The notes under the pieces were generated by a model that saw only the letters and a list, made by a program, of their open reading frames with translations, made no database searches and was not told the origin of the DNA. This document shows positions 1-54,050 of a DNA stretch of 54,050 nt, piece by piece. How positions within the stretch are numbered: position 1 is the first letter of the stretch; every line of letters begins with the position of its first letter. The DNA lies in NCBI GenBank assembly GCA_035764005.1, contig DASTZZ010000068.1, positions 1-54,050 of the forward strand. The letters are read 5' to 3'. Made by a program: the position numbers and the translations under genes. This stretch comes from Terriglobales bacterium (GTDB lineage: Bacteria; Acidobacteriota; Terriglobia; Terriglobales; Acidobacteriaceae).

Positions 1-1689
1 AGCATCGGCGATACCGTCGCTGAAAAATACGAACAGATCGCCTGATTGCGCGTTGACCGTGACCTCGTCGTAGCTGGCTTCTTCAAACAGACCGAGCGGC
101 AAGCCGGCGCTTTCGATGACCTCAAGGTTCCCGTTTCGGCAAACGATCGGGCGGGGAATACCGGAGTTTGCCACAGTCATGGCGCGCGATTCGTCGTCCC
201 ACACCGCATACACGATAGTCACGTATTGTGCTTCGATGTGACGCTCGTTCAGCGAAAGATTGATGGCCGAAAGCATCTGGGCAGGAGAAGGCTCGAGCGA
301 TGCCGTGGAACGCAGCAGGCCGCTGACAAGCGCGGCATACAGCGCGGCCGGAGCGCCTTTGCCGCTTACATCCCCCAGAGCGAGTGCCACCCGCCCACCG
401 CTGTACTCGAGGAAATCGAACAAATCCCCGCCGATCAGCAGCGCCGGTTCGAACTTAGCGGCGAGATCGGCATTGCGAAGCTGCGGACACACAGGAGGCA
501 GCAGGCGTATCTGGAGTTCGCGGGCCATGGAGAGATCGCGCTCCAGCCGTTGTTCTTCGCGTGCCAGGCGCTCATATAGACGAGCATTCTCAATCGCAAT
601 CGCGATCTGTCCGGCGAGCGTCGTCATCGTGCGCACGTGATCTTCGGTGTAGGAATTGCGCCGGGTGTTTTCGAGATCGAGCACGCCGATAGCCCGCTCC
701 TTATAGATCAGCGGCACGCAGAGCTCCGAACGAGTCTCCGGATTGAGTTCTATATACCGAGGATCTTTGGTGACGTCGGGCGCGAGCACTGCGACTTTCT
801 CTCTGACTGCGTATCCGACGAGTCCGCGTCCAACCGGAATGTCATGTTTGAGATGAATGTTCTCCTGATATCGCAACGAGAAGCGATGGACGAGCATGGC
901 CTGTTCTTCGTCCACCAGGAGGATCGAAAACATCTGGTACTCGATCACCCGCGTGAGCAGCTCGCCGATGCGTTTGAAGAGCTGATCGACATTCAGAATC
1001 GAAGTAAGCTCGCGGCTGATTTCGTTCAGGACCATGAGCGTTTGGGCCTGTCGCGCTACGCGCGTGTACAACCGAGCGTTTTCGATTGCGGCTGCGATGC
1101 GCGATGCGACGAGGCTCAGAATCCGGCTGTGCTCTTCAGTGAAATAGGCTTCTTTGCTCGCCTGAATATCGATCACGCCGATCACGCGCTTCTTGGCAAT
1201 CAGCGGTACCGCCAGTTCGGAACGGACCAGAGGGTGAGCATTGATGTACTTGGGTTCTTTGCGAACGTCCGAGACCAGAACGGCACGTCGCTGCTCGACC
1301 GCCATTCCCGTAATCCCTTGTCCGACTTTGATCTTCAGCCGCTCGACTTCTGGTGTATGCCCGATTTGAAACCGCATGCGCAGCTCTTGCGTGCGCTCGT
1401 TCAGCAGAAGAATGGCAAAGATCTCGTAATCAATGACCTGCCGCACCAGTTCAGCCACACGCGCGAGAAGCTTGTCAGTTTCCAGCGTGCTGTTAAGCGT
1501 ATCCGCGACATCGATGAGAAAAGTTTCGAGCTTGAGGGAAACCTCGGCCGCGCGTCCGCCTTCCTGATTGGCCTTCAAAACCTCAGATAGGGGAGCGGTC
1601 TGCCCGGCGGGATTGCCTTTCCCTCCGTTGCTGACCGGCTCTGCTGCAGGGCTGTCCTGCGCCGGAATTTTTGTGCGCGTAGCGGCCAT
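1..1689 (-). CDS. GAF-GAF-PP2C (SpoIIE/RsbU-type) serine phosphatase, C-terminus cut by window edge
   Basis: I read this frame from the complement: an ATG at 1689 opens 563 codons that run without a stop to base 1. A disordered Pro/Ala-rich start (about residues 1-45) precedes two similar GAF domains (about 50-200 and 205-365), each with the SELAVPL or SELCVPL core typical of the fold. A SpoIIE-type phosphatase domain follows from about 375, with metal-binding aspartates in GGDLFDF, LGDVSGKGAPAAL and FFSDGIADA. Known family members dephosphorylate anti-sigma-factor antagonists after the GAF domains sense a small ligand. No partner kinase or antagonist is visible nearby. The missing end should be short, since FFSDGIADA lies near the end of this domain. 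Family assignment is firm; the signal it senses is unknown. Confidence 0.93.
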   Translation of the reverse strand, partial: MAATRTKIPAQDSPAAEPVSNGGKGNPAGQTAPLSEVLKANQEGGRAAEVSLKLETFLIDVADTLNSTLETDKLLARVAELVRQVIDYEIFAILLLNERTQELRMRFQIGHTPEVERLKIKVGQGITGMAVEQRRAVLVSDVRKEPKYINAHPLVRSELAVPLIAKKRVIGVIDIQASKEAYFTEEHSRILSLVASRIAAAIENARLYTRVARQAQTLMVLNEISRELTSILNVDQLFKRIGELLTRVIEYQMFSILLVDEEQAMLVHRFSLRYQENIHLKHDIPVGRGLVGYAVREKVAVLAPDVTKDPRYIELNPETRSELCVPLIYKERAIGVLDLENTRRNSYTEDHVRTMTTLAGQIAIAIENARLYERLAREEQRLERDLSMARELQIRLLPPVCPQLRNADLAAKFEPALLIGGDLFDFLEYSGGRVALALGDVSGKGAPAALYAALVSGLLRSTASLEPSPAQMLSAINLSLNERHIEAQYVTIVYAVWDDESRAMTVANSGIPRPIVCRNGNLEVIESAGLPLGLFEEASYDEVTVNAQSGDLFVFFSDGIADA

Positions 1690-1740
1690 GATTCGCCTTC
1701 GATGATAGCAGTGGGGATTAGAGCGCCGAAAAAACCCTAT

Positions 1741-1820
1741 TTCACCACGGAGACACGGAGAACACGGAGAAAAGCGAAGCAACAACTCAGTTCTGTTGTT
1801 CTCCGTGGCTCCGTGGTGAA
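1741..1820. repeat. Inverted array of the CACGGAG word (9-nt period)
   Basis: The left arm (1741-1773) carries CACGGAG three times with a 9-nt step. The right arm (about 1797-1820) carries its complement CTCCGTG and ends TCCGTGGTGAA, mirroring the left arm's TTCACCACGGA. The arms would pair into a hairpin. The element fills most of the gap between the GAF-PP2C start and the DeoC-like stop. The same element occurs at 36488-36780. Confidence 0.85.
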
Positions 1821-1834
1821 TAAGCTGTTCGACG

Positions 1835-2551
1835 TTATCGCTTTCGCGCGGCTTCGAGGATCGCGGTTGCGGAATTTGTGGTGATGCGATTGGCGCCGGC
1901 TTCCATCATCGAATGCACATCTTCGAGTGTGTCGATCCCGTCAGAAGCCACCACGTCCAGCTTGTCACCGAGCACGCCGCGCATTAGCGAAACGTCCGAC
2001 GGCGCGGAAGAGATGCCGGTGAAGCCCGTTCCCGAACTGACGCCATTGCTTCCCGCTGTCACTGCGAGTTGGCATGCCAGGATCTTTTCTTCGAGAGATA
2101 AGAGTGCAACTTCAATACTGACGTGCAATGAAGCGTTGTTGTCGTGAGCAAGGTCCGCCAACGCTCGCATTTCTGTTTCTACGCGAACTCGATCGCCCGA
2201 CTTGAGCGCGCTCACGTTCATGATCAATTCAAGACTGCGCGCGCCTAATCGAATTGCATCGAGGGCTTCGTACCGCTTGGTCGTTGTTGTGCTAGTCCCG
2301 TAAGGGAAGCCGACGAGTGTGCCAATCTTCACTCGGGTGCCTGAGAGCAGGGAAGCACACAAGCCAATGTGAGCAGGGCTGACCACGACGCAATGGCAGC
2401 CGCGGTTAGTAGCTTCGGCGCACAATTGTTCGATGGCGGCGTAAGTGGCGTCTCCTCTTAGGAGACGGGAGTTGATGCGAGAAGCAAGGAGCTTCCAGTC
2501 TTGGGCTGGAGACCCCACCACAGATGGAGCTTCGGAAATCTCGATCGCCAT
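1835..2551 (-). CDS. DeoC-fold protein lacking the catalytic residues (putative pseudoenzyme)
   Basis: The 238-residue protein follows deoxyribose-phosphate aldolase along its length: TLVGFPYG, NVSALKSGD, SGTGFTG and MMEAGANRITT all align with known DeoC blocks. The chemistry is missing. The Schiff-base lysine of VKTSTGF is Ser172 (VSSGTGF), the second lysine of VKASGGI is Val201 (VVASDGI), the relay aspartate of EIDMVIN is Glu108, and the early IDHTLL motif reads INSRLL (Asp to Asn27). True aldolase activity is therefore unlikely. It may bind a sugar phosphate, act as a regulator, or have a new reaction. It lies 21 bp downstream of hpt, so the two probably form a nucleoside-salvage operon. 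The frame is intact, which argues against simple decay. Confidence 0.85.
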   Translation of the reverse strand: MAIEISEAPSVVGSPAQDWKLLASRINSRLLRGDATYAAIEQLCAEATNRGCHCVVVSPAHIGLCASLLSGTRVKIGTLVGFPYGTSTTTTKRYEALDAIRLGARSLELIMNVSALKSGDRVRVETEMRALADLAHDNNASLHVSIEVALLSLEEKILACQLAVTAGSNGVSSGTGFTGISSAPSDVSLMRGVLGDKLDVVASDGIDTLEDVHSMMEAGANRITTNSATAILEAARKR

Positions 2552-2572
2552 GACTGCTAGGCCGATTTTAAC

Positions 2573-3127
2573 TCACTCGTCTCCTAATGCACTCGGGGGA
2601 ATCACGCAGATGTCGGGCAGGTTGCGGTAACGCTCGGCATAGTCCAGTCCGTACCCAACGACGAACTTGTTGGGAATGGTGAAGCCGATGTAGTCGCCTT
2701 CGATCTTCTGAATGCGGCGCGCGGGCTTATCGAGTAGAGCGGCGATCTTCAGGGACTTTGGTTGGTGCGCGCTGAGCACCCTGCGCAAGTACGTAAGCGT
2801 GAGGCCGGTATCGAGGATGTCCTCAACCAAAATGATGTTCTGCCCTTCGACAGAATGATCGACATCCTTCAACAGCTTGACTTCGCCGCTTTGCTGATGT
2901 CCTTTGCCGTAGCTCGAGGTGGAGAGAAAGTCGAAAGTGGCGTCGAGGCTGATGCAGCGCGCCAGATCGGCGAGGAAAATGGTCGCTCCCTTCAGCACTC
3001 CGACCAGCACAACTTTTTGTCCGGCAAAATCACGCGAGATCTCCTCACCCATTTCGGCCACACGTCGTGCGATCTGATCGCGGGTGTAGAGAACGTCGAG
3101 CCCGGCATGAACGATGGGGGCGGCCAT
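2573..3127 (-). CDS. hpt: Hypoxanthine phosphoribosyltransferase
   Basis: The enzyme makes IMP or GMP from hypoxanthine or guanine and PRPP in purine salvage. The PRPP-binding motif VLVEDILDTGLTL is clear, as are VLVGVLKGATIFLADL near the N-terminus and FVVGYGLDYAERYRNLP near the C-terminus. The frame stays open upstream to 3229, but those extra 34 residues (rich in FVHRVH) come from the TGGAC repeat array. The ATG at 3127 gives 184 residues, the usual family length, so I place the start there. The DeoC-like gene follows after 21 bp. Confidence 0.93.
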   Translation of the reverse strand: MAAPIVHAGLDVLYTRDQIARRVAEMGEEISRDFAGQKVVLVGVLKGATIFLADLARCISLDATFDFLSTSSYGKGHQQSGEVKLLKDVDHSVEGQNIILVEDILDTGLTLTYLRRVLSAHQPKSLKIAALLDKPARRIQKIEGDYIGFTIPNKFVVGYGLDYAERYRNLPDICVIPPSALGDE

Positions 3128-3187
3128 AGGCGTATTGTCGCCTCGCTTCGCTGGAACGGCAACTGCAAAGCTAGCGCGTGGGACCCG

Positions 3188-3390
3188 GTGGACGCGATGG
3201 ACGAACTGGACAGAATGGACGAAATGCACGGCTTTGCTGCTAGCGGGCTTTGCTTATCGATCTGGAGATAGATCGCTCAACAAAAATGTGATCTTCTAGC
3301 GAAAAGCACCCCTGTTACAACCCGCTTGCACGAGGTCCAGTCTTCCGTCCACAAAGTCCACTGAGTCCACAAGTTCCACCTCGTCCACTC
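3188..3390. repeat. Inverted TGGAC array (9-nt period) around a 110-bp spacer
   Basis: The left arm (3188-3225) holds four TGGAC words spaced 9 nt. The right arm (about 3350-3390) holds GTCCAC about five times, also mostly 9 nt apart, with TTCCAC as a decayed unit. The arms are complementary and face each other. The region 3128-3442 between divergent hpt and the hydrolase gene has no other gene; both promoters must lie in or beside this element. Confidence 0.8.
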
Positions 3391-3442
3391 ATCCCGGCAT
3401 TGACCTTTGCTGCGCGCCCGTGTTCAATACCTGCTTTCAGCC

Positions 3443-5401
3443 ATGAACAAACTTATGGGTTTATTCCATCGAGCTGCATTTTTCGTTTTACTACTTGCAT
3501 TTTCACTACTGCCACTACGCGCGCAAAAAGTGCAGTACCCCGACCTGCCCAGCGAAACTCCGGCCGAGCTTAAGACGGCGACTGAAACCTGGGACTACAC
3601 GCGTCGCGAGGTGATGATCCCCATGCGCGATGGCGTGAAGCTGCACACGGTGATTCTCGTGCCCAAAGGCGCGAAGAACGCGCCAATTCTGCTTACGCGA
3701 ACTCCCTACGACGCGACGGCGCTCACCAGCTATGCGCACAGCTCGCATCTCGGTCCGATCATCAATGGCTATGACAACGCCGTCGATGTGATCCTCGACG
3801 GCGGATACATTCGCGTGGTGCAGGACATTCGTGGCAAGTACGAGTCGGAAGGCGATTACGTGATGACGCGTCCGCTGCACGGGCCTCTGAATCCGACGCC
3901 TGTCGATCACTCGACTGATACTTACGACACCATCGATTGGCTCGTGAAGAACATTCCCGAAACGAATGGGAAGGTCGGGATTCTGGGAATTTCATACGAC
4001 GGATTTCTTCCGCTCATGGCGCTGGTGAACCCGCATCCTGCGCTCAAGGTCTCTGTGCCGATGAATCCCATGGTCGATGGCTGGATGGGAGACGACTGGT
4101 TCCACAACGGCGCCTTCCGCGAGCAGAACATGCCCTACATCTATGAGCAGGAGGGCACGCGCAAGAACGACGCGAAATGGTGGCGCAGCCACTTCGACGA
4201 CTACGACGAATTTCTCGCCGCAGGTTCCGCAGGCGAGTTGGGCCGCAGTCATGGCCTTGAACAGATGGGCTTCTGGCGCAAGATCCTCGCGCATCCCACG
4301 TACGACAGCTTCTGGCGTGAGCAGGCGATGGACAAGATTCTCGCCGCCCAGCCGCTGAAAGTTCCGGTAATGCTGGTCGATAGCCTCTGGGACCAAGAAG
4401 ACATCTACGGCGCGACTGCCGTGTACAAAGCGATTAAGCCGAAGGACACGAATAACGACAAAGTGTTTCTCGTGATGGGACCGTGGCATCACGGGCAGGA
4501 GATTCACGAAGCCAGCAACCTGGGAGCGATTAAGTTCGACAGCGACACTGCGCTCTATTTCCGCCGCAACATCCTCGCTCCGTTTCTCGCACATTACTTG
4601 AAAGACGATTCGCCGAAGGACGATGTTCCCACTGTCTCGGCGTTCGAAACTGGAACAAACCGATGGGAACGCCTGTCTTCATGGCCCTCTGGCTGCGATT
4701 CGGGATGCCAGATTAAGCCGACTCCGATGTATTTCAACGCCGGGCTCAAGCTCAGCACCGCCCCTCCCAAAACGGGAGATCCAGGCTATGATGAGTACGT
4801 CTCCGACCCAGCAAGGCCGGTAACGTACCGGCCGCGCCCGATCGTTCCCGTGTACTCCCCGGGCTCAACCTGGTCGCAGTGGCTCGTCGATGATCAGCGC
4901 GAGATGTCCGGCAGGCCGGATGTGATCTCGTACGTTACAGATGTTCTGAGTTCACCAGTAAAGATCAGCGGGCAGCCGATCGTGAATCTGATCGCCTCGA
5001 CCAGTGGCACGGATTCCGACTGGGTGGTGAAAGTTATCGACGTGTATCCCGACGAAGTCGCAGTGGATACACCGATGGGCGGATATCAACTGATGGTCTC
5101 AGCCGATATCTTTCGCGGACGTTATCGCGAGAGCCTCGACAATCCGAAGGCAATCACGCCCGATAAGCCATTGCTTTATAAGTGGGCTCTCCCCACGGCA
5201 AATCATGTCTTCCTGCCCGGACACCGAATCATGGTCCAGGTGCAATCAAGCTGGTTCCCGCTCTACGATCGCAACCCGCAGACGTTTGTGCCGAGCATCT
5301 TCTGGGCGAAACCCGGTGATTATCGCAAAGCGACGCAGCGCCTATATCACGCGCCGAGCCAGGCGAGCTTCGTGGAGTTGCCGGTGGTAGAGGGTCAGTG
5401 A
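3443..5401 (+). CDS. Secreted CocE/NonD (S15-like) alpha/beta hydrolase
   Basis: A signal peptide (MNKLMGLFHRAAFF, then a leucine-rich core ending LRAQ) leads a protein of 652 residues. The N-terminal alpha/beta-hydrolase domain carries the nucleophile in GILGISYDGF, the acid in DSLWDQEDIYGA and the histidine in GPWHHGQE. The C-terminal half is the jelly-roll domain of the X-Pro dipeptidyl-peptidase/CocE family. Related enzymes cleave cocaine esters, alpha-amino-acid esters or Xaa-Pro peptides; the substrate here cannot be told. The frame is open from a TTG at 3407, but the ATG at 3443 starts directly at the signal peptide. It is divergent from hpt across the TGGAC repeat. Confidence 0.88.
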   Translation: MNKLMGLFHRAAFFVLLLAFSLLPLRAQKVQYPDLPSETPAELKTATETWDYTRREVMIPMRDGVKLHTVILVPKGAKNAPILLTRTPYDATALTSYAHSSHLGPIINGYDNAVDVILDGGYIRVVQDIRGKYESEGDYVMTRPLHGPLNPTPVDHSTDTYDTIDWLVKNIPETNGKVGILGISYDGFLPLMALVNPHPALKVSVPMNPMVDGWMGDDWFHNGAFREQNMPYIYEQEGTRKNDAKWWRSHFDDYDEFLAAGSAGELGRSHGLEQMGFWRKILAHPTYDSFWREQAMDKILAAQPLKVPVMLVDSLWDQEDIYGATAVYKAIKPKDTNNDKVFLVMGPWHHGQEIHEASNLGAIKFDSDTALYFRRNILAPFLAHYLKDDSPKDDVPTVSAFETGTNRWERLSSWPSGCDSGCQIKPTPMYFNAGLKLSTAPPKTGDPGYDEYVSDPARPVTYRPRPIVPVYSPGSTWSQWLVDDQREMSGRPDVISYVTDVLSSPVKISGQPIVNLIASTSGTDSDWVVKVIDVYPDEVAVDTPMGGYQLMVSADIFRGRYRESLDNPKAITPDKPLLYKWALPTANHVFLPGHRIMVQVQSSWFPLYDRNPQTFVPSIFWAKPGDYRKATQRLYHAPSQASFVELPVVEGQ

Positions 5402-5419
5402 ATGCATATGATCTTCGGT

Positions 5420-7006
5420 TCAACAAGCATTTAGATCCTTCGTTTGGTTCGGGCCAATGGTGAATCTCTTGCCCCTTCCCGAAACGGGCTTTAGAAGTAC
5501 ATCGGTCTTCTCTGCCGCAAGGCCGACGGCTCGCCTGATTGAGCCACGCTGATCCGTTACGATCCGAACTGTCTGCTTTGATTGGCAAACGGCGCGGCCA
5601 TTTATTACCGCTCTGGCCTCTCGTCCGCGGTAATGCAGCTCGGCAATTATCGTCGGACTTACGCGTAGACGAAAGCTGCTGCGCTTGTTTGCTTCGGGAC
5701 GGAGATTCCACTCCAGTTCGTCTCCAAGTTGACGCACTCCCGACAATCGCCAGGTGAAGTCAGTGAAGACGAGCGCGGCGGGCGAGTAGTCACCTACGTC
5801 AGGCGTGAAGATTCCCGTATTGGGATCGAGCTGCTGCAGGAATCTGGGATCGCGCAGGATGGCGCGAACCCACTGCTGCATCAGATGCGCAAGATCGGCG
5901 GGCTTGCCGTAGTGCTCCATCCAGCGCGGCGTTCGTAGCGCGGAGAGGGCCTGCGAAGCGCCTCCCCAGGAGTTGCGAGGAATCGGACGCACGAACGTTG
6001 GATCGTCGAGCGCGATGGACGGTAGCGGATATGCCGCCCAGAAGGCGGATGGATTGTGAATCTGCCGTCGATAGATTTCTTCGAAAGCCTTCTGATCGAC
6101 AACGTGTTCACCCAGCACGCGACTGATCACGTCGCCGCGTATGCGAACAAAGCGGTTCTGCGCGTCGAGATCATAGAACGCCGCGTCTTCCGGTAGGTAT
6201 AGCTTGTTCATGATCGCGGACTGAATCGCGGCGGCATCGGTAAGCCAGCCGTCGGCTTCGGCGGATTTGCCAAGCGCGTGAGCCATGGCTGCTAAGGCAA
6301 CACGTCCGCCGTAAACCGTGGCAGAGAGATCAGGGCATAGCCGTGGAAGGGAAGCTACGGGTGGGCACTTGTGCGCATCCGTGTCCGGACAGCGATTGGG
6401 AATTCCCGCCCAGCGTGGACTGTTGTCGTGTCCGGTGTCGTACGTGCAGAAGCCCTCGCAGAGACCAGTGTGGCGCGTATCGCGGTAGCGGCGAAGCCAG
6501 GCGTCCCAGCGGCTGCAGGCGGCGTAGGTTTTTTCGAGAAGCTCGTTATCACCCGTGCGCTGCGCCAGCTCCCACGCGGTAGCCGCGATCGGCACCACCA
6601 TTTGAATTTGTCCGAAGCCTACGGAGTCTTTGCGCAGCCAGCAGGGAAGCTGGCCGTCCTCGCGCTGCTGCGAGAAGAATGCGAGGTGGTTGTTGCGGGC
6701 TGCGTCTGGTCGGAAGCGGGAATAAACGAGGCCTTCCTGCGGCGCGCATTCCTGCCAGATGCCGCCGTAGGTGCTGCCCTCGATTAGGACTGGACCGGGA
6801 TACGTGTTGAGCTTGGTCGTGTTGCGATGGAGGACGTCGAGAGCGCGTGCGTAGGTCGCTTGATATTGCTGGTCGTCGGTTTCGAATGTTGGCTGAGAGT
6901 TGCTATTGTCGTGCAGATCACGATCTATGTTGTAAGCATGCAAGCCTCGCGTCGAGACAGACGCTAGCGCCATGCCAGCTACAGTAAGAAATTCTCGCCG
7001 GTTCAA
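5420..7006 (-). CDS. Tat-exported six-hairpin glycosidase (GH63/trehalase-like)
   Basis: The N-terminus MNRREFLTVAGMALASV is a twin-arginine signal. The remaining ~490 residues look like an (alpha/alpha)6-barrel glycosidase: PCWLRKDSVGFGQIQM, ARWxAWLRRYRDT-like helices, the NRFVRIRGDVIS stretch and PIPRNSWGGASQAL, which resembles the C-terminal catalytic-loop region of GH63/GH37-type enzymes. A short beta-sandwich tail (from about 430) follows. Start is a TTG at 7006, chosen because it gives the Tat motif at residue 3. It is convergent with the upstream hydrolase gene, 18 bp apart. Family rests on overall pattern, and the substrate is unknown. Confidence 0.7.
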   Translation of the reverse strand: MNRREFLTVAGMALASVSTRGLHAYNIDRDLHDNSNSQPTFETDDQQYQATYARALDVLHRNTTKLNTYPGPVLIEGSTYGGIWQECAPQEGLVYSRFRPDAARNNHLAFFSQQREDGQLPCWLRKDSVGFGQIQMVVPIAATAWELAQRTGDNELLEKTYAACSRWDAWLRRYRDTRHTGLCEGFCTYDTGHDNSPRWAGIPNRCPDTDAHKCPPVASLPRLCPDLSATVYGGRVALAAMAHALGKSAEADGWLTDAAAIQSAIMNKLYLPEDAAFYDLDAQNRFVRIRGDVISRVLGEHVVDQKAFEEIYRRQIHNPSAFWAAYPLPSIALDDPTFVRPIPRNSWGGASQALSALRTPRWMEHYGKPADLAHLMQQWVRAILRDPRFLQQLDPNTGIFTPDVGDYSPAALVFTDFTWRLSGVRQLGDELEWNLRPEANKRSSFRLRVSPTIIAELHYRGREARAVINGRAVCQSKQTVRIVTDQRGSIRRAVGLAAEKTDVLLKPVSGRGKRFTIGPNQTKDLNAC

Positions 7007-7131
7007 GATTTCTCTGCCGAATCGCTCCTGTTCCCCGGACTGCGCTCAGGAGCATCTTTCTTGTAACGAATCGCCCTCGTCACTATGAGCGGAGGGCGAC
7101 TTACCTTATACATACACTCCGGAAACACTCC

Positions 7132-7478
7132 ATGTCAGTTTCGGCACATGTATCGCATCCGGTTCGCCGCTCGCAGCGCTTCAAGGTGAATTTTGCCATC
7201 AAGCTATTCACCATTGTGCAGCAACGCAAATGTGTCCTGCAGGGACGCAGCCATGATCTGTGCGAAGACGGCATGGCCATCTACATCCCGGCGGAGCTGC
7301 AGCGCGGACAAGTCGTGCAGATGGAGTTCATCCTCCGTACATTCAGCGCCGATTGGGCGTGGCGGCTACTGTGCGCGATTGCGAAGGTTTCCGCTGCGGT
7401 CTGCAGTTTGAAAACCTTAGCCAAGCCGAGCAGGACGCGATCGAAGAATGCTGCGGCAAACTCGCGACCCTCGATTAG
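7132..7478 (+). pseudogene. PilZ-domain protein broken by a one-base frameshift near 7350
   Basis: From the ATG at 7132 the frame reads a PilZ-like start (RRSQRFKVNFAIKLFT, then HDLCEDGMAIYIP and QVVQMEFILRTFSA). At about 7350 the PilZ pattern moves to another frame, VAATVRDCEGFRCGLQFENL, which ends with a stop at 7476-7478. One extra C at 7350 (three instead of two) would join the halves as FSARLGVAATVRD. As given, the original frame continues without PilZ character to 7488. The c-di-GMP motif is weak: RRSQR fits RxxxR, but D/NxSxxG is degenerate (HDLCEDG). It could be an assembly error or a dead gene. Confidence 0.75.
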
Positions 7479-7484
7479 CGTGAT

Positions 7485-8507
7485 CTAGTCGCCTGACGCA
7501 GCCCAGGCCAATCCATCAGCACCCGCTCCGACGTTAATCAATCGATTCACCTTCCAGGTTCTCAGATCAATCTCAGCTATTTGCTTGCTGCGATCACACG
7601 AGACGTATGCGACCTTGGCGTCGGGACGCATCAGGATCTCTTGCGGAGCAGGTGGAACGTCGATCTTGTGCTCGGCTTTCATTGTGTGCAGGTTGAGCAC
7701 CGCAATCTTGCCGCTCACAGGCAGCGTAATCAGCAGCCAGTTTCCGTCGAGAGTTGGACGAGTGCCGAATGCGATGTCCGCTAAAGGAACCCATCGAGCG
7801 ATCTTGTTCCTTCGAGTATCGATTACGGCGAGCCGCGGCTTGGTCTGGTCCGCTGTGAAGACCCAGCGGTCGTCAGGAGAGATGGCGATGCGCTGAGCGA
7901 TTCCGGAAACAGGAATGATGGCCAGAACTTTCTTATTAACCAAATCGATTGCTGAGACGGAGCCAGCGCCAACATTGGAGGTGTATCCCCGGGTTCCATC
8001 GTTCGAGATTGCCAGCATGTGCGACTCCCGCTCGCCGGTTGGGATGGATCCGATGATCTTGTGGGACGTGGGATCGATCACATCGATCGATTTCGTCAGC
8101 TCGGCTGTTACGTATAGCCTGCCGTCTTTGGGTCCGAAGACTGCGCAATGCGGGCGCGTCGGCTTTTGGAAATCGATTGTGTCAACAATTTTGCGCGTCT
8201 TCAGATCGATGACGCTGAGCGTCTGACCGTCTGTTCCAGGTCTGCCTACGCCCGAGTTTCCATAAATCGGCGCCCAGGCGAGGGAACCGTCAGGTGAGGC
8301 TGCGACTTCGTGAACCGTGATTCCGCCCACAGGCACGGCAGCAAGCTCGCGGCCGGCGTCGGGGTCGACGATGCTCACTGTGTGGTCTGCTTTATTTGCA
8401 ACGAGGAGCACGGCGTGTGTTTTCGTGGCGTTGTTTCGCGCCGCAGATATGCTTAACAGGGCCAATAATGCAGCCCCAAGCACGCAGCTTCTGCGGGCAG
8501 CGTTCAT
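7485..8507 (-). CDS. Secreted YVTN-family (YncE-like) beta-propeller protein
   Basis: A signal peptide (MNAARRSCVLGAALLALLSI) precedes about seven blades of roughly 40 residues. Each has the pattern of a strand ending VSIVDPDAG, LSVIDLKTRKI, IDVIDPTSHKI, VSAIDLVNKKV, LAVIDTRRNKI, IAVLNLHTMKA or IAEIDLRTWKV. No catalytic motif is visible. Such proteins are periplasmic and usually bind partners, metals or DNA. I start at the ATG at 8507 because the upstream ATG at 8543 adds a charged extension ahead of the signal peptide. The gene is divergent from the PQQ-type propeller gene at 8537, leaving only about 30 bp for both promoters. Confidence 0.8.
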   Translation of the reverse strand: MNAARRSCVLGAALLALLSISAARNNATKTHAVLLVANKADHTVSIVDPDAGRELAAVPVGGITVHEVAASPDGSLAWAPIYGNSGVGRPGTDGQTLSVIDLKTRKIVDTIDFQKPTRPHCAVFGPKDGRLYVTAELTKSIDVIDPTSHKIIGSIPTGERESHMLAISNDGTRGYTSNVGAGSVSAIDLVNKKVLAIIPVSGIAQRIAISPDDRWVFTADQTKPRLAVIDTRRNKIARWVPLADIAFGTRPTLDGNWLLITLPVSGKIAVLNLHTMKAEHKIDVPPAPQEILMRPDAKVAYVSCDRSKQIAEIDLRTWKVNRLINVGAGADGLAWAASGD

Positions 8508-8536
8508 CCATCGACTGCGACATCTGAAATCTTTGC

Positions 8537-10771
8537 TTGTCAAAGCGAACGATTCTCCATATCCTTCGACGAATTACAACTCAAGGTACCGAAACGTTGC
8601 CATCTTACGCTCAACTGCTCAGGCCAGGAAATATCCGCACGAATTCCAAATACTCGCTGCTGCGCCGGGCGGCAAAGACGTTTGCAGTCTTAGCGCTGGC
8701 GGGAGCAATGGCGCAGCCGCTTTATGCCAGCGGTCATTTTCAAGTTCTCACCCGCGCGTACGACAACCAGCGAACCGCTGCGAATCTCTCCGAAAAGAAA
8801 CTCAAACCTGGCGACATCAATTCCGCCCATTTTGGGAAGCTGTTCATGCTGCCGGTCGACGATCAGATCTACGGTGGGCTTCTCTATGCGGCTGATCTGC
8901 GTGTCGGTGGTCATAAACATAACGCTCTGTTCGTGACTACTGTGAACAACAGCGTGTATGCCTTCGATGCCGACAAGCTCGGTGCTCCACTTTGGTTCCG
9001 CAACTTCAACGGCAATGGTCGTCCTACGCGCAACACCGAAGTAGGCCAGGCGTGCAGGATCTATCGCGACTTCATTGGCGACATCGGCATCGTGGGAACG
9101 CCCGTGATTGGTCCAGATCAAACGATGTACTTTGTTACCCGCACGGTCGAGCCAAGCGGAACCGTGCAGCGTCTCCATGCCCTCGATATCACAACGGGCA
9201 ACGAACGTGCGAACAGTCCGCAGGTGATTCAGGCGAGCGTGCCGGGAAAAGGAGACGATTCAGATGGCGCCCACGTTCGCTTCAATCCGCTTACCGAAAA
9301 TCAGCGTCCGGCGCTTGCGCTGAACAATGGCATCGTGTACATCGGCTGGGCTTCGTTCTGCGATACGCGTCCGTACCACGGCTGGATGATGTCGTATGAC
9401 GCGAAGACTCTCGCGCAACTCGGAGTGTTTAACGCTACGCCGAATGGAAACATGGGAGGCGTGTGGATGTCGGGAGCGGCTCCGGCGTTCGATGTTGCTG
9501 GGAATCTGTATGTCTCGACCGGAAATGGCACCTACGACCAAAACGATTATGGCGAGTCGCTGATCAAACTCGAAGCCAAGACGCTGCGCGTGCTCGATTA
9601 CTTCACTCCGTCGAATTTCAACACGCTGAACGATTTCGATTTGGACTTTGGCACGCAAGGCCCCACGATTCTGCCCGGCACCAACCTTCTCGTGGTTGGG
9701 GGAAAAGAAGGGAAGATGTATGTGCTGGATATAACCAAGCTCGGCGGCCAGGCTCCCGGCGATATTCAGATCCCGCAGGTTGTCCAGGCAGTGGATGCGA
9801 CTGTTCGTCCGACGATCTCTCATCACATGCACAACGCCATTCCCGCGTGGCGCAGTTCGCAAGGGATGAACGTCTACGTATGGGGCGAAAGCGATTTCCT
9901 GCGCATGTTTCGCCTGAATGATTCCACCAAAAAGTTCGACGTGCCTGCGGTATCGACAGCTTCTATTCTCCCGCCCAGCGGTATGCCGGGAGGAATGATG
10001 ACTATCTCCGCAGATGGTTCCCGTTCTGGAACTGCAATTCTCTGGGCGGCTGTACCGCGCGCTGGTGATGCCAATCAGATGACCGTCCCGGGAGATCTCT
10101 ATGCCTTCAACGCAGAGAATCTCAATCTGCTGTGGTCGAGTAGTGGCGCCGGGGATGATCCGCTGAACTTCGCGAAAGGCAGTCCGCCGATAGTCGCGAA
10201 TGGGAAAGTCTACGTGGCCTCGATCTCGAACTTCGTTTCCGTGTATGGACTCCGGAAGAAACAATCGCGGTCACAAAATCTAGCGGTGAAAGCACATGCA
10301 ACTGGCAGTGCTCCGTGTAGCTCGCTAGAGACGCCGGATAAGGCGATCAACAACAGCACAGAAGGCGGCCCGGCTGATAAGTGGTGCTCATCGGCGCCAA
10401 ATCCGTTTCTGCAGCTCGATCTTGGACGAACAGCGACAGTCGGCCGGTTCGTTGTGGAGCACGCGGGAGCAGGTGGCGACGACTTGAATCTCAATACGAG
10501 CGACTTCAATATTCAGGTGAGCACCGATGGAACGAATTTCCAAACGGTGGCAAACGTAACCGACAACGTTCAGAGCATCACCACGCACGATATTCCGCCG
10601 ACCGCCGCGCGTTTTGTACGGCTGAATGTGTTGCCTTCTCGCGGTGGCTCGCCAGAACCGGCGAATATTTACGAGTTTCAAGTCTTCGCCGCAAATGGTT
10701 CCAACGCCCAGGCTGCTGCTCCGAATGTCGGGCCGGGAGCGGCTCAACAGACTAGTGCTTCGATCCACTGA
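8537..10771 (+). CDS. Secreted PQQ-type beta-propeller with C-terminal F5/8-type (discoidin) domain
   Basis: The 744-residue product has a signal peptide (core FAVLALAGAMAQPLYAS near residues 48-65) and a large propeller with repeats such as ALFVTTVNNSVYAFDAD and YVSTGNGTYDQNDYGE. A galactose-binding-like F5/8C domain follows (about 590-720: PDKAINNSTEGGPADKWCS, FLQLDLGRTATVGRFVV, FVRLNVLPS). It probably binds carbohydrate or surface ligands outside the cell; enzyme activity is not shown. No ATG fits. TTG at 8537 is the longest start, but TTG at 8597 has an AAGG 10 bp upstream and a more normal leader, so the start is unsure. The FKBP gene begins 2 bp after the stop, so the two form an operon. 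Confidence 0.8.
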   Translation: MSKRTILHILRRITTQGTETLPSYAQLLRPGNIRTNSKYSLLRRAAKTFAVLALAGAMAQPLYASGHFQVLTRAYDNQRTAANLSEKKLKPGDINSAHFGKLFMLPVDDQIYGGLLYAADLRVGGHKHNALFVTTVNNSVYAFDADKLGAPLWFRNFNGNGRPTRNTEVGQACRIYRDFIGDIGIVGTPVIGPDQTMYFVTRTVEPSGTVQRLHALDITTGNERANSPQVIQASVPGKGDDSDGAHVRFNPLTENQRPALALNNGIVYIGWASFCDTRPYHGWMMSYDAKTLAQLGVFNATPNGNMGGVWMSGAAPAFDVAGNLYVSTGNGTYDQNDYGESLIKLEAKTLRVLDYFTPSNFNTLNDFDLDFGTQGPTILPGTNLLVVGGKEGKMYVLDITKLGGQAPGDIQIPQVVQAVDATVRPTISHHMHNAIPAWRSSQGMNVYVWGESDFLRMFRLNDSTKKFDVPAVSTASILPPSGMPGGMMTISADGSRSGTAILWAAVPRAGDANQMTVPGDLYAFNAENLNLLWSSSGAGDDPLNFAKGSPPIVANGKVYVASISNFVSVYGLRKKQSRSQNLAVKAHATGSAPCSSLETPDKAINNSTEGGPADKWCSSAPNPFLQLDLGRTATVGRFVVEHAGAGGDDLNLNTSDFNIQVSTDGTNFQTVANVTDNVQSITTHDIPPTAARFVRLNVLPSRGGSPEPANIYEFQVFAANGSNAQAAAPNVGPGAAQQTSASIH

Positions 10772-10773
10772 CG

Positions 10774-11676
10774 ATGAATAAATCTCCTCATCTTTTTCAG
10801 TCCTTCCGCTGTCTCGGTTTGTTGATCGCGGCCTGGCCGCTTGCAAGTGGCATGGTTTTCGCTCAACAGAGTTCCGGTCCGACCGAGGTCACGCGAACAG
10901 GGCGCGTCATCACTGCTCCTCCAGACGTCGCCGCTGCTCCGCCTGACGCGCAGGTCATGCCTTCTGGCCTCGCGATGAAAGTATTGCAGCCGGGAACAGG
11001 GTCGGAGCATCCCGTCTCAAATGATTGTGTGACTGTGAGCTTCGTCGCCTGGAAAACGGACGGATCCCTATTCTCAACCTCCACCACAATGGACGATGCC
11101 GATGTTCTCTGCCTCAATGCCTCCATAATGGGAATCTCGGAAGCGCTGAAACAGATGGTGGTTGGAGAAAAACGCAGGCTCTGGATTCCCGAAGATCTCA
11201 CCTTTCATGAGGGGCATCATCACGTACAACGCAGGCCCGAAGACGAAGAGCCGCCGCATAAGGACCTCACCTTTGACTTGCAGCTCTTGTCCATTCTGAA
11301 AGCGCCGCCGACTCCCGAGAACCTCACGCAGGCGCCGGCCGATGCGACTCGAACAAGCTCCGGACTCGCATACCTGATCCTGAAGCCCGGAATGGGAACG
11401 GCCCATCCGTCCATTACAAGTAAGGTGACGGCTCACTTCACTTCCTGGAGAAGCGACGGCCGAATCTTCGAGACTACTGTGATGACGAATCATCCGGCGA
11501 TGGTATCGGTTGCGAGTTCGCCGACAGGTTGGCGCGAAGCAATCACATCGATGGTTCCTGGCGAGAAGGCTCGGTTCTGGATTCCGGCTGCATTGGCTTT
11601 TGGCGAAAAGCCTGCCAATCGCTTCAACCCTCCAGGAGACCTCGTCTGTGAAATCGAGTTGATCTCAGTGGAATAA
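10774..11676 (+). CDS. Secreted protein with two FKBP-type peptidyl-prolyl isomerase domains
   Basis: After a signal peptide ending SGMVFAQQ come two FKBP units, at about residues 65-175 and 195-300. Each has the pattern GxGxxHP, then a strand with W and DG (FVAWKTDGSLF; FTSWRSDGRIF), then MVxGEKxRxWIP. FKBP enzymes isomerise Xaa-Pro bonds in folding proteins in the periplasm. The usual (Y/F)D and FD motifs are only partly kept, so one or both units may act as chaperone modules. A His/Glu-rich insert (HEGHHHVQRRPEDEE) lies in the first unit. It starts 2 bp after the propeller gene and may help fold its product. Confidence 0.85.
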   Translation: MNKSPHLFQSFRCLGLLIAAWPLASGMVFAQQSSGPTEVTRTGRVITAPPDVAAAPPDAQVMPSGLAMKVLQPGTGSEHPVSNDCVTVSFVAWKTDGSLFSTSTTMDDADVLCLNASIMGISEALKQMVVGEKRRLWIPEDLTFHEGHHHVQRRPEDEEPPHKDLTFDLQLLSILKAPPTPENLTQAPADATRTSSGLAYLILKPGMGTAHPSITSKVTAHFTSWRSDGRIFETTVMTNHPAMVSVASSPTGWREAITSMVPGEKARFWIPAALAFGEKPANRFNPPGDLVCEIELISVE

Positions 11677-11694
11677 GAGCCATAGGAGGTTGGT

Positions 11695-11847
11695 GTGCTC
11701 CGCGGCCTCAAAGAATGTCTGAGAAGGATCTTCGGCAGCAATCCCGCCGAACCGCCTAGAGATCCTTACGCCCCAGTCCGCGCGCCCAAGAAGCCGAAAA
11801 GGCCACAGCAAAGTGGTGCTGTGGCCTTGGCTGAGCCTGAAGAGTAA
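11695..11847 (+). CDS. Small basic/proline-rich protein of 50 residues
   Basis: A perfect AGGAGG at 11684-11689 lies 5 nt before a GTG at 11695, which opens 50 codons to a TAA at 11845. The product begins MLRGLKECLRRIFG, an amphipathic basic helix. A PRDPYAPVRAPKKPKRP linker follows, then AVALAEPEE. I recall similar short proteins with a DPYAxVR core in Acidobacteriota, but could not check this. It follows the FKBP gene by 18 bp and may be its last operon member. Its 3' part overlaps a hairpin that looks like the terminator of the opposite-strand gene. The strong ribosome site is the main support. Confidence 0.6.
   Translation: MLRGLKECLRRIFGSNPAEPPRDPYAPVRAPKKPKRPQQSGAVALAEPEE
11797..11828 (-). 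terminator. Intrinsic terminator for the minus-strand gene, lying inside the small plus-strand ORF
   Basis: A perfect 11-bp stem (AAGGCCACAGC at 11799-11809 with GCTGTGGCCTT at 11818-11828) has an 8-nt loop. On the minus strand the stem runs into four U residues. It lies 26 bp past the stop of the gene ending at 11854. Confidence 0.75.
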
Positions 11848-11853
11848 CTCTGG

Positions 11854-12786
11854 CTACTTCGAGATCGCAGTAAACAGATCTGAGTTCACCAGGCTGATGA
11901 ACTTGCGATCGTCGGTTTCGAATTTGATTTTCAACGCGCTGCTGTCGGAATCGACGCCGATATTTTCGAGCGCTATCTTCTCGGCTGGAGTGGCATTCAT
12001 CTTCTTGTAGAGAATGCCGGCGCGCAGGAGAGAAGAAAGCGTTGCCGCGGTAAACGAATCTGACGTGTTCACCTTCAGATCGAACTTCACGCCGTTGCCG
12101 AAATCCATTTTGTAAGCGGAAGCTTTAATGCGATTCTTAATCGCGTTGTAGTCGCCAAGATTCGAAGCCTCGCCTAGTGCCGACTTCATCATCTCCTGCG
12201 TGCCCTTTTCGTCGAGCACACTCCAGATCGCGTCAGAATCAACATCGGAGATCAGGTCGGTGATTTGCGAATTTGAATTGAGACTGCTGCCTACACCATC
12301 GCGAACGTCGAGCGCCGATTTCAGCGCGGCCGAATCGCCGAACAACATGTTGTAGTTGTCGAGCAGCGTCATCGACATTCCGCCGTCGAGCGGATACATC
12401 GCGGATTCGCGATACATCGCCGGCTTGACCTTCTTCGCTTTGAGCTTGGCGACGACTTTGTTGGAGGCGAATTCGCCCTGCGCGATTCCCACTACCTGCA
12501 AACCATTCTTCACGCGAAACGAGGCAAAGGTGAGCTGCTCTACGTCTTTGTCAGGATCGATGCCAACGCCTTTGAGCGCAGTTTCGAATTTCTTCAGCTG
12601 TTCAGGCAGGACGCGGGCCTTCAAAGCCTGTCCGCTTTGCGAGTCTTCCATGCTGCGGTAATCGACGTTGATCACCTGTTGCACGTCGGCAGGGATCACC
12701 GCACGCGTAGCGCTGGCCAGGGAAGAAGCAAAGCTGAAGACAGGAGCAAGGAAAATAGCAATCAGAGCGGGAATACGAAACTTCAT
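11854..12786 (-). CDS. Secreted protein of unknown function
   Basis: A signal peptide (MKFRIPALIAIFLAPVFSFA) starts a soluble protein of about 310 residues. The body alternates helices and strands (VQQVINVDYRSMEDS, LTFASFRVKNGLQVVGIAQG, ALKSALDVRDGVGS) and resembles no enzyme I know. The layout suggests a repeated alpha/beta fold such as uncharacterised DUF3352-like periplasmic proteins; this is a guess. The frame is open to a GTG at 12792, but that GTG lies within the ribosome site AAGGTGG, so the ATG at 12786 is the better start. The hairpin at 11797-11828 ends its transcript. Confidence 0.65.
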   Translation of the reverse strand: MKFRIPALIAIFLAPVFSFASSLASATRAVIPADVQQVINVDYRSMEDSQSGQALKARVLPEQLKKFETALKGVGIDPDKDVEQLTFASFRVKNGLQVVGIAQGEFASNKVVAKLKAKKVKPAMYRESAMYPLDGGMSMTLLDNYNMLFGDSAALKSALDVRDGVGSSLNSNSQITDLISDVDSDAIWSVLDEKGTQEMMKSALGEASNLGDYNAIKNRIKASAYKMDFGNGVKFDLKVNTSDSFTAATLSSLLRAGILYKKMNATPAEKIALENIGVDSDSSALKIKFETDDRKFISLVNSDLFTAISK

Positions 12787-12891
12787 AGCCACCTTGTAAT
12801 TTTAATCCAAAGAATTAGATGAGCAGCTCTGATCGGATGTTACCTCCGGCCCTACACTCGAGGCCACCAGCCTTAGCCCTAGTTGGCACCC

Positions 12892-14373
12892 TTAGTTGCT
12901 ACTAGGGATTCTTGATACTGACTGCAGCATCTCTGCTTTGAACGCTTCGTCCTTGATTTCTTGCAGGTTGATCCGGACATTTGCGAGGCCGCCGTCGATA
13001 CCGGTTTGGGCGAGAGATGATGCTACGGCGAGGTCTGACCACATGTTTTTGCTCGTGATAGGTTTCAAGGCTTCCACGATCTGTCTCACTTCACTCGATT
13101 TTTGCGCTATGGAGAGAGGCACTCGGGTTGCATTTTTCAGCGCGTCGGAGATGAGGCGCTCGCCCATCTCAGACGCGGCCGACTTCGCATCTTTATACGC
13201 CTTCATCACCTCGGCGTAAGACGCGGCATCCAAATCAATGCTGGTCTTCAGTTCCTCTCGCAGATGAGTCAAACGAGAGAGAGCGTCACTCAACTCACGC
13301 TCGTATTGCTGATAGGCTTTCTTGCCGCGAGACATTCCCGCTACCATGCTGGCCAGCGCGGCAGCCATTGCGCCGGCCGCCGCCGACGCGCTGCCTCCGC
13401 CGGGAGTGGCAGTCGGAGCAGCCAGTTGCTCGATGAAGGGTTCCACTCCTGCTCGAATGCCACCCACGGCCATTTTTCCGCCTGTTACTGCGGCGAGCCG
13501 ATTCTCCAGGATCAGCGACGAATCGAAGTTCTCGACCTGCAGGAACCATTCGGCGGCTTCCTCGAGTGCCTTTTTGGGAATCAGGCCGACGATCTCGCTG
13601 GAGACCGGCATCACACCGTATCGAGCGGCTTCCCGTTTTACGAACTCAAATACGCGCGCGATTGGCGTTTGTTCATAATCTGTGAGGTTCATCGAGACCT
13701 GGGCCATACCGCGAACCAAAACGCCCATGCCCTTCACGTATCGCAGGCCTCCCGAAGAGAAGCGAACAGCTTTGCCGATCTTCTTCGCAATCTCGACATC
13801 GCTCGTATTTAGATAGACGTTGTAGGCTATCAGCGGCTTACGAGCTCCTACCACAGTCGCGCCGGCCGTGGGATGGAGCGCGGCCTCGCCGAAATCCGGA
13901 CGCCGCTCGGTGTTGCTCGCGACCTCTGTTCGCAGTCCCTCGAACTGCCCGCGGCGGATGTTCTCAAGATTCTGCCTTTCGGGTTTTGTGGCGGCGGCTT
14001 CGTAGAGATAGACCGGAACTTTGTATCGCTTCCATATTTCTGCCCCGACGTGCCGCGCAATAGCGACGCAGTCTTCCAACGTGACTCCCTCGATGGGAAT
14101 AAACGGAACCACATCGGAGGATCCGATGCGCGGATGGGCTCCCTGATGCTTGGTGAGATCAATGAGTTCAGCGGCCTTGCCTACACCGCGAATCGCAGCC
14201 TCCGCGATCGCATCGCGATCGCCTACGAGCGTGATGACACAGCGGTTGTGGTCGGCGTCCATTTCTTTGTCGAGCAGATAGACGCCATCGATCTTCATCG
14301 CGGCGATGATTGCTTCCACCTTGGCAACATCGCGGCCTTCAGAGAAATTCGGAACGCATTCAACGAGAGACAT
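12892..14373 (-). CDS. ftcD: Bifunctional glutamate formimidoyltransferase / formimidoyl-THF cyclodeaminase
   Basis: Residues 1 to about 300 are the formimidoyltransferase: VPNFSEGRD, HQGAHPRIGSSDVVPFIP with the conserved histidine, and the RYVKGMGVLV stretch. Residues from about 315 to the end are the all-helical cyclodeaminase, starting PTATPGGGSASAAAGAMAAA. The enzyme moves the formimino group from formiminoglutamate to tetrahydrofolate and releases ammonia, the last part of one histidine-degradation route. In many bacteria the two halves are separate genes; here they are fused. No hutH, hutU or hutI lies nearby. The 55-bp gap upstream holds an ACAGG tandem repeat. Confidence 0.95.
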   Translation of the reverse strand: MSLVECVPNFSEGRDVAKVEAIIAAMKIDGVYLLDKEMDADHNRCVITLVGDRDAIAEAAIRGVGKAAELIDLTKHQGAHPRIGSSDVVPFIPIEGVTLEDCVAIARHVGAEIWKRYKVPVYLYEAAATKPERQNLENIRRGQFEGLRTEVASNTERRPDFGEAALHPTAGATVVGARKPLIAYNVYLNTSDVEIAKKIGKAVRFSSGGLRYVKGMGVLVRGMAQVSMNLTDYEQTPIARVFEFVKREAARYGVMPVSSEIVGLIPKKALEEAAEWFLQVENFDSSLILENRLAAVTGGKMAVGGIRAGVEPFIEQLAAPTATPGGGSASAAAGAMAAALASMVAGMSRGKKAYQQYERELSDALSRLTHLREELKTSIDLDAASYAEVMKAYKDAKSAASEMGERLISDALKNATRVPLSIAQKSSEVRQIVEALKPITSKNMWSDLAVASSLAQTGIDGGLANVRINLQEIKDEAFKAEMLQSVSRIPSSN

Positions 14374-14377
14374 AGAA

Positions 14378-14407
14378 GGGAACAGGTTACAGGCAACAGG
14401 GTACAGA
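14378..14407. repeat. Short ACAGG tandem array (7-nt period)
   Basis: ACAG recurs four times at 7-nt steps just upstream of the ftcD start. Unlike most other arrays in the window it has no visible inverted partner. Confidence 0.55.
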
Positions 14408-14428
14408 GAAAAAGCTGGATGCTAGATT

Positions 14429-15538
14429 CTAGGATCGAAACGCTTCTTTGTTTACGACGTACGGCATCTTACTGATATCTCCGCCGTAGTTCCGCTCCAG
14501 CACGTCAATCAGTCCCTGCACACACCGGCCCGCCATTCCCAATTCCGGATCGGGAGACAAACGCGTCTGCGTAGCTCCGCTGGCGAAGTGGTGAAAGAGG
14601 CGGCAGCGATCCTCGATCTCTGGATCACGAAGCGGTGAATCGGCGGGGAGAGGTTCTTTTTCGAAGACGTCGAGCGCAGCTCCGGCGATCCAGCGTTGCT
14701 TCAGAGCTTTTGCCAGTGCAGCCTCATCGACCACCGGGCCGCGTGATGTATTGATGAGATAGGCGCTTGGCTTCATCTTGCGCAGATTCGTCTCGTTAAA
14801 CAGGTGGAAGGTCGGCGTCGCAGACTCCCCTTCGCGCAATAAGGGCACGTGAATGCTCACGAAATCAGCCTGACTCAGGGCTTCGTCAAAATTCACGTAC
14901 CGGATGCTCGTCTTGTGCTTCTGAATGCCAGACTGGTGGCGCAGGTCCATTAATCGCTGAATGGCTTTGATGTATTCATGATTCTCATAGGCAGGGTCGT
15001 AGCACAAAATGTTCATGTCCATGCCCGTACATTTCTTGATGATTGCCAAACCGATTCGGCCAGTGCCGATGATGGCCACAGTTTTTCCTGTCACCTCATC
15101 GCCCAAAAAGGGAAGGAAGGGATGCCATGCGCCCCAGCGTTTGTCACGAACCAGTTTCTCGCTGGGCCAGAGTTTGCGCGCGACTGCACCCATCATGAAG
15201 AAGGCGAACTCGGCGGTGGCTTCGGTGAGAACGTCCGCCGTATGGGTGAACGGGATCTTGTAGCGATTCGCGTCGGCACGATTGATGTTGTCGAAACCAA
15301 CTGCAATCTGTGCCACAACTTTCAGCTTGCCTTTACCGCCTTCGAACACTTCAGCGTCGATGGAATCGCGCAGCGTGGTGATCAAGCCGTCGACTCCGCT
15401 TTGAACCTTCTCGATGATCAACGATTTCGGCGGCGGATCCGATTTGGGATAAACCTCGACCTCATACCCGCGCTCGCGCAAACGATTCAGCGCCGGGTCG
15501 CCAATATCACAGGTCGCGAAGACTCGAAATTTCGCCAT
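14429..15538 (-). CDS. D-isomer-specific 2-hydroxyacid dehydrogenase
   Basis: This NAD(P)-dependent oxidoreductase has the Rossmann motif GTGRIGLAI (about residue 160) and the catalytic residues of the family: Arg in NTSRGPVVDE, Glu in LDVFEKEPLP, and a histidine in LFHHFASGATQTR, where many relatives have PHIGSAT. Substrate could be glyoxylate, hydroxypyruvate or another 2-keto acid. An insert of about 25 residues (IQRLMDLRHQSGIQKHKTS) follows the Rossmann turn and is longer than usual. I start at the ATG at 15538; the longer frame to 15559 adds MSCFAFA near the ACGGAT repeat. It sits between ftcD and an aminotransferase on one strand. Confidence 0.88.
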   Translation of the reverse strand: MAKFRVFATCDIGDPALNRLRERGYEVEVYPKSDPPPKSLIIEKVQSGVDGLITTLRDSIDAEVFEGGKGKLKVVAQIAVGFDNINRADANRYKIPFTHTADVLTEATAEFAFFMMGAVARKLWPSEKLVRDKRWGAWHPFLPFLGDEVTGKTVAIIGTGRIGLAIIKKCTGMDMNILCYDPAYENHEYIKAIQRLMDLRHQSGIQKHKTSIRYVNFDEALSQADFVSIHVPLLREGESATPTFHLFNETNLRKMKPSAYLINTSRGPVVDEAALAKALKQRWIAGAALDVFEKEPLPADSPLRDPEIEDRCRLFHHFASGATQTRLSPDPELGMAGRCVQGLIDVLERNYGGDISKMPYVVNKEAFRS

Positions 15539-15554
15539 GGCAAAAGCAAAACAT

Positions 15555-15672
15555 GACACGGATCACACGGATGCTACGGATGGGACGGATAAGTGATAGT
15601 GCTGTCTGATTTACTCAGAATCTAATCCATCTTTGATCCGGTGGAATCCGTTAAATCCGTGTGATCCGTGTC
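15555..15672. repeat. Inverted ACGGAT array (9-nt period)
   Basis: GACACGGATCACACGGAT (15555-15572) and its exact 18-bp reverse complement (15655-15672) face each other. Between them ACGGAT or ATCCG continues in both directions with 9-nt steps (15575-15590 on the left, about 15635-15655 on the right). It fills the gap between the aminotransferase stop and the dehydrogenase start. Confidence 0.88.
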
Positions 15673-15692
15673 GTGTTTTTAAGTTTTAGAGT

Positions 15693-16886
15693 TCAAATGT
15701 GCTCAGAGGTCCACTTATGTATGCGATCCAGCGCCTTCTGAATATTCTCCACCGAATTCGCGATGCTGAATCGGATAAAGCCTTCGCCCCAGCTGCCGAA
15801 CGAAGTGCCCGACAAACACGCGACTCCGGCTTGCTCCAGCAAGGCATCAGCAAGCTTCTTCGACTGCCATCCAGTTCCTTCGATATTCGGGAAGACGTAG
15901 AAGGCGCCGTAAGGCATCTGACAGCGGAAGCCCCTGAGTCGATTCAATTCGCTCACCATGAGATCGCGTCTTCGGCGAAACTCTTCAACCATTCTCTTTA
16001 CCGGCGACTGATCGCCATGCAGCGCTTCGATCCCAGCCATCTGCGTAAAGCTCGCGGTGCATGAGTTTGAATTGGTCATCAGGCGTGAGACTTGAAGCGC
16101 GAGGTCCTGGCGCATAACACCGTAGCCCATGCGCCAACCAGTCATCGCATAGGTCTTCGAAAATCCATCTAGCAGGACTGTGCGCTCGCGAAACTCTGGA
16201 ATCGACATCAATGAGAAATGCTCGCCCTCAAAGATAAGCCGGCTATAGATCTCGTCGGAGAGGATGATCACATCGCGGTCGCCGATCGCGCGTGCAACTC
16301 TGCGGATTGTGGCTTCGTCGAGAACCCCGCCGGTTGGATTATGAGGAGAGTTCAGAATAATCAGCTTCGTACGATCGGTAATCTTGGAGGCAAATTCATC
16401 GACAGCGAAGCCGAAGCCCTGCTCTTCGCGCAGTCGAATAGGCACGGCGCGCGCGCCGAGAAACTCAATCATCGATTCGTAAATGGGAAATCCCGGATTC
16501 GGATAAATCACCTCATCGCCTTCTTCGACCAGCGCCAACATGGTGAAAAAAATGATTGGTTTGCCGCCGGGAACGACCACTACCTCGTCGGGAGAGACAT
16601 TGATACCGCGGCTTCGACTCACATACTTCGCGATCTCCTGGCGCAAAGCAGGCAAGCCGGCGGACGGACCGTAATGAGTCCATCCGGTCTTGAGCGCTCG
16701 AACGCCCGCATCAATGATGTTGCTCGGAGTGTCGAAATCGGGCTCGCCAATTTCGAGATGAACGATGTCTTTACCAGCAGCTTCCAGCGCGCGGGCTCGA
16801 ACCAGGACTTCAAAGGCGGTTTCGGTACCCAGCCGTTGCATGCGGCGAGCGAGCTTCAGAGGACGAGTCGCTGGAATAGTCACCAT
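15693..16886 (-). CDS. PLP-dependent class I/II aminotransferase
   Basis: The fold-type I layout is complete: LEIGEPDFDTP near the start, VVVPGGKPIIFFTML, LNSPHNPTGGV, ILSDEIYSRLIFEG with the PLP-binding aspartate and tyrosine, and DGFSKTYAMTGWRMGYG with the Schiff-base lysine. The length (397) matches aspartate or alanine aminotransferases of the AspC/PatA group. Exact substrate is open. It may share a transcript with the dehydrogenase downstream, a possible keto-acid/amino-acid pair, although the ACGGAT repeat separates them by about 150 bp. Confidence 0.92.
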   Translation of the reverse strand: MVTIPATRPLKLARRMQRLGTETAFEVLVRARALEAAGKDIVHLEIGEPDFDTPSNIIDAGVRALKTGWTHYGPSAGLPALRQEIAKYVSRSRGINVSPDEVVVVPGGKPIIFFTMLALVEEGDEVIYPNPGFPIYESMIEFLGARAVPIRLREEQGFGFAVDEFASKITDRTKLIILNSPHNPTGGVLDEATIRRVARAIGDRDVIILSDEIYSRLIFEGEHFSLMSIPEFRERTVLLDGFSKTYAMTGWRMGYGVMRQDLALQVSRLMTNSNSCTASFTQMAGIEALHGDQSPVKRMVEEFRRRRDLMVSELNRLRGFRCQMPYGAFYVFPNIEGTGWQSKKLADALLEQAGVACLSGTSFGSWGEGFIRFSIANSVENIQKALDRIHKWTSEHI

Positions 16887-16953
16887 ATCGGGCTGAAAGC
16901 AAACTCGTGATTATAGCCTTATAAGTATTTTGAAAGGCTGCGCCAAAGAGTAA

Positions 16954-16983
16954 CGCCCCGGACAGCCAGAAGCTGCCGGGGCG
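16954..16983 (-). terminator. Terminator after the glycosyltransferase gene
   Basis: CGCCCCGG (16954-16961) pairs with CCGGGGCG (16976-16983), and an inner CAGC/GCTG extends the stem. On the minus strand it is followed by TTACTCTTT. It lies between the end of the glycosyltransferase gene (17110) and the aminotransferase start. Confidence 0.65.
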
Positions 16984-17109
16984 CGGGTTCGGAGGGCATC
17001 CGATAACGTCGTGTTATGACTGCGAGCGAGCTATAAACTTTCCCACGTAACCATGGGCAAATAGTAAATCTTTTGCACACCTTTTGAACGCAAATCGCCC
17101 TTGCGGCGA

Positions 17110-18363
17110 TTACGGACGTAATCGCCCATGAGGAGTGCTAAGTGATTGAAGGCCATCGACTAGCGCACCACGAAATCTGCTCCATGGATAGCGTTCTGCA
17201 CTGTTTCGGGCAGCAAAACGCATCTCGGTCAGTTCGTCCCGGTGGCGGAATATCCATTCGATTTTGGCACTGAGCGCGGCGAGATCAGCGGATGGAACCA
17301 CAAATCCATTTTGTCCCGAGGAAATCAGGTCGGAAGCCCCGCAGCTCTCGGTTACCAGCGCCGGAGTTCCGCACGCCATTGCTTCCAGCACGACATGACC
17401 GAATCCGTCGCTCAATGATGGAAGGCAAAGCAAGTCGGCTTGCTGGTATTCGGCACGAAGCTGTTCGCGATCTAGCGCACCCAGGAACGTTGCTTGCGTC
17501 CTGTATTCACGTATAAAGCCGCGATTTTCGCTTGAGACTCTGCCCGCAATCCTGAGTTCTGAATCGGGAAGACTCAGGCAGCGCCATGCCTCCAGCAAGT
17601 AATGCAATCCCTTCTGACGCGCGATCTGGCCGGCGAATAGGACTGTGAATTTGTTTTTTATTCTTTGCTGGGGACGAAAAAAATCGAGGTCAACGCCGTA
17701 AGGAATTACCTGGATGCGCTCAGGCTCGACGCCATTCTCAATGAGGGTTTTGCGCGTGTAGGTTGAAGCTACGATGCATAAGTCGGCGAGCAATGGCTCT
17801 CGAGAATACGTTTCAAGAGCCTTATCCGGCCACGTGAGCTCATTGAATGCGCCTTCGATCACGTCAGGACGCAACGAGTCACTCGCAAGTGCTGTCCGGA
17901 CCGAAACGGGATGCGGCTGGATTTGCAAGAGGACCTTCGGAGCGTCGTCTGCATTCCCGAATGCGCTCGTCGCCACGTGCGAATACGCGATCATCCCACA
18001 GCCACTCTTCCGCGCGGCTTCGCCGGCACAGTCGCCTAATAGATGCGCATAGCGAATCCATGCGGATGCATCGCGTCGAGTTCTGAACAAATATTTAAGG
18101 CTCGTCTCAACTTTGGTTGACGGTAGCTCCGGAACAAAGCGGCGCTGCCCGCGTTTCTGTATTGCCGAAGGAATGAGCCTGCTTAAGGCAATTCGATCAA
18201 GGGGTGTATAGAAGTCAGTGAAGAACCGTTGCAGGAGACCCGCTTCGTGAAGAGCGATCGGGACTTGATACGCGTCGCGGGCGCCTGCGCCTACAACGAT
18301 CCACCTTGTCGCTTTCGGTTTTACTTGGTCAGGAATATGGAATGTAATGCGCGAAGCCGACAT
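17110..18363 (-). CDS. Family 4-type glycosyltransferase
   Basis: The C-terminal GT-B domain carries the donor-site signature LFAGQIARQKGLHYLLEAWR and the EX7E-like stretch PSLSDGFGHVVLEAMACGTP. The N-terminal half is less conserved, as usual for the acceptor domain, and includes VGAGARDAYQVPIALHEAG. It probably adds a sugar to a lipid-linked or cell-surface glycan. The frame is open upstream to 18444, but that would overlap the lipoprotein gene by 41 bp; the ATG at 18363 gives MSASRITF and leaves a 40-bp gap. It is last in the minus-strand run of channel, LpxD, regulator and lipoprotein, which suggests envelope biogenesis. Confidence 0.88.
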   Translation of the reverse strand: MSASRITFHIPDQVKPKATRWIVVGAGARDAYQVPIALHEAGLLQRFFTDFYTPLDRIALSRLIPSAIQKRGQRRFVPELPSTKVETSLKYLFRTRRDASAWIRYAHLLGDCAGEAARKSGCGMIAYSHVATSAFGNADDAPKVLLQIQPHPVSVRTALASDSLRPDVIEGAFNELTWPDKALETYSREPLLADLCIVASTYTRKTLIENGVEPERIQVIPYGVDLDFFRPQQRIKNKFTVLFAGQIARQKGLHYLLEAWRCLSLPDSELRIAGRVSSENRGFIREYRTQATFLGALDREQLRAEYQQADLLCLPSLSDGFGHVVLEAMACGTPALVTESCGASDLISSGQNGFVVPSADLAALSAKIEWIFRHRDELTEMRFAARNSAERYPWSRFRGALVDGLQSLSTPHGRLRP

Positions 18364-18403
18364 GAGAACGCGGCATGATAACCGCTGGTTTGATTGCTGC
18401 CAA

Positions 18404-18772
18404 TCATTTCTTCTCGATTGTCGTGTGCCACTGCTGGTTTGCATCCTGGTCGATCACGATGATTAGCCGCCCGGATTCTCCCGCGCGTACAGATCCTTGC
18501 TTTTTGCGAACGGTCTTTGCTTCCGGCAGCTCAAAGCTAAGCGTGAGGTCCCCCTCCGAGGTCGGTTTGATGTGGTACCAATATGAAGCTCCAGGCGCGA
18601 TCTTTCCTGTTCCAAACGCCGCTCCCGGATAATCAAGTTCGACGTTTCGCAGCGGCACTTTGCTGTTGTTTTGAATGGTGACGTTGATTCCGCTGGAGTG
18701 ACAGGCGAGTCCCAGGACAGCGCAGAAGCCGACCAGAAAGTAGAGAACTGCTTTTACTCGAAGATTACGCAC
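18404..18772 (-). CDS. Small lipoprotein of unknown function
   Basis: The start is a GTG at 18772, overlapping the stop of the receiver-PAS gene by 8 bp, so translation is probably coupled. A lipobox (VLGLAC, Cys at about residue 24) follows a hydrophobic leader and predicts a lipid anchor. The rest is about 98 residues of beta-rich sequence (INVTIQNNSKVPLRNVELD, SYWYHIKPTSEGDLTLSF), which looks like a small immunoglobulin-like sandwich. I recognise no named family. Its place between a regulator and a glycosyltransferase suggests an envelope role. Confidence 0.7.
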   Translation of the reverse strand: MRNLRVKAVLYFLVGFCAVLGLACHSSGINVTIQNNSKVPLRNVELDYPGAAFGTGKIAPGASYWYHIKPTSEGDLTLSFELPEAKTVRKKQGSVRAGESGRLIIVIDQDANQQWHTTIEKK

Positions 18773-19565
18773 GAGTAGGGTCCGACATTTTCACGGGATC
18801 TTTGCGTTCGAGGATACGAGCGCTGAGGACAACGCCATCGCGATTGTCATGCAGTCTCAGAGAAAAGACGAGCACGTTCCAAATGTACCGTGGACTCTTC
18901 TTCGGCAGCGGCAGACCCCGAAAAGTTCGATCAATGTAAGTCTCGCGAGTGTCTGCGACGGTGCGAATGATCTCCTGCCAGTCCTCGCCCAATTCAGGAA
19001 ATTCCTTGAACAAATTTCTGCCAATGAACCAGGATCGCTTTTTGTCGAGCAGCTTGGCCAAACTTTCATTTACATATTGCCAATTACCATCGCGATCCAT
19101 GATCTCGAGCACCACATCATCGCCCATGGCCATGTTTATGCGCGAGTAGTAAAAATCCCGCGCATCGACTACAACGGGTTTTCCCCGCCGCTTTGCTTCG
19201 AACGAGCGCAGCGCGTTGAGCAGATCATCGACCGAGCTGTAGCCCTTAAGCAAGTGCATGTCTTCCACACCGCCGAACCGGCGCTCCAGCGTAGCCGAAA
19301 GAATAATGATTGGAACTTGAGGACGCTTCTCGCGTAGCGTGTTGGCGACTTCGGTGCCGAACTTGCCCGCACCGAGGTGGTAGTCGAGCACAGCGATATC
19401 GGCCTCATGTAAGCGGGCCTCCGCTTCTTCGATTGAAGACGCAGTTACGGCCACATAGCCGTGTTTGCGCAGAATGGCGGAGCGGAGAAAGAGGTTGTCG
19501 ATGTGATCGTCGAGCAGCAGAACTCGGATGGGCTGGCCTGCGGCTGACGGCTTCTTGTCTTCCAT
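18765..19565 (-). CDS. Response regulator with receiver and PAS domains
   Basis: The receiver domain (about residues 10-120 from the ATG at 19565) has the acidic pair in VLLLDDH, the phosphoacceptor aspartate in AVLDYHLG, a serine switch in IILSATLERR and a lysine in LLKGYSS. A PAS domain follows (about 140-255: DDVVLEIMDRDGNWQYVNESL, DKKRSWFIGRNLF). There is no DNA-binding or kinase domain, so output is probably by protein contact. The longer frame to 19610 adds a low-complexity leader. The lipoprotein gene overlaps its end, and lpxD lies 80 bp upstream. Confidence 0.85.
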   Translation of the reverse strand: MEDKKPSAAGQPIRVLLLDDHIDNLFLRSAILRKHGYVAVTASSIEEAEARLHEADIAVLDYHLGAGKFGTEVANTLREKRPQVPIIILSATLERRFGGVEDMHLLKGYSSVDDLLNALRSFEAKRRGKPVVVDARDFYYSRINMAMGDDVVLEIMDRDGNWQYVNESLAKLLDKKRSWFIGRNLFKEFPELGEDWQEIIRTVADTRETYIDRTFRGLPLPKKSPRYIWNVLVFSLRLHDNRDGVVLSARILERKDPVKMSDPTRA

Positions 19566-19645
19566 CGTGATAGAGGAATGCCCCGGCCCGTCCATTGTCC
19601 CGCTACTCACCTCAGGTGCTTGGATGCGAGCACGTCATTACGAGT

Positions 19646-20677
19646 CTATTCGATGGCTGCCGCTTCTCGCGCACCTGTACCACGCGAGGAAGCCCGCAAG
19701 CTCCGCGCGAGCTCCGGCAGGCGATTGAAGACTGCGACTGCCCGCAGCCATTGCCGGTTTTCAATGGCTGGATAGCCGCTGACCACTTTTCCTGCGGGGA
19801 CATCGTTGGGGATCCCACTCTGCGCGGTCGCGATGACTCCATCCCCAATGGAGCAGTGCCCCGCTACCCCGACCTGACCGGCGAGGATGACATCGTTGCC
19901 CACTTCTGTAGAACCGGCCAGCCCTACCTGAGCACAAAGCAACGTCCTCTGGCCCACTTTGGAACCGTGACCCACTTGGACGAGATTATCGATCTTCGAT
20001 CCGCGTCCAACGCGTGTTTCGCCGATGCTGGCGCGATCGACGCAGGCATTGGCCTGAACTTCCACATCATCTTCGAGCACCGCAGGGCCGGACTGAACAA
20101 TCTTGTGCCATTCGCTTTTCTCGTCTTTCGCAAAGCCGAATCCGTCTGCCCCGATGACTGCGCCGTTCTGGAGAATGACGTCGTCTCCCACAATGCAGTT
20201 TTCTCTAACAACCGCATGTGCGTGGGCGAAAAAATTGTCTCCGATGCGAGCGCCCGCGTAGATGACCACATGGGCGAGCAGCGTGCAGTTATCGCCGATC
20301 TCAGCGCCTGGCTCAATCACCACATAAGGTCCGATGGAAGCCCCTTTTCCGATCTTGGCGCTCGCATCGATGACGGCGGTCTTGTGAATGCCCGGTTGGC
20401 GCATCGGTGTCGAATAAAAGAACTCGATGGTGCGAGCAAAGGCGAGATATGGATTCTCATGTCGAAGCAGCGGACGTGAGAGGGGAGGAAAGTCGCTTCC
20501 CACGATGATGAGCGACGCCGCAGTGGATCGGGCCGCTGCTGCATATTTCGGATTGGCCACGAAGGTCGCCTGTCCCGCGGATGCTTCTTCGATTCCCGCC
20601 ACTCCTGTGATATCGACGTCTGACGAAGCGTTTTCCAGCCGTCCGCCGAGCCGTTGCGCAAGCTCATGAAGTTTCAT
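19646..20677 (-). CDS. lpxD: UDP-3-O-acylglucosamine N-acyltransferase
   Basis: LpxD adds the second acyl chain in lipid A synthesis. The N-terminal uridine-binding domain (MKLHELAQRLGGRLE, ASAGQATFVANPKYAA) is followed by left-handed beta-helix hexapeptides (IGKGASIGPYVVIEPGAEIG, VGRGSKIDNLVQVGHGSKVG). The catalytic histidine lies in NLVQVGHGSKVG. Length (343) is typical. It stands alone here, away from lpxA, fabZ or bamA, its usual neighbours. It follows the channel gene by 101 bp on the same strand. Confidence 0.95.
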   Translation of the reverse strand: MKLHELAQRLGGRLENASSDVDITGVAGIEEASAGQATFVANPKYAAAARSTAASLIIVGSDFPPLSRPLLRHENPYLAFARTIEFFYSTPMRQPGIHKTAVIDASAKIGKGASIGPYVVIEPGAEIGDNCTLLAHVVIYAGARIGDNFFAHAHAVVRENCIVGDDVILQNGAVIGADGFGFAKDEKSEWHKIVQSGPAVLEDDVEVQANACVDRASIGETRVGRGSKIDNLVQVGHGSKVGQRTLLCAQVGLAGSTEVGNDVILAGQVGVAGHCSIGDGVIATAQSGIPNDVPAGKVVSGYPAIENRQWLRAVAVFNRLPELARSLRASSRGTGAREAAAIE

Positions 20678-20778
20678 GCGGGCAATTCTAGTCGGGTCGC
20701 TTGCGAGGACACTAGCTCTCCGGAAAGAGCGCAGAACGTGGGGAAAGTGGCAGCCTGTGCCTACCCGTCACCCCCGCT

Positions 20779-22752
20779 TTACTGCTTTCCGTCACTCTCC
20801 GCCTTCACCTCATGCGGTTCACCAGATACCGGCGAAGTTGAAACTGCTTGAATGTTCGGTGTTCCCGAACCGACCAATTTCAAGCGTGGAGATTTCGCCA
20901 GCGCGGCCAGAACTTCGCGAGTGATGTGGTCGTCGATCTCCGCCGCATTGTCGAGTTCGACGGGATATCGGATGACAACTTCAAGCCCGGCTTGCGCGAG
21001 TCGCAGGCGGCTCACAGGTTTTGGAGTTGCCGCCCGCACGTTGAGCAGGTTCTGCATCTGGCGATGCTCTTGCTCGATGCGCTCACGATATCCGGCGTAT
21101 ACCTTTTCGACGGCTCCGAGAATTCGCGATTCCGCCAGCTTGATATCACTGTCGGGAGCGAGTGTGAGCGAGACCTCGTGCCAGATGAAGTTTGTTCCCG
21201 GGGCCTGCTTGTAGAAACTCGCAGTGGGCTGGAAGACGATCGAATTGGAAAACACGACCACGCGTCCGGTGGGCTGAATGTAGTTTCCGCTTCCTCCCAT
21301 TTCCATGAGGTGCAGGCGGACAAGGCCGATGTCAATCACATCTCCGGTGACTCCGGAGATCTGCACTCGATCTCCGACGCGGACGCCATAGCGACCTATT
21401 AAGAAGAAGTAGCCTGCGATTGCAAGGATGACGTTCTGCAAAGCCACGGCAATCCCGGCGGTAATTAATCCAGCAAAGGTTGCGAGGGACCCGATTTCAG
21501 TGGCAAGCGCGAAGGCAATCGTAATTCCGATCACGAGCCAGAGGAGGATTCGGCGCAACAAAAGGAACTGATAGCGTCGGCGGAAGTCGTGGACGTAGCG
21601 AAATGTTGCCCGTTTCCAGACCTCGCCCAAAACTATGAATGTGACAACCACCAGCGCCAGCACCAGCAGGCGGACACCGAGGTTCTTCACATCCATCTGG
21701 TATTGCGCCTTCACGGCGTTACGCCAGCGGGCCAGATTGCTCTTATAAAGATCAAGCAGCACCGCCTGTTTGCTGAGGGGCAGTACCAAACTGGAATTCT
21801 GCTTAAATTGCGCCGTGAGGGCGTCGAGTTCACGCTTTTGCTGTTTCAGCCCGCCGACGTCGCTGGTATCGGCTGCCTGCGCGAGTTCATTTCCTCGCTG
21901 AACCAGGGGAGCGATGTTCTTTGACAGCGGTGTGCGCAAGTCCTGCGCGGTTTGCGCAAAGGCATCGCTCGCGCGAATGCTGTCGTCGATGCTGTGAATC
22001 TTGCGCGTAAGCGCGAAGACGTCGGTAATCAGCGCTAACAATCCCGAGGGCTGTTCGCGGCGCGGTGCGGCCGACGCATTGTTGCTCGATGAGGATGAGC
22101 CGCTGCCGGATTTGCTCTGGTTGTCGGAATTTGCAGATGCAGGAGTCGCACTGCTGAGCGTAATCTCCGGCACGGAGCGCTGCAGCTCCTGCACTTTCGC
22201 AAGAAGGTTGCCGCTCGATGTACCCGAAGAGCCGGCATTCGAGAATTGCAGAATATTGTGAACGGCGTCGCTTCGAGCTTGCGCCAGAGCCAGTTCCGAT
22301 TGCAGCTCATCGATCGTCGCCTGCAGCTTCGGTCGCGCTGACGGCCGCGCTTTGTCGAGCTCGTTCCGCGTCTGCTCAATCTCTGCCTGAGTCTGACGGA
22401 TCGTGTCGTCAGTCTGCGTGGCAATGCGCATCAGATTTTGGAAACGAGAGCTGGCCGTGTTCTGGGATATTTCAGGCGCAGCTTGTGCACTTGCGAGCTG
22501 AGCAGCAGCGCGTCCGAAATCGAACGAGAGCCGAACGATCTGGTTTGCCATCTGCCGATCGTCATTGACGAACAGCGTATCCGTCGCGTCGGTCGCACTG
22601 TCTTCTTCGACGGCGAGATGACGGTACCAATCGATGGATTGATTGAGATAACTGAGGACCTGTTGAGGATCCGGCGTCGCCAGGTTTGGCGCCGGTGCGG
22701 TGCTCTGGGCAAGGCACGTGATCGTGCTCAGTGCAAGCAGAGCAGCTCGCAA
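20779..22752 (-). CDS. Large MscS-family mechanosensitive channel
   Basis: After a signal peptide (ALLALSTITCLAQ) comes a periplasmic region of about 330 residues. It has coiled-coil stretches (IRQTQAEIEQTRNELDKARP) and a serine-rich linker. About four membrane segments follow from residue 355. The pore helix and MscS beta domain are recognisable: AGLITAGIAVALQNVILAIAGYFFLI and VGDRVQISGVTGDVIDIGL. Such channels release solutes on osmotic down-shock. The coding start is unclear: TTG at 22752 is the longest listed, while a purine-rich AGGAAGAAGG lies about 20 bp further upstream near a possible CTG. It heads the run to lpxD. Confidence 0.88.
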   Translation of the reverse strand: MRAALLALSTITCLAQSTAPAPNLATPDPQQVLSYLNQSIDWYRHLAVEEDSATDATDTLFVNDDRQMANQIVRLSFDFGRAAAQLASAQAAPEISQNTASSRFQNLMRIATQTDDTIRQTQAEIEQTRNELDKARPSARPKLQATIDELQSELALAQARSDAVHNILQFSNAGSSGTSSGNLLAKVQELQRSVPEITLSSATPASANSDNQSKSGSGSSSSSNNASAAPRREQPSGLLALITDVFALTRKIHSIDDSIRASDAFAQTAQDLRTPLSKNIAPLVQRGNELAQAADTSDVGGLKQQKRELDALTAQFKQNSSLVLPLSKQAVLLDLYKSNLARWRNAVKAQYQMDVKNLGVRLLVLALVVVTFIVLGEVWKRATFRYVHDFRRRYQFLLLRRILLWLVIGITIAFALATEIGSLATFAGLITAGIAVALQNVILAIAGYFFLIGRYGVRVGDRVQISGVTGDVIDIGLVRLHLMEMGGSGNYIQPTGRVVVFSNSIVFQPTASFYKQAPGTNFIWHEVSLTLAPDSDIKLAESRILGAVEKVYAGYRERIEQEHRQMQNLLNVRAATPKPVSRLRLAQAGLEVVIRYPVELDNAAEIDDHITREVLAALAKSPRLKLVGSGTPNIQAVSTSPVSGEPHEVKAESDGKQ

Positions 22753-22900
22753 TGCGTCTTTGCGCAGCTGAGAGATACCTTCTTCCTCGCGTCCGGTGTG
22801 GGAGTAAGGAAAAAATAGGATGCAGGAGACGAGCTGCTCGTTGCAATCGCGCCGTTACTTTCGTCGTGCAACTCTCGCGCGAGCGCGATTCATTACGTTG

Positions 22901-22938
22901 GTAATAGCTCGCAACTGGTATTACACAACTATTACACA
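22901..22938. promoter_or_regulatory. Candidate operator upstream of the desaturase gene
   Basis: TATTACACA occurs twice (22919-22927 and 22930-22938), 11 bp apart, one helical turn. GTAATA at 22901 and TATTAC at 22919 also form an inverted repeat. The block lies 61-98 bp before the desaturase ATG in a 246-bp divergent region, so it may be a regulator site for fatty-acid desaturation. Confidence 0.4.
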
Positions 22939-22998
22939 CTCAGCGGCGCGCTGTTGCTATCGTGAAATACGGAGCTAAAGGTAAATCGAACGGAGACT

Positions 22999-23922
22999 AT
23001 GAGCGCAATCATTACACCTGACAGTCTCAGTCAGCCTGCGGTTACGCAGGTCTATACCGCCAAGCGCGGAAAGATCAACTGGTACACAGCATTCATCATG
23101 GCTGTGTTCCATGCCGGAGCCATCGCTGCGCTGTTCATGTTTTCATGGAAGGCACTGCTGGTCACCGCTATTCTTTGGTATTTCTCGCTCAGTTTCGGAA
23201 TTGGAATGGGCTACCATCGCCTGCTGACGCATCGTGGTTACAAAGTTCCAAAATGGTTCGAATATTTTCTTACCGTGTGCGCGACTCTTGCACTTGAAGG
23301 CGGACCGATCTTCTGGGTAGGCACGCACCGCATCCATCACCAGACCAGCGACCGCGAAGGGGATCCCCATAGCCCGCGTGATGGCGGCTGGTGGGCGCAC
23401 ATGGGATGGATCCTCAGTGGCGAGGTCCTGCACCACGGCAATCCCGAATTGGAACGATACACTCCCGATCTCCGCCGCGATAAATTCCATGTTTGGCTTT
23501 CAAAGTGGCACTGGGTCCCGCTCACCACGTTGGGCATAATCCTGCTCGCACTGGGTGGATGGAGCTACCTCTTGTGGGGTATCTTCTTCCGCGTGACCGT
23601 TGGATTACACGCCACTTGGCTTGTGAATTCCGCCACGCACATGTGGGGCAGCCGTCGCTTCATCACGAAAGACGACTCCACGAACAACTGGTGGGTTGCG
23701 ATGGTAACCTTCGGTGAAGGATGGCACAACAATCATCATGCGCATCCCATTTCGGCCCGACATGGACTCGCGTGGTACGAAATAGATTTGAACTATCTGG
23801 GCATCCGGATGCTTAAGATTTTTGGCTTGGCAAAAGACATTAAAGTTGTAAATCTTCCGGAAAAACTGGCCGAGCAGGAAAAGAAACTCGCCACCGGAAC
23901 AACAGAATTGGTTTCTGCATAA
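22999..23922 (+). CDS. Membrane fatty-acid (acyl-CoA delta-9 type) desaturase
   Basis: The three histidine boxes that bind the di-iron centre are present: HRLLTH (about residue 74), HRIHHQ (about 112) and HNNHHAH (about 250). Membrane segments near 30-70 and 175-205 match the topology of stearoyl-CoA desaturases, as does the length (307). The enzyme puts a double bond in a saturated acyl chain, using electrons from an external donor, and so tunes membrane fluidity. GGAGA lies just before the ATG. A strong terminator follows the stop. The channel gene is transcribed away from it. Confidence 0.93.
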   Translation: MSAIITPDSLSQPAVTQVYTAKRGKINWYTAFIMAVFHAGAIAALFMFSWKALLVTAILWYFSLSFGIGMGYHRLLTHRGYKVPKWFEYFLTVCATLALEGGPIFWVGTHRIHHQTSDREGDPHSPRDGGWWAHMGWILSGEVLHHGNPELERYTPDLRRDKFHVWLSKWHWVPLTTLGIILLALGGWSYLLWGIFFRVTVGLHATWLVNSATHMWGSRRFITKDDSTNNWWVAMVTFGEGWHNNHHAHPISARHGLAWYEIDLNYLGIRMLKIFGLAKDIKVVNLPEKLAEQEKKLATGTTELVSA

Positions 23923-23938
23923 ACACCCCCTCGAATTC

Positions 23939-23971
23939 ATGGCATCCGCAATGCGGATGCCATCTTTGTTT
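23939..23971 (+). terminator. Terminator after the desaturase gene
   Basis: ATGGCATCCGC (23939-23949) and GCGGATGCCAT (23953-23963) form a perfect 11-bp stem with a 3-nt loop, followed by CTTTGTTT. Confidence 0.85.
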
Positions 23972-24266
23972 GGGGTATGTACGCCTGAGGAACCCCCTTC
24001 GCAGAATACCGACTTGCCCGTCAGGCGGTTGGGGCGCAATTGCCGTATAGGACAAAGTGCGAAAAGTAGCGCAAAAGGAAAGATTCGAAGCTACCTTTCG
24101 ACGCTCTGCAAACAAGAAATACCCCATCGAGGCGAACAAGGCAGATCCAACTCCAATTTGGGAATAGCGCAAAACTTTGGAGAGGTTCTGTATCAGCAAT
24201 GCGTGCTGGCGTGTACCTCAGAAATATAAAGAAACGCGCCTGTGATGGAAGACGTGGTGAACGGAA
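23972..24266. other. Intergenic stretch without a recognisable gene
   Basis: This gap lies between converging genes. The only structure seen is a short inverted repeat, CGCCTGA near 23985 and TCAGGCG near 24019. A minus-strand frame of about 119 codons crosses it but runs through the desaturase terminator and end and lacks family features. Confidence 0.5.
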
Positions 24267-24827
24267 TCAACTTGCGCTCGCTGCTAAAGCCTGTTCGCGC
24301 ATCTGGACGCGATAGCGCCAGGCGAACCACGCGACCGTCGCAAGCATTCCACACCAAGCAACAAACCGCGTCGCCGATCCTATCTGAAGGGCGTGGGGCA
24401 GTATGCCCAGCCGCATGAAAATGTTGTACCAATCGTGGTCGGATTCGTCTGCTACAGCGCCAACGGTGACCAGCGGCAACGCTCGAGCAATAGCATCGCT
24501 CATGTAAGTGGCGACGCCGTTGAGGCTGTGAAAAAAGGCGAAAACGCAGAATGCTGTTCCCGGAATTTGCTGGCGGGTGGCGAAGTACCCGGCGAGCAGC
24601 GCGGGAACCAGCAACTGAAAGATGGTTCCTCCCCAGAGGTGCAGCGTGTCACCGAAGTAGCTGAAGAAAAGATGCCCACCTTCGTGAATCGGCAGGTGGA
24701 CGTTGTCGAGCAAAGTAAGCTGTCCGAAATTCCCGCCCAGATAGAACAGAAGCAGTCCGTAAAAGCTTAGCCAGCCATAGAACTCGATTCGTGAGACTGG
24801 TTGCCATTCAATTTCGGCAAGCTGCAT
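24267..24827 (-). CDS. Small membrane protein with a HEGGH motif (possible metalloprotease)
   Basis: This 186-residue protein has four or five hydrophobic segments (about 16-31, 65-80, 90-105 and 150-165). The motif HLPIHEGGHLFF at residues 44-55 has the HExxH form that binds zinc in metalloproteases, placed in a hydrophobic stretch as in site-2-type (M50) enzymes. A third metal ligand is not certain; TYMSDA near residue 107 or the acidic ADESDHDW near 128 could supply one. The protein is smaller than known M50 proteases. It stands alone, convergent with the desaturase. Enzyme function is inference from one motif. Confidence 0.6.
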   Translation of the reverse strand: MQLAEIEWQPVSRIEFYGWLSFYGLLLFYLGGNFGQLTLLDNVHLPIHEGGHLFFSYFGDTLHLWGGTIFQLLVPALLAGYFATRQQIPGTAFCVFAFFHSLNGVATYMSDAIARALPLVTVGAVADESDHDWYNIFMRLGILPHALQIGSATRFVAWCGMLATVAWFAWRYRVQMREQALAASAS

Positions 24828-25056
24828 GGCAGCATTCTAGGGCGAGACTTGCCCATGGCAGCTTCTCCCGCATATCGATGGTAACTAACGTACTGATTCT
24901 GACCGCGAGAATAGCTGACGTGAGGGCATTCAATGAAGGCAATAAGCCCGCCGCAATCCACAGACCTGCTGTACAACGCGCGAAAAAGCCTATCAACGTT
25001 GTAGCCAAATTCAGAATCCCTCCCTATACTCGAAAAGTAAGGCGTGGGATTCTGAA

Positions 25057-26319
25057 ATGGCGGAGCGAGTCCCAATTTGGTACAACGTTCTCGGAGGCCT
25101 GGCTGGTTCGGCTGAGGCCCACGGGACTGTTCAGAACATCGCAGCACAACTCCACGAGGAACTAAACCTCTCTTTGGCCATTGCTGTAGCCGAACACGAC
25201 AGTGATGAAATTGTGTGCGTCGCTAGCAGCGGTCCTGCCGCTCCCCCCATTGGAACGAAACTCAGTGTAGAGCAGGGGATTTGCGCAGCATGCGTTCGTC
25301 AGAATCGGCTGCAGCTCTCGAACGACACTGCCATCGATCCAATGCTCTCGGCTGAGCTTTGCGCGCGACTCCGCATTCGTTCCATTCTTTCAATTCCTCT
25401 GAGGCGACACTCGAGATGTGTCGGCCTCCTGGGCGCATTCTCCGATGTCGCCGGCCGATTTGAATTGTCCCTAATCGAGCGCCTTCGAACTGAAGCCGCA
25501 AGGATTGAATGTCTTTTTAAAACTTCGCCGAATGTTTCAGCTCGCGCTTCGGAACACATTGAGTTCGGATTCGAAGCTCCGAAGCTCGAAAGTGGCGAGT
25601 TAGCGAGAGCTTCCTCCGAGTATCGATCTTGGCTTGGTGGTTTTCTGGCATATGCCCGTCCCATTTCGATTGCCGCGCTTACAGGTTGCGCCTTCACGAT
25701 GGTCACCATTCTCCCGCGAACTGCTCGCTCCAAAACGTCAGTCCCGCACCAGCAAGTACTAGAGACTGCACAACAGGCGTTGCACGCTGGCGAGGGGGAA
25801 GACGCCAATTTCATCAGCAACCTAAACGCGGACAATTCCAAATTGCAGGACCTGCGCCAACGGGCAAACTCGGGCAACGTCGGCGCGCAAAGGCTGTTGG
25901 CTGCTCGATATGAAAGAGGTGATGGGCTCCTGCGCGACTCGCTCAAAGCATGCGTCTGGTACATCATTGCCGGCTCCAACGGAGACCTCGAAGCCAAAGA
26001 TCGCGCGGTTCGACTCTCGCATAGGCTTTCGCAATTTCAGATCGCGGAGATCCGCTTCAATGTAGGGAAAATGTACGCGCAGGGTACAGGAGTACACCGT
26101 GATCTCGTGGCGGCCTACTCATGGTTTACTTTGGCACAGGCAGCCGGAGATATTCGTGCTCGCGATGAGCAGGAGCAGCTCGAAGCCTCAATGACCCGCG
26201 AGCAAATATCCGAAGGATTGCGTCGTGCCTCTGACTGGCTGCTTGCGCATCGATCTGGCGCTGGTCAGCACACACGTGAACTTGCTGCGATCCCCCAACG
26301 ATGGCGCTCCGCTCGATAA
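25057..26319 (+). CDS. GAF domain, membrane segment and Sel1 repeats in one protein
   Basis: Residues about 20-150 form a GAF-type sensor (SVEQGICAACVRQNRLQL, LRIRSILSIPLRR). One membrane helix follows (about 200-225, ISIAALTGCAFTMVTIL). Two Sel1-like repeats follow (about 285-325, GAQRLLAARYERGDGLLRDS, and 335-375, VGKMYAQGTGVHRDLVAAYS). GAF domains bind small ligands and Sel1 repeats hold protein complexes together, so the protein may pass a cytoplasmic signal to the periplasm. I do not recall this order as a common architecture. A coiled-coil mini-gene starts 12 bp after its stop. Confidence 0.8.
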   Translation: MAERVPIWYNVLGGLAGSAEAHGTVQNIAAQLHEELNLSLAIAVAEHDSDEIVCVASSGPAAPPIGTKLSVEQGICAACVRQNRLQLSNDTAIDPMLSAELCARLRIRSILSIPLRRHSRCVGLLGAFSDVAGRFELSLIERLRTEAARIECLFKTSPNVSARASEHIEFGFEAPKLESGELARASSEYRSWLGGFLAYARPISIAALTGCAFTMVTILPRTARSKTSVPHQQVLETAQQALHAGEGEDANFISNLNADNSKLQDLRQRANSGNVGAQRLLAARYERGDGLLRDSLKACVWYIIAGSNGDLEAKDRAVRLSHRLSQFQIAEIRFNVGKMYAQGTGVHRDLVAAYSWFTLAQAAGDIRARDEQEQLEASMTREQISEGLRRASDWLLAHRSGAGQHTRELAAIPQRWRSAR

Positions 26320-26331
26320 AAATACATCACG

Positions 26332-26511
26332 ATGAGAGATATCAACGACGTCATTCGCGAGAAGGAATCAGAGTTAGCCCGTATCAACCAGGAGTTGGCG
26401 GCATTAAGACTTGCTGCCCGCCTGCTATCTGACGAGCCGGTGCAAGAGTCCCGTGCCCCGCGCGAAGATTCCCTTAAGCCAGCACCAGTCCGCATTAAGA
26501 GTTTTCCATGA
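26332..26511 (+). CDS. Small coiled-coil protein of 59 residues
   Basis: The frame opens at an ATG 12 bp after the GAF-Sel1 stop. It reads MRDINDVIREKESELARIN and continues as a heptad-like helix to LAARLLSDEP, then a proline-rich tail. The helix would pair as a coiled coil of about 30 residues. From memory, short proteins beginning in this way recur in Acidobacteriota; this needs a search. No clear ribosome site is present, which fits coupling to the gene upstream. Its TGA overlaps the next mini-ORF as ATGA. Confidence 0.65.
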   Translation: MRDINDVIREKESELARINQELAALRLAARLLSDEPVQESRAPREDSLKPAPVRIKSFP

Positions 26512-26579
26512 TTCTGTTTCGTTTGTCACCACGATCCCGTTTCGCTCCCACACGTGTGCTTCAATTGCGCATTATCTGA
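26508..26579 (+). CDS. 23-residue mini-ORF linking two genes
   Basis: The ORF starts at an ATGA overlap with the coiled-coil gene (26508) and ends at a TGATG overlap with the lipoprotein ATG (26579). It encodes MILFRLSPRSRFAPTRVL plus five more residues. It could be a coupling peptide that hands ribosomes to the lipoprotein gene. It may equally be chance, as it has no family match I know. Confidence 0.3.
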   Translation: MILFRLSPRSRFAPTRVLQLRII

Positions 26580-27214
26580 TGTGGAGAACGTTCGCGCTCT
26601 ATCTCGTGTCTTTTGCCGGAGTGTTGAGTCTTGTGGCATGCAACGATCCTGCGCGCCCGGGGAATCGTAAAGGCACCCCCATCAGCACCACTCTTCTCTG
26701 CCACTGCGAGCCCATAGATATTACGAAAGACGACTGGCGGATCGAGTACAAGAACGAATCGCTTCCGGCACGCGAGCCTGAAGATACAACGGTCGCTGCA
26801 ATCCTCGGCTGGCCGGAAGGACCCGAGCCCGATCCGCGCACCCCGCGCAGCGGCCCGGAACTGAAGATGTACCGCATCCGCCATGCCTATATGCAGACAA
26901 TATTTTTAAGAAAAGGCGATTGCGATCTCCACGTCGAGATCTCCGAGCAACCAGATAAGAACGCTCCTCGTATGATCGTGGAGACTCCAGGCACATCCAC
27001 TTACTGCGCCGCTCGTACAAAGATGTACGTGGATTTACAACATCGTGGTTTCACGCTTACCGACTTGAATCAGGAACTCTCGCCGCCTTTATCGGTGGAA
27101 GTAGAAGGCGCTGCTTTTCGCGATCAGGCGCACACAGTGTGGTCCGCCCGAGGTTCAGATCGCGTGAAGACGTTGTGGGAGATTCATCCAGCAATCGTGA
27201 GAATCAATTTCTGA
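26579..27214 (+). CDS. Lipoprotein of unknown function, 211 residues
   Basis: The leader MWRTFALYLVSFAGVLSLVAC has a lipobox (LVAC, Cys at residue 21). The mature part holds HCEPIDITKDDWRIEYKNES and CDLHVEISEQPDKNAPRMIV, a beta-rich domain with cysteines at about 40, 115 and 140 that may form disulphides. No named family was recognised. The ATG at 26579 is chosen because it begins directly at the leader and overlaps the preceding stop (TGATG). The longer frame to 26411 overlaps the coiled-coil gene. It is probably the last gene of the operon starting at 25057. Confidence 0.75.
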   Translation: MWRTFALYLVSFAGVLSLVACNDPARPGNRKGTPISTTLLCHCEPIDITKDDWRIEYKNESLPAREPEDTTVAAILGWPEGPEPDPRTPRSGPELKMYRIRHAYMQTIFLRKGDCDLHVEISEQPDKNAPRMIVETPGTSTYCAARTKMYVDLQHRGFTLTDLNQELSPPLSVEVEGAAFRDQAHTVWSARGSDRVKTLWEIHPAIVRINF

Positions 27215-27232
27215 GCTTTGAAGAAGGACTTA

Positions 27233-27290
27233 ACACGATGTTCACGAAGCTTGTCGTGACCTTCGTTAACCTCAGTGTGCTTCGTGTCAG
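27233..27290. repeat. Decayed inverted CACGAAG / CTTCGTG array
   Basis: CACGATG and CACGAAG (27234-27249) on the left are 9 nt apart; CTTCGTT and CTTCGTG recur on the right (about 27261-27289). The pattern matches the other inverted arrays but with more mismatches. It lies between two converging genes. Confidence 0.45.
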
Positions 27291-27306
27291 CCCCGGTTGC
27301 AGAAGC

Positions 27307-29121
27307 TCATTGCAACGTGCTCACATGCACATAGTCAAAATACGTCGAGAATCCCGCTCCGTTCATAGAGACCAAACCGATCTTTGCAGATGGGCCGAGC
27401 GCATGGGTCCACGTAGCGCCGCGCTGCCAGTTTACGCCGTCATGACTGGAGTAGGCCGTGTAGGTCTCCCCGCCGGACGGATTCGATCGTTTTGCAATTC
27501 GCAGGTACGTCGAGTCTGATGGAGAGGAGAGCAGCGTGCTTCCGTACTGCGGATATCCCGCCGGCAGGTTGTTTGTCTGTTTTCCAAATTCAATCTGCCG
27601 CGTATTGCCGATGGCTACATTAACCAGCTTGACATAGTTGTTGTCATCGCCATAAATCAGCACGCCACCCTGCACGAAGCTGTCATCGCCGGTGAGCGGC
27701 ACGGTCGTGGAGAGTTTGATTTCGACAATGCAATCATTGGCGGGCGCAGGCTCGGTGAGAATCGAAACGTTGTTACTGCCAACGTAAAGCGCTCCCGGCT
27801 GGGTATCAAAACGGAACATGCCATTCGCGACGCCATAACCGCTTAGCAACGAAGGGCGAATCCAGTTCCACTGTGCAGAGAGCGCTGATCCAGAAAAGTC
27901 ATCCGAAAGGGAAACGATCGCAGCCCCCGGTGTATCGAACGGAGCGGGCGGCGTGACGTGCGGGTTAGGAGCGCCTGCACTTACGATGGGTGCCTGTTGC
28001 ACCGAATCCGAAGGCCCGGCGCCGTTACGCACGCGCGGCCACCCGTCCACCCAGTCAACTGCGTCCATCAACACGGGTCGGCGCGTCCAGCCATTTGCGA
28101 AATATGGCCGGTTCAGGTCGACAGCATGGTAGAGCATCCAGTCCTGTCCGGAAGCATCAGTGAAAAGCGCGTTGTGCCCGGGTCCGACGAAGCGATTGCC
28201 GTTCATGTTGAGCACCGGCGTGCCGCCCACGCGCGAGTCGAGCAGCGAACCTCCGCCTTCGTCGACATATGGGCCGAGTACGTTCTCTGATCTTCCGGCA
28301 AACACGGCATATCCTGTGAGCGGACCGCGACAGCAGTCGCTCGCTGACGCAAACAGGTAGTAGTAGCCGTTGCGCTTTACTACGTACGCGCCCTCATACC
28401 GATCTGCAGTGGTGATTTGAATCTGCGTCGCGGGCAGCGAACTGACGCCGTCGGCCGACAAAGCTCTGGCTGCGATCCCGCCCTCGTACGTGCCATAGAA
28501 GATGTAGCGCTGACCGCTGTCATCCTGAATTACGGCCGGATCAATAGTTTTTCTCTCGGAAGTGGGCTCAACGACCGGAGTGCTGCTTGCGCTCCACGGG
28601 CCCACAGGGCTGCTGCTGGTGGCGACAAAAATCGCGCTGCCTCCGCCCGCTACCATCGCATCGGAAACGGCGTAGTAGAGGTAGTACTGCCCATTGAAGT
28701 ACTGAATCTCAGGTGCCCACAGCCCTCCATCGGGTGCGACCCACGACGGTGCTTGTGCGAACACGTCGCCGACGTAAGTCCAATTCACCAGATCCTGCGA
28801 TTTCGAAATGGGAATGAGATGGAGCGGGGAATTGTCGTGGAAGACCTCGTTGGTGCAGTACATGTACCAATTCGAATCCCCGGGCTGCTGACCGTGGATG
28901 ATCGAGGGATCCGGACAGCTTTCCATCGCCGTGCCGTCTCCCAGCGAGATTTGCAGCGGATTGCTGTAAGTTCCCGCAGCAGGAGGAGGGCCCAGGGGCG
29001 TAGGTGTGTTCGCAGCCGAGATAACCGGAAGAACTGCGTTGAGCACCGCCGATGAGCCGCTCGCTCCTCCACATCCGGCAAGGCAGCAAGCTACGGCTGC
29101 AATCAGCAGAAATCGAGACAC
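27307..29121 (-). CDS. GH43 glycosidase, lipoprotein, with C-terminal beta-sandwich
   Basis: A GTG start leads a lipobox (CCLAGC, Cys17). The five-bladed GH43 domain follows, with the catalytic base at Asp71 (ESCPDPSII), the pK modulator at Asp194 (KTIDPAVIQ) and the acid at Glu243 (RYEGAYVV). GLWAPEIQYFNGQYYLYY is typical of arabinan-active members. From about residue 400 a second domain (DDFSGSALSAQWNWIRPS, FVQGGVLIYGDDNNYVKL) is a beta-sandwich that often binds or shapes the substrate site. The family cleaves alpha-L-arabinofuranosides or beta-xylosides. It is divergent from a GH51 gene, which supports arabinan or arabinoxylan as substrate. Confidence 0.92.
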   Translation of the reverse strand: MSRFLLIAAVACCLAGCGGASGSSAVLNAVLPVISAANTPTPLGPPPAAGTYSNPLQISLGDGTAMESCPDPSIIHGQQPGDSNWYMYCTNEVFHDNSPLHLIPISKSQDLVNWTYVGDVFAQAPSWVAPDGGLWAPEIQYFNGQYYLYYAVSDAMVAGGGSAIFVATSSSPVGPWSASSTPVVEPTSERKTIDPAVIQDDSGQRYIFYGTYEGGIAARALSADGVSSLPATQIQITTADRYEGAYVVKRNGYYYLFASASDCCRGPLTGYAVFAGRSENVLGPYVDEGGGSLLDSRVGGTPVLNMNGNRFVGPGHNALFTDASGQDWMLYHAVDLNRPYFANGWTRRPVLMDAVDWVDGWPRVRNGAGPSDSVQQAPIVSAGAPNPHVTPPAPFDTPGAAIVSLSDDFSGSALSAQWNWIRPSLLSGYGVANGMFRFDTQPGALYVGSNNVSILTEPAPANDCIVEIKLSTTVPLTGDDSFVQGGVLIYGDDNNYVKLVNVAIGNTRQIEFGKQTNNLPAGYPQYGSTLLSSPSDSTYLRIAKRSNPSGGETYTAYSSHDGVNWQRGATWTHALGPSAKIGLVSMNGAGFSTYFDYVHVSTLQ

Positions 29122-29215
29122 AACTCACAACGTTAGCGAACGAGTGGTCGTGAGTAACTAAGCCGATGTTCTTAACCGAAGGCGAACATTTGCGTAACCC
29201 GACCAGAACAGAACC

Positions 29216-29244
29216 GCCCGCGGTAGCCGGTAGGGCTTTTTTTT
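29216..29244 (+). terminator. Terminator-like hairpin in the leader of the GH51 gene
   Basis: GCCC (29216-29219) and GGGC (29233-29236), with an inner CGG/CCG pair, are followed at once by eight T residues (29237-29244). It sits on the plus strand more than 200 bp before the GH51 ATG, with no gene upstream on that strand. The rest of the 326-bp divergent gap (29122-29447) holds no gene. Confidence 0.5.
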
Positions 29245-29447
29245 GCGCCTGCGTTCTTTAATTTGATTGCGGCGTCGTCGTTCCCGGAGCTGGCCATCCG
29301 GCCATCTCCGGCCCACCGGCTAGCGTCGGCGGTTCTGCCTTGAGCAAACGTTTTCTAGCAGGTATATTCCTCTCGACGTTTTTTCTGCCGTCAATCCTTC
29401 CGTTGTTTGCGACAAAAGCTCGATTCCAACACAAAGGCGCTTTGCAG

Positions 29448-31349
29448 ATGCACGCGAAAACGATTGCTCGATACATCGGCAGTTTAAGTCTTCTTCTTTC
29501 ATCCATTGCCTACGGTCAGCAGGCCACGCTGACTGTCCATCTCGATAAACCCGCTGGCAAGGTCAGCCCGACTCTCTACGGCCTCATGACCGAAGAGATC
29601 AATTACTCCTATGACGGCGGTCTCTACGCCGAGATGGTGCGCAACCGCACATTCCGCGGCAATTGGTCCGGCATCCTGTATTGGTATTTGGTGGAAGGCG
29701 GCAACGCCCAGGCGAAGATGGAACTAGATAAATCGACAGGCCCCAGCACAGCTCTGCCAGAAAGCCTGAAGGTGGAGGTGACGCAGGCCGACATGCAGAA
29801 TCAGGCGGGCGTGCTCAACCAGGGATATTGGGGCATGGCGGTCAAGCCGAACACGACCTACAGCGGCTCTCTGTACGCGAAAGCGGATTCGCCTTCACTT
29901 GGCCCGATCACAGTGAAGCTCGTGAGCAACGCGGACGATAAGACGCTCGCCTCGGCAAACATATCTGGCCCGACGACTGATTGGAAACAGTACCAGTACT
30001 CGCTTCGTACAGGAACCGTGCCAACGTCGTCGGAAAATCACTTGGAGTTGACTGTCGGCCACCCGGGGACGCTGTGGCTCAATTTGGTCTCGTTGTTTCC
30101 GCCCACCTACGAGAACACGCCAAACGGCAATCGGGTAGATCTAATGGAAAAGCTGGCGGCCATGCATCCCGCGTTTTTGCGTTTTCCGGGCGGGAACTAT
30201 CTTGAAGGCGATCACATTGCCGATCGCTTCCAGTGGAAGAAGACAATCGGGCCTCTGGTCGACCGTCCAGGTCATCCGAGCCCATGGCGTTACTACTCCT
30301 CCGACGGTATGGGTCTGCTCGAGTTCCTCGAATGGTGTGAAGACCTGAAGATGCAGCCGGTGCTCGCCGTTTATGCGGGATACTCTCTGGCGCAAGAGCA
30401 CGTGAATCCCGGTCCCGATCTCGAGCCCTACGTGCAGGACGCACTCGACGAAATCGAATACGTTACCGGAGGAAGCGATACACAATGGGGCGCAGTACGG
30501 GCGAAGAACGGCCACCCGCAGCCGTTCAAGTTAACTTATGTGGAGGTCGGCAACGAAGATCAGTTTGATCGCTCCGGCAGCTACGACGGACGTTACGAGC
30601 AGTTTTACAAGGCGATCAAGGCTAAATATCCCCAGCTGCAGATCATCGCGACCACGCCGGTGAAGAGCATCCGTCCGGACGTAATCGATGACCACTTCTA
30701 CAGGCGTGCGACCGAGTTCTTCCACGACACCGCGCATTACGACAAAACCGACCGCAACGGTCCGAAGATCTTCGTCGGCGAGTGGGCCACGCGCGAGGGT
30801 ACTCCCACTCCCAACTTCGGCGCCGCGCTTGGCGATGCTGCCTGGATGACAGGCATGGAGCGCAATAGCGACATCATCATCATGGCGTCGTATGCGCCGC
30901 TGTTGGTGAACGTAAATCCCGGGGGGATGCAGTGGGAGACTGATCTCATCGGCTACGATGCTCTGTGCAGCTACGGTTCACCCAGCTATTACGCGCAAGT
31001 AATGTTCGGGAGCTACGTCGGCGACGCAATCCTCGATTCGCAGCTCCAGGGCGGCGGACCGAAGCTCTTCTATTCAGTCACGAAAGACACGGCAAGCAAG
31101 CGGACCTACCTAAAACTCGTCAATGCCGCCTCGGTTCCCGAGAGTGTCGATATCAGCTTCGAAGGCGGCAATCTTGCCCGAAATGGGAGACTAGTGCTGT
31201 TGAAAGCGGCCAGCACCCAAGCAACCAACACCATTGAGCAGCCGCAAAACGTCGTGCCGGTCCAGAGCACTCTCCGGAATGTCGGGAACACGTTGCGCTA
31301 TAACGCGCCGGCATATTCCATTCAGGTGATCCAGGTGGATGAGAGATAG
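29448..31349 (+). CDS. GH51 alpha-L-arabinofuranosidase, secreted
   Basis: A signal peptide (MHAKTIARYIGSLSLLLSSI) leads a domain that binds and cleaves arabinofuranosyl side chains. The acid/base is Glu370 in VEVGNEDQF and the nucleophile Glu445 in FVGEWATREG, both in the clan A pattern. LYGLMTEEINYSYDGGLYAE near the start is the family's N-terminal signature. A carbohydrate-binding-like insert (about 95-210) follows, and a C-terminal beta domain closes the protein. The ATG at 29448 has AAAGG 10 nt upstream and starts at the signal peptide, so I prefer it to the TTG at 29340. The divergent GH43 partner suggests shared control. Confidence 0.92.
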   Translation: MHAKTIARYIGSLSLLLSSIAYGQQATLTVHLDKPAGKVSPTLYGLMTEEINYSYDGGLYAEMVRNRTFRGNWSGILYWYLVEGGNAQAKMELDKSTGPSTALPESLKVEVTQADMQNQAGVLNQGYWGMAVKPNTTYSGSLYAKADSPSLGPITVKLVSNADDKTLASANISGPTTDWKQYQYSLRTGTVPTSSENHLELTVGHPGTLWLNLVSLFPPTYENTPNGNRVDLMEKLAAMHPAFLRFPGGNYLEGDHIADRFQWKKTIGPLVDRPGHPSPWRYYSSDGMGLLEFLEWCEDLKMQPVLAVYAGYSLAQEHVNPGPDLEPYVQDALDEIEYVTGGSDTQWGAVRAKNGHPQPFKLTYVEVGNEDQFDRSGSYDGRYEQFYKAIKAKYPQLQIIATTPVKSIRPDVIDDHFYRRATEFFHDTAHYDKTDRNGPKIFVGEWATREGTPTPNFGAALGDAAWMTGMERNSDIIIMASYAPLLVNVNPGGMQWETDLIGYDALCSYGSPSYYAQVMFGSYVGDAILDSQLQGGGPKLFYSVTKDTASKRTYLKLVNAASVPESVDISFEGGNLARNGRLVLLKAASTQATNTIEQPQNVVPVQSTLRNVGNTLRYNAPAYSIQVIQVDER

Positions 31350-31462
31350 TACGACGCGCTGCTCGCAGTGGTTAGGATCAAGTGTGTTGAATAGCATAGG
31401 CCGCGAACATTGGTTCAGCCTGTAGGACCGCGGTCGGCGAAGTTGATAATTCTCAAATCACG

Positions 31463-32665
31463 TCACGATGCTTCAATCGTAACCTTGTTGTTCACTTTTG
31501 GTATGTGATCGCGTAGCATCTTTCCGCCTGTAGTCAGCTTATATTCCTCACCCCGCCAATCGATTTTCGCGCTGACATAGCTGCCGACCCAGAGAAAAGC
31601 TCCGAGCAGGTCCCGTACCGGATACAGCCAAGCGCCAGTTAGCGCTTTGTGATCTCCGGCGACGACGTAACCGGCTAGAACTGACTGGATGACGCGATTC
31701 AGGAATGCAGCGGCGAGCAGGCTGATTCCCACTTTGGTGTGTCCGCTCACCAGACCTGCGAGAAATCCGAGAATACCGAACGGCATCGCATACGTCAGCA
31801 CTGTCCCGAGATGGCCTTTCGGTCGTGAAAATCGCGTGCTCCGCATCCAGCGTACCTGGTGGCGCATGGACGACAGGAAAGAATGATGGAAGACCATATG
31901 GTCGATGCTGTGGTGGGAGAGGACGACCTCCATTCCCGATTCGGCAACGCGGTTGCCCAGGATGTAGTCGTCGGCGCAATAATCGTCCATGAAGCCGAAA
32001 CCATTCAGCGCTTCCACGCACTGGCGGCGTACCACCATCGTGGGGCCGAGAGCGAATTTCATCCCTTCAAGCATGTCGGCCACGACTACGCCGGACGTCA
32101 TTTCCACCGAATAACCCAGTGCTTCGAGATCGGTCCAGAATCCACCAGCCGGTAAGCCGCGGAAGATGCAGGTCGTCATTCCTACTTTGGAATTCGCAAA
32201 TGGCTTGATGATCTCGCGCAGATAGTCCGGCGCGACGCGCACATCGCTGTCGCTGATCACGAGCAGATCGTGCGCTGCCTGCTTCCACATCTTCTCCAAT
32301 GAATAGAGCTTGGCGTTGGTCCACGGAGGTTCGCCGCTGGTCATGAAGCGGACCTTCACCGCCGGATATTTCTCCGAGAGCTGGCCCGCAATTTGCAGCG
32401 CTGGATCGTCGTCGCGACGCGCACAGAAGATCAGTTCAAAATCGGGATAATCCTGGCGAAAGAAGGTCTCAAGGTTCTCACGCAGGTTCGGCTCGTTGCC
32501 GTGTACAGGCTTGAGCACACTGACCGGCGGGGTGTAAGCCGGAGCTTGGACCAACTCGCGCCGGCGCTTGGCAAAGCGCAAAACGCCTGCGATAACCAGA
32601 AGCAGATACGCCGTCGAGGTCACCGTTCCGAAAATGGCAATGGCCAGCAGAGCGCGTGCGAGCAT
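31463..32665 (-). CDS. hpnI: HpnI-type (GT21) glycosyltransferase of hopanoid modification
   Basis: This 400-residue membrane enzyme has an N-terminal helix, the GT-A domain signature VSVLKPVHGNEPNLRENLE, the metal-binding DSDVR, then DDYCADDYILG, and the processive-type motif HQVRWMRSTR. At least two C-terminal membrane segments follow (TYAMPFGILGFLAGL). It resembles ceramide glucosyltransferase and HpnI, which adds GlcNAc to a bacteriohopanetetrol precursor. Without other hpn genes in view the hopanoid role is likely but not proven; a ceramide-like lipid is an alternative. It converges with the GH51 gene. Confidence 0.8.
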   Translation of the reverse strand: MLARALLAIAIFGTVTSTAYLLLVIAGVLRFAKRRRELVQAPAYTPPVSVLKPVHGNEPNLRENLETFFRQDYPDFELIFCARRDDDPALQIAGQLSEKYPAVKVRFMTSGEPPWTNAKLYSLEKMWKQAAHDLLVISDSDVRVAPDYLREIIKPFANSKVGMTTCIFRGLPAGGFWTDLEALGYSVEMTSGVVVADMLEGMKFALGPTMVVRRQCVEALNGFGFMDDYCADDYILGNRVAESGMEVVLSHHSIDHMVFHHSFLSSMRHQVRWMRSTRFSRPKGHLGTVLTYAMPFGILGFLAGLVSGHTKVGISLLAAAFLNRVIQSVLAGYVVAGDHKALTGAWLYPVRDLLGAFLWVGSYVSAKIDWRGEEYKLTTGGKMLRDHIPKVNNKVTIEAS

Positions 32666-32777
32666 GATTTGGATGAAAGCTCGATTCTACGGGACTGAAT
32701 CGGCTGGAGTACAGGAAGGGCTGTAGTATCATGGAGCTACCCCAATCCCTCTGCACGGGATTCCTTCCTTCTCACGT

Positions 32778-32854
32778 CGGGACGTGGCTCAGCCTGGTAG
32801 AGCACTCGCTTGGGGTGCGAGGGGTCGGCAGTTCAAATCTGCCCGTCCCGACCA
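32778..32854 (+). tRNA. tRNA-Pro, anticodon GGG
   Basis: The cloverleaf is complete: acceptor CGGGACG pairs with CGTCCCG, the D arm is GCTC/GAGC, and the anticodon arm is CTCGC, loop TTGGGGT, GCGAG. The T arm is GGCAG, loop TTCAAAT, CTGCC. The 3' ACCA is encoded. The loop gives anticodon GGG, reading CCC and CCU. The length is 77 nt. Confidence 0.97.
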
Positions 32855-32915
32855 ATCATTCTGCTCGGCCAACCCCTTTTTTACGGATCCGCCCAGACCG
32901 ACATATTCTCAATCC

Positions 32916-33398
32916 ATGCTGAACATTCGTCCTGGCACTCGCGATGATGCAGCTTTGATTCTCGAACTCATTCGCGGTCTCGCCGAATACGAGCGTGCGC
33001 CTGATGCGGTCGTTGCGAGGGAGGCTGACATTGTTCGCGATGGGTTCTCTGAGAATCCGAGATTCTATTGCGTGATCGCGGAGTGGGATGGAGAGCCTGC
33101 GGGGTTTGCCTTCTACTTCTTTCATTACTCGACCTGGTTGGGGAAGGCGGGTTTGTATCTCGAAGATCTTTTCGTCAAACCGGAGCTGCGCGGGAAGGGA
33201 ATTGGGAAGGCGCTACTCGTTCATCTGGCGCAGACCGGGGTGCGCGAGAACTGCTATGGAATGCGCTGGCAGGTGCTCGATTGGAATCAGCCCGCGATCG
33301 ATTTTTACGAGAGGCTCGGAGCGAAGGTCATGCGCGAGTGGCTGGATGTGCGGATCAGCGGGGAGAGCTTGCGGGAGTTGGCGGCAATGCGTGTGTAG
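32916..33398 (+). CDS. GNAT-family N-acetyltransferase
   Basis: The 160-residue protein has the acetyl-CoA-binding motif RGKGIGKALL (about residue 96), strand LYLEDLFVKPE before it and the late WNQPAIDFYERLGA. It most resembles diamine/thialysine acetyltransferases (SSAT-like), which acetylate polyamines; substrate is a guess. The start is the ATG at 32916, 61 bp past the tRNA end. A longer frame runs through the tRNA and is not coding there. Confidence 0.88.
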   Translation: MLNIRPGTRDDAALILELIRGLAEYERAPDAVVAREADIVRDGFSENPRFYCVIAEWDGEPAGFAFYFFHYSTWLGKAGLYLEDLFVKPELRGKGIGKALLVHLAQTGVRENCYGMRWQVLDWNQPAIDFYERLGAKVMREWLDVRISGESLRELAAMRV

Positions 33399-33429
33399 AC
33401 ATTCCCGAAATGAAACCGATGCCGTCCTA

Positions 33430-33457
33430 CGGGGTCCATTGCCCGGGGTCCATTGCC
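33430..33457. repeat. Two tandem copies of a 14-bp unit
   Basis: CGGGGTCCATTGCC occurs twice without a gap (33430-33443, 33444-33457), followed by a run of T. A CCCACG/CGTGGG pair follows near 33471-33491. Confidence 0.85.
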
Positions 33458-33513
33458 TTTTTTGTTCGACCCACGGCTTGACGCGCGTGGGCTAGGGGAA
33501 TGTCGCCCTTCGG

Positions 33514-33558
33514 GCTCTTAGCTTAGCAGCTTAGAAGCTCAGCAGCTAGGAGCTGCTG
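33514..33558. repeat. AGCT-rich array (8-nt period), copy 1
   Basis: AGCTTAG, AGCTCAG and AGCTAGG repeat at about 8-nt steps, ending two bases from the stop of the small membrane-protein gene. Related copies lie at 34972-35009 (opposite orientation) and 35137-35170. Confidence 0.7.
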
Positions 33559-33559
33559 T

Positions 33560-33832
33560 TCAAATCCCCACTCCGTATTCCGTCCCGTTGAACATCTCTT
33601 CCCCGGCATGGCTGTAGCTGTCGTAAGGAGTGCGGTTGGCGAGGCGTTTTTTGCGCAGTTCGTTGCCGAGATATAGGGCGCCGGCTACGATGCCGATTCC
33701 CAAACTGGTCCACATCAGGATCATTAATGGGCGACGGATGCTTAGATTCATTTGAATATCGTCTTCCTCTACCACCGTCTCAGGACCTGCGGGCTGAACG
33801 ATTTCGAGCCTTCTCGCGTGTATCTTCGACAT
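33560..33832 (-). CDS. Small single-span membrane protein of unknown function
   Basis: The 90-residue product has an acidic start (PETVVEEDDIQMN), one membrane helix (about 37-55, MILMWTSLGIGIVAGALYL), then a basic stretch NELRKKRLANR and a tail rich in Tyr and Gly. Basic residues after the helix suggest an outside N-terminus. No family was recognised. The ATG at 33832 is the only good start. It lies 80 bp downstream of obg on the same strand. Confidence 0.6.
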   Translation of the reverse strand: MSKIHARRLEIVQPAGPETVVEEDDIQMNLSIRRPLMILMWTSLGIGIVAGALYLGNELRKKRLANRTPYDSYSHAGEEMFNGTEYGVGI

Positions 33833-33912
33833 CCCATCATAGGATGCCCCTGCCCGCCCGGCGTTTGCCGGATTATTTGCCGCAACAAGTTACCAGCGTA
33901 ATACCTGCACGC

Positions 33913-35009
<1,097 letters not shown>

Positions 35010-35048
35010 CGCAACTCGGTTCCAGACACCATTACTTCTGATTCCAGC

Positions 35049-35074
35049 AAAAAGCCCCGCGATGCGGGGCTTTT
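35049..35074. terminator. Bidirectional terminator between rpmA and obg
   Basis: AAAAGCCCCGC and GCGGGGCTTTT form a perfect stem with loop GAT, with A/T runs on both sides. It would end the rplU-rpmA transcript before obg. Confidence 0.9.
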
Positions 35075-35136
35075 CAAGTCTTAATTCGCCTTCCACGATC
35101 CTCTTGCATTACATACGGCGAACAACGCCCATGCAA

Positions 35137-35170
35137 AGCTAGGAGCCAGCAGCTAGGAGCTAACAGCTGG
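35137..35170. repeat. AGCT-rich array, copy 3, overlapping the rpmA stop
   Basis: AGCTAGGAGCCAGCAGCTAGG continues to AGCTGG at 35170. The rpmA stop codon (35153-35155) lies inside it, so the last few rpmA codons (AVSS) are repeat-derived. Confidence 0.65.
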
Positions 35171-35416
35171 TTCAACATGCACGAAGCGGCCCATGTTGCC
35201 GCGATCTACGAAGCGGATTACTCCATCCACCTTTGCAAAGAGCGTGTCGTCTTTGCCGCGGCCTACGTTCTTGCCGGGTTTGAGACGCGTGCCGCGTTGG
35301 CGGACGATGATCGATCCGCCAGTTACGAGCTGGCCGCCAAATGCTTTTACTCCGAGCCGCTGTGCATTTGAGTCGCGGCCGTTTTTGGAACTGCCTAGTC
35401 CTTTTTTGTGTGCCAT
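35153..35416 (-). CDS. rpmA: Ribosomal protein bL27
   Basis: The product starts [16 protein letters not shown] and continues with [13 protein letters not shown] and [10 protein letters not shown], the classic bL27 sequence; its N-terminal tail reaches the peptidyl-transferase centre. I use the ATG at 35416 (87 residues), since the longer frame adds [12 protein letters not shown] outside the family. The end VEPAVSS falls in the AGCT array. It follows rplU by 57 bp in the usual order. Confidence 0.96.
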
Positions 35417-35473
35417 ATGTAATTTCTCTTGGAACTCACTAAACTGCGCCACCCGCTACCGCAGGTGGTTCTG

Positions 35474-35971
35474 TTACTTCTTCTTTGCCGGTTTCTTCGC
35501 CGCCCTTGCAGTGCCCTTATCGGTACGACCTTTGCTGCTCTTTGACGCTTTCCCTTCGGCTCCGGTGCGACCCTTCTTTTCTGCTTTCTGCTCGGTCTGC
35601 TTGCTGGCCATTTCTTTCTTTTCCTTTTTGGGCTTTGCCGGCTGATCGGGAGCGGTGAACTTCTGGCCGTCAAAGGCGATCTCAGTGATGCGGACGGCGG
35701 TAAAGGGCTGGCGATGTCCTTGCAGCTTCTTGTATTGCTTCTTGCGTTTGAAGTGGAAGACGAGGATCTTGTCGCCGCGTCCTTCTTCCACAACGCTGCC
35801 CACGACGCGCGCGCCACTCTGCGGACGCACGAGCGCGCCCGGCTCTCCGGAAACTGCCAGCACGTCAGTAAACTCGATGTTGCCGTTCTCTGCCGCCTTC
35901 TGGTCGACCCTGATCACGTCTCCGGGTGCGACGCGAAACTGCTTTCCCCCGGCGCGGATAACCGCGTACAT
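35474..35971 (-). CDS. rplU: Ribosomal protein bL21 with a long basic C-terminal tail
   Basis: Residues 1 to about 105 are a normal bL21: MYAVIRAGGKQFRVAPGD, then FHFKRKKQYKKLQGHRQPF with the rRNA-binding basic patch. The usual protein stops near residue 103. Here another 60 residues follow, almost all Lys, Ala, Glu, Gly, Ser and Thr (KPKKEKKEMASKQTEQK at the beginning, ARAAKKPAKKK at the end), probably disordered. Its role is unknown. The frame and codons look normal through the tail. Confidence 0.95.
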   Translation of the reverse strand: MYAVIRAGGKQFRVAPGDVIRVDQKAAENGNIEFTDVLAVSGEPGALVRPQSGARVVGSVVEEGRGDKILVFHFKRKKQYKKLQGHRQPFTAVRITEIAFDGQKFTAPDQPAKPKKEKKEMASKQTEQKAEKKGRTGAEGKASKSSKGRTDKGTARAAKKPAKKK

Positions 35972-36740
35972 AGGCTGTTCCTTCTGTCGAGAAAAGTTGC
36001 TTGCTGATTCCTACCAGCCGCTCAGAAGAGGGCTACGGGTCCTCAGACGAGGACAACTAGGACAGACAAACCCAACTAGTTTAACGTGCTACGAGGAAAT
36101 GGGTCAAACAGGGAGAGCGGCACTCGGCATTCGGCAGCCAGCATTCGGCCAAAAAGACAGAAACGCGTTTCGGGTTTCGAGTTTCGGGTTTCGGCAAAGC
36201 CAAGCGCGGCGATTCAGGTGAGAACTGGCTTTGCCGAAAACCTTGAAACGTGAAACTTGAAACGCCTTTTTACGGACGCGTCCGTGCCATGCAGGCTGAG
36301 GATTTCGCAACTCGAATCTAAGTAAAAATAGTCCGCGCGCAGCTCTCGACTATCCTTGACACGTCCTTGGGATGGGCGGACACTTGAAGTATCACCTCCG
36401 ATCCGATTCAGGATCGAATGGGCTCTCGGCTTGGAATGTCACCGCATCCTAGTCGGGGGCCTATTTAATTTCCGGCACAACAGACTGATTCACCACGGAG
36501 ACACAGAGGCACAGAGAAATACAAAAAAGCGTTTCCGAGTTTCCCGTGTCGGGTTTCGGCAAAGCCAGCTCGAGCCATAGTGACAAGGACTGGCTTTGCC
36601 GAAACTTGAAACCTGAAACTTGAAACAGCTCAAAAAAGTTTCCGGTTTCGAGTTTCAGGTTTCGGCCAAGCCAGTACAGCCATCTGTGTGGAGGACTGGC
36701 TTTGCCGAAACTTTGAAACCTGAAACTTGAAACAGCTCTA
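35972..36740. other. 769-bp gene-free stretch rich in repeats, upstream of rplU
   Basis: No gene fits here. The rplU promoter must lie near 35980-36100. The remainder is taken up by copy A of the TTTCGG element (36161-36264), a quiet stretch (36265-36487), then copies B and C enclosed by CACGGAG arms. Confidence 0.8.
36161..36264. repeat. TTTCGG hairpin element, copy A
   Basis: The left arm has TTTCGGG or TTTCGAG at 7-nt steps and ends in TTTCGGCAAAGCCA. The right arm starts TGGCTTTGCCGAAA and continues with GAAAC words to 36264. The arms are complementary and enclose a 23-nt loop. Two more copies lie at 36529-36629 and 36638-36735. Confidence 0.85.
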
Positions 36741-36780
36741 CTAAGCCTTTCTCCGTGTCCTCCGTGGCTCCGTGGTGAAT
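36488..36780. repeat. Nested repeat: CACGGAG arms enclosing two TTTCGG elements
   Basis: The outer left arm (36488-36517) starts ATTCACCACGGAG and the outer right arm (36748-36780) ends CTCCGTGGTGAAT, a match to the 1741-1820 element. Inside lie copies B (36529-36629) and C (36638-36735) of the TTTCGG hairpin, each with the CTGGCTTTGCCGAAA core. The right outer arm overlaps the 3' end of hflX. Confidence 0.85.
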
Positions 36781-38198
36781 TGATTTGCTATCCCAACGCG
36801 AAACCGTTCGAGATTGCGCAGCAGTGATTCCGGCCCTTCGACCGTCAGGTCCACGCGGTCGCGTCTAAATTCCCGATTCAGGATTTTGCCTCGGGCTTCG
36901 ATCGTTGCCAGCAGCTTGCCTTCGCTTTGAGGAATGCTCACTGTCATTTTGCCTAACGGATCGGCGGTCAGGATTGCATCGATTCGTTCCAGCAGATTTT
37001 CCAAGCCGTCGCCTTTCATCGCGGAGACCTGAACGATGTTCTCGCCGGCGGAAAGCGACTCGCGCTCTTTGCTGGATAGCAGGTCAATCTTGTTCAGCAC
37101 CTGAATGGTTGGTTTTTCTTGCGCCTCTAGTTCTGCAAGTACTTTCTCGACTTGTTCCTGCTGTTCGGCGGCATTGGGGCTGGTTGCGTCGGAAACGTGC
37201 AGAACCAGTGACGCGCGCTGCACTTCCTCGAGAGTGGCACGAAACGAAGTCACGAGCGTGTGCGGTAGATTGCGGATGAACCCTACCGTGTCAGAGAGCA
37301 GGACTTTGCGTTTCGATGGCAGAGTGATCGAGCGCAGCGTGGGATCGAGCGTCGCGAACATGCGCGAAGAGGCCAGCACCCCGGCCTTGGTCAGTGCGTT
37401 GAAGAGCGTCGATTTTCCCGCATTGGTATAGCCGACCAGCGCAACCGTTTCCACCGGAACGGATTCGCGGCGCTGCCGCTGCTGTGCGCGAATGCGGCGA
37501 ACGTTCTCAAGCTGCTGCTGCACGTGGCGCATGCGGCGGTAGATTTTGCGGCGATCGGTTTCGAGCTGCGTTTCACCGGGCCCGCGTGTGCCGATGCCGC
37601 CGCCGAGTTGAGACATTTCCACGCCGCGTCCGGCGAGGCGCGGCAGCAGATATTCGAGTTGCGCCAACTCCACCTGAAGCTGGCCTTCACGCGTGCGCGC
37701 GTGGCGAGCGAAGATGTCGAGGATCAGCTGCGTGCGGTCGATGACGCGCGCGTCCAGCTCGCGTTCGATGTTGCGCTGCTGCGAAGGAGAAAGATCGTGG
37801 TCGAAGAGCACGACGTCGGCTTGCGATCCGGCTACTGCGCCCTGAATTTCTTCGAGCTTGCCGCGTCCGATGAGAGTTGCCGGATCGAGTTTGTCGCGCC
37901 GCTGCACGACTTCGCCAACGACTTCGGCTCCAGCGCTGGTGGCGAGTTCGCGAAACTCCGCCATCGACTCTTCTGTGGTGAATGCCTCGGGAGCAGTTCG
38001 CGGCTTACGGTCGCCGTTGGTAGGCTCGGCGCCATCATCGCCGCGAGCAACTTCGGACGCTTGTCGCGCGAGCTTTGCCTGCGGCGGCGGACCAGAGCTG
38101 CGCTTCGCGCGCAGGTCAATGCCGACGAGAAAAGCGCGCTCGGCGCCGTTAGCGCCTGCAGCTTCATCGCGATTCGCAAAAGACGGACTTCTGGCCAC
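36741..38198 (-). CDS. hflX: HflX-family GTPase, with a repeat-encoded C-terminus
   Basis: HflX splits or rescues ribosomes in stress. The N-terminal domain ([37 protein letters not shown]) precedes the GTPase with P-loop [22 protein letters not shown] and NKIDLL. The first 75 residues form a low-complexity linker-like extension. The last 12 or 13 residues, [12 protein letters not shown], are encoded by the CACGGAG repeat arm, so the original stop was probably lost when the repeat arrived. It follows hfq by 20 bp, an order also seen in many Proteobacteria. Confidence 0.93.
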
Positions 38199-38218
38199 GA
38201 TGAACTTCTAACCGAAGC

Positions 38219-38542
38219 TCAGCCTTCCGAGGCGGCGGTGCCTGGACCAGCTTCGGTGTGAGGTGCCGCACCAGGCTGCCGCTCGGAAGCGGGCGGACGA
38301 TGCTCGCCTGCAGGGCGGTCCATGTGATGCGGTCCGCGGGCGATCACCACAGTTGAGATCGCGTGCTTAAAGATGAGCTGCTCCTGACTGTTGGTCTCCA
38401 GGACGACGGAGTATTTGTCGAATGAGCGAATGCGGCCGCTCAGTTTCACTCCACTCATTAAATAGATGGTGATTGGAGACTTGTCCTTACGAGCAGTATT
38501 TAGGAAAGTGTCCTGAATATTCTGCGCCGGCTTCGTTTCCAT
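38219..38542 (-). CDS. hfq: RNA chaperone Hfq
   Basis: The Sm core is clear: [20 protein letters not shown], then the Sm1 part [18 protein letters not shown] and the Sm2 part [11 protein letters not shown], where many Hfq proteins read YKHAIST. Hfq pairs small RNAs with mRNAs. A disordered tail of about 35 residues ([20 protein letters not shown] onward) follows. The ATG at 38542 is preceded by AAGGAGAG; an upstream frame to 38623 adds unrelated residues. It heads the hfq-hflX operon. Confidence 0.94.
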
Positions 38543-38876
38543 TGCCGATCTCTCCTTGATCCAGAACCAGATTGGGCCTGCAACAGCCCCTCCAAGATAG
38601 AACCCGACCGGAGGTCTTGGCAAATGGGAAACACACAGGATGGCGGTGGCGGTTGCTGTTCCATTGCCATGCTGCGACGTGCATCATGAAGTGCAGCCGT
38701 TCAGATGCGGGTTGGACCACGTATTACCATAGCGGTTCTGTTTCCGCGGCAACACCGCCATTCCAGCGAAGTTGCGCCGTGAAACGACGCGTTGACCACG
38801 CATCGGTGCACGCCAGTAAAGCATCTATATAGGCGGATAAAAGTGGTGAAAAAAGATTTTTGCTGGAGGCAAGATT
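38543..38876. other. 334-bp divergent region between hfq and the BON gene
   Basis: No gene or strong repeat is seen. The strand near 38840-38876 is AT-rich and holds a good ribosome site (GGAGGC) for the BON gene. Promoters for both genes should be here, but no convincing -35/-10 pair at normal spacing was found. Confidence 0.5.
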
Positions 38877-39452
38877 ATGAGATTGGTTTTAACTTTCCTG
38901 CTGCTTGGTGGATTGTCATTCGCTCAGGCGCAGTCGAACGGCAATGCAGGCAACGCGCAGGCGCAGATGGCCATGCGCCCCGGTCCGAATGCTGATCAGG
39001 ATCGTATCGCGAAAGAGGTTCGTCATGAGCTGGTGATGCTCCCGTACTACTCTATCTTTGACGATCTGGAGTTCACGGTGAACGGCGACACGGTTACGCT
39101 GCTCGGCTCGGTGACCCGGCCCACCTTGAAGAGCGACGCGGAGAACGTGGTCAAGAAGGTAGAAGGTGTGAACAAGGTAAATAATGAGATCAAGGTGTTG
39201 CCGCCTTCTCCCAACGACGATCGCATTCGCATGGAAGTTGCGCGCGCAATCTCGCGCCAAAGCAGTTTGTACCGTTACTTCATGGGGGCGGTCGGATCGA
39301 TCCACATCATCGTGGACAATGGCCATGTGACGCTGAAGGGCTTTGTCGACAATCAGGCTGACGACACTCAGGCGAAGCTGGCTGCGAATCAAGTGCCGGG
39401 CGTCTTCTCGGTTACCGACGACCTGCAGGTCACGAATCAAAAAGAGCGGTAA
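38877..39452 (+). CDS. Secreted protein with two BON domains
   Basis: After a signal peptide (MRLVLTFLLLGGLSFAQAQ) and an Asn/Gln-rich linker come two BON units: about 42-107 (VRHELVMLPYYSIFDDLEFT, DTVTLLGSVTRP) and 115-185 (VARAISRQSSLYRYFM, GHVTLKGFVDNQAD). BON domains bind phospholipid membranes, as in OsmY, and are often made in osmotic or envelope stress. The gene has its own ribosome site (GGAGGC) and is followed by a terminator, so it is probably transcribed alone. Confidence 0.9.
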   Translation: MRLVLTFLLLGGLSFAQAQSNGNAGNAQAQMAMRPGPNADQDRIAKEVRHELVMLPYYSIFDDLEFTVNGDTVTLLGSVTRPTLKSDAENVVKKVEGVNKVNNEIKVLPPSPNDDRIRMEVARAISRQSSLYRYFMGAVGSIHIIVDNGHVTLKGFVDNQADDTQAKLAANQVPGVFSVTDDLQVTNQKER

Positions 39453-39503
39453 GCAGAACTAAATGAAAATACGGGTCCGCACGGTTAACGCGGACGCACA
39501 AGC

Positions 39504-39549
39504 AGGCGACAGCAACTCTGGCGTAAGCCAACAGGAGCTGTCGCCTTTT
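39504..39549 (+). terminator. Terminator after the BON gene
   Basis: AGGCGACAGC (39504-39513) and GCTGTCGCCT (39537-39546) form a perfect 10-bp stem, followed by TTT. The loop contains a second weak TGGC/GCCA pair. Confidence 0.8.
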
Positions 39550-39591
39550 GCATCACCTAAGTAGGTCGGTCTATCGACACACCGCAACGGA

Positions 39592-41430
39592 ATGCGCTAC
39601 GGCAGAGATGTTGCACCTCGAATCGACGATTACGGCATCATCGGCGACTGCCGTTCCGCAGCTCTGATTTCCCGTCACGGATCCCTCGACTGGCTCTGCT
39701 GGCCCTGGTTCGACAGTCCTTCACTGTTCGCGGCAATTCTCGATACGGAAAAAGGCGGCTTTTGGCGCATTGCGCCTGCGGGCGAGTACAGCTCGACGCG
39801 ACGATATCTTCCGGGCACCAACGTTCTGGAAACCGAGTTTCAGACCAGGACCGGAACGCTGCGCCTGCTCGACTGCATGCCCGTATATGACACGTCATAT
39901 GAGCGACAGCACATGATCGCCGACCGCGAGGTTCTCCGGGTTATCGAGTGCGTAGAAGGAGAGGTCAAGCTCGACGGCATCTATGCTCCAGCTCCGAAAT
40001 ATGGAAAGTGCTCTTGCAGATGGACTCATAGCCGCAGCCTGGGAATTCGCGTTGAGTTTCGCGGAGGAGCGGTTTGGTTTCGCAGCGATCTAGATTGGCA
40101 CTTCGATGACCACTATGCCGTGTGTAACGACACACTCAAGGCGGGCGAGCGCAAGTACTGCTCGATGGTCTTCATGGAGCACGGACCTGCGGTGCTCTCG
40201 CCGTTAGGCCAGTGGTCCGACGCCTCGCTGCAGCAGACCATCGGCTGGTGGAAGCGCTGGTCCGATCGCTGCGCCTATGAAGGACCATTTCGGGAATACG
40301 TCGTCCGCAGTGCGCTGGCGCTGAAGCTGCTCAACTTTGCGCCATCGGGAGCGATTGTCGCTGCGCCAACCGCTTCTCTGCCGGAGCGTTTGGGCGGCAA
40401 TCTCAATTGGGATTACCGATACTGCTGGATGCGCGACGCCTCCATGACCGCAACCGCATTCCTTGGCCTCGGTTATAAGGACGAGGCTGAGGCCTTCATC
40501 GAATGGCTGCTGCATTCCACGCATCTGACCCAGCCCCGTCTTGCCGTCATGTACAGCGTCTACGGACTTCGAGCCCAGCAAGAGCGCGAACTGGATTACT
40601 GGCAGGGTTATCGCGAGTCGCGCCCGGTGCGCGTAGGCAATGGCGCGCGCGACCAACTGCAGCTCGATGTCTACGGCGAGGTCATTTCGGCGACTTCGCA
40701 GCTCGATGAGAGCAGCAAATGCATCGACCGAGCCAGTGCCAGAGTGCTCCGCGGGCTGGGAAAATACGTACGCAAGCACTGGATGCTTCCCGATAAGGGA
40801 ATCTGGGAGCCGCGCACTCCTGATATGCATCATACCCACTCCAAGCTGATGTGCTGGGTGGCGATGAACAAGCTGCTGCGTCTGCATGAGACCGGCTTGC
40901 TCAAAGATCTGGAATATGACGAGGTGAAGCAGACTCGGGACCAGATGCGGCAAGAGATCGAATCACGAGGCTGGAATGAGGAGCTGCAGACCTACACAGC
41001 CATCTATGACGGCAGGGAAGTGGATGCCAGCCTACTGCTCTTTCCCAAACACGAATTCGCGTCGGCAGATTCGCCACGGCTGCAAACCACTTACGCGAGA
41101 ATTCGCGAGAAGCTCAGCGCCGGTCCTGGATTGCTCTATCGCTACCGCGACGATCTAAGCCCAGGCGAAGGAGCGTTCGGAATTTGCTGCTTCTGGGCGG
41201 CAGAGTTTCTTGCCTTGGGCGGCGGCACGCTGGAAGAAGCGGAGGAGGAGTTTCGTTGCGTGCTTCAGTACGCCAACGATCTGGGATTGTACGGAGAAGA
41301 GATCGATCCGGCGACTGGCGACATTCTGGGAAATTTCCCGCAAGGTTTCACCCATATCGGGCTGATTAACACCGCGCTGACGATCGCCGAACGGCAGGCG
41401 CGCGAATCCAAATCAAAGAATGCGGCATGA
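39592..41430 (+). CDS. GH15-family glucoamylase/trehalase-like enzyme
   Basis: The 612-residue cytoplasmic protein starts with the beta domain of the family (DDYGIIGDCRSAALISRHGS, LDWLCWPWFDSPSLFA). The (alpha/alpha)6 barrel follows, with the signature LGGNLNWDYRYCWMRDAS (about residue 265) and late EGAFGICCFWAAEFLALGG. Family members cleave alpha-1,4 or alpha,alpha-1,1 glucose links; bacterial relatives without a signal peptide are often trehalases. The substrate is not decided. Its TGA overlaps the next gene as ATGA, so the two are coupled. Confidence 0.92.
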   Translation: MRYGRDVAPRIDDYGIIGDCRSAALISRHGSLDWLCWPWFDSPSLFAAILDTEKGGFWRIAPAGEYSSTRRYLPGTNVLETEFQTRTGTLRLLDCMPVYDTSYERQHMIADREVLRVIECVEGEVKLDGIYAPAPKYGKCSCRWTHSRSLGIRVEFRGGAVWFRSDLDWHFDDHYAVCNDTLKAGERKYCSMVFMEHGPAVLSPLGQWSDASLQQTIGWWKRWSDRCAYEGPFREYVVRSALALKLLNFAPSGAIVAAPTASLPERLGGNLNWDYRYCWMRDASMTATAFLGLGYKDEAEAFIEWLLHSTHLTQPRLAVMYSVYGLRAQQERELDYWQGYRESRPVRVGNGARDQLQLDVYGEVISATSQLDESSKCIDRASARVLRGLGKYVRKHWMLPDKGIWEPRTPDMHHTHSKLMCWVAMNKLLRLHETGLLKDLEYDEVKQTRDQMRQEIESRGWNEELQTYTAIYDGREVDASLLLFPKHEFASADSPRLQTTYARIREKLSAGPGLLYRYRDDLSPGEGAFGICCFWAAEFLALGGGTLEEAEEEFRCVLQYANDLGLYGEEIDPATGDILGNFPQGFTHIGLINTALTIAERQARESKSKNAA

Positions 41431-41909
41431 TTATGCAGATTCATTGGGGAGACTGGATATTCTGGGGCTTTGTCGCCACTCTTGCCCTGGTGGTGACCGA
41501 GAGCATTGCCCAGGGACTCGGCCTCACCCGGCTAAACCTGCCACTCATTTTGGGCGCAGGTTTCACTCCCGACCGCGATCGGGCGCGTGCTCTGGGCATT
41601 GGACTGCACATCCTGATGGGTTGGGCTTTCTCCTTCTTTTATGTGATCGCCATGAACATGCTGGGCGGCCCGAACTGGTATCGAGGAACTCTGATTGGGC
41701 TCTGCCATGCCTTGTTCATCTGCGTGATCGGCTGGCAGGCGCTGCCCGGCATCCATCCCCGCATGGCCAGCGAAACACACGGCCCAACTTCTGCGCGGAT
41801 GCTCGAGCCTCCCGGATTCATGGGGCTCAACTATGGCGTGAGCACTCCCATCGCTGTGTTCGTCACGCATGCGATCTTTGGGGCGATTCTGGGCGTCTTT
41901 TATCACTGA
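41427..41909 (+). CDS. Four-span membrane protein of unknown function
   Basis: The start overlaps the GH15 stop (ATGA). The 160-residue product has hydrophobic segments near 11-30, 55-78, 83-105 and 138-158, for example ALGIGLHILMGWAFSFFYVI and IAVFVTHAIFGAILGVFYH. Histidines at about 56, 91, 107 and 149 lie close to the membrane and could bind a metal or heme, but no motif is decisive. I do not recognise the family. Coupling to the glycosidase suggests shared expression. Confidence 0.75.
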   Translation: MIMQIHWGDWIFWGFVATLALVVTESIAQGLGLTRLNLPLILGAGFTPDRDRARALGIGLHILMGWAFSFFYVIAMNMLGGPNWYRGTLIGLCHALFICVIGWQALPGIHPRMASETHGPTSARMLEPPGFMGLNYGVSTPIAVFVTHAIFGAILGVFYH

Positions 41910-42041
41910 TCATTTCCGAATCGGGAAGACAGCAATGAGGATGGAGCTTTGCCTCAACTCAGCTCGAAGGACTAAGAGGGATTAAGTAGGGCAAGTTTAG
42001 AGTCACAGGATGCCATTCCGATATGAGAGGATGTTCGAGAA

Positions 42042-42437
42042 ATGAGCCATCAACGTCCCCGAGTTCTCAGTATTGATGACAACAAGATGCTCAACCTCAT
42101 GCGCCAGAAGGTGCTTGGCATCAGCGGCTTCGATTGTGACCTTGCCTACACCGCTGAGCAAGCGCTCGCCATGGTGATTACTTCTCATTACGACGCAATC
42201 CTTCTTGACTACTATCTGCCTGGTACCACCGGCTTGAGCGTGGCGCAAACCATCAAAACCATTCGTCCGGGTCCGCCGGTGATCCTGGTTACCGGAGAAG
42301 AATTGCTGGAACGCAGCAATGCGATTCACAGCTACATCGTAAAGGGTGAAGGTCCCGAGGTTCTGCTAGACAAACTGAAAGCAGCAATTGGCCAGCGCCG
42401 CGAAGTCAAGAGCATGCAGGCTGTCGCAAGCTGGTGA
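42042..42437 (+). CDS. Single-domain response regulator (receiver only)
   Basis: The 131-residue protein is a bare receiver domain: VLSIDDNKM with the acidic pair, the phosphoacceptor Asp in AILLDYYLPG, the threonine in ILVTGEE and the lysine in YIVKGEGPE. Such CheY-like proteins act by protein contact. No kinase lies nearby, so its partner is unknown. The C-terminus ends shortly after the last helix. Confidence 0.88.
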   Translation: MSHQRPRVLSIDDNKMLNLMRQKVLGISGFDCDLAYTAEQALAMVITSHYDAILLDYYLPGTTGLSVAQTIKTIRPGPPVILVTGEELLERSNAIHSYIVKGEGPEVLLDKLKAAIGQRREVKSMQAVASW

Positions 42438-42600
42438 GAAGCGCAACGCGTCCATTCTGACGCAATGCCCATTAGCAGCCTGCGACTCTCGTTCCTTAGT
42501 TGCTGCCAATTGCCATAGCGGCGAACCCGTAAACACGGCAGGTTGCGGGCATATTGGTCGGCGAGTCGCGAGATAGAAGTGCACTGGTTCGACACTGTTT

Positions 42601-43431
42601 CTACGCGGCTCCCGCCGCTGATGTCCTTCCGGCTTGGCGCCGCAGAAACTGCAATGTCGTTTCGTTGAACTCCTCGACTTTTTCGTAAAACGGTGCGTGT
42701 GAGCACTCTTCGAAAATCACAATCTCGGAATTGCGAATCGCTTTCGTCATTTGATCGGCAAACCGAATCGAGGTGACCGTGTCGTACCGTCCGAACGTTA
42801 TTTGTGTCGGCGCGGTGATCTGCGAAAGCTGTGCCTCGACATCGTGCGTAATCACCGCGTTCGATTGCTTGTGGAATGATTCCACCGGCTGGGCAGGCCG
42901 CGATCGCGCAAAATCGGCGAGCGATTCAATGTACTCCGGCCTGGCGGCATAGAGTTCAGGAGTGAAGCACCACGGAAAGATCGCCTGGATGAGCGTTTCA
43001 GATACGCTGGCGAGTGCCTTCGCCGTGGTCTGCCAGCTCTCAAGTACGGTCTTCAGGAAAAGATCCGTTTTGGGCCAGCAGCTGTGCACCGAGAGCGACA
43101 GCACTTTCGCCGGGTATTTTGCTGCCAGCCACAGCCCCACCGCCCCTCCCATAGATAGGCCAGTCACGTGTGCTCTCTGTAAGCCGATGGCCTGCATGAA
43201 CCCTGCTATGTCGTCTGCGAGCGTCTCAGTCGAATACTCGCCGGCAGGATCGTCGGATTCCCCAGTGCCTCTTAGGTCAATGGAGATGCAGGTGAAATGC
43301 GCAGCGTAATTCTGAACCTGAAACGCATAACAGGCGTGATCGGCTGCGAGGTGAGGAATGAGGATCAGAGGTTCGCCGGATCCTTGCTCCTCATAGTTGA
43401 ATGTGATGTTGCGGGCCGAAACCTTGGGCAT
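42601..43431 (-). CDS. Alpha/beta hydrolase (3-oxoadipate enol-lactonase-like)
   Basis: The fold is complete: nucleophile in VTGLSMGGAVGL (about residue 97), acid in FGRYDTVTS, and histidine in FEECSHAPFYE. GSGEPLILIPHLAADHACYAF forms the oxyanion region, where many relatives read HGxxxx. The resemblance to PcaD or RsbQ-like esterases is general, so the substrate is open. I start at the ATG at 43431, which has AAGGAG just upstream; the longer frame to 43545 is not supported. It stands alone. Confidence 0.85.
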   Translation of the reverse strand: MPKVSARNITFNYEEQGSGEPLILIPHLAADHACYAFQVQNYAAHFTCISIDLRGTGESDDPAGEYSTETLADDIAGFMQAIGLQRAHVTGLSMGGAVGLWLAAKYPAKVLSLSVHSCWPKTDLFLKTVLESWQTTAKALASVSETLIQAIFPWCFTPELYAARPEYIESLADFARSRPAQPVESFHKQSNAVITHDVEAQLSQITAPTQITFGRYDTVTSIRFADQMTKAIRNSEIVIFEECSHAPFYEKVEEFNETTLQFLRRQAGRTSAAGAA

Positions 43432-43621
43432 GGATATTCTCCTTACAATCGGCGGCGCTGGCCCTGAGTTGTCGGGCGCATTATGACTCCAAATGCCCCT
43501 GCTCGTACTGAAAAATGGCGATCTCAAAGCGTCCCCACCCATCAAAAAGTGGGGATGAGTGGGGGCTCGCTCAACCGAATCGGTCTCGGTCGCATGAAAG
43601 ACTTTCGAATTTCGAAATCGC

Positions 43622-43993
43622 TTACGCTCCAGTTGAAGTGCCCTGAAAGTTCAGTGCGACGTTCTTGAAGTCTATTTCGTCGAGAACACTAGCGTTGTTT
43701 GCATTCTCGTGGGTTTCGAGAGCAGGTCCATTTTGGGCGACGCTGGACGCCAATCTCTCATGTGACAATTTCGCCGGCGCCGTAACCACTTCCTTGTTGT
43801 TTTGGATAAACGCAACTTGCACGTTTGGTCCATTTCCGGTCCACTCCACCTTGTAAGTTCCGGGTTTTAACTGTTGATTAGCGACGAGCGTCGCCGATTG
43901 GATCTCGATGTTCTTGCTGTTCTTGGTTGCCGCGAGTGAGACAAGCGGAGCCGACAGCATAAACGAGAGCAGAAGTATCAGATTCGTTTTCAT
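43622..43993 (-). CDS. Small secreted protein of unknown function
   Basis: A signal peptide (MKTNLILLLSFMLSAPLVSL) and a good ribosome site (AGGAG) begin a 123-residue protein. The mature part has a beta strand pattern (SATLVANQQLKPGTYKVEWTG, VQVAFIQNNKEVVTAPAKLS) like small periplasmic beta-barrel or sandwich proteins. Similar short secreted proteins with KPGTYKVxW are frequent in Acidobacteriota, as far as I recall. No function can be given. Confidence 0.75.
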   Translation of the reverse strand: MKTNLILLLSFMLSAPLVSLAATKNSKNIEIQSATLVANQQLKPGTYKVEWTGNGPNVQVAFIQNNKEVVTAPAKLSHERLASSVAQNGPALETHENANNASVLDEIDFKNVALNFQGTSTGA

Positions 43994-44330
43994 AAAGGAT
44001 TCGCTCCTATAAATCTTTCCTACTTATGTAGACGCGTCTGAACGTAAAAACGCGACCCAACCTGCTGATGCATGCTCATGTGGGATAAAACGATTGCTGG
44101 AGCAATGACTTGGGAGAGACGGGTGGGACGATATGGACAGCGATAGACTCTGTGGACGTAGTGGTTTTCTCCGACGTTCAACCTGTTCAGATTCGGACAG
44201 CTCTTTTCGCATCCGACGCTCCGCTTCCGCCTTTCGCCTATAAGCTTTTCGTAAGTCTTTGACCGCATTGCACCCGGTGGAACCAATTGGTGGAACCAGC
44301 AATGCACTCAAATCCTGGTTCGAGGAATTC
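43994..44330. other. 337-bp divergent region without a confirmed gene
   Basis: Between the secreted-protein start and the permease start I see no sure gene. GGTTCCACC occurs twice within 13 bp near 44270-44296 (opposite strand), next to the permease start. A charged minus-strand frame over 44150-44332 is discussed under rejected items. Confidence 0.45.
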
Positions 44331-46766
44331 ATGCACCCCCTGATCCACGATTTTCGCTATGGTTTGCGCATCCTGCGCAAGAGTCCCGGTTTCACGATCG
44401 TTGCCGTCCTGACTTTGGCGATTGGCATTGGCGCGACGACGGCGATTTTCAGCATCGTCGATGCTGTGCTGCTGCGGCCTCTCGCTATGCAGAACCCGGA
44501 GCGAGTGATGCTGCTTCAGGAAATGTGGCAGGGACACGGAGGTGGCGGGGTTTCGGTCGGCAACTACTCGGACCTTCACGAGATCAGCCGCTCGTTCTCG
44601 AGTCTTTCAGCGTCGGCTTCGGCGGCCTTCAATCTTGCCACTGAAGATACTCCCGAGCGCATCGATGGCGAGAGGGTCACGGCGGAATACTTCAACACAT
44701 TCGGCGTGGCGCCGCTGATGGGACGCTACTTCAGTCGGAAAGAAGATGCTCCCGGGCAAAATTCCGTCGCCATTATCAGCGAAGACCTCTGGCGAACGCG
44801 CTTCCACGGCGACTCGACGATTCTGGGTCGCAGCATCCACGTGAATGGCGCTCCGACCACGATTGTGGCAGTGATGCCGCACAGCTTCGATCCTTTGCTG
44901 AGCAAATCAAAGATCTGGGTACCAGCGGCGTTTACCTCCGCGCAGCTCAAGGATCATGACAATCATTACCTGATCCTCTTCGCGCGACTCAAGGATGGCG
45001 TATCGCTGCCGCAGGCCCGCGCCGAAATGCAGGTGCTGGCTGCACGGCAGGCGCAGCTTTATCCCATCGACGACAAAGATCGCGGCTTCAGTCTTACTCC
45101 GCTAACGGATGCACTGTTGGGCGATCAACGCGTGACGCTGTTCACTGTGCTAGCTGCCGTCGGATTCGTTCTGCTGATCGCGTGTGCGAACATTGCCAAC
45201 CTGCAACTGACGCGCGCAAGAGCGCGACAAAAGGAAATGGCAGTGCGCGCGGCGCTGGGCGCGAGTCCGAGCCGGATTGTGCGGCAGCTCCTGGCTGAGA
45301 ACGTGGTGTTGGCGCTCCTGAGTGCAATTTTGGGAATTGGGGTAGCCGCCGCCGGCGTGAAATGGCTCGTGGCCAGCGCGCCCGCAGGCGTGCCCCGCAT
45401 TGACGATGCGCACCTGGACTTTCGCGCACTGCTGTTTGCGGCAGCGATCGCACTGTTCTCAAGCATTGTCTTCGGCCTGACCCCGGCGTTGCGATCCGCC
45501 GCCGTGCGCCTCACGCAGGCACTCAACATTTCCAGCGCAATCGGCAAGAGCACGCGCGATCGCGTTCGCAACGCCTTGGTTGTGGGTGAAGTCGCGCTGG
45601 CGCTGATGCTGCTCGCGGGTGCGGGATTGCTGGTCCGCAGTGCGCTGGCTTTGTCGAATGTTCAGCCGGGATTCGATACCGCAAATCTGATGGCCGGGCG
45701 TGTCGGTCTTTCCGAAGCTACTTATCGCGATCCGGTCGTCGCTAGACAGACATTTGAGGCCATGCTTCGCAATGTAGAGCAATTGCCCGGAGTGCAAGCT
45801 GCCTCGGTTGTCTCTCGCGCTCCAATGATGACCGGCGGCAACAGCAATGGCTTGCTCGCCGAAGGGCAGGCGTTTGATCCATCGAATCTGGTTGATGCCC
45901 GCCTGCGCCTAGTCACACCGGGATATCTGAACACTGTTCGCGTGCCGCTGAAAATGGGCCGCGGATTTACTCCGGCAGATACGCGCGCAAGCACCTTCGT
46001 GACTTTGGTGAACGAGACGCTCGCGCGCACGATGTGGCGCGGGCAGAATCCGATAGGGAAGCGCTTCGCCTGTTGCGAGCCTGGTCCCAAGGGACGACTC
46101 GATCCGGTCTGGCATGAAGTCGTTGGTGTAGTCGGCGACACGCGCGCATGGGGACTTGATCAGCAAGTGCAGCCTGAGTTCTACCTGCCGATCGCGCAGA
46201 TGCCTCCCGGTGCATGGGATTGGGTTGGTCGCACCATGGATGTAGTGGTGCGCACCGGTGGTGCTCCGCTTTCCGTAGGCGAGCTTCGATCCGCTGTAGC
46301 GAAAGCTGCGCCGGGAGTGCCGATCTACAACGTGACCACGATGCAGCAGAGGATGTCGACACAGCTCGAGCAGTCCCATTTTGATACTTATCTGCTGGCC
46401 ATCTTTGCCGCCACCGCGCTGCTGCTTGCTGCCGTAGGCATTTACGGCGTGCTCTCGTATACGGTCGCGCAGCGCACGAGAGACATCGGTATCCGCATGG
46501 CTTTGGGTGCTACGCAGACTACCATTGCTCGCGATGTGCTTTCCCACGGTTTACTGCTTACGGGAATCGGGTTGGCAATCGGCGTGATCGGAGCACTGGT
46601 TTGCGCTCGGCTCATCCAGAGCATCCTGTATGGGGTACATCCAACCGACGTGCCGACGTTTTTTGTGGTCTCGGCACTGCTGGCCTGCGTTGCGTTATTG
46701 GCCAGCTATCTGCCCGCGCGCAAGGCCAGCCGGGTGGACCCAATGGTAGCGTTACGTTACGAGTAG
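44331..46766 (+). CDS. MacB/FtsX-type permease of the ADOP group (no ATPase)
   Basis: The 811-residue protein starts MHPLIHDFRYGLRILRKSPG, the usual ADOP leader, followed by one membrane helix (TIVAVLTLAIGIGATTAIF) and a large MacB-like periplasmic domain. Two FtsX blocks follow (about 265-415 and 680-811) with the QLTRARARQKEMAVRAALGA and RTRDIGIRMALGATQTTIAR signatures. Relatives may form mechanotransmission machines with an ABC ATPase. None lies nearby, so it must borrow one or work without. The ATG at 44331 has AGGAA upstream; the TTG at 44259 adds unrelated residues. Confidence 0.93.
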   Translation: MHPLIHDFRYGLRILRKSPGFTIVAVLTLAIGIGATTAIFSIVDAVLLRPLAMQNPERVMLLQEMWQGHGGGGVSVGNYSDLHEISRSFSSLSASASAAFNLATEDTPERIDGERVTAEYFNTFGVAPLMGRYFSRKEDAPGQNSVAIISEDLWRTRFHGDSTILGRSIHVNGAPTTIVAVMPHSFDPLLSKSKIWVPAAFTSAQLKDHDNHYLILFARLKDGVSLPQARAEMQVLAARQAQLYPIDDKDRGFSLTPLTDALLGDQRVTLFTVLAAVGFVLLIACANIANLQLTRARARQKEMAVRAALGASPSRIVRQLLAENVVLALLSAILGIGVAAAGVKWLVASAPAGVPRIDDAHLDFRALLFAAAIALFSSIVFGLTPALRSAAVRLTQALNISSAIGKSTRDRVRNALVVGEVALALMLLAGAGLLVRSALALSNVQPGFDTANLMAGRVGLSEATYRDPVVARQTFEAMLRNVEQLPGVQAASVVSRAPMMTGGNSNGLLAEGQAFDPSNLVDARLRLVTPGYLNTVRVPLKMGRGFTPADTRASTFVTLVNETLARTMWRGQNPIGKRFACCEPGPKGRLDPVWHEVVGVVGDTRAWGLDQQVQPEFYLPIAQMPPGAWDWVGRTMDVVVRTGGAPLSVGELRSAVAKAAPGVPIYNVTTMQQRMSTQLEQSHFDTYLLAIFAATALLLAAVGIYGVLSYTVAQRTRDIGIRMALGATQTTIARDVLSHGLLLTGIGLAIGVIGALVCARLIQSILYGVHPTDVPTFFVVSALLACVALLASYLPARKASRVDPMVALRYE

Positions 46767-46823
46767 TTGTCGCCGGTTTTCGTGAGATTGAACTCTTAAG
46801 AAACGCGCTCTGCGCGTGGGCCA

Positions 46824-46873
46824 GCGCTAAAGCGCAATTGTTACTCCATCAACCTGCAGGGCTAACGCCCTGC
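46824..46873. repeat. Two adjacent small hairpins of the XGCTAAxGCX type
   Basis: GCGC-TAAA-GCGC (46824-46835) and GCAGGGC-TAAC-GCCCTGC (46856-46873) share a TAA loop but have different stems. They lie 58 bp after the permease stop. The second could act as a weak terminator, though no T run follows. Confidence 0.6.
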
Positions 46874-46928
46874 GCCCCGGACTGAAGTTGGAGGCTTTCA
46901 CTCACGGACCACTCATCTGTAAGCGGCC

Positions 46929-47081
46929 TTAGACGTAATGCAGTAAGTACAGAACCAACACTATGAACAAAATCGTACTCAGCGTTCCGCTCGGGTAGTA
47001 TCCCCATCCGCGGCTGTACGGATATACCGGCGCTGTTCCCGCTGCGAGAATCAGCAGAATGATGAGTAGAATCAGAAGCAT
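46929..47081 (-). CDS. DUF3309-type small membrane protein, 50 residues
   Basis: The complement of 46929-47081 starts at an ATG and reads MLLILLIILLILAAGTAPVY, then PYSRGWGYYPSG, then a second hydrophobic stretch (TILFIVLVLYLLHYV). The WGYYPSG core between two membrane helices is the hallmark of DUF3309, a family of tiny membrane proteins of unknown role. GGGAGG lies 10 nt before the ATG. It is too short for common gene-length cutoffs. It shares the strand with the secreted gene at 47156. Confidence 0.85.
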   Translation of the reverse strand: MLLILLIILLILAAGTAPVYPYSRGWGYYPSGTLSTILFIVLVLYLLHYV

Positions 47082-47155
47082 GCGAACCAATTCCTCCCAG
47101 CATCTCTGATTCGGAAGGCAGCGTGAAGGTTGGCGCGATATGGCGCTGGGCTGCT

Positions 47156-47554
47156 CTACTTCGATTTCTTCAAGTGGATTTTGCGGAAGACTACATTGTC
47201 AGGAACGATCAGTATGCCATCCATCGTGCTGTCACTCACGATCAGCTTCCAGTTACCTCGCGGAATGTGCCAAGTGAGAGTGCCTGTGGACTTGTCATAC
47301 GTCCACTCGCTCACACCCATGGTCACTGGTTTGCCGTCGACGATCTTGTCGGCTTGAACAGTGATCTTGTCTTGGTGGGGCTGGGAGAACCGGAAGACCA
47401 CATGCTCATCGTGACACGGAGAGGGCTTCACCTGGCACAAAGACGTTCCGGCCCAATCACCCACCAGATCGGAGATTCGAGGCGCAGCGAAGCCGAAGGC
47501 GTACGCGCGAGTAGCAAGAATGATCAAAACCGTCAGTACGGTTGGGAATCTCAA
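47156..47554 (-). CDS. Small secreted protein of unknown function
   Basis: A TTG at 47554 opens a signal peptide (MRFPTVLTVLIILATRAYA). The mature part of about 110 residues has a lipocalin-like strand pattern (ISDLVGDWAGTSLCQVKPSP, HVVFRFSQPHQDKITVQAD, WTYDKSTGTLTWHIPRGNW), and two cysteines (Cys40, Cys47) may form a disulphide. The GDWxGT opening resembles small periplasmic ligand-binding domains. No family was named with confidence. It precedes the DUF3309 gene on the same strand by 74 bp. Confidence 0.65.
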   Translation of the reverse strand: MRFPTVLTVLIILATRAYAFGFAAPRISDLVGDWAGTSLCQVKPSPCHDEHVVFRFSQPHQDKITVQADKIVDGKPVTMGVSEWTYDKSTGTLTWHIPRGNWKLIVSDSTMDGILIVPDNVVFRKIHLKKSK

Positions 47555-47908
47555 GTGCCGCTTCTTATCTCACCAGCAACAAGGACGATGAGTACTAAAG
47601 AGCGTGAGCAATGGTTGAAATCGGAAACAATAACAGCGGTCCCTTGCTCGTCACTCGTATAATTTGCGCGCGGAGAAAAGGTCCGAATCTTTTCCAGCTC
47701 CAGGGAAGCCGATGAGGCCGATGCGCAGGATTATATGGCAAAGGCATCCGGATCGTGATCGAGTCTCCGCGACCGACGCCACCCAGATGCCGCTAAGCAA
47801 GGACTCGCGCGAGTTAGTCGAGTGATTAAACGCGAACAGCCGGAATAATGTTCTGCAAGAGAGAACGGCTGTTACCGTTCTTCCGTGCGAGCTTGTTGTC
47901 TTCAGAGT
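47555..47908. other. 354-bp divergent region with one inverted repeat
   Basis: AACAGCCG (47835-47842) and CGGCTGTT (47866-47873) form an inverted repeat with a 23-nt spacer, 36-74 bp before the secreted-protein ATG; it may be an operator or leader hairpin. A 37-codon frame (47712-47825) exists but has weak support. Confidence 0.5.
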
Positions 47909-48895
47909 ATGCGATCCTTATTTGGTTTTCTGCTGCTGCTTACGTGTGCCGCTTTTGCTCAGCAAGATTCCTCATGCACCGGTACAACTATCGATGAGAG
48001 CGCCAGCTTAGGCAATGCGCTAAAGGCAGCGTGTCTTTCTCCTGAAGATATCGCCCAATCACCATCGAAAGTTGACTCTCAGATCACCAGCTTCGCTGTC
48101 TTGAACACGTCTTATGAATTTGTGATCGCTTATTACGAGCGCCAGGAGAACTCTGATGTGCTCGCGGCGCCGCTACATGTGCTTCGCTTTGTTCGCAAGC
48201 CGAAGCGCTGGATGCAGGCTGACCTGCCTGGCTCGAACGGTTCGTCAGGCTTGATGCCCGATGCCGCATGTGAGGGTTCGGCTGTCGCTGTGCATCGCGC
48301 CGGAGGATTCTTGTACGTGGGACTTCATCTGAATCCCTCCGCCGAGTGCACGCTGGTGCTGGACGGCAAACTTGATTTTAAACAGATTCTCTCAGGGTGG
48401 TATGTGGCCGGATTTCAGAACGGGAAAATCATCTATGAACACAGCACGACACACTTTGCTGCCACCCATCCGCTTGTGGTGTCGCTCTACGATCCGGTAG
48501 GAGCAAAGGACACGCAGCTCTATCCCCCTGAATCGGATTCCTATCGCTCCGAATTCATCGATCAGCTTCAGCACATCATGGGAGTCGATCGCTGCACAGG
48601 GGAAAACTGCGCTTCAGACCCTGAAAGGTTCGAGACCGACTTGAGCGAGTCGGCTAGCAACGATCGCACGAATTCCTTCGCCTTCATCGCGCAATATTCG
48701 CCCGTGGGATTCGTGCGTGCGGACGAGGTGGACAGTCCCGAACTCAATAAGAAGATTGTGTACGTCTACCGCATTACTCGCGATTCCGTCGAGCACGCAG
48801 AGTTCCCAGCCGATGAGATGAAGTCTCGTTATGGGACTGAGAACCTCAACGATCTGCTCGCATGGAACACTCTCATGCACGTTCTGGCCCGATAA
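47909..48895 (+). CDS. Secreted protein of unknown function, 328 residues
   Basis: The ATG at 47909 begins a signal peptide (MRSLFGFLLLLTCAAFAQQ). The mature part is beta-rich with repeating strand pairs (VLRFVRKPKRWMQADLPG, AVAVHRAGGFLYVGLHLNP, SGWYVAGFQNGKIIYEHST), as in a single beta-propeller. Cysteines in pairs (SSCTG with AACLS; RCTGENC) suggest disulphides. No enzyme motif was found. A GTG at 47885 in frame adds eight residues before the signal peptide and is less likely. Confidence 0.65.
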   Translation: MRSLFGFLLLLTCAAFAQQDSSCTGTTIDESASLGNALKAACLSPEDIAQSPSKVDSQITSFAVLNTSYEFVIAYYERQENSDVLAAPLHVLRFVRKPKRWMQADLPGSNGSSGLMPDAACEGSAVAVHRAGGFLYVGLHLNPSAECTLVLDGKLDFKQILSGWYVAGFQNGKIIYEHSTTHFAATHPLVVSLYDPVGAKDTQLYPPESDSYRSEFIDQLQHIMGVDRCTGENCASDPERFETDLSESASNDRTNSFAFIAQYSPVGFVRADEVDSPELNKKIVYVYRITRDSVEHAEFPADEMKSRYGTENLNDLLAWNTLMHVLAR

Positions 48896-48950
48896 GGTCG
48901 GTTTATCCGGTGTTTCTGCGCTTTCCTCCAGTTGCGTTCATTTTCCTGAA

Positions 48951-49550
48951 TCATTCGCGCACGTAGTCCGGATTCCGCGCTTGCCTGCGATGGGGTAGTC
49001 CGCGCTGCAAATCGTCTAGCCACTCCAACTCAGCCTTGAATTGCTTGATTGTCAGCTTTAGCATCCAAACCGCCTCGTGGTATGGATGGCCCACTTCGCG
49101 TAAGACTGAACGCAGCACGTCTTGTTCTCGCGCCAGTTCCGACTTGAGAAAATCTCTTCGGCGCTGAATCTGTGCTTCGAACACTCCAGGGCGCGCCAGC
49201 CATGACAGAGCGATCCAGGTGAGAAAGCGAGGTCGCTCGCGCTGCCTGGTCCAGTCTTCGCGTTCCAGGGCATCGGCGAGAACGGATCGGCCGCCCGCAG
49301 TGACTGCGAGAACGCTGCGCTCCGGTCCGGCTGCAGGCTCTTTGTCACGAGCGGCACGCACGAAGCCGAGGCGCTCCAGTTTCTCCAGGGAGTAATACAC
49401 CTGCGGACGCGAGATGCCGGCCCAATCGCGAACCTCACGGCGTTCGAGTTCTAGATTCGCCTGGTAGCCGTGCATCGGACGCTCGGACAGGAGGCTTAGC
49501 AAAACGAGGTCTGCTGTTGTTAGTGCAAGCTTGCTCCTAGTCTTTGCCAC
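48951..49550 (-). CDS. PadR-family transcriptional regulator
   Basis: The N-terminal winged helix is typical: LTTADLVLLSLLSERPMHGY, then ISRPQVYYSLEKLERLGFV, followed by a long C-terminal helical dimerisation part. PadR proteins repress nearby genes until a ligand binds. The start is a GTG at 49550, inside the 3' end of the helix-hairpin-helix gene (14-nt overlap), which implies coupling. An upstream frame to 49736 is that other gene read out of frame. The palindrome at 49866-49882 may be its own operator. Confidence 0.88.
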   Translation of the reverse strand: MAKTRSKLALTTADLVLLSLLSERPMHGYQANLELERREVRDWAGISRPQVYYSLEKLERLGFVRAARDKEPAAGPERSVLAVTAGGRSVLADALEREDWTRQRERPRFLTWIALSWLARPGVFEAQIQRRRDFLKSELAREQDVLRSVLREVGHPYHEAVWMLKLTIKQFKAELEWLDDLQRGLPHRRQARNPDYVRE

Positions 49551-49845
49551 TCCGTGCCTTTCGTTTCCTGCTCCAGTACCGCCATACCGACTGCTCCGGC
49601 GGGAGCAGCGGGTCGCGCGCCTGCGCCACCGCTGCCTCGAACACGTCCAGGCAGCAGATGTCATGCTTCTGTCCAGTGAGCTCACACAAACGTTTGTACA
49701 TATGACACGGATTCTGTCGTGCCAGAGTGGGAACATCGCGGATTCCCAGCAATTCGAAATCTCGGAGCATCGCAGGCCCGACGGAAATCAGGTCCTGCAG
49801 TTTGCGCGCCGTTGAATGGGATGAAATTCCAGTTGACGCAGTCAT
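49537..49845 (-). CDS. Helix-hairpin-helix (Cdd1-like) small protein
   Basis: The 102-residue protein has a helix-hairpin-helix: LQDLISVGPAMLRDFELLGI, then VPTLARQNPCHMYKRLCELT, as in the pathogenicity-locus Cdd1 family and the C-terminus of TfoX. Cysteines cluster in HDICCLDVFEAAV. The family function is not known; the fold suggests DNA or protein binding. It is the first gene of a pair with PadR, sharing 14 nt, so the two may act together or be under PadR control. Confidence 0.8.
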   Translation of the reverse strand: MTASTGISSHSTARKLQDLISVGPAMLRDFELLGIRDVPTLARQNPCHMYKRLCELTGQKHDICCLDVFEAAVAQARDPLLPPEQSVWRYWSRKRKARSGKD

Positions 49846-49865
49846 AGAGCTCCTATACCGTTCAC

Positions 49866-49882
49866 TAGTCTAAATAAGACTA
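49866..49882. promoter_or_regulatory. Palindrome TAGTCT-N5-AGACTA, likely PadR operator
   Basis: The 17-bp site lies 21 bp upstream of the helix-hairpin-helix start, inside the expected promoter of the PadR operon. PadR regulators usually bind palindromes in their own promoter. Binding itself is inference. Confidence 0.5.
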
Positions 49883-49992
49883 CTAATGAAGAAGAGAGGA
49901 AGTCAAGTTCGCATGAGCCATTTCGGCTGTTTGTTACCATCGCCTGCCTTTCTCCACTTCGTTTTTCGCAGAACAAATCAGAGGAGACAAAG

Positions 49993-50673
49993 ATGAAGGT
50001 AAAAAAAATTACACCAGTCCTTTATGTAGAAAAGATCGAGCCTTGCATCGACTTCTGGACTAGCCGCTTCGGTTTTCAAAAGACCGTCGAAGTTCCCGAT
50101 GGCGATCGCCTGAGCTTCGTGATCTTAGAGAAAGACAACCTGGAAATTATGTATCAGAGCTTCGCTAGCGCCGCGAAAGATGCACCTGCAATCGCCAAAG
50201 ATATAGAAGGTGGACGGACGTTCCTCTACATGGAAGTCGATAAGCTTGAACCTTTCATCTCCGCGGCGAAGAACGCAAACGTTGTTCTGCCGGTGCGCAC
50301 GACGTTTTATGGGGCCAAGGAGATCGGTCTCAAAGATCCGGCCGGTCATGTAATCGTCTTCGCGGAAATGGGGGGGGCAGCCGCAATAACGTCGGTACGA
50401 CGGCGACGGGCTGGAATTCGCGATTACGGTAAGGACGCCTATCGCAGCCAAATCGTCTTGTACGAGATTGTCTACGACGAGGTAATCGCGAAAGAGGCCA
50501 AAGTGCTTAAAGCTTCGTTTTTCCGCTCGCTGAAATCAGCAGCTCGCGGAGACGCGCGGCCTGACTTTGCTCCTCATCGGTGTCGACCAGAAATTCAATC
50601 CCATACGAGTAGCCGCGGCGGTTGCGGACTTCGGCCTTCACTCGCATCGGTTGGCCGGAGTATGCGGGCGTGA
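49993..50673 (+). CDS. VOC/glyoxalase-like protein with a probable frameshifted C-terminus
   Basis: Residues 1 to about 128 are a complete VOC domain (bleomycin-resistance/glyoxalase type): KITPVLYVEKIEPCIDFWTS, LEIMYQSFASA and GLKDPAGHVIVFAEMGG, with a good ribosome site (GAGGAGA). From base 50370 a run of eight G precedes an unrelated 95-residue tail that lies antisense to the PilZ gene. With one G fewer the frame ends at once as MGGQPQ and a stop at 50387-50389, giving about 130 residues, the usual length. The run could be an assembly error or a slippage site. The ligand is unknown. Confidence 0.82.
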   Translation: MKVKKITPVLYVEKIEPCIDFWTSRFGFQKTVEVPDGDRLSFVILEKDNLEIMYQSFASAAKDAPAIAKDIEGGRTFLYMEVDKLEPFISAAKNANVVLPVRTTFYGAKEIGLKDPAGHVIVFAEMGGAAAITSVRRRRAGIRDYGKDAYRSQIVLYEIVYDEVIAKEAKVLKASFFRSLKSAARGDARPDFAPHRCRPEIQSHTSSRGGCGLRPSLASVGRSMRA

Positions 50674-50887
50674 ACTCGACTTCGATAATGTCGCCGATGC
50701 GCAGTTCGACGCCGGCGAATACCGCCATGCCGCCTTCGCTCATGTCGCGTCCGCGGGCTTCCACGATCTTGGCGGTATGGAGCGAGTTCCAGAAGATGAG
50801 GCGAATTGGTACGTCGATACCGCTGCGTTCCCAGCGCCGTTTGCGTGCGAAGCCTGCGGAGGATTGGGCGGGGGTAGCGGTCGCCAT
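50507..50887 (-). CDS. PilZ-domain protein
   Basis: The PilZ barrel covers about residues 15-110: ARKRRWERSGIDVPIRLIFW with the arginine motif, then RDMSEGGMAVFAG, which carries the D/NxSxxG site that binds c-di-GMP, then MRVKAEVRNRRGYSYGIEF. The protein could sense c-di-GMP and pass the signal to a motility or secretion partner. The first motif, RRWERS, fits RxxxR. It is intact, unlike the PilZ gene at 7132. The tail of the VOC frame runs over its 3' end on the other strand. Confidence 0.9.
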   Translation of the reverse strand: MATATPAQSSAGFARKRRWERSGIDVPIRLIFWNSLHTAKIVEARGRDMSEGGMAVFAGVELRIGDIIEVEFTPAYSGQPMRVKAEVRNRRGYSYGIEFLVDTDEEQSQAARLRELLISASGKTKL

Positions 50888-51177
50888 GCGCTGATAATAT
50901 CGGCGCTTGTCAGTTCTCCGAAGATTACGAAAGACACATTGACGACATAGCCTGCACTAAACCCGTTGCCAGCTCCGCAACCAAAACAAGCAATATCTCA
51001 GGCAAACTTTCCGGGCGCCCTGTGCAAGCTGTAGGCGATGTCCCAACGAGAACTCATCCTGAGTTGGAACGTGCCCATGTCGGCAACCAACGTGCTCGCC
51101 GCCTATGAACTTCTGCGAGGCGTTTGTCGTAGCTCTGGAGTAACCTTGGACAGCTCCGACCATCCAAGGGCCGGCAC
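50888..51177. other. 290-bp divergent region without a recognisable gene
   Basis: Nothing distinct is seen apart from the promoters that must drive the PilZ gene and the glycosyltransferase. A minus-strand frame of 68 codons here has no support. Confidence 0.5.
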
Positions 51178-52710
51178 ATGCAAATGGCGACTCCGAACGT
51201 AGCCCGCAAACTCACGCTTTCAGACTCATATACACCGCGAGCCACGGCTGTGGTGGCTCTCATTGCGCTAGGAATCGCAGCTGTTCATCTGCTCACCAAC
51301 CAGCGATACGGCTTTCATCGTGACGAACTTCAGACGCTCTCCGATGCTCTTCATCTGGATTGGGGCTTCGTTGCCTATCCTCCGCTAACGCCACTCCTTG
51401 AGCGAATCGGGCTTCACCTCTTCGGACTCTCCCTGGTTGGATTGCGACTCTTCTCCGTAATAGCGCAGAGCACAGCGATTTTCATTACCGGTCTGATGGC
51501 ATGGGAACTCGGCGGCGGACGCTTGGCTCAAACAACGGCGGCGCTGGCTGTCGCGGTTGCTCCGTTGGCGCTGTTCGAAGGAACGGAATTTCAGTACACC
51601 TCTTTCGATTATCTGTGGTGGGTACTGCTGGCTTACTTTGTCGTCCGCCTCCTCAAGAGTGAGAATCCGCGCTGGTGTCTCGCAATCGGCGCGGTGGTTG
51701 GTATTGGCCTCGAGACGAAATACACGATGTTCTTCTATCTGGCCGGCGTGCTCGTCGGATTACTCCTAGCACCCGCACGCCGCTATCTGCGGACTCGCTG
51801 GTTCTGGGCTGGAGCCGGGCTCGCGCTTCTCATCTTCCTGCCCAACTTCATCTGGCAGATACGCCATCACTTCATCTCGTTGCAGTTCCTGCACCACATC
51901 CACACGCGCGATGTGGGTGAAGGCCGCGCAGAAGATTATTGGAGCTCCCAACTTCTCAATGCAAATCCGATCTCCATTCCGCTGTGGATCGCGGGTCTCA
52001 TCGGATTTTTCCGCAGTGAGCGTTTTAGAACACTGGCCTGGATGGCGGTAATTCCCGTTCTGATACTGTGGGCCTCTAAGGGTCGGGGTTATTACCCGGG
52101 CGCAATATATCCCATGCTGCTGGCGATGGGCGCGGTCATGATGGAGGGTTGGATCCGTCGGTCCGGCCGGACCTGGTTAAAATCCGCCGTTGCCGTGTAC
52201 TTGCTCATCCTCGTTGCGGGAGGAGCGTACGCGAGCACCATCCTGATCCCCTGGACTTCGAAGGGTCCGCTGCGCGATCGCGCACTGAAGAACAACGGAG
52301 ATCTGCGAGAGGAGATCGGCTGGAACGAGCTGGTGAAGATTGTTGCTGGTATTCGCGATTCTCTGGCTCCGGACCAGCGCGAGAGTGTTGGCATTCTGGT
52401 CGGCAACTATGGCGAGCAAGGTGCGATCGAGCTCCTCGGTCGTGCTTACCATTTGCCGGCTCCGATTTCTATGACGAACTCGGCATGGCTGCGGGGCTAC
52501 CCAGTGCCCCCGCCATCGACGCTGATAGTGGTTGGAAACTCAGCAGAGTGGGTGGATAAGAACTTCAGCTCGTGCCGACTTGCCGGTCATAACGCGAATT
52601 CACAGGGAGTGGACAACGAGGAGAGCCACTACCATCCCGACATTTTCGTCTGCGGGCCTCCTCGCCTGCCCTGGGCGGAGTTCTGGAAGCACCATCAGAG
52701 GTTCGGATAA
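51178..52710 (+). CDS. GT39/ArnT-like membrane glycosyltransferase
   Basis: The 510-residue protein has about ten membrane segments and the PMT/ArnT layout: a first helix (about 21-38), then the catalytic loop YGFHRDELQTLSDALHLDWG with acidic residues, and YPPLTPLLERIG. The loop IWQIRHHFISLQFLHHIHT and the stretch ASKGRGYYPGAIYPML are typical of the family. It moves a sugar from a polyprenyl phosphate to a lipid or protein in the periplasm. Acceptor is unknown. A second ATG at 51184 could also be used. Confidence 0.88.
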   Translation: MQMATPNVARKLTLSDSYTPRATAVVALIALGIAAVHLLTNQRYGFHRDELQTLSDALHLDWGFVAYPPLTPLLERIGLHLFGLSLVGLRLFSVIAQSTAIFITGLMAWELGGGRLAQTTAALAVAVAPLALFEGTEFQYTSFDYLWWVLLAYFVVRLLKSENPRWCLAIGAVVGIGLETKYTMFFYLAGVLVGLLLAPARRYLRTRWFWAGAGLALLIFLPNFIWQIRHHFISLQFLHHIHTRDVGEGRAEDYWSSQLLNANPISIPLWIAGLIGFFRSERFRTLAWMAVIPVLILWASKGRGYYPGAIYPMLLAMGAVMMEGWIRRSGRTWLKSAVAVYLLILVAGGAYASTILIPWTSKGPLRDRALKNNGDLREEIGWNELVKIVAGIRDSLAPDQRESVGILVGNYGEQGAIELLGRAYHLPAPISMTNSAWLRGYPVPPPSTLIVVGNSAEWVDKNFSSCRLAGHNANSQGVDNEESHYHPDIFVCGPPRLPWAEFWKHHQRFG

Positions 52711-52869
52711 TTCGAAGTACAACCGGTGTTCACATTACATCGCTGTCCGGGGCCATCCCGCCACCCTGAATCCCTGATCTTGGTGTCAACCTCGCAGTCT
52801 GTCTGATCCTCCAATCGAATAAGAACAAGGTCTGCGAAACGCCGACCTTTCATAACAGGAGCTCAGACA

Positions 52870-53436
52870 ATGGCAGAGGATCTCGCGGGTGTTCGCGTTG
52901 CAGTGTTGCTCACCGACGGAGTAGAAGAAGCCGAGTTCGTAAAACCCAAAGAAGCGCTGGAAGAAGCCGGAGCACAGGTCACGGTCATCTCGCCAAAAGG
53001 CGGCGAGATTCAGGCGTTCCAGCATCACGACAAATCTAAGAAGTACAAAGCAGACAAGAGTCTAGACCAGGTTGATCCATCGCAATTTGACGCTCTCCTC
53101 CTTCCAGGAGGAGCACTCAATGCAGACGCTCTCCGCGTTGTCCCGAAGGCGCAGCAGTTCGCGAAAGCAATCGACAGTTCCGGTAAACCTATTGCTGTGA
53201 TTTGTCATGGACCATGGTTGCTGGTTTCCAGTGGGTTGGTCCGCGGCCGCAGGATCACGAGTTATCACACGATTGAGGACGATCTACGTAATGCCGGCGC
53301 CGAATGGAAGGACATCGAGGTGCTGGTCGATCGCAATTGGGTCAGCAGCCGCAAGCCCGACGACATACCCGCATTTAATCGCGAAATGCTGAAGCTGTTT
53401 GGCCAGGCCGCGAGGCAGAGCCGCAAAGTCGCTTAA
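52870..53436 (+). CDS. PfpI/DJ-1-family protein (protease or deglycase-like)
   Basis: The 188-residue protein has the class I amidotransferase-like fold of the PfpI/YhbO group: VAVLLTDGVEEAEF with Glu20, ALLLPGGALNADAL, and the nucleophile elbow AVICHGPWLL (Cys112, His113). Members have been described as proteases, as deglycases that repair glycated proteins, and as stress chaperones. The ribosome site AGGAGC is good. It precedes an alcohol dehydrogenase by 29 bp, which suggests an aldehyde- or glycation-stress operon. Confidence 0.92.
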   Translation: MAEDLAGVRVAVLLTDGVEEAEFVKPKEALEEAGAQVTVISPKGGEIQAFQHHDKSKKYKADKSLDQVDPSQFDALLLPGGALNADALRVVPKAQQFAKAIDSSGKPIAVICHGPWLLVSSGLVRGRRITSYHTIEDDLRNAGAEWKDIEVLVDRNWVSSRKPDDIPAFNREMLKLFGQAARQSRKVA

Positions 53437-53465
53437 CCCATCTTCCAAGCAGAAAGGAGACTCTC

Positions 53466-54050
53466 ATGAACGCAGTGGTATTCCGTGGAGTCGGCGATAT
53501 CCGGCTCGAAAACGTCCCTGAGCCCGAAATTCAGAAACCTAATGATGCGATCGTCCGCCTCACCGCGAGTGCCATTTGCGGAACCGACCTTCACATGGTC
53601 CGCGGCACCATGGCCGGCATGAAGCCTGGAACCATTTTGGGACACGAAGGCGTTGGTATCGTAGAGGAAGTCGGCAGCGCCGTTCGCAACTTCAAGCCGG
53701 GAGACCGCGTCGTGATTCCTTCGACCATCGCTTGCGGCAACTGCTCATACTGCCGCCAGGGCTATTACTCTCAGTGCGATAAAGCCAATCCCAATGGACC
53801 CGACGCTGGAACCGCCTTCTTCGGTGGACCGCAATCGACGGGACCATTCGACGGACTGCAAGCCGAGTACGCACGTGTTCCGTTTGCAAACGTCGGACTC
53901 GTAAAGATCCCGGAAGGAGTCTCCGACGATCAGGCAATCCTCATCTCTGACATTGTGCCCACTGCCTGGATGGCTGCAGAGTTAGCTGAGATCTGCTCCG
54001 GCAATACCGTGGCTGTGTTTGGATGCGGCCCCGTCGGACAGTTCGTGATT
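53466..54050 (+). CDS. Zinc-dependent alcohol/formaldehyde-type dehydrogenase, C-terminus cut by window edge
   Basis: I read this frame directly: AAGGAG precedes the ATG at 53466, and 195 codons run to the window end. Catalytic zinc ligands are visible in SAICGTDLH (Cys) and GHEGVG (His-Glu). Structural zinc cysteines begin in IACGNCSYCRQGYYSQC. The NAD-binding motif starts as VFGCGPVGQFVI. The enzyme oxidises an alcohol or an aldehyde adduct with NAD(P). The closest layout is the MDR group with a long lobe (FFGGPQSTGPFDGLQAEYA), as in glutathione-independent formaldehyde dehydrogenases. It is probably in one operon with the PfpI gene. Confidence 0.92.
   Translation, partial: MNAVVFRGVGDIRLENVPEPEIQKPNDAIVRLTASAICGTDLHMVRGTMAGMKPGTILGHEGVGIVEEVGSAVRNFKPGDRVVIPSTIACGNCSYCRQGYYSQCDKANPNGPDAGTAFFGGPQSTGPFDGLQAEYARVPFANVGLVKIPEGVSDDQAILISDIVPTAWMAAELAEICSGNTVAVFGCGPVGQFVI

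Follow-up and report, generated by a model that had tools for sequence, protein, structure and literature searches.

The deoC1 gene and its surroundings

The window, by which we mean the whole stretch of DNA analysed (54,050 nucleotides of contig DASTZZ010000068.1 from a Terriglobales bacterium, assembly GCA_035764005.1), carries on its minus strand the gene studied here, deoC1 (1835..2551), which encodes a DeoC-fold protein without its catalytic residues in an intact frame, of 238 codons as the earlier note had read it, that runs from an ATG start to a TAA stop. Twenty-one bases upstream lies hpt (2573..3127, minus strand; alternative in-frame GTG start at 3229), whose product is a hypoxanthine phosphoribosyltransferase (HPT; TIGR01203, 209 bits for a cut-off of 150). 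Downstream, on the same strand and truncated by the window edge, is the gene of a GAF-GAF-SpoIIE (PP2C-type) phosphatase (1..1689; Pfam GAF_2, GAF and SpoIIE). It is a conserved neighbour: its product is 59% identical to the phosphatase beside deoC1 in genome G016, and such a gene stands at most 1.5 kb from deoC1 in 51 of 74 loci. The order hpt, then deoC1 is likewise found in three genomes of the window's genus (G054, G108 and G120), and hpt adjoins deoC1 in each of the 14 loci where the latter is dead, a term that we apply whenever residue 172 or 201 (window numbering) is not lysine; in one of these loci just 20 hpt residues are visible, at the locus end. The link with hpt drawn in the earlier note stands as this conserved gene order. 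Two further features were seen by eye: in the gap that separates deoC1 from the phosphatase gene, at 1741-1822, an inverted repeat of the form caccacggagacacggag ... ctccgtggctccgtggtga, which may act as a terminator or be a short mobile repeat, and, upstream of hpt (3180-3400), short tandem-like ggacg/tggac and gtccac runs flanking position 3290.

The deoC1 product is a DeoC by homology, scoring 166.1 bits with NCBIfam TIGR00126 (cut-off 117.3), 29.7 bits with Pfam PF01791 (cut-off 23.8) and 156 bits in a phmmer comparison with 8qps. Its AlphaFold2 model (mean pLDDT 92.6, residues 1-14 below 50) has DERA enzymes as its closest solved structures, the best being 4xbs (Z 37.8, rmsd 1.0 over 217 residues); the model was built on an alignment of 49 relatives in which live DeoC proteins drive the result, and its confidence is no proof of folding.

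The replacements read in the earlier note are confirmed, codon by codon, on the sequence (minus strand throughout). Codon 27 (2471..2473) is Asn and codon 108 (2228..2230) is Glu, each being Asp in 99 of 100 DeoC1 rows from genomes without deoC2, the gene of a second DeoC described below; codon 172 (2036..2038), the place of the Schiff-base lysine, is Ser, and codon 201 (1949..1951) is Val, both being Lys in 100 of these 100 rows. The E. coli counterparts, which we take from alignment plus recall, are Asp102 for codon 108, Lys167 for codon 172 and Lys201 for codon 201. The set D-D-K-K at 27/108/172/201 is present in 126 of 139 other aligned homologues, and three of the remainder are partial. 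In E. coli, according to the available part of PMC8403123, Lys167 forms the Schiff base while Asp102 and Lys201 share in proton transfer, and a review states, in the part available, that function is lost if Lys167 is exchanged for anything (PMC6244999). An active aldolase has a Schiff-base lysine, a second lysine and a relay aspartate where the window protein offers Ser172, Val201 and Glu108, and judged by these residues the latter would be inactive as an aldolase.

Among the 42 sites that are near-invariant (at least 97% conserved among 110 live hpt-type DeoC1 proteins), 17 are altered in the window protein: D27N, F52C, D108E, M109L, V110I, G114S, K143H, D169N, K172S, T173S, G181S, A182S, K201V, G204D, R207D, G224T and S226N. 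The changes G204D, R207D, G224T and S226N fall in the phosphate site, of which T175, G176 and G205 are retained, and the view that the phosphate-binding motifs remain was mistaken. The accessible text of PMC8403123 gives phosphate-binding roles to Gly204/Gly205 and the Ser238/Ser239 region of the E. coli enzyme; this arrangement is lacking in the window protein despite the retention of G205. Since K172, K201, G205, R207, G224 and S226 are identical in 100 of 100 DeoC1 rows without deoC2 (G016, G087 and G417 set apart), chance is no reasonable account of the loss of such a set of residues. In the model, the 17 lost residues lie in strands (8), loops (8) and a helix (1), whereas the 25 that are kept lie in loops (13), helices (10) and strands (2), the comparison of helix with the rest giving p 0.016. 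An assembly error is rejected as the cause, since the alterations affect four distinct catalytic codons plus 13 more conserved sites, all within an open frame. A shift of the Schiff-base lysine to a new position in the window protein is set aside provisionally.

Orthologues, DeoC2 and recurrent lysine loss

A deoC1 gene is found in four of the six genomes of the window's genus, and the window copy is the sole dead one. The orthologues of G054, G108 and G120, all beside hpt and all D-D-K-K, are 56-57% identical to it, whereas HPT is 92-93% identical among the same genomes, so that the window DeoC1 has changed far faster. The earlier note had counted homologues with lysines at these positions against its reading. 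Such homologues do occur, in the window's own genus, and because these three orthologues keep all four catalytic residues they mark the catalytic loss, on the sequences at hand, as recent and lineage-specific; they do not make the window protein an aldolase. The other two genomes, G121 and G122, have no deoC1 match: in G121 hpt stops 12 bases from the contig end, so that deoC1 cannot be judged there, and in G122 an hpt of this type was not found. No closer relative of the window's dead form came to light in the genus, in a search of 398 genomes of the family or among the 57 loci of a scan of named genomes.

The window genome does contain a second, normal DeoC, for which the earlier note had advised looking. 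This DeoC2 (335 residues, G000:C111:117404-118408) has its catalytic set intact (D74, D172, K235 and K271; loci L002/L115) and is followed by the gene of a 796-residue protein that holds two aldehyde dehydrogenase domains in one chain (G000:C111, L164 6091-8481). It is of a type distant from DeoC1, to which it is 30-33% identical along a part of the length. All six genomes of the window's genus have DeoC2, and the 26 DeoC2 loci examined (20 in genus g9 and six in the window's genus) all combine D-D-K-K with an aldehyde dehydrogenase in the flank. An additional partial DeoC2 is found in G008 (G008:C80:398-634), an N-terminal part 70% identical to residues 20-98. In a draw of 120 genomes of the family, DeoC1 and DeoC2 tend towards mutual exclusion: strong DeoC1 matches are present in 6 of the 38 genomes with DeoC2 (called at E below 1e-100) versus 60 of the 82 without (p 3e-9, kinship uncorrected), the cut-off for a strong DeoC1, E below 1e-35, having been chosen after viewing the list, with 11 weaker matches dropped. 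Here and below, absence of DeoC2 means that it was not found, some genomes being incomplete.

In genus g9, DeoC1 has lost a lysine in 12 of 19 genomes with DeoC2 and in 0 of 56 without (G417, whose DeoC2 is a contig-end fragment, was set apart, and G412, with deoC1 over two contigs, and the fragment of G427 were not counted). The discovery set, 30 loci from a search of 80 genomes, comprised 25 with both lysines and 5 that had lost K172, and DeoC2 was present in 5/5 of the latter and 0/25 of the former. Among loci held out until later, K172 or K201 is lost in 7 of 14 with DeoC2 and 0 of 31 without; the prediction fixed beforehand was that all 14 would be degenerate, and with lysine loss in only seven of them it was the one-sided pattern that persisted. 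Of the seven that keep their lysines, three carry K32E, G204D or G205D (G373, G405 and G203) and four keep all twelve listed sites. None of 73 g9 frames has an internal stop, and in three genomes of the genus (G404, G426 and G334) no deoC1 of this type was matched.

Counted across every row of the DeoC1 tree, dead proteins are found in 13 of 25 genomes with DeoC2 versus 2 of 102 without (G088 and G425 being scored live). Both lysines are kept in 12 of the 25, including all three same-genus orthologues, and DeoC2 is for this reason permissive, not decisive, for lysine loss. A change at any of six sites (D27, D108, K172, K201, G204 and G205) occurs in 15/25 rows with deoC2 versus 3/100 without. 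All 12 lysine-less g9 proteins are also changed at K32 or G205; in the part of the E. coli description available (PMC8403123) these residues are near the phosphate, the equation of K32 with E. coli Asn21 being our own. K32 varies in 15 of 100 rows without deoC2 too, and is no clean marker outside g9. Among degenerate hpt-linked proteins, G008 (genus g9) has D, G, V and L at the four catalytic positions, and G016 and G087 (genus g17) have E, T, A and K; in the latter two, which come from genomes 81% and 73% complete, DeoC2 was not found. K172 is replaced by V in G008, by Q in G341, by S in G307 and G338, by R in G274, G379 and G423, and by N or S in G280, G312, G382 and G358, while G411 has K201C, and these differing letters support separate events of loss. 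A protein tree built quickly from 128 DeoC1 sequences, with the key columns omitted and many weak branches (52/125 open), requires at least 7 changes of the dead state and at least 12 of DeoC2. On this tree an independent-pairs test had only four supported pairs (median p 1), and no test of the association between loss and DeoC2 that corrects for phylogeny had power.

Other departures from the ordinary DeoC were met along the way. The hpt-linked deoC1 of G059:C218 (L204) contains stops and that of G050:C20 (L205) is in two pieces, so that plain decay also occurs at this locus. A distant degenerate DeoC with an open frame (Glu27, Glu108, Cys172 and Lys201) lies at 501-1133 of a Limisphaerales locus (L054, PLZQ01000190.1) from which an hpt match is absent. 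Two genomes with DeoC2, G028 and G077, carry a separate DeoC-like group (L130 and L132; Gln at 27, N-A-S-S after the lysine, 27-30% identical), possibly another changed paralogue.

Selection on DeoC1 after the loss

In relatives, the lysine-less DeoC1 is under purifying selection much like that on the live protein. Ten pairs taken within dead clades give omega 0.023-0.085 at dS 0.30-2.02, each with omega 1 rejected (2dlnL 101-194). For live proteins 25 of 60 candidate pairs were compared; their median omega is lower, 0.030, but goes with a median dS of 2.6 and saturation in most of them, and omega is 0.064-0.160 in the four whose dS is under 0.61. For the dead pair G016-G087, omega is 0.155 for DeoC1 versus 0.115 for hpt. 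A branch-class model on 41 sequences yields omega 0.075 for live branches, 0.099 for those with deoC2 and lysines, 0.110 for the stems of dead clades and 0.073 after the loss, and omega 1 for this last class is rejected (2dlnL 948); branch lengths were scaled by class and not fitted singly, 22 of the 53 deoC2-less sequences were used, picked near the dead ones, and the tree groups G341 with G307 and G338, so that a few branches classed as post-loss may predate the loss. Of 99 sites invariant in the 53 deoC2-less g9 sequences, 60 show no change in any of the 12 dead sequences. Those most often lost are K172 (11), K32 (8), M69 (6) and G205, D108 and T29 (5 each), in window numbering except for M69, which follows that alignment; the tallies count sequences and not events, and omit six partial-gene loci. 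M69 is also lost in 4 of the 7 g9 sequences that have deoC2 and keep the lysines.

On the window branch itself, codon models give DeoC1 an omega of 0.06-0.07, no higher than elsewhere, with a saturated dS of 3.8-5.1, and omega 1 is rejected, the log-likelihood being lower by 48 with four taxa and by 9 with five. This omega averages the time before and after the loss, and the post-loss period is not separable where no sister shares the dead form. A coding frame on the other strand is an unlikely cause of so low a value. When neutral evolution was simulated, indels not being counted, the frame stayed free of stops in 2.6% of runs at 0.25 substitutions per site and in 0.25% at 0.47. The rejection of omega 1 and the simulation favour selection on the window protein over a good part of the branch at the least, without showing when that selection ended, if ever. 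Its continuation to the present is likely. Fourfold sites differ from those of the three orthologues by 69-77% in deoC1, 53-58% in hpt and 55-63% in DeoC2; for the high value of deoC1 we have no explanation beyond weaker synonymous constraint or the limits of the models.

A pseudoenzyme model and its comparison with known systems

The model that we propose, and hold to be probable, combines these observations in a transfer of the aldolase reaction to DeoC2 and the persistence of DeoC1 as a pseudoenzyme with a non-aldolase, probably scaffold, role. DeoC2, encoded beside the aldehyde dehydrogenase gene, would cover the conversion of deoxyribose-5-phosphate to glyceraldehyde-3-phosphate and acetaldehyde, and together the two proteins would handle both the substrate and the resulting acetaldehyde. 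With DeoC2 able to do the reaction, DeoC1 would be relieved of it; freed from catalysis, or better off without it, DeoC1 would then shed its Schiff-base lysine and its contacts with the substrate phosphate. The folded protein would be retained because of its other role, which we would place on the outer surface, as a scaffold or regulator, perhaps with HPT or the GAF-SpoIIE phosphatase. The same story would apply in the window species. A selected non-aldolase role, as suggested in the earlier note, is thereby the best reading, given the second, intact DeoC and the selection on lysine-less DeoC1 in relatives. More tentatively, as a serious possibility that falls somewhat short of our main proposal, the hpt-linked DeoC of this bacterial family may be a two-job protein, an aldolase with a hidden non-catalytic role: where DeoC2 and the aldehyde dehydrogenase cover the former, as would have happened several times, the lysine and the phosphate contacts may go while the rest remains under full selection. 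These contacts might even have been selected away, to stop the release of acetaldehyde outside the DeoC2 route.

Could relaxed selection suffice, with DeoC1 made redundant by DeoC2 and the window gene a young relic whose stop or frameshift is yet to come? The window branch is the longest of the DeoC1 tree (0.96), its dN is 0.26-0.32, where hpt has 0.02-0.04 and DeoC2 0.04-0.07, and the loss of 17 of 42 near-invariant sites, the broken hpt-linked copies of G059 and G050 and the frequent outright absence of DeoC1 beside DeoC2 in the family draw all fit such a course. Yet omega 1 is rejected on this branch, a neutral frame seldom stays free of stops in the simulation, the losses fall on strands and loops and spare the conserved helix residues, and relatives show strong purifying selection on DeoC1 that lacks the lysine; we regard the relic as unlikely, though the most credible of the rivals.

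The two other readings keep a use for the barrel interior. TIM barrels readily switch reaction, and a confidently predicted fold together with a gene conserved in relatives would suit one that has adopted a reaction in which the Schiff base is unneeded; but the replacements of the lysine (V, R, N, S, Q) and the changes at the phosphate site vary by lineage, which leaves no shared new active site, and of the conserved pocket residues the window protein retains hardly any, so that a changed enzyme appears improbable. A ligand-binding sensor of sugar phosphates tied to purine salvage, the role that the earlier note had favoured, would suit the conserved gene order with hpt and the pocket of G274, G307, G338, G341, G379 and G423, mostly retained besides K172 and K32. 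Against it stand the altered phosphate site of the window protein and the change of K32 or G205 that all 12 dead sequences of g9 display, and we give it very little credence.

If the pseudoenzyme model holds, the locus presents a natural and repeated catalytic knock-out, with the protein kept, in an old textbook enzyme. Such a knock-out suggests a second function, to be sought where deoC1 adjoins hpt in a genome that has DeoC2. The locus also carries a warning for annotation: the window protein (166 bits) and those of G008 (212) and G016 (120) score above 117.3, the equivalog cut-off of TIGR00126, and would receive the name aldolase. Searches of the open-licence literature for inactive, moonlighting or acidobacterial DeoC brought up no description of one that has lost catalysis, which is weak evidence of absence.

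Compared with class I DeoC/DERA (TIGR00126, PF01791) of the short bacterial type, such as the enzymes of Geobacillus (8qps) and Bacillus halodurans (BH1352, 6d33), the window DeoC1 is alike in full-length homology and fold (Z 36.9-37.8), but the Schiff-base lysine and the second lysine are missing from it, as are the two aspartates and several residues of the phosphate site. The DeoC of bacterial microcompartments that use sugar phosphates, as presented in the available part of PMC4207490, is accompanied by an aldehyde dehydrogenase, as at the DeoC2 locus. This likeness concerns only the partner gene of DeoC2, and no shell-protein gene was seen, by name, among the large frames near DeoC2; a microcompartment may be kept as a lead from the literature. 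The nearest parallel to our model lies in duplicated and retained pseudoenzymes such as, reportedly, the pectinase pseudoenzymes of beetles (PMC6549527), which share with DeoC1 the homology to an active enzyme, the loss of catalytic residues and a purifying selection that follows it, here in the relatives. Unlike in those cases, the copy displaced here is the resident gene, the other being a DeoC of a distant type, and among lineages with DeoC2 the loss has occurred in several.
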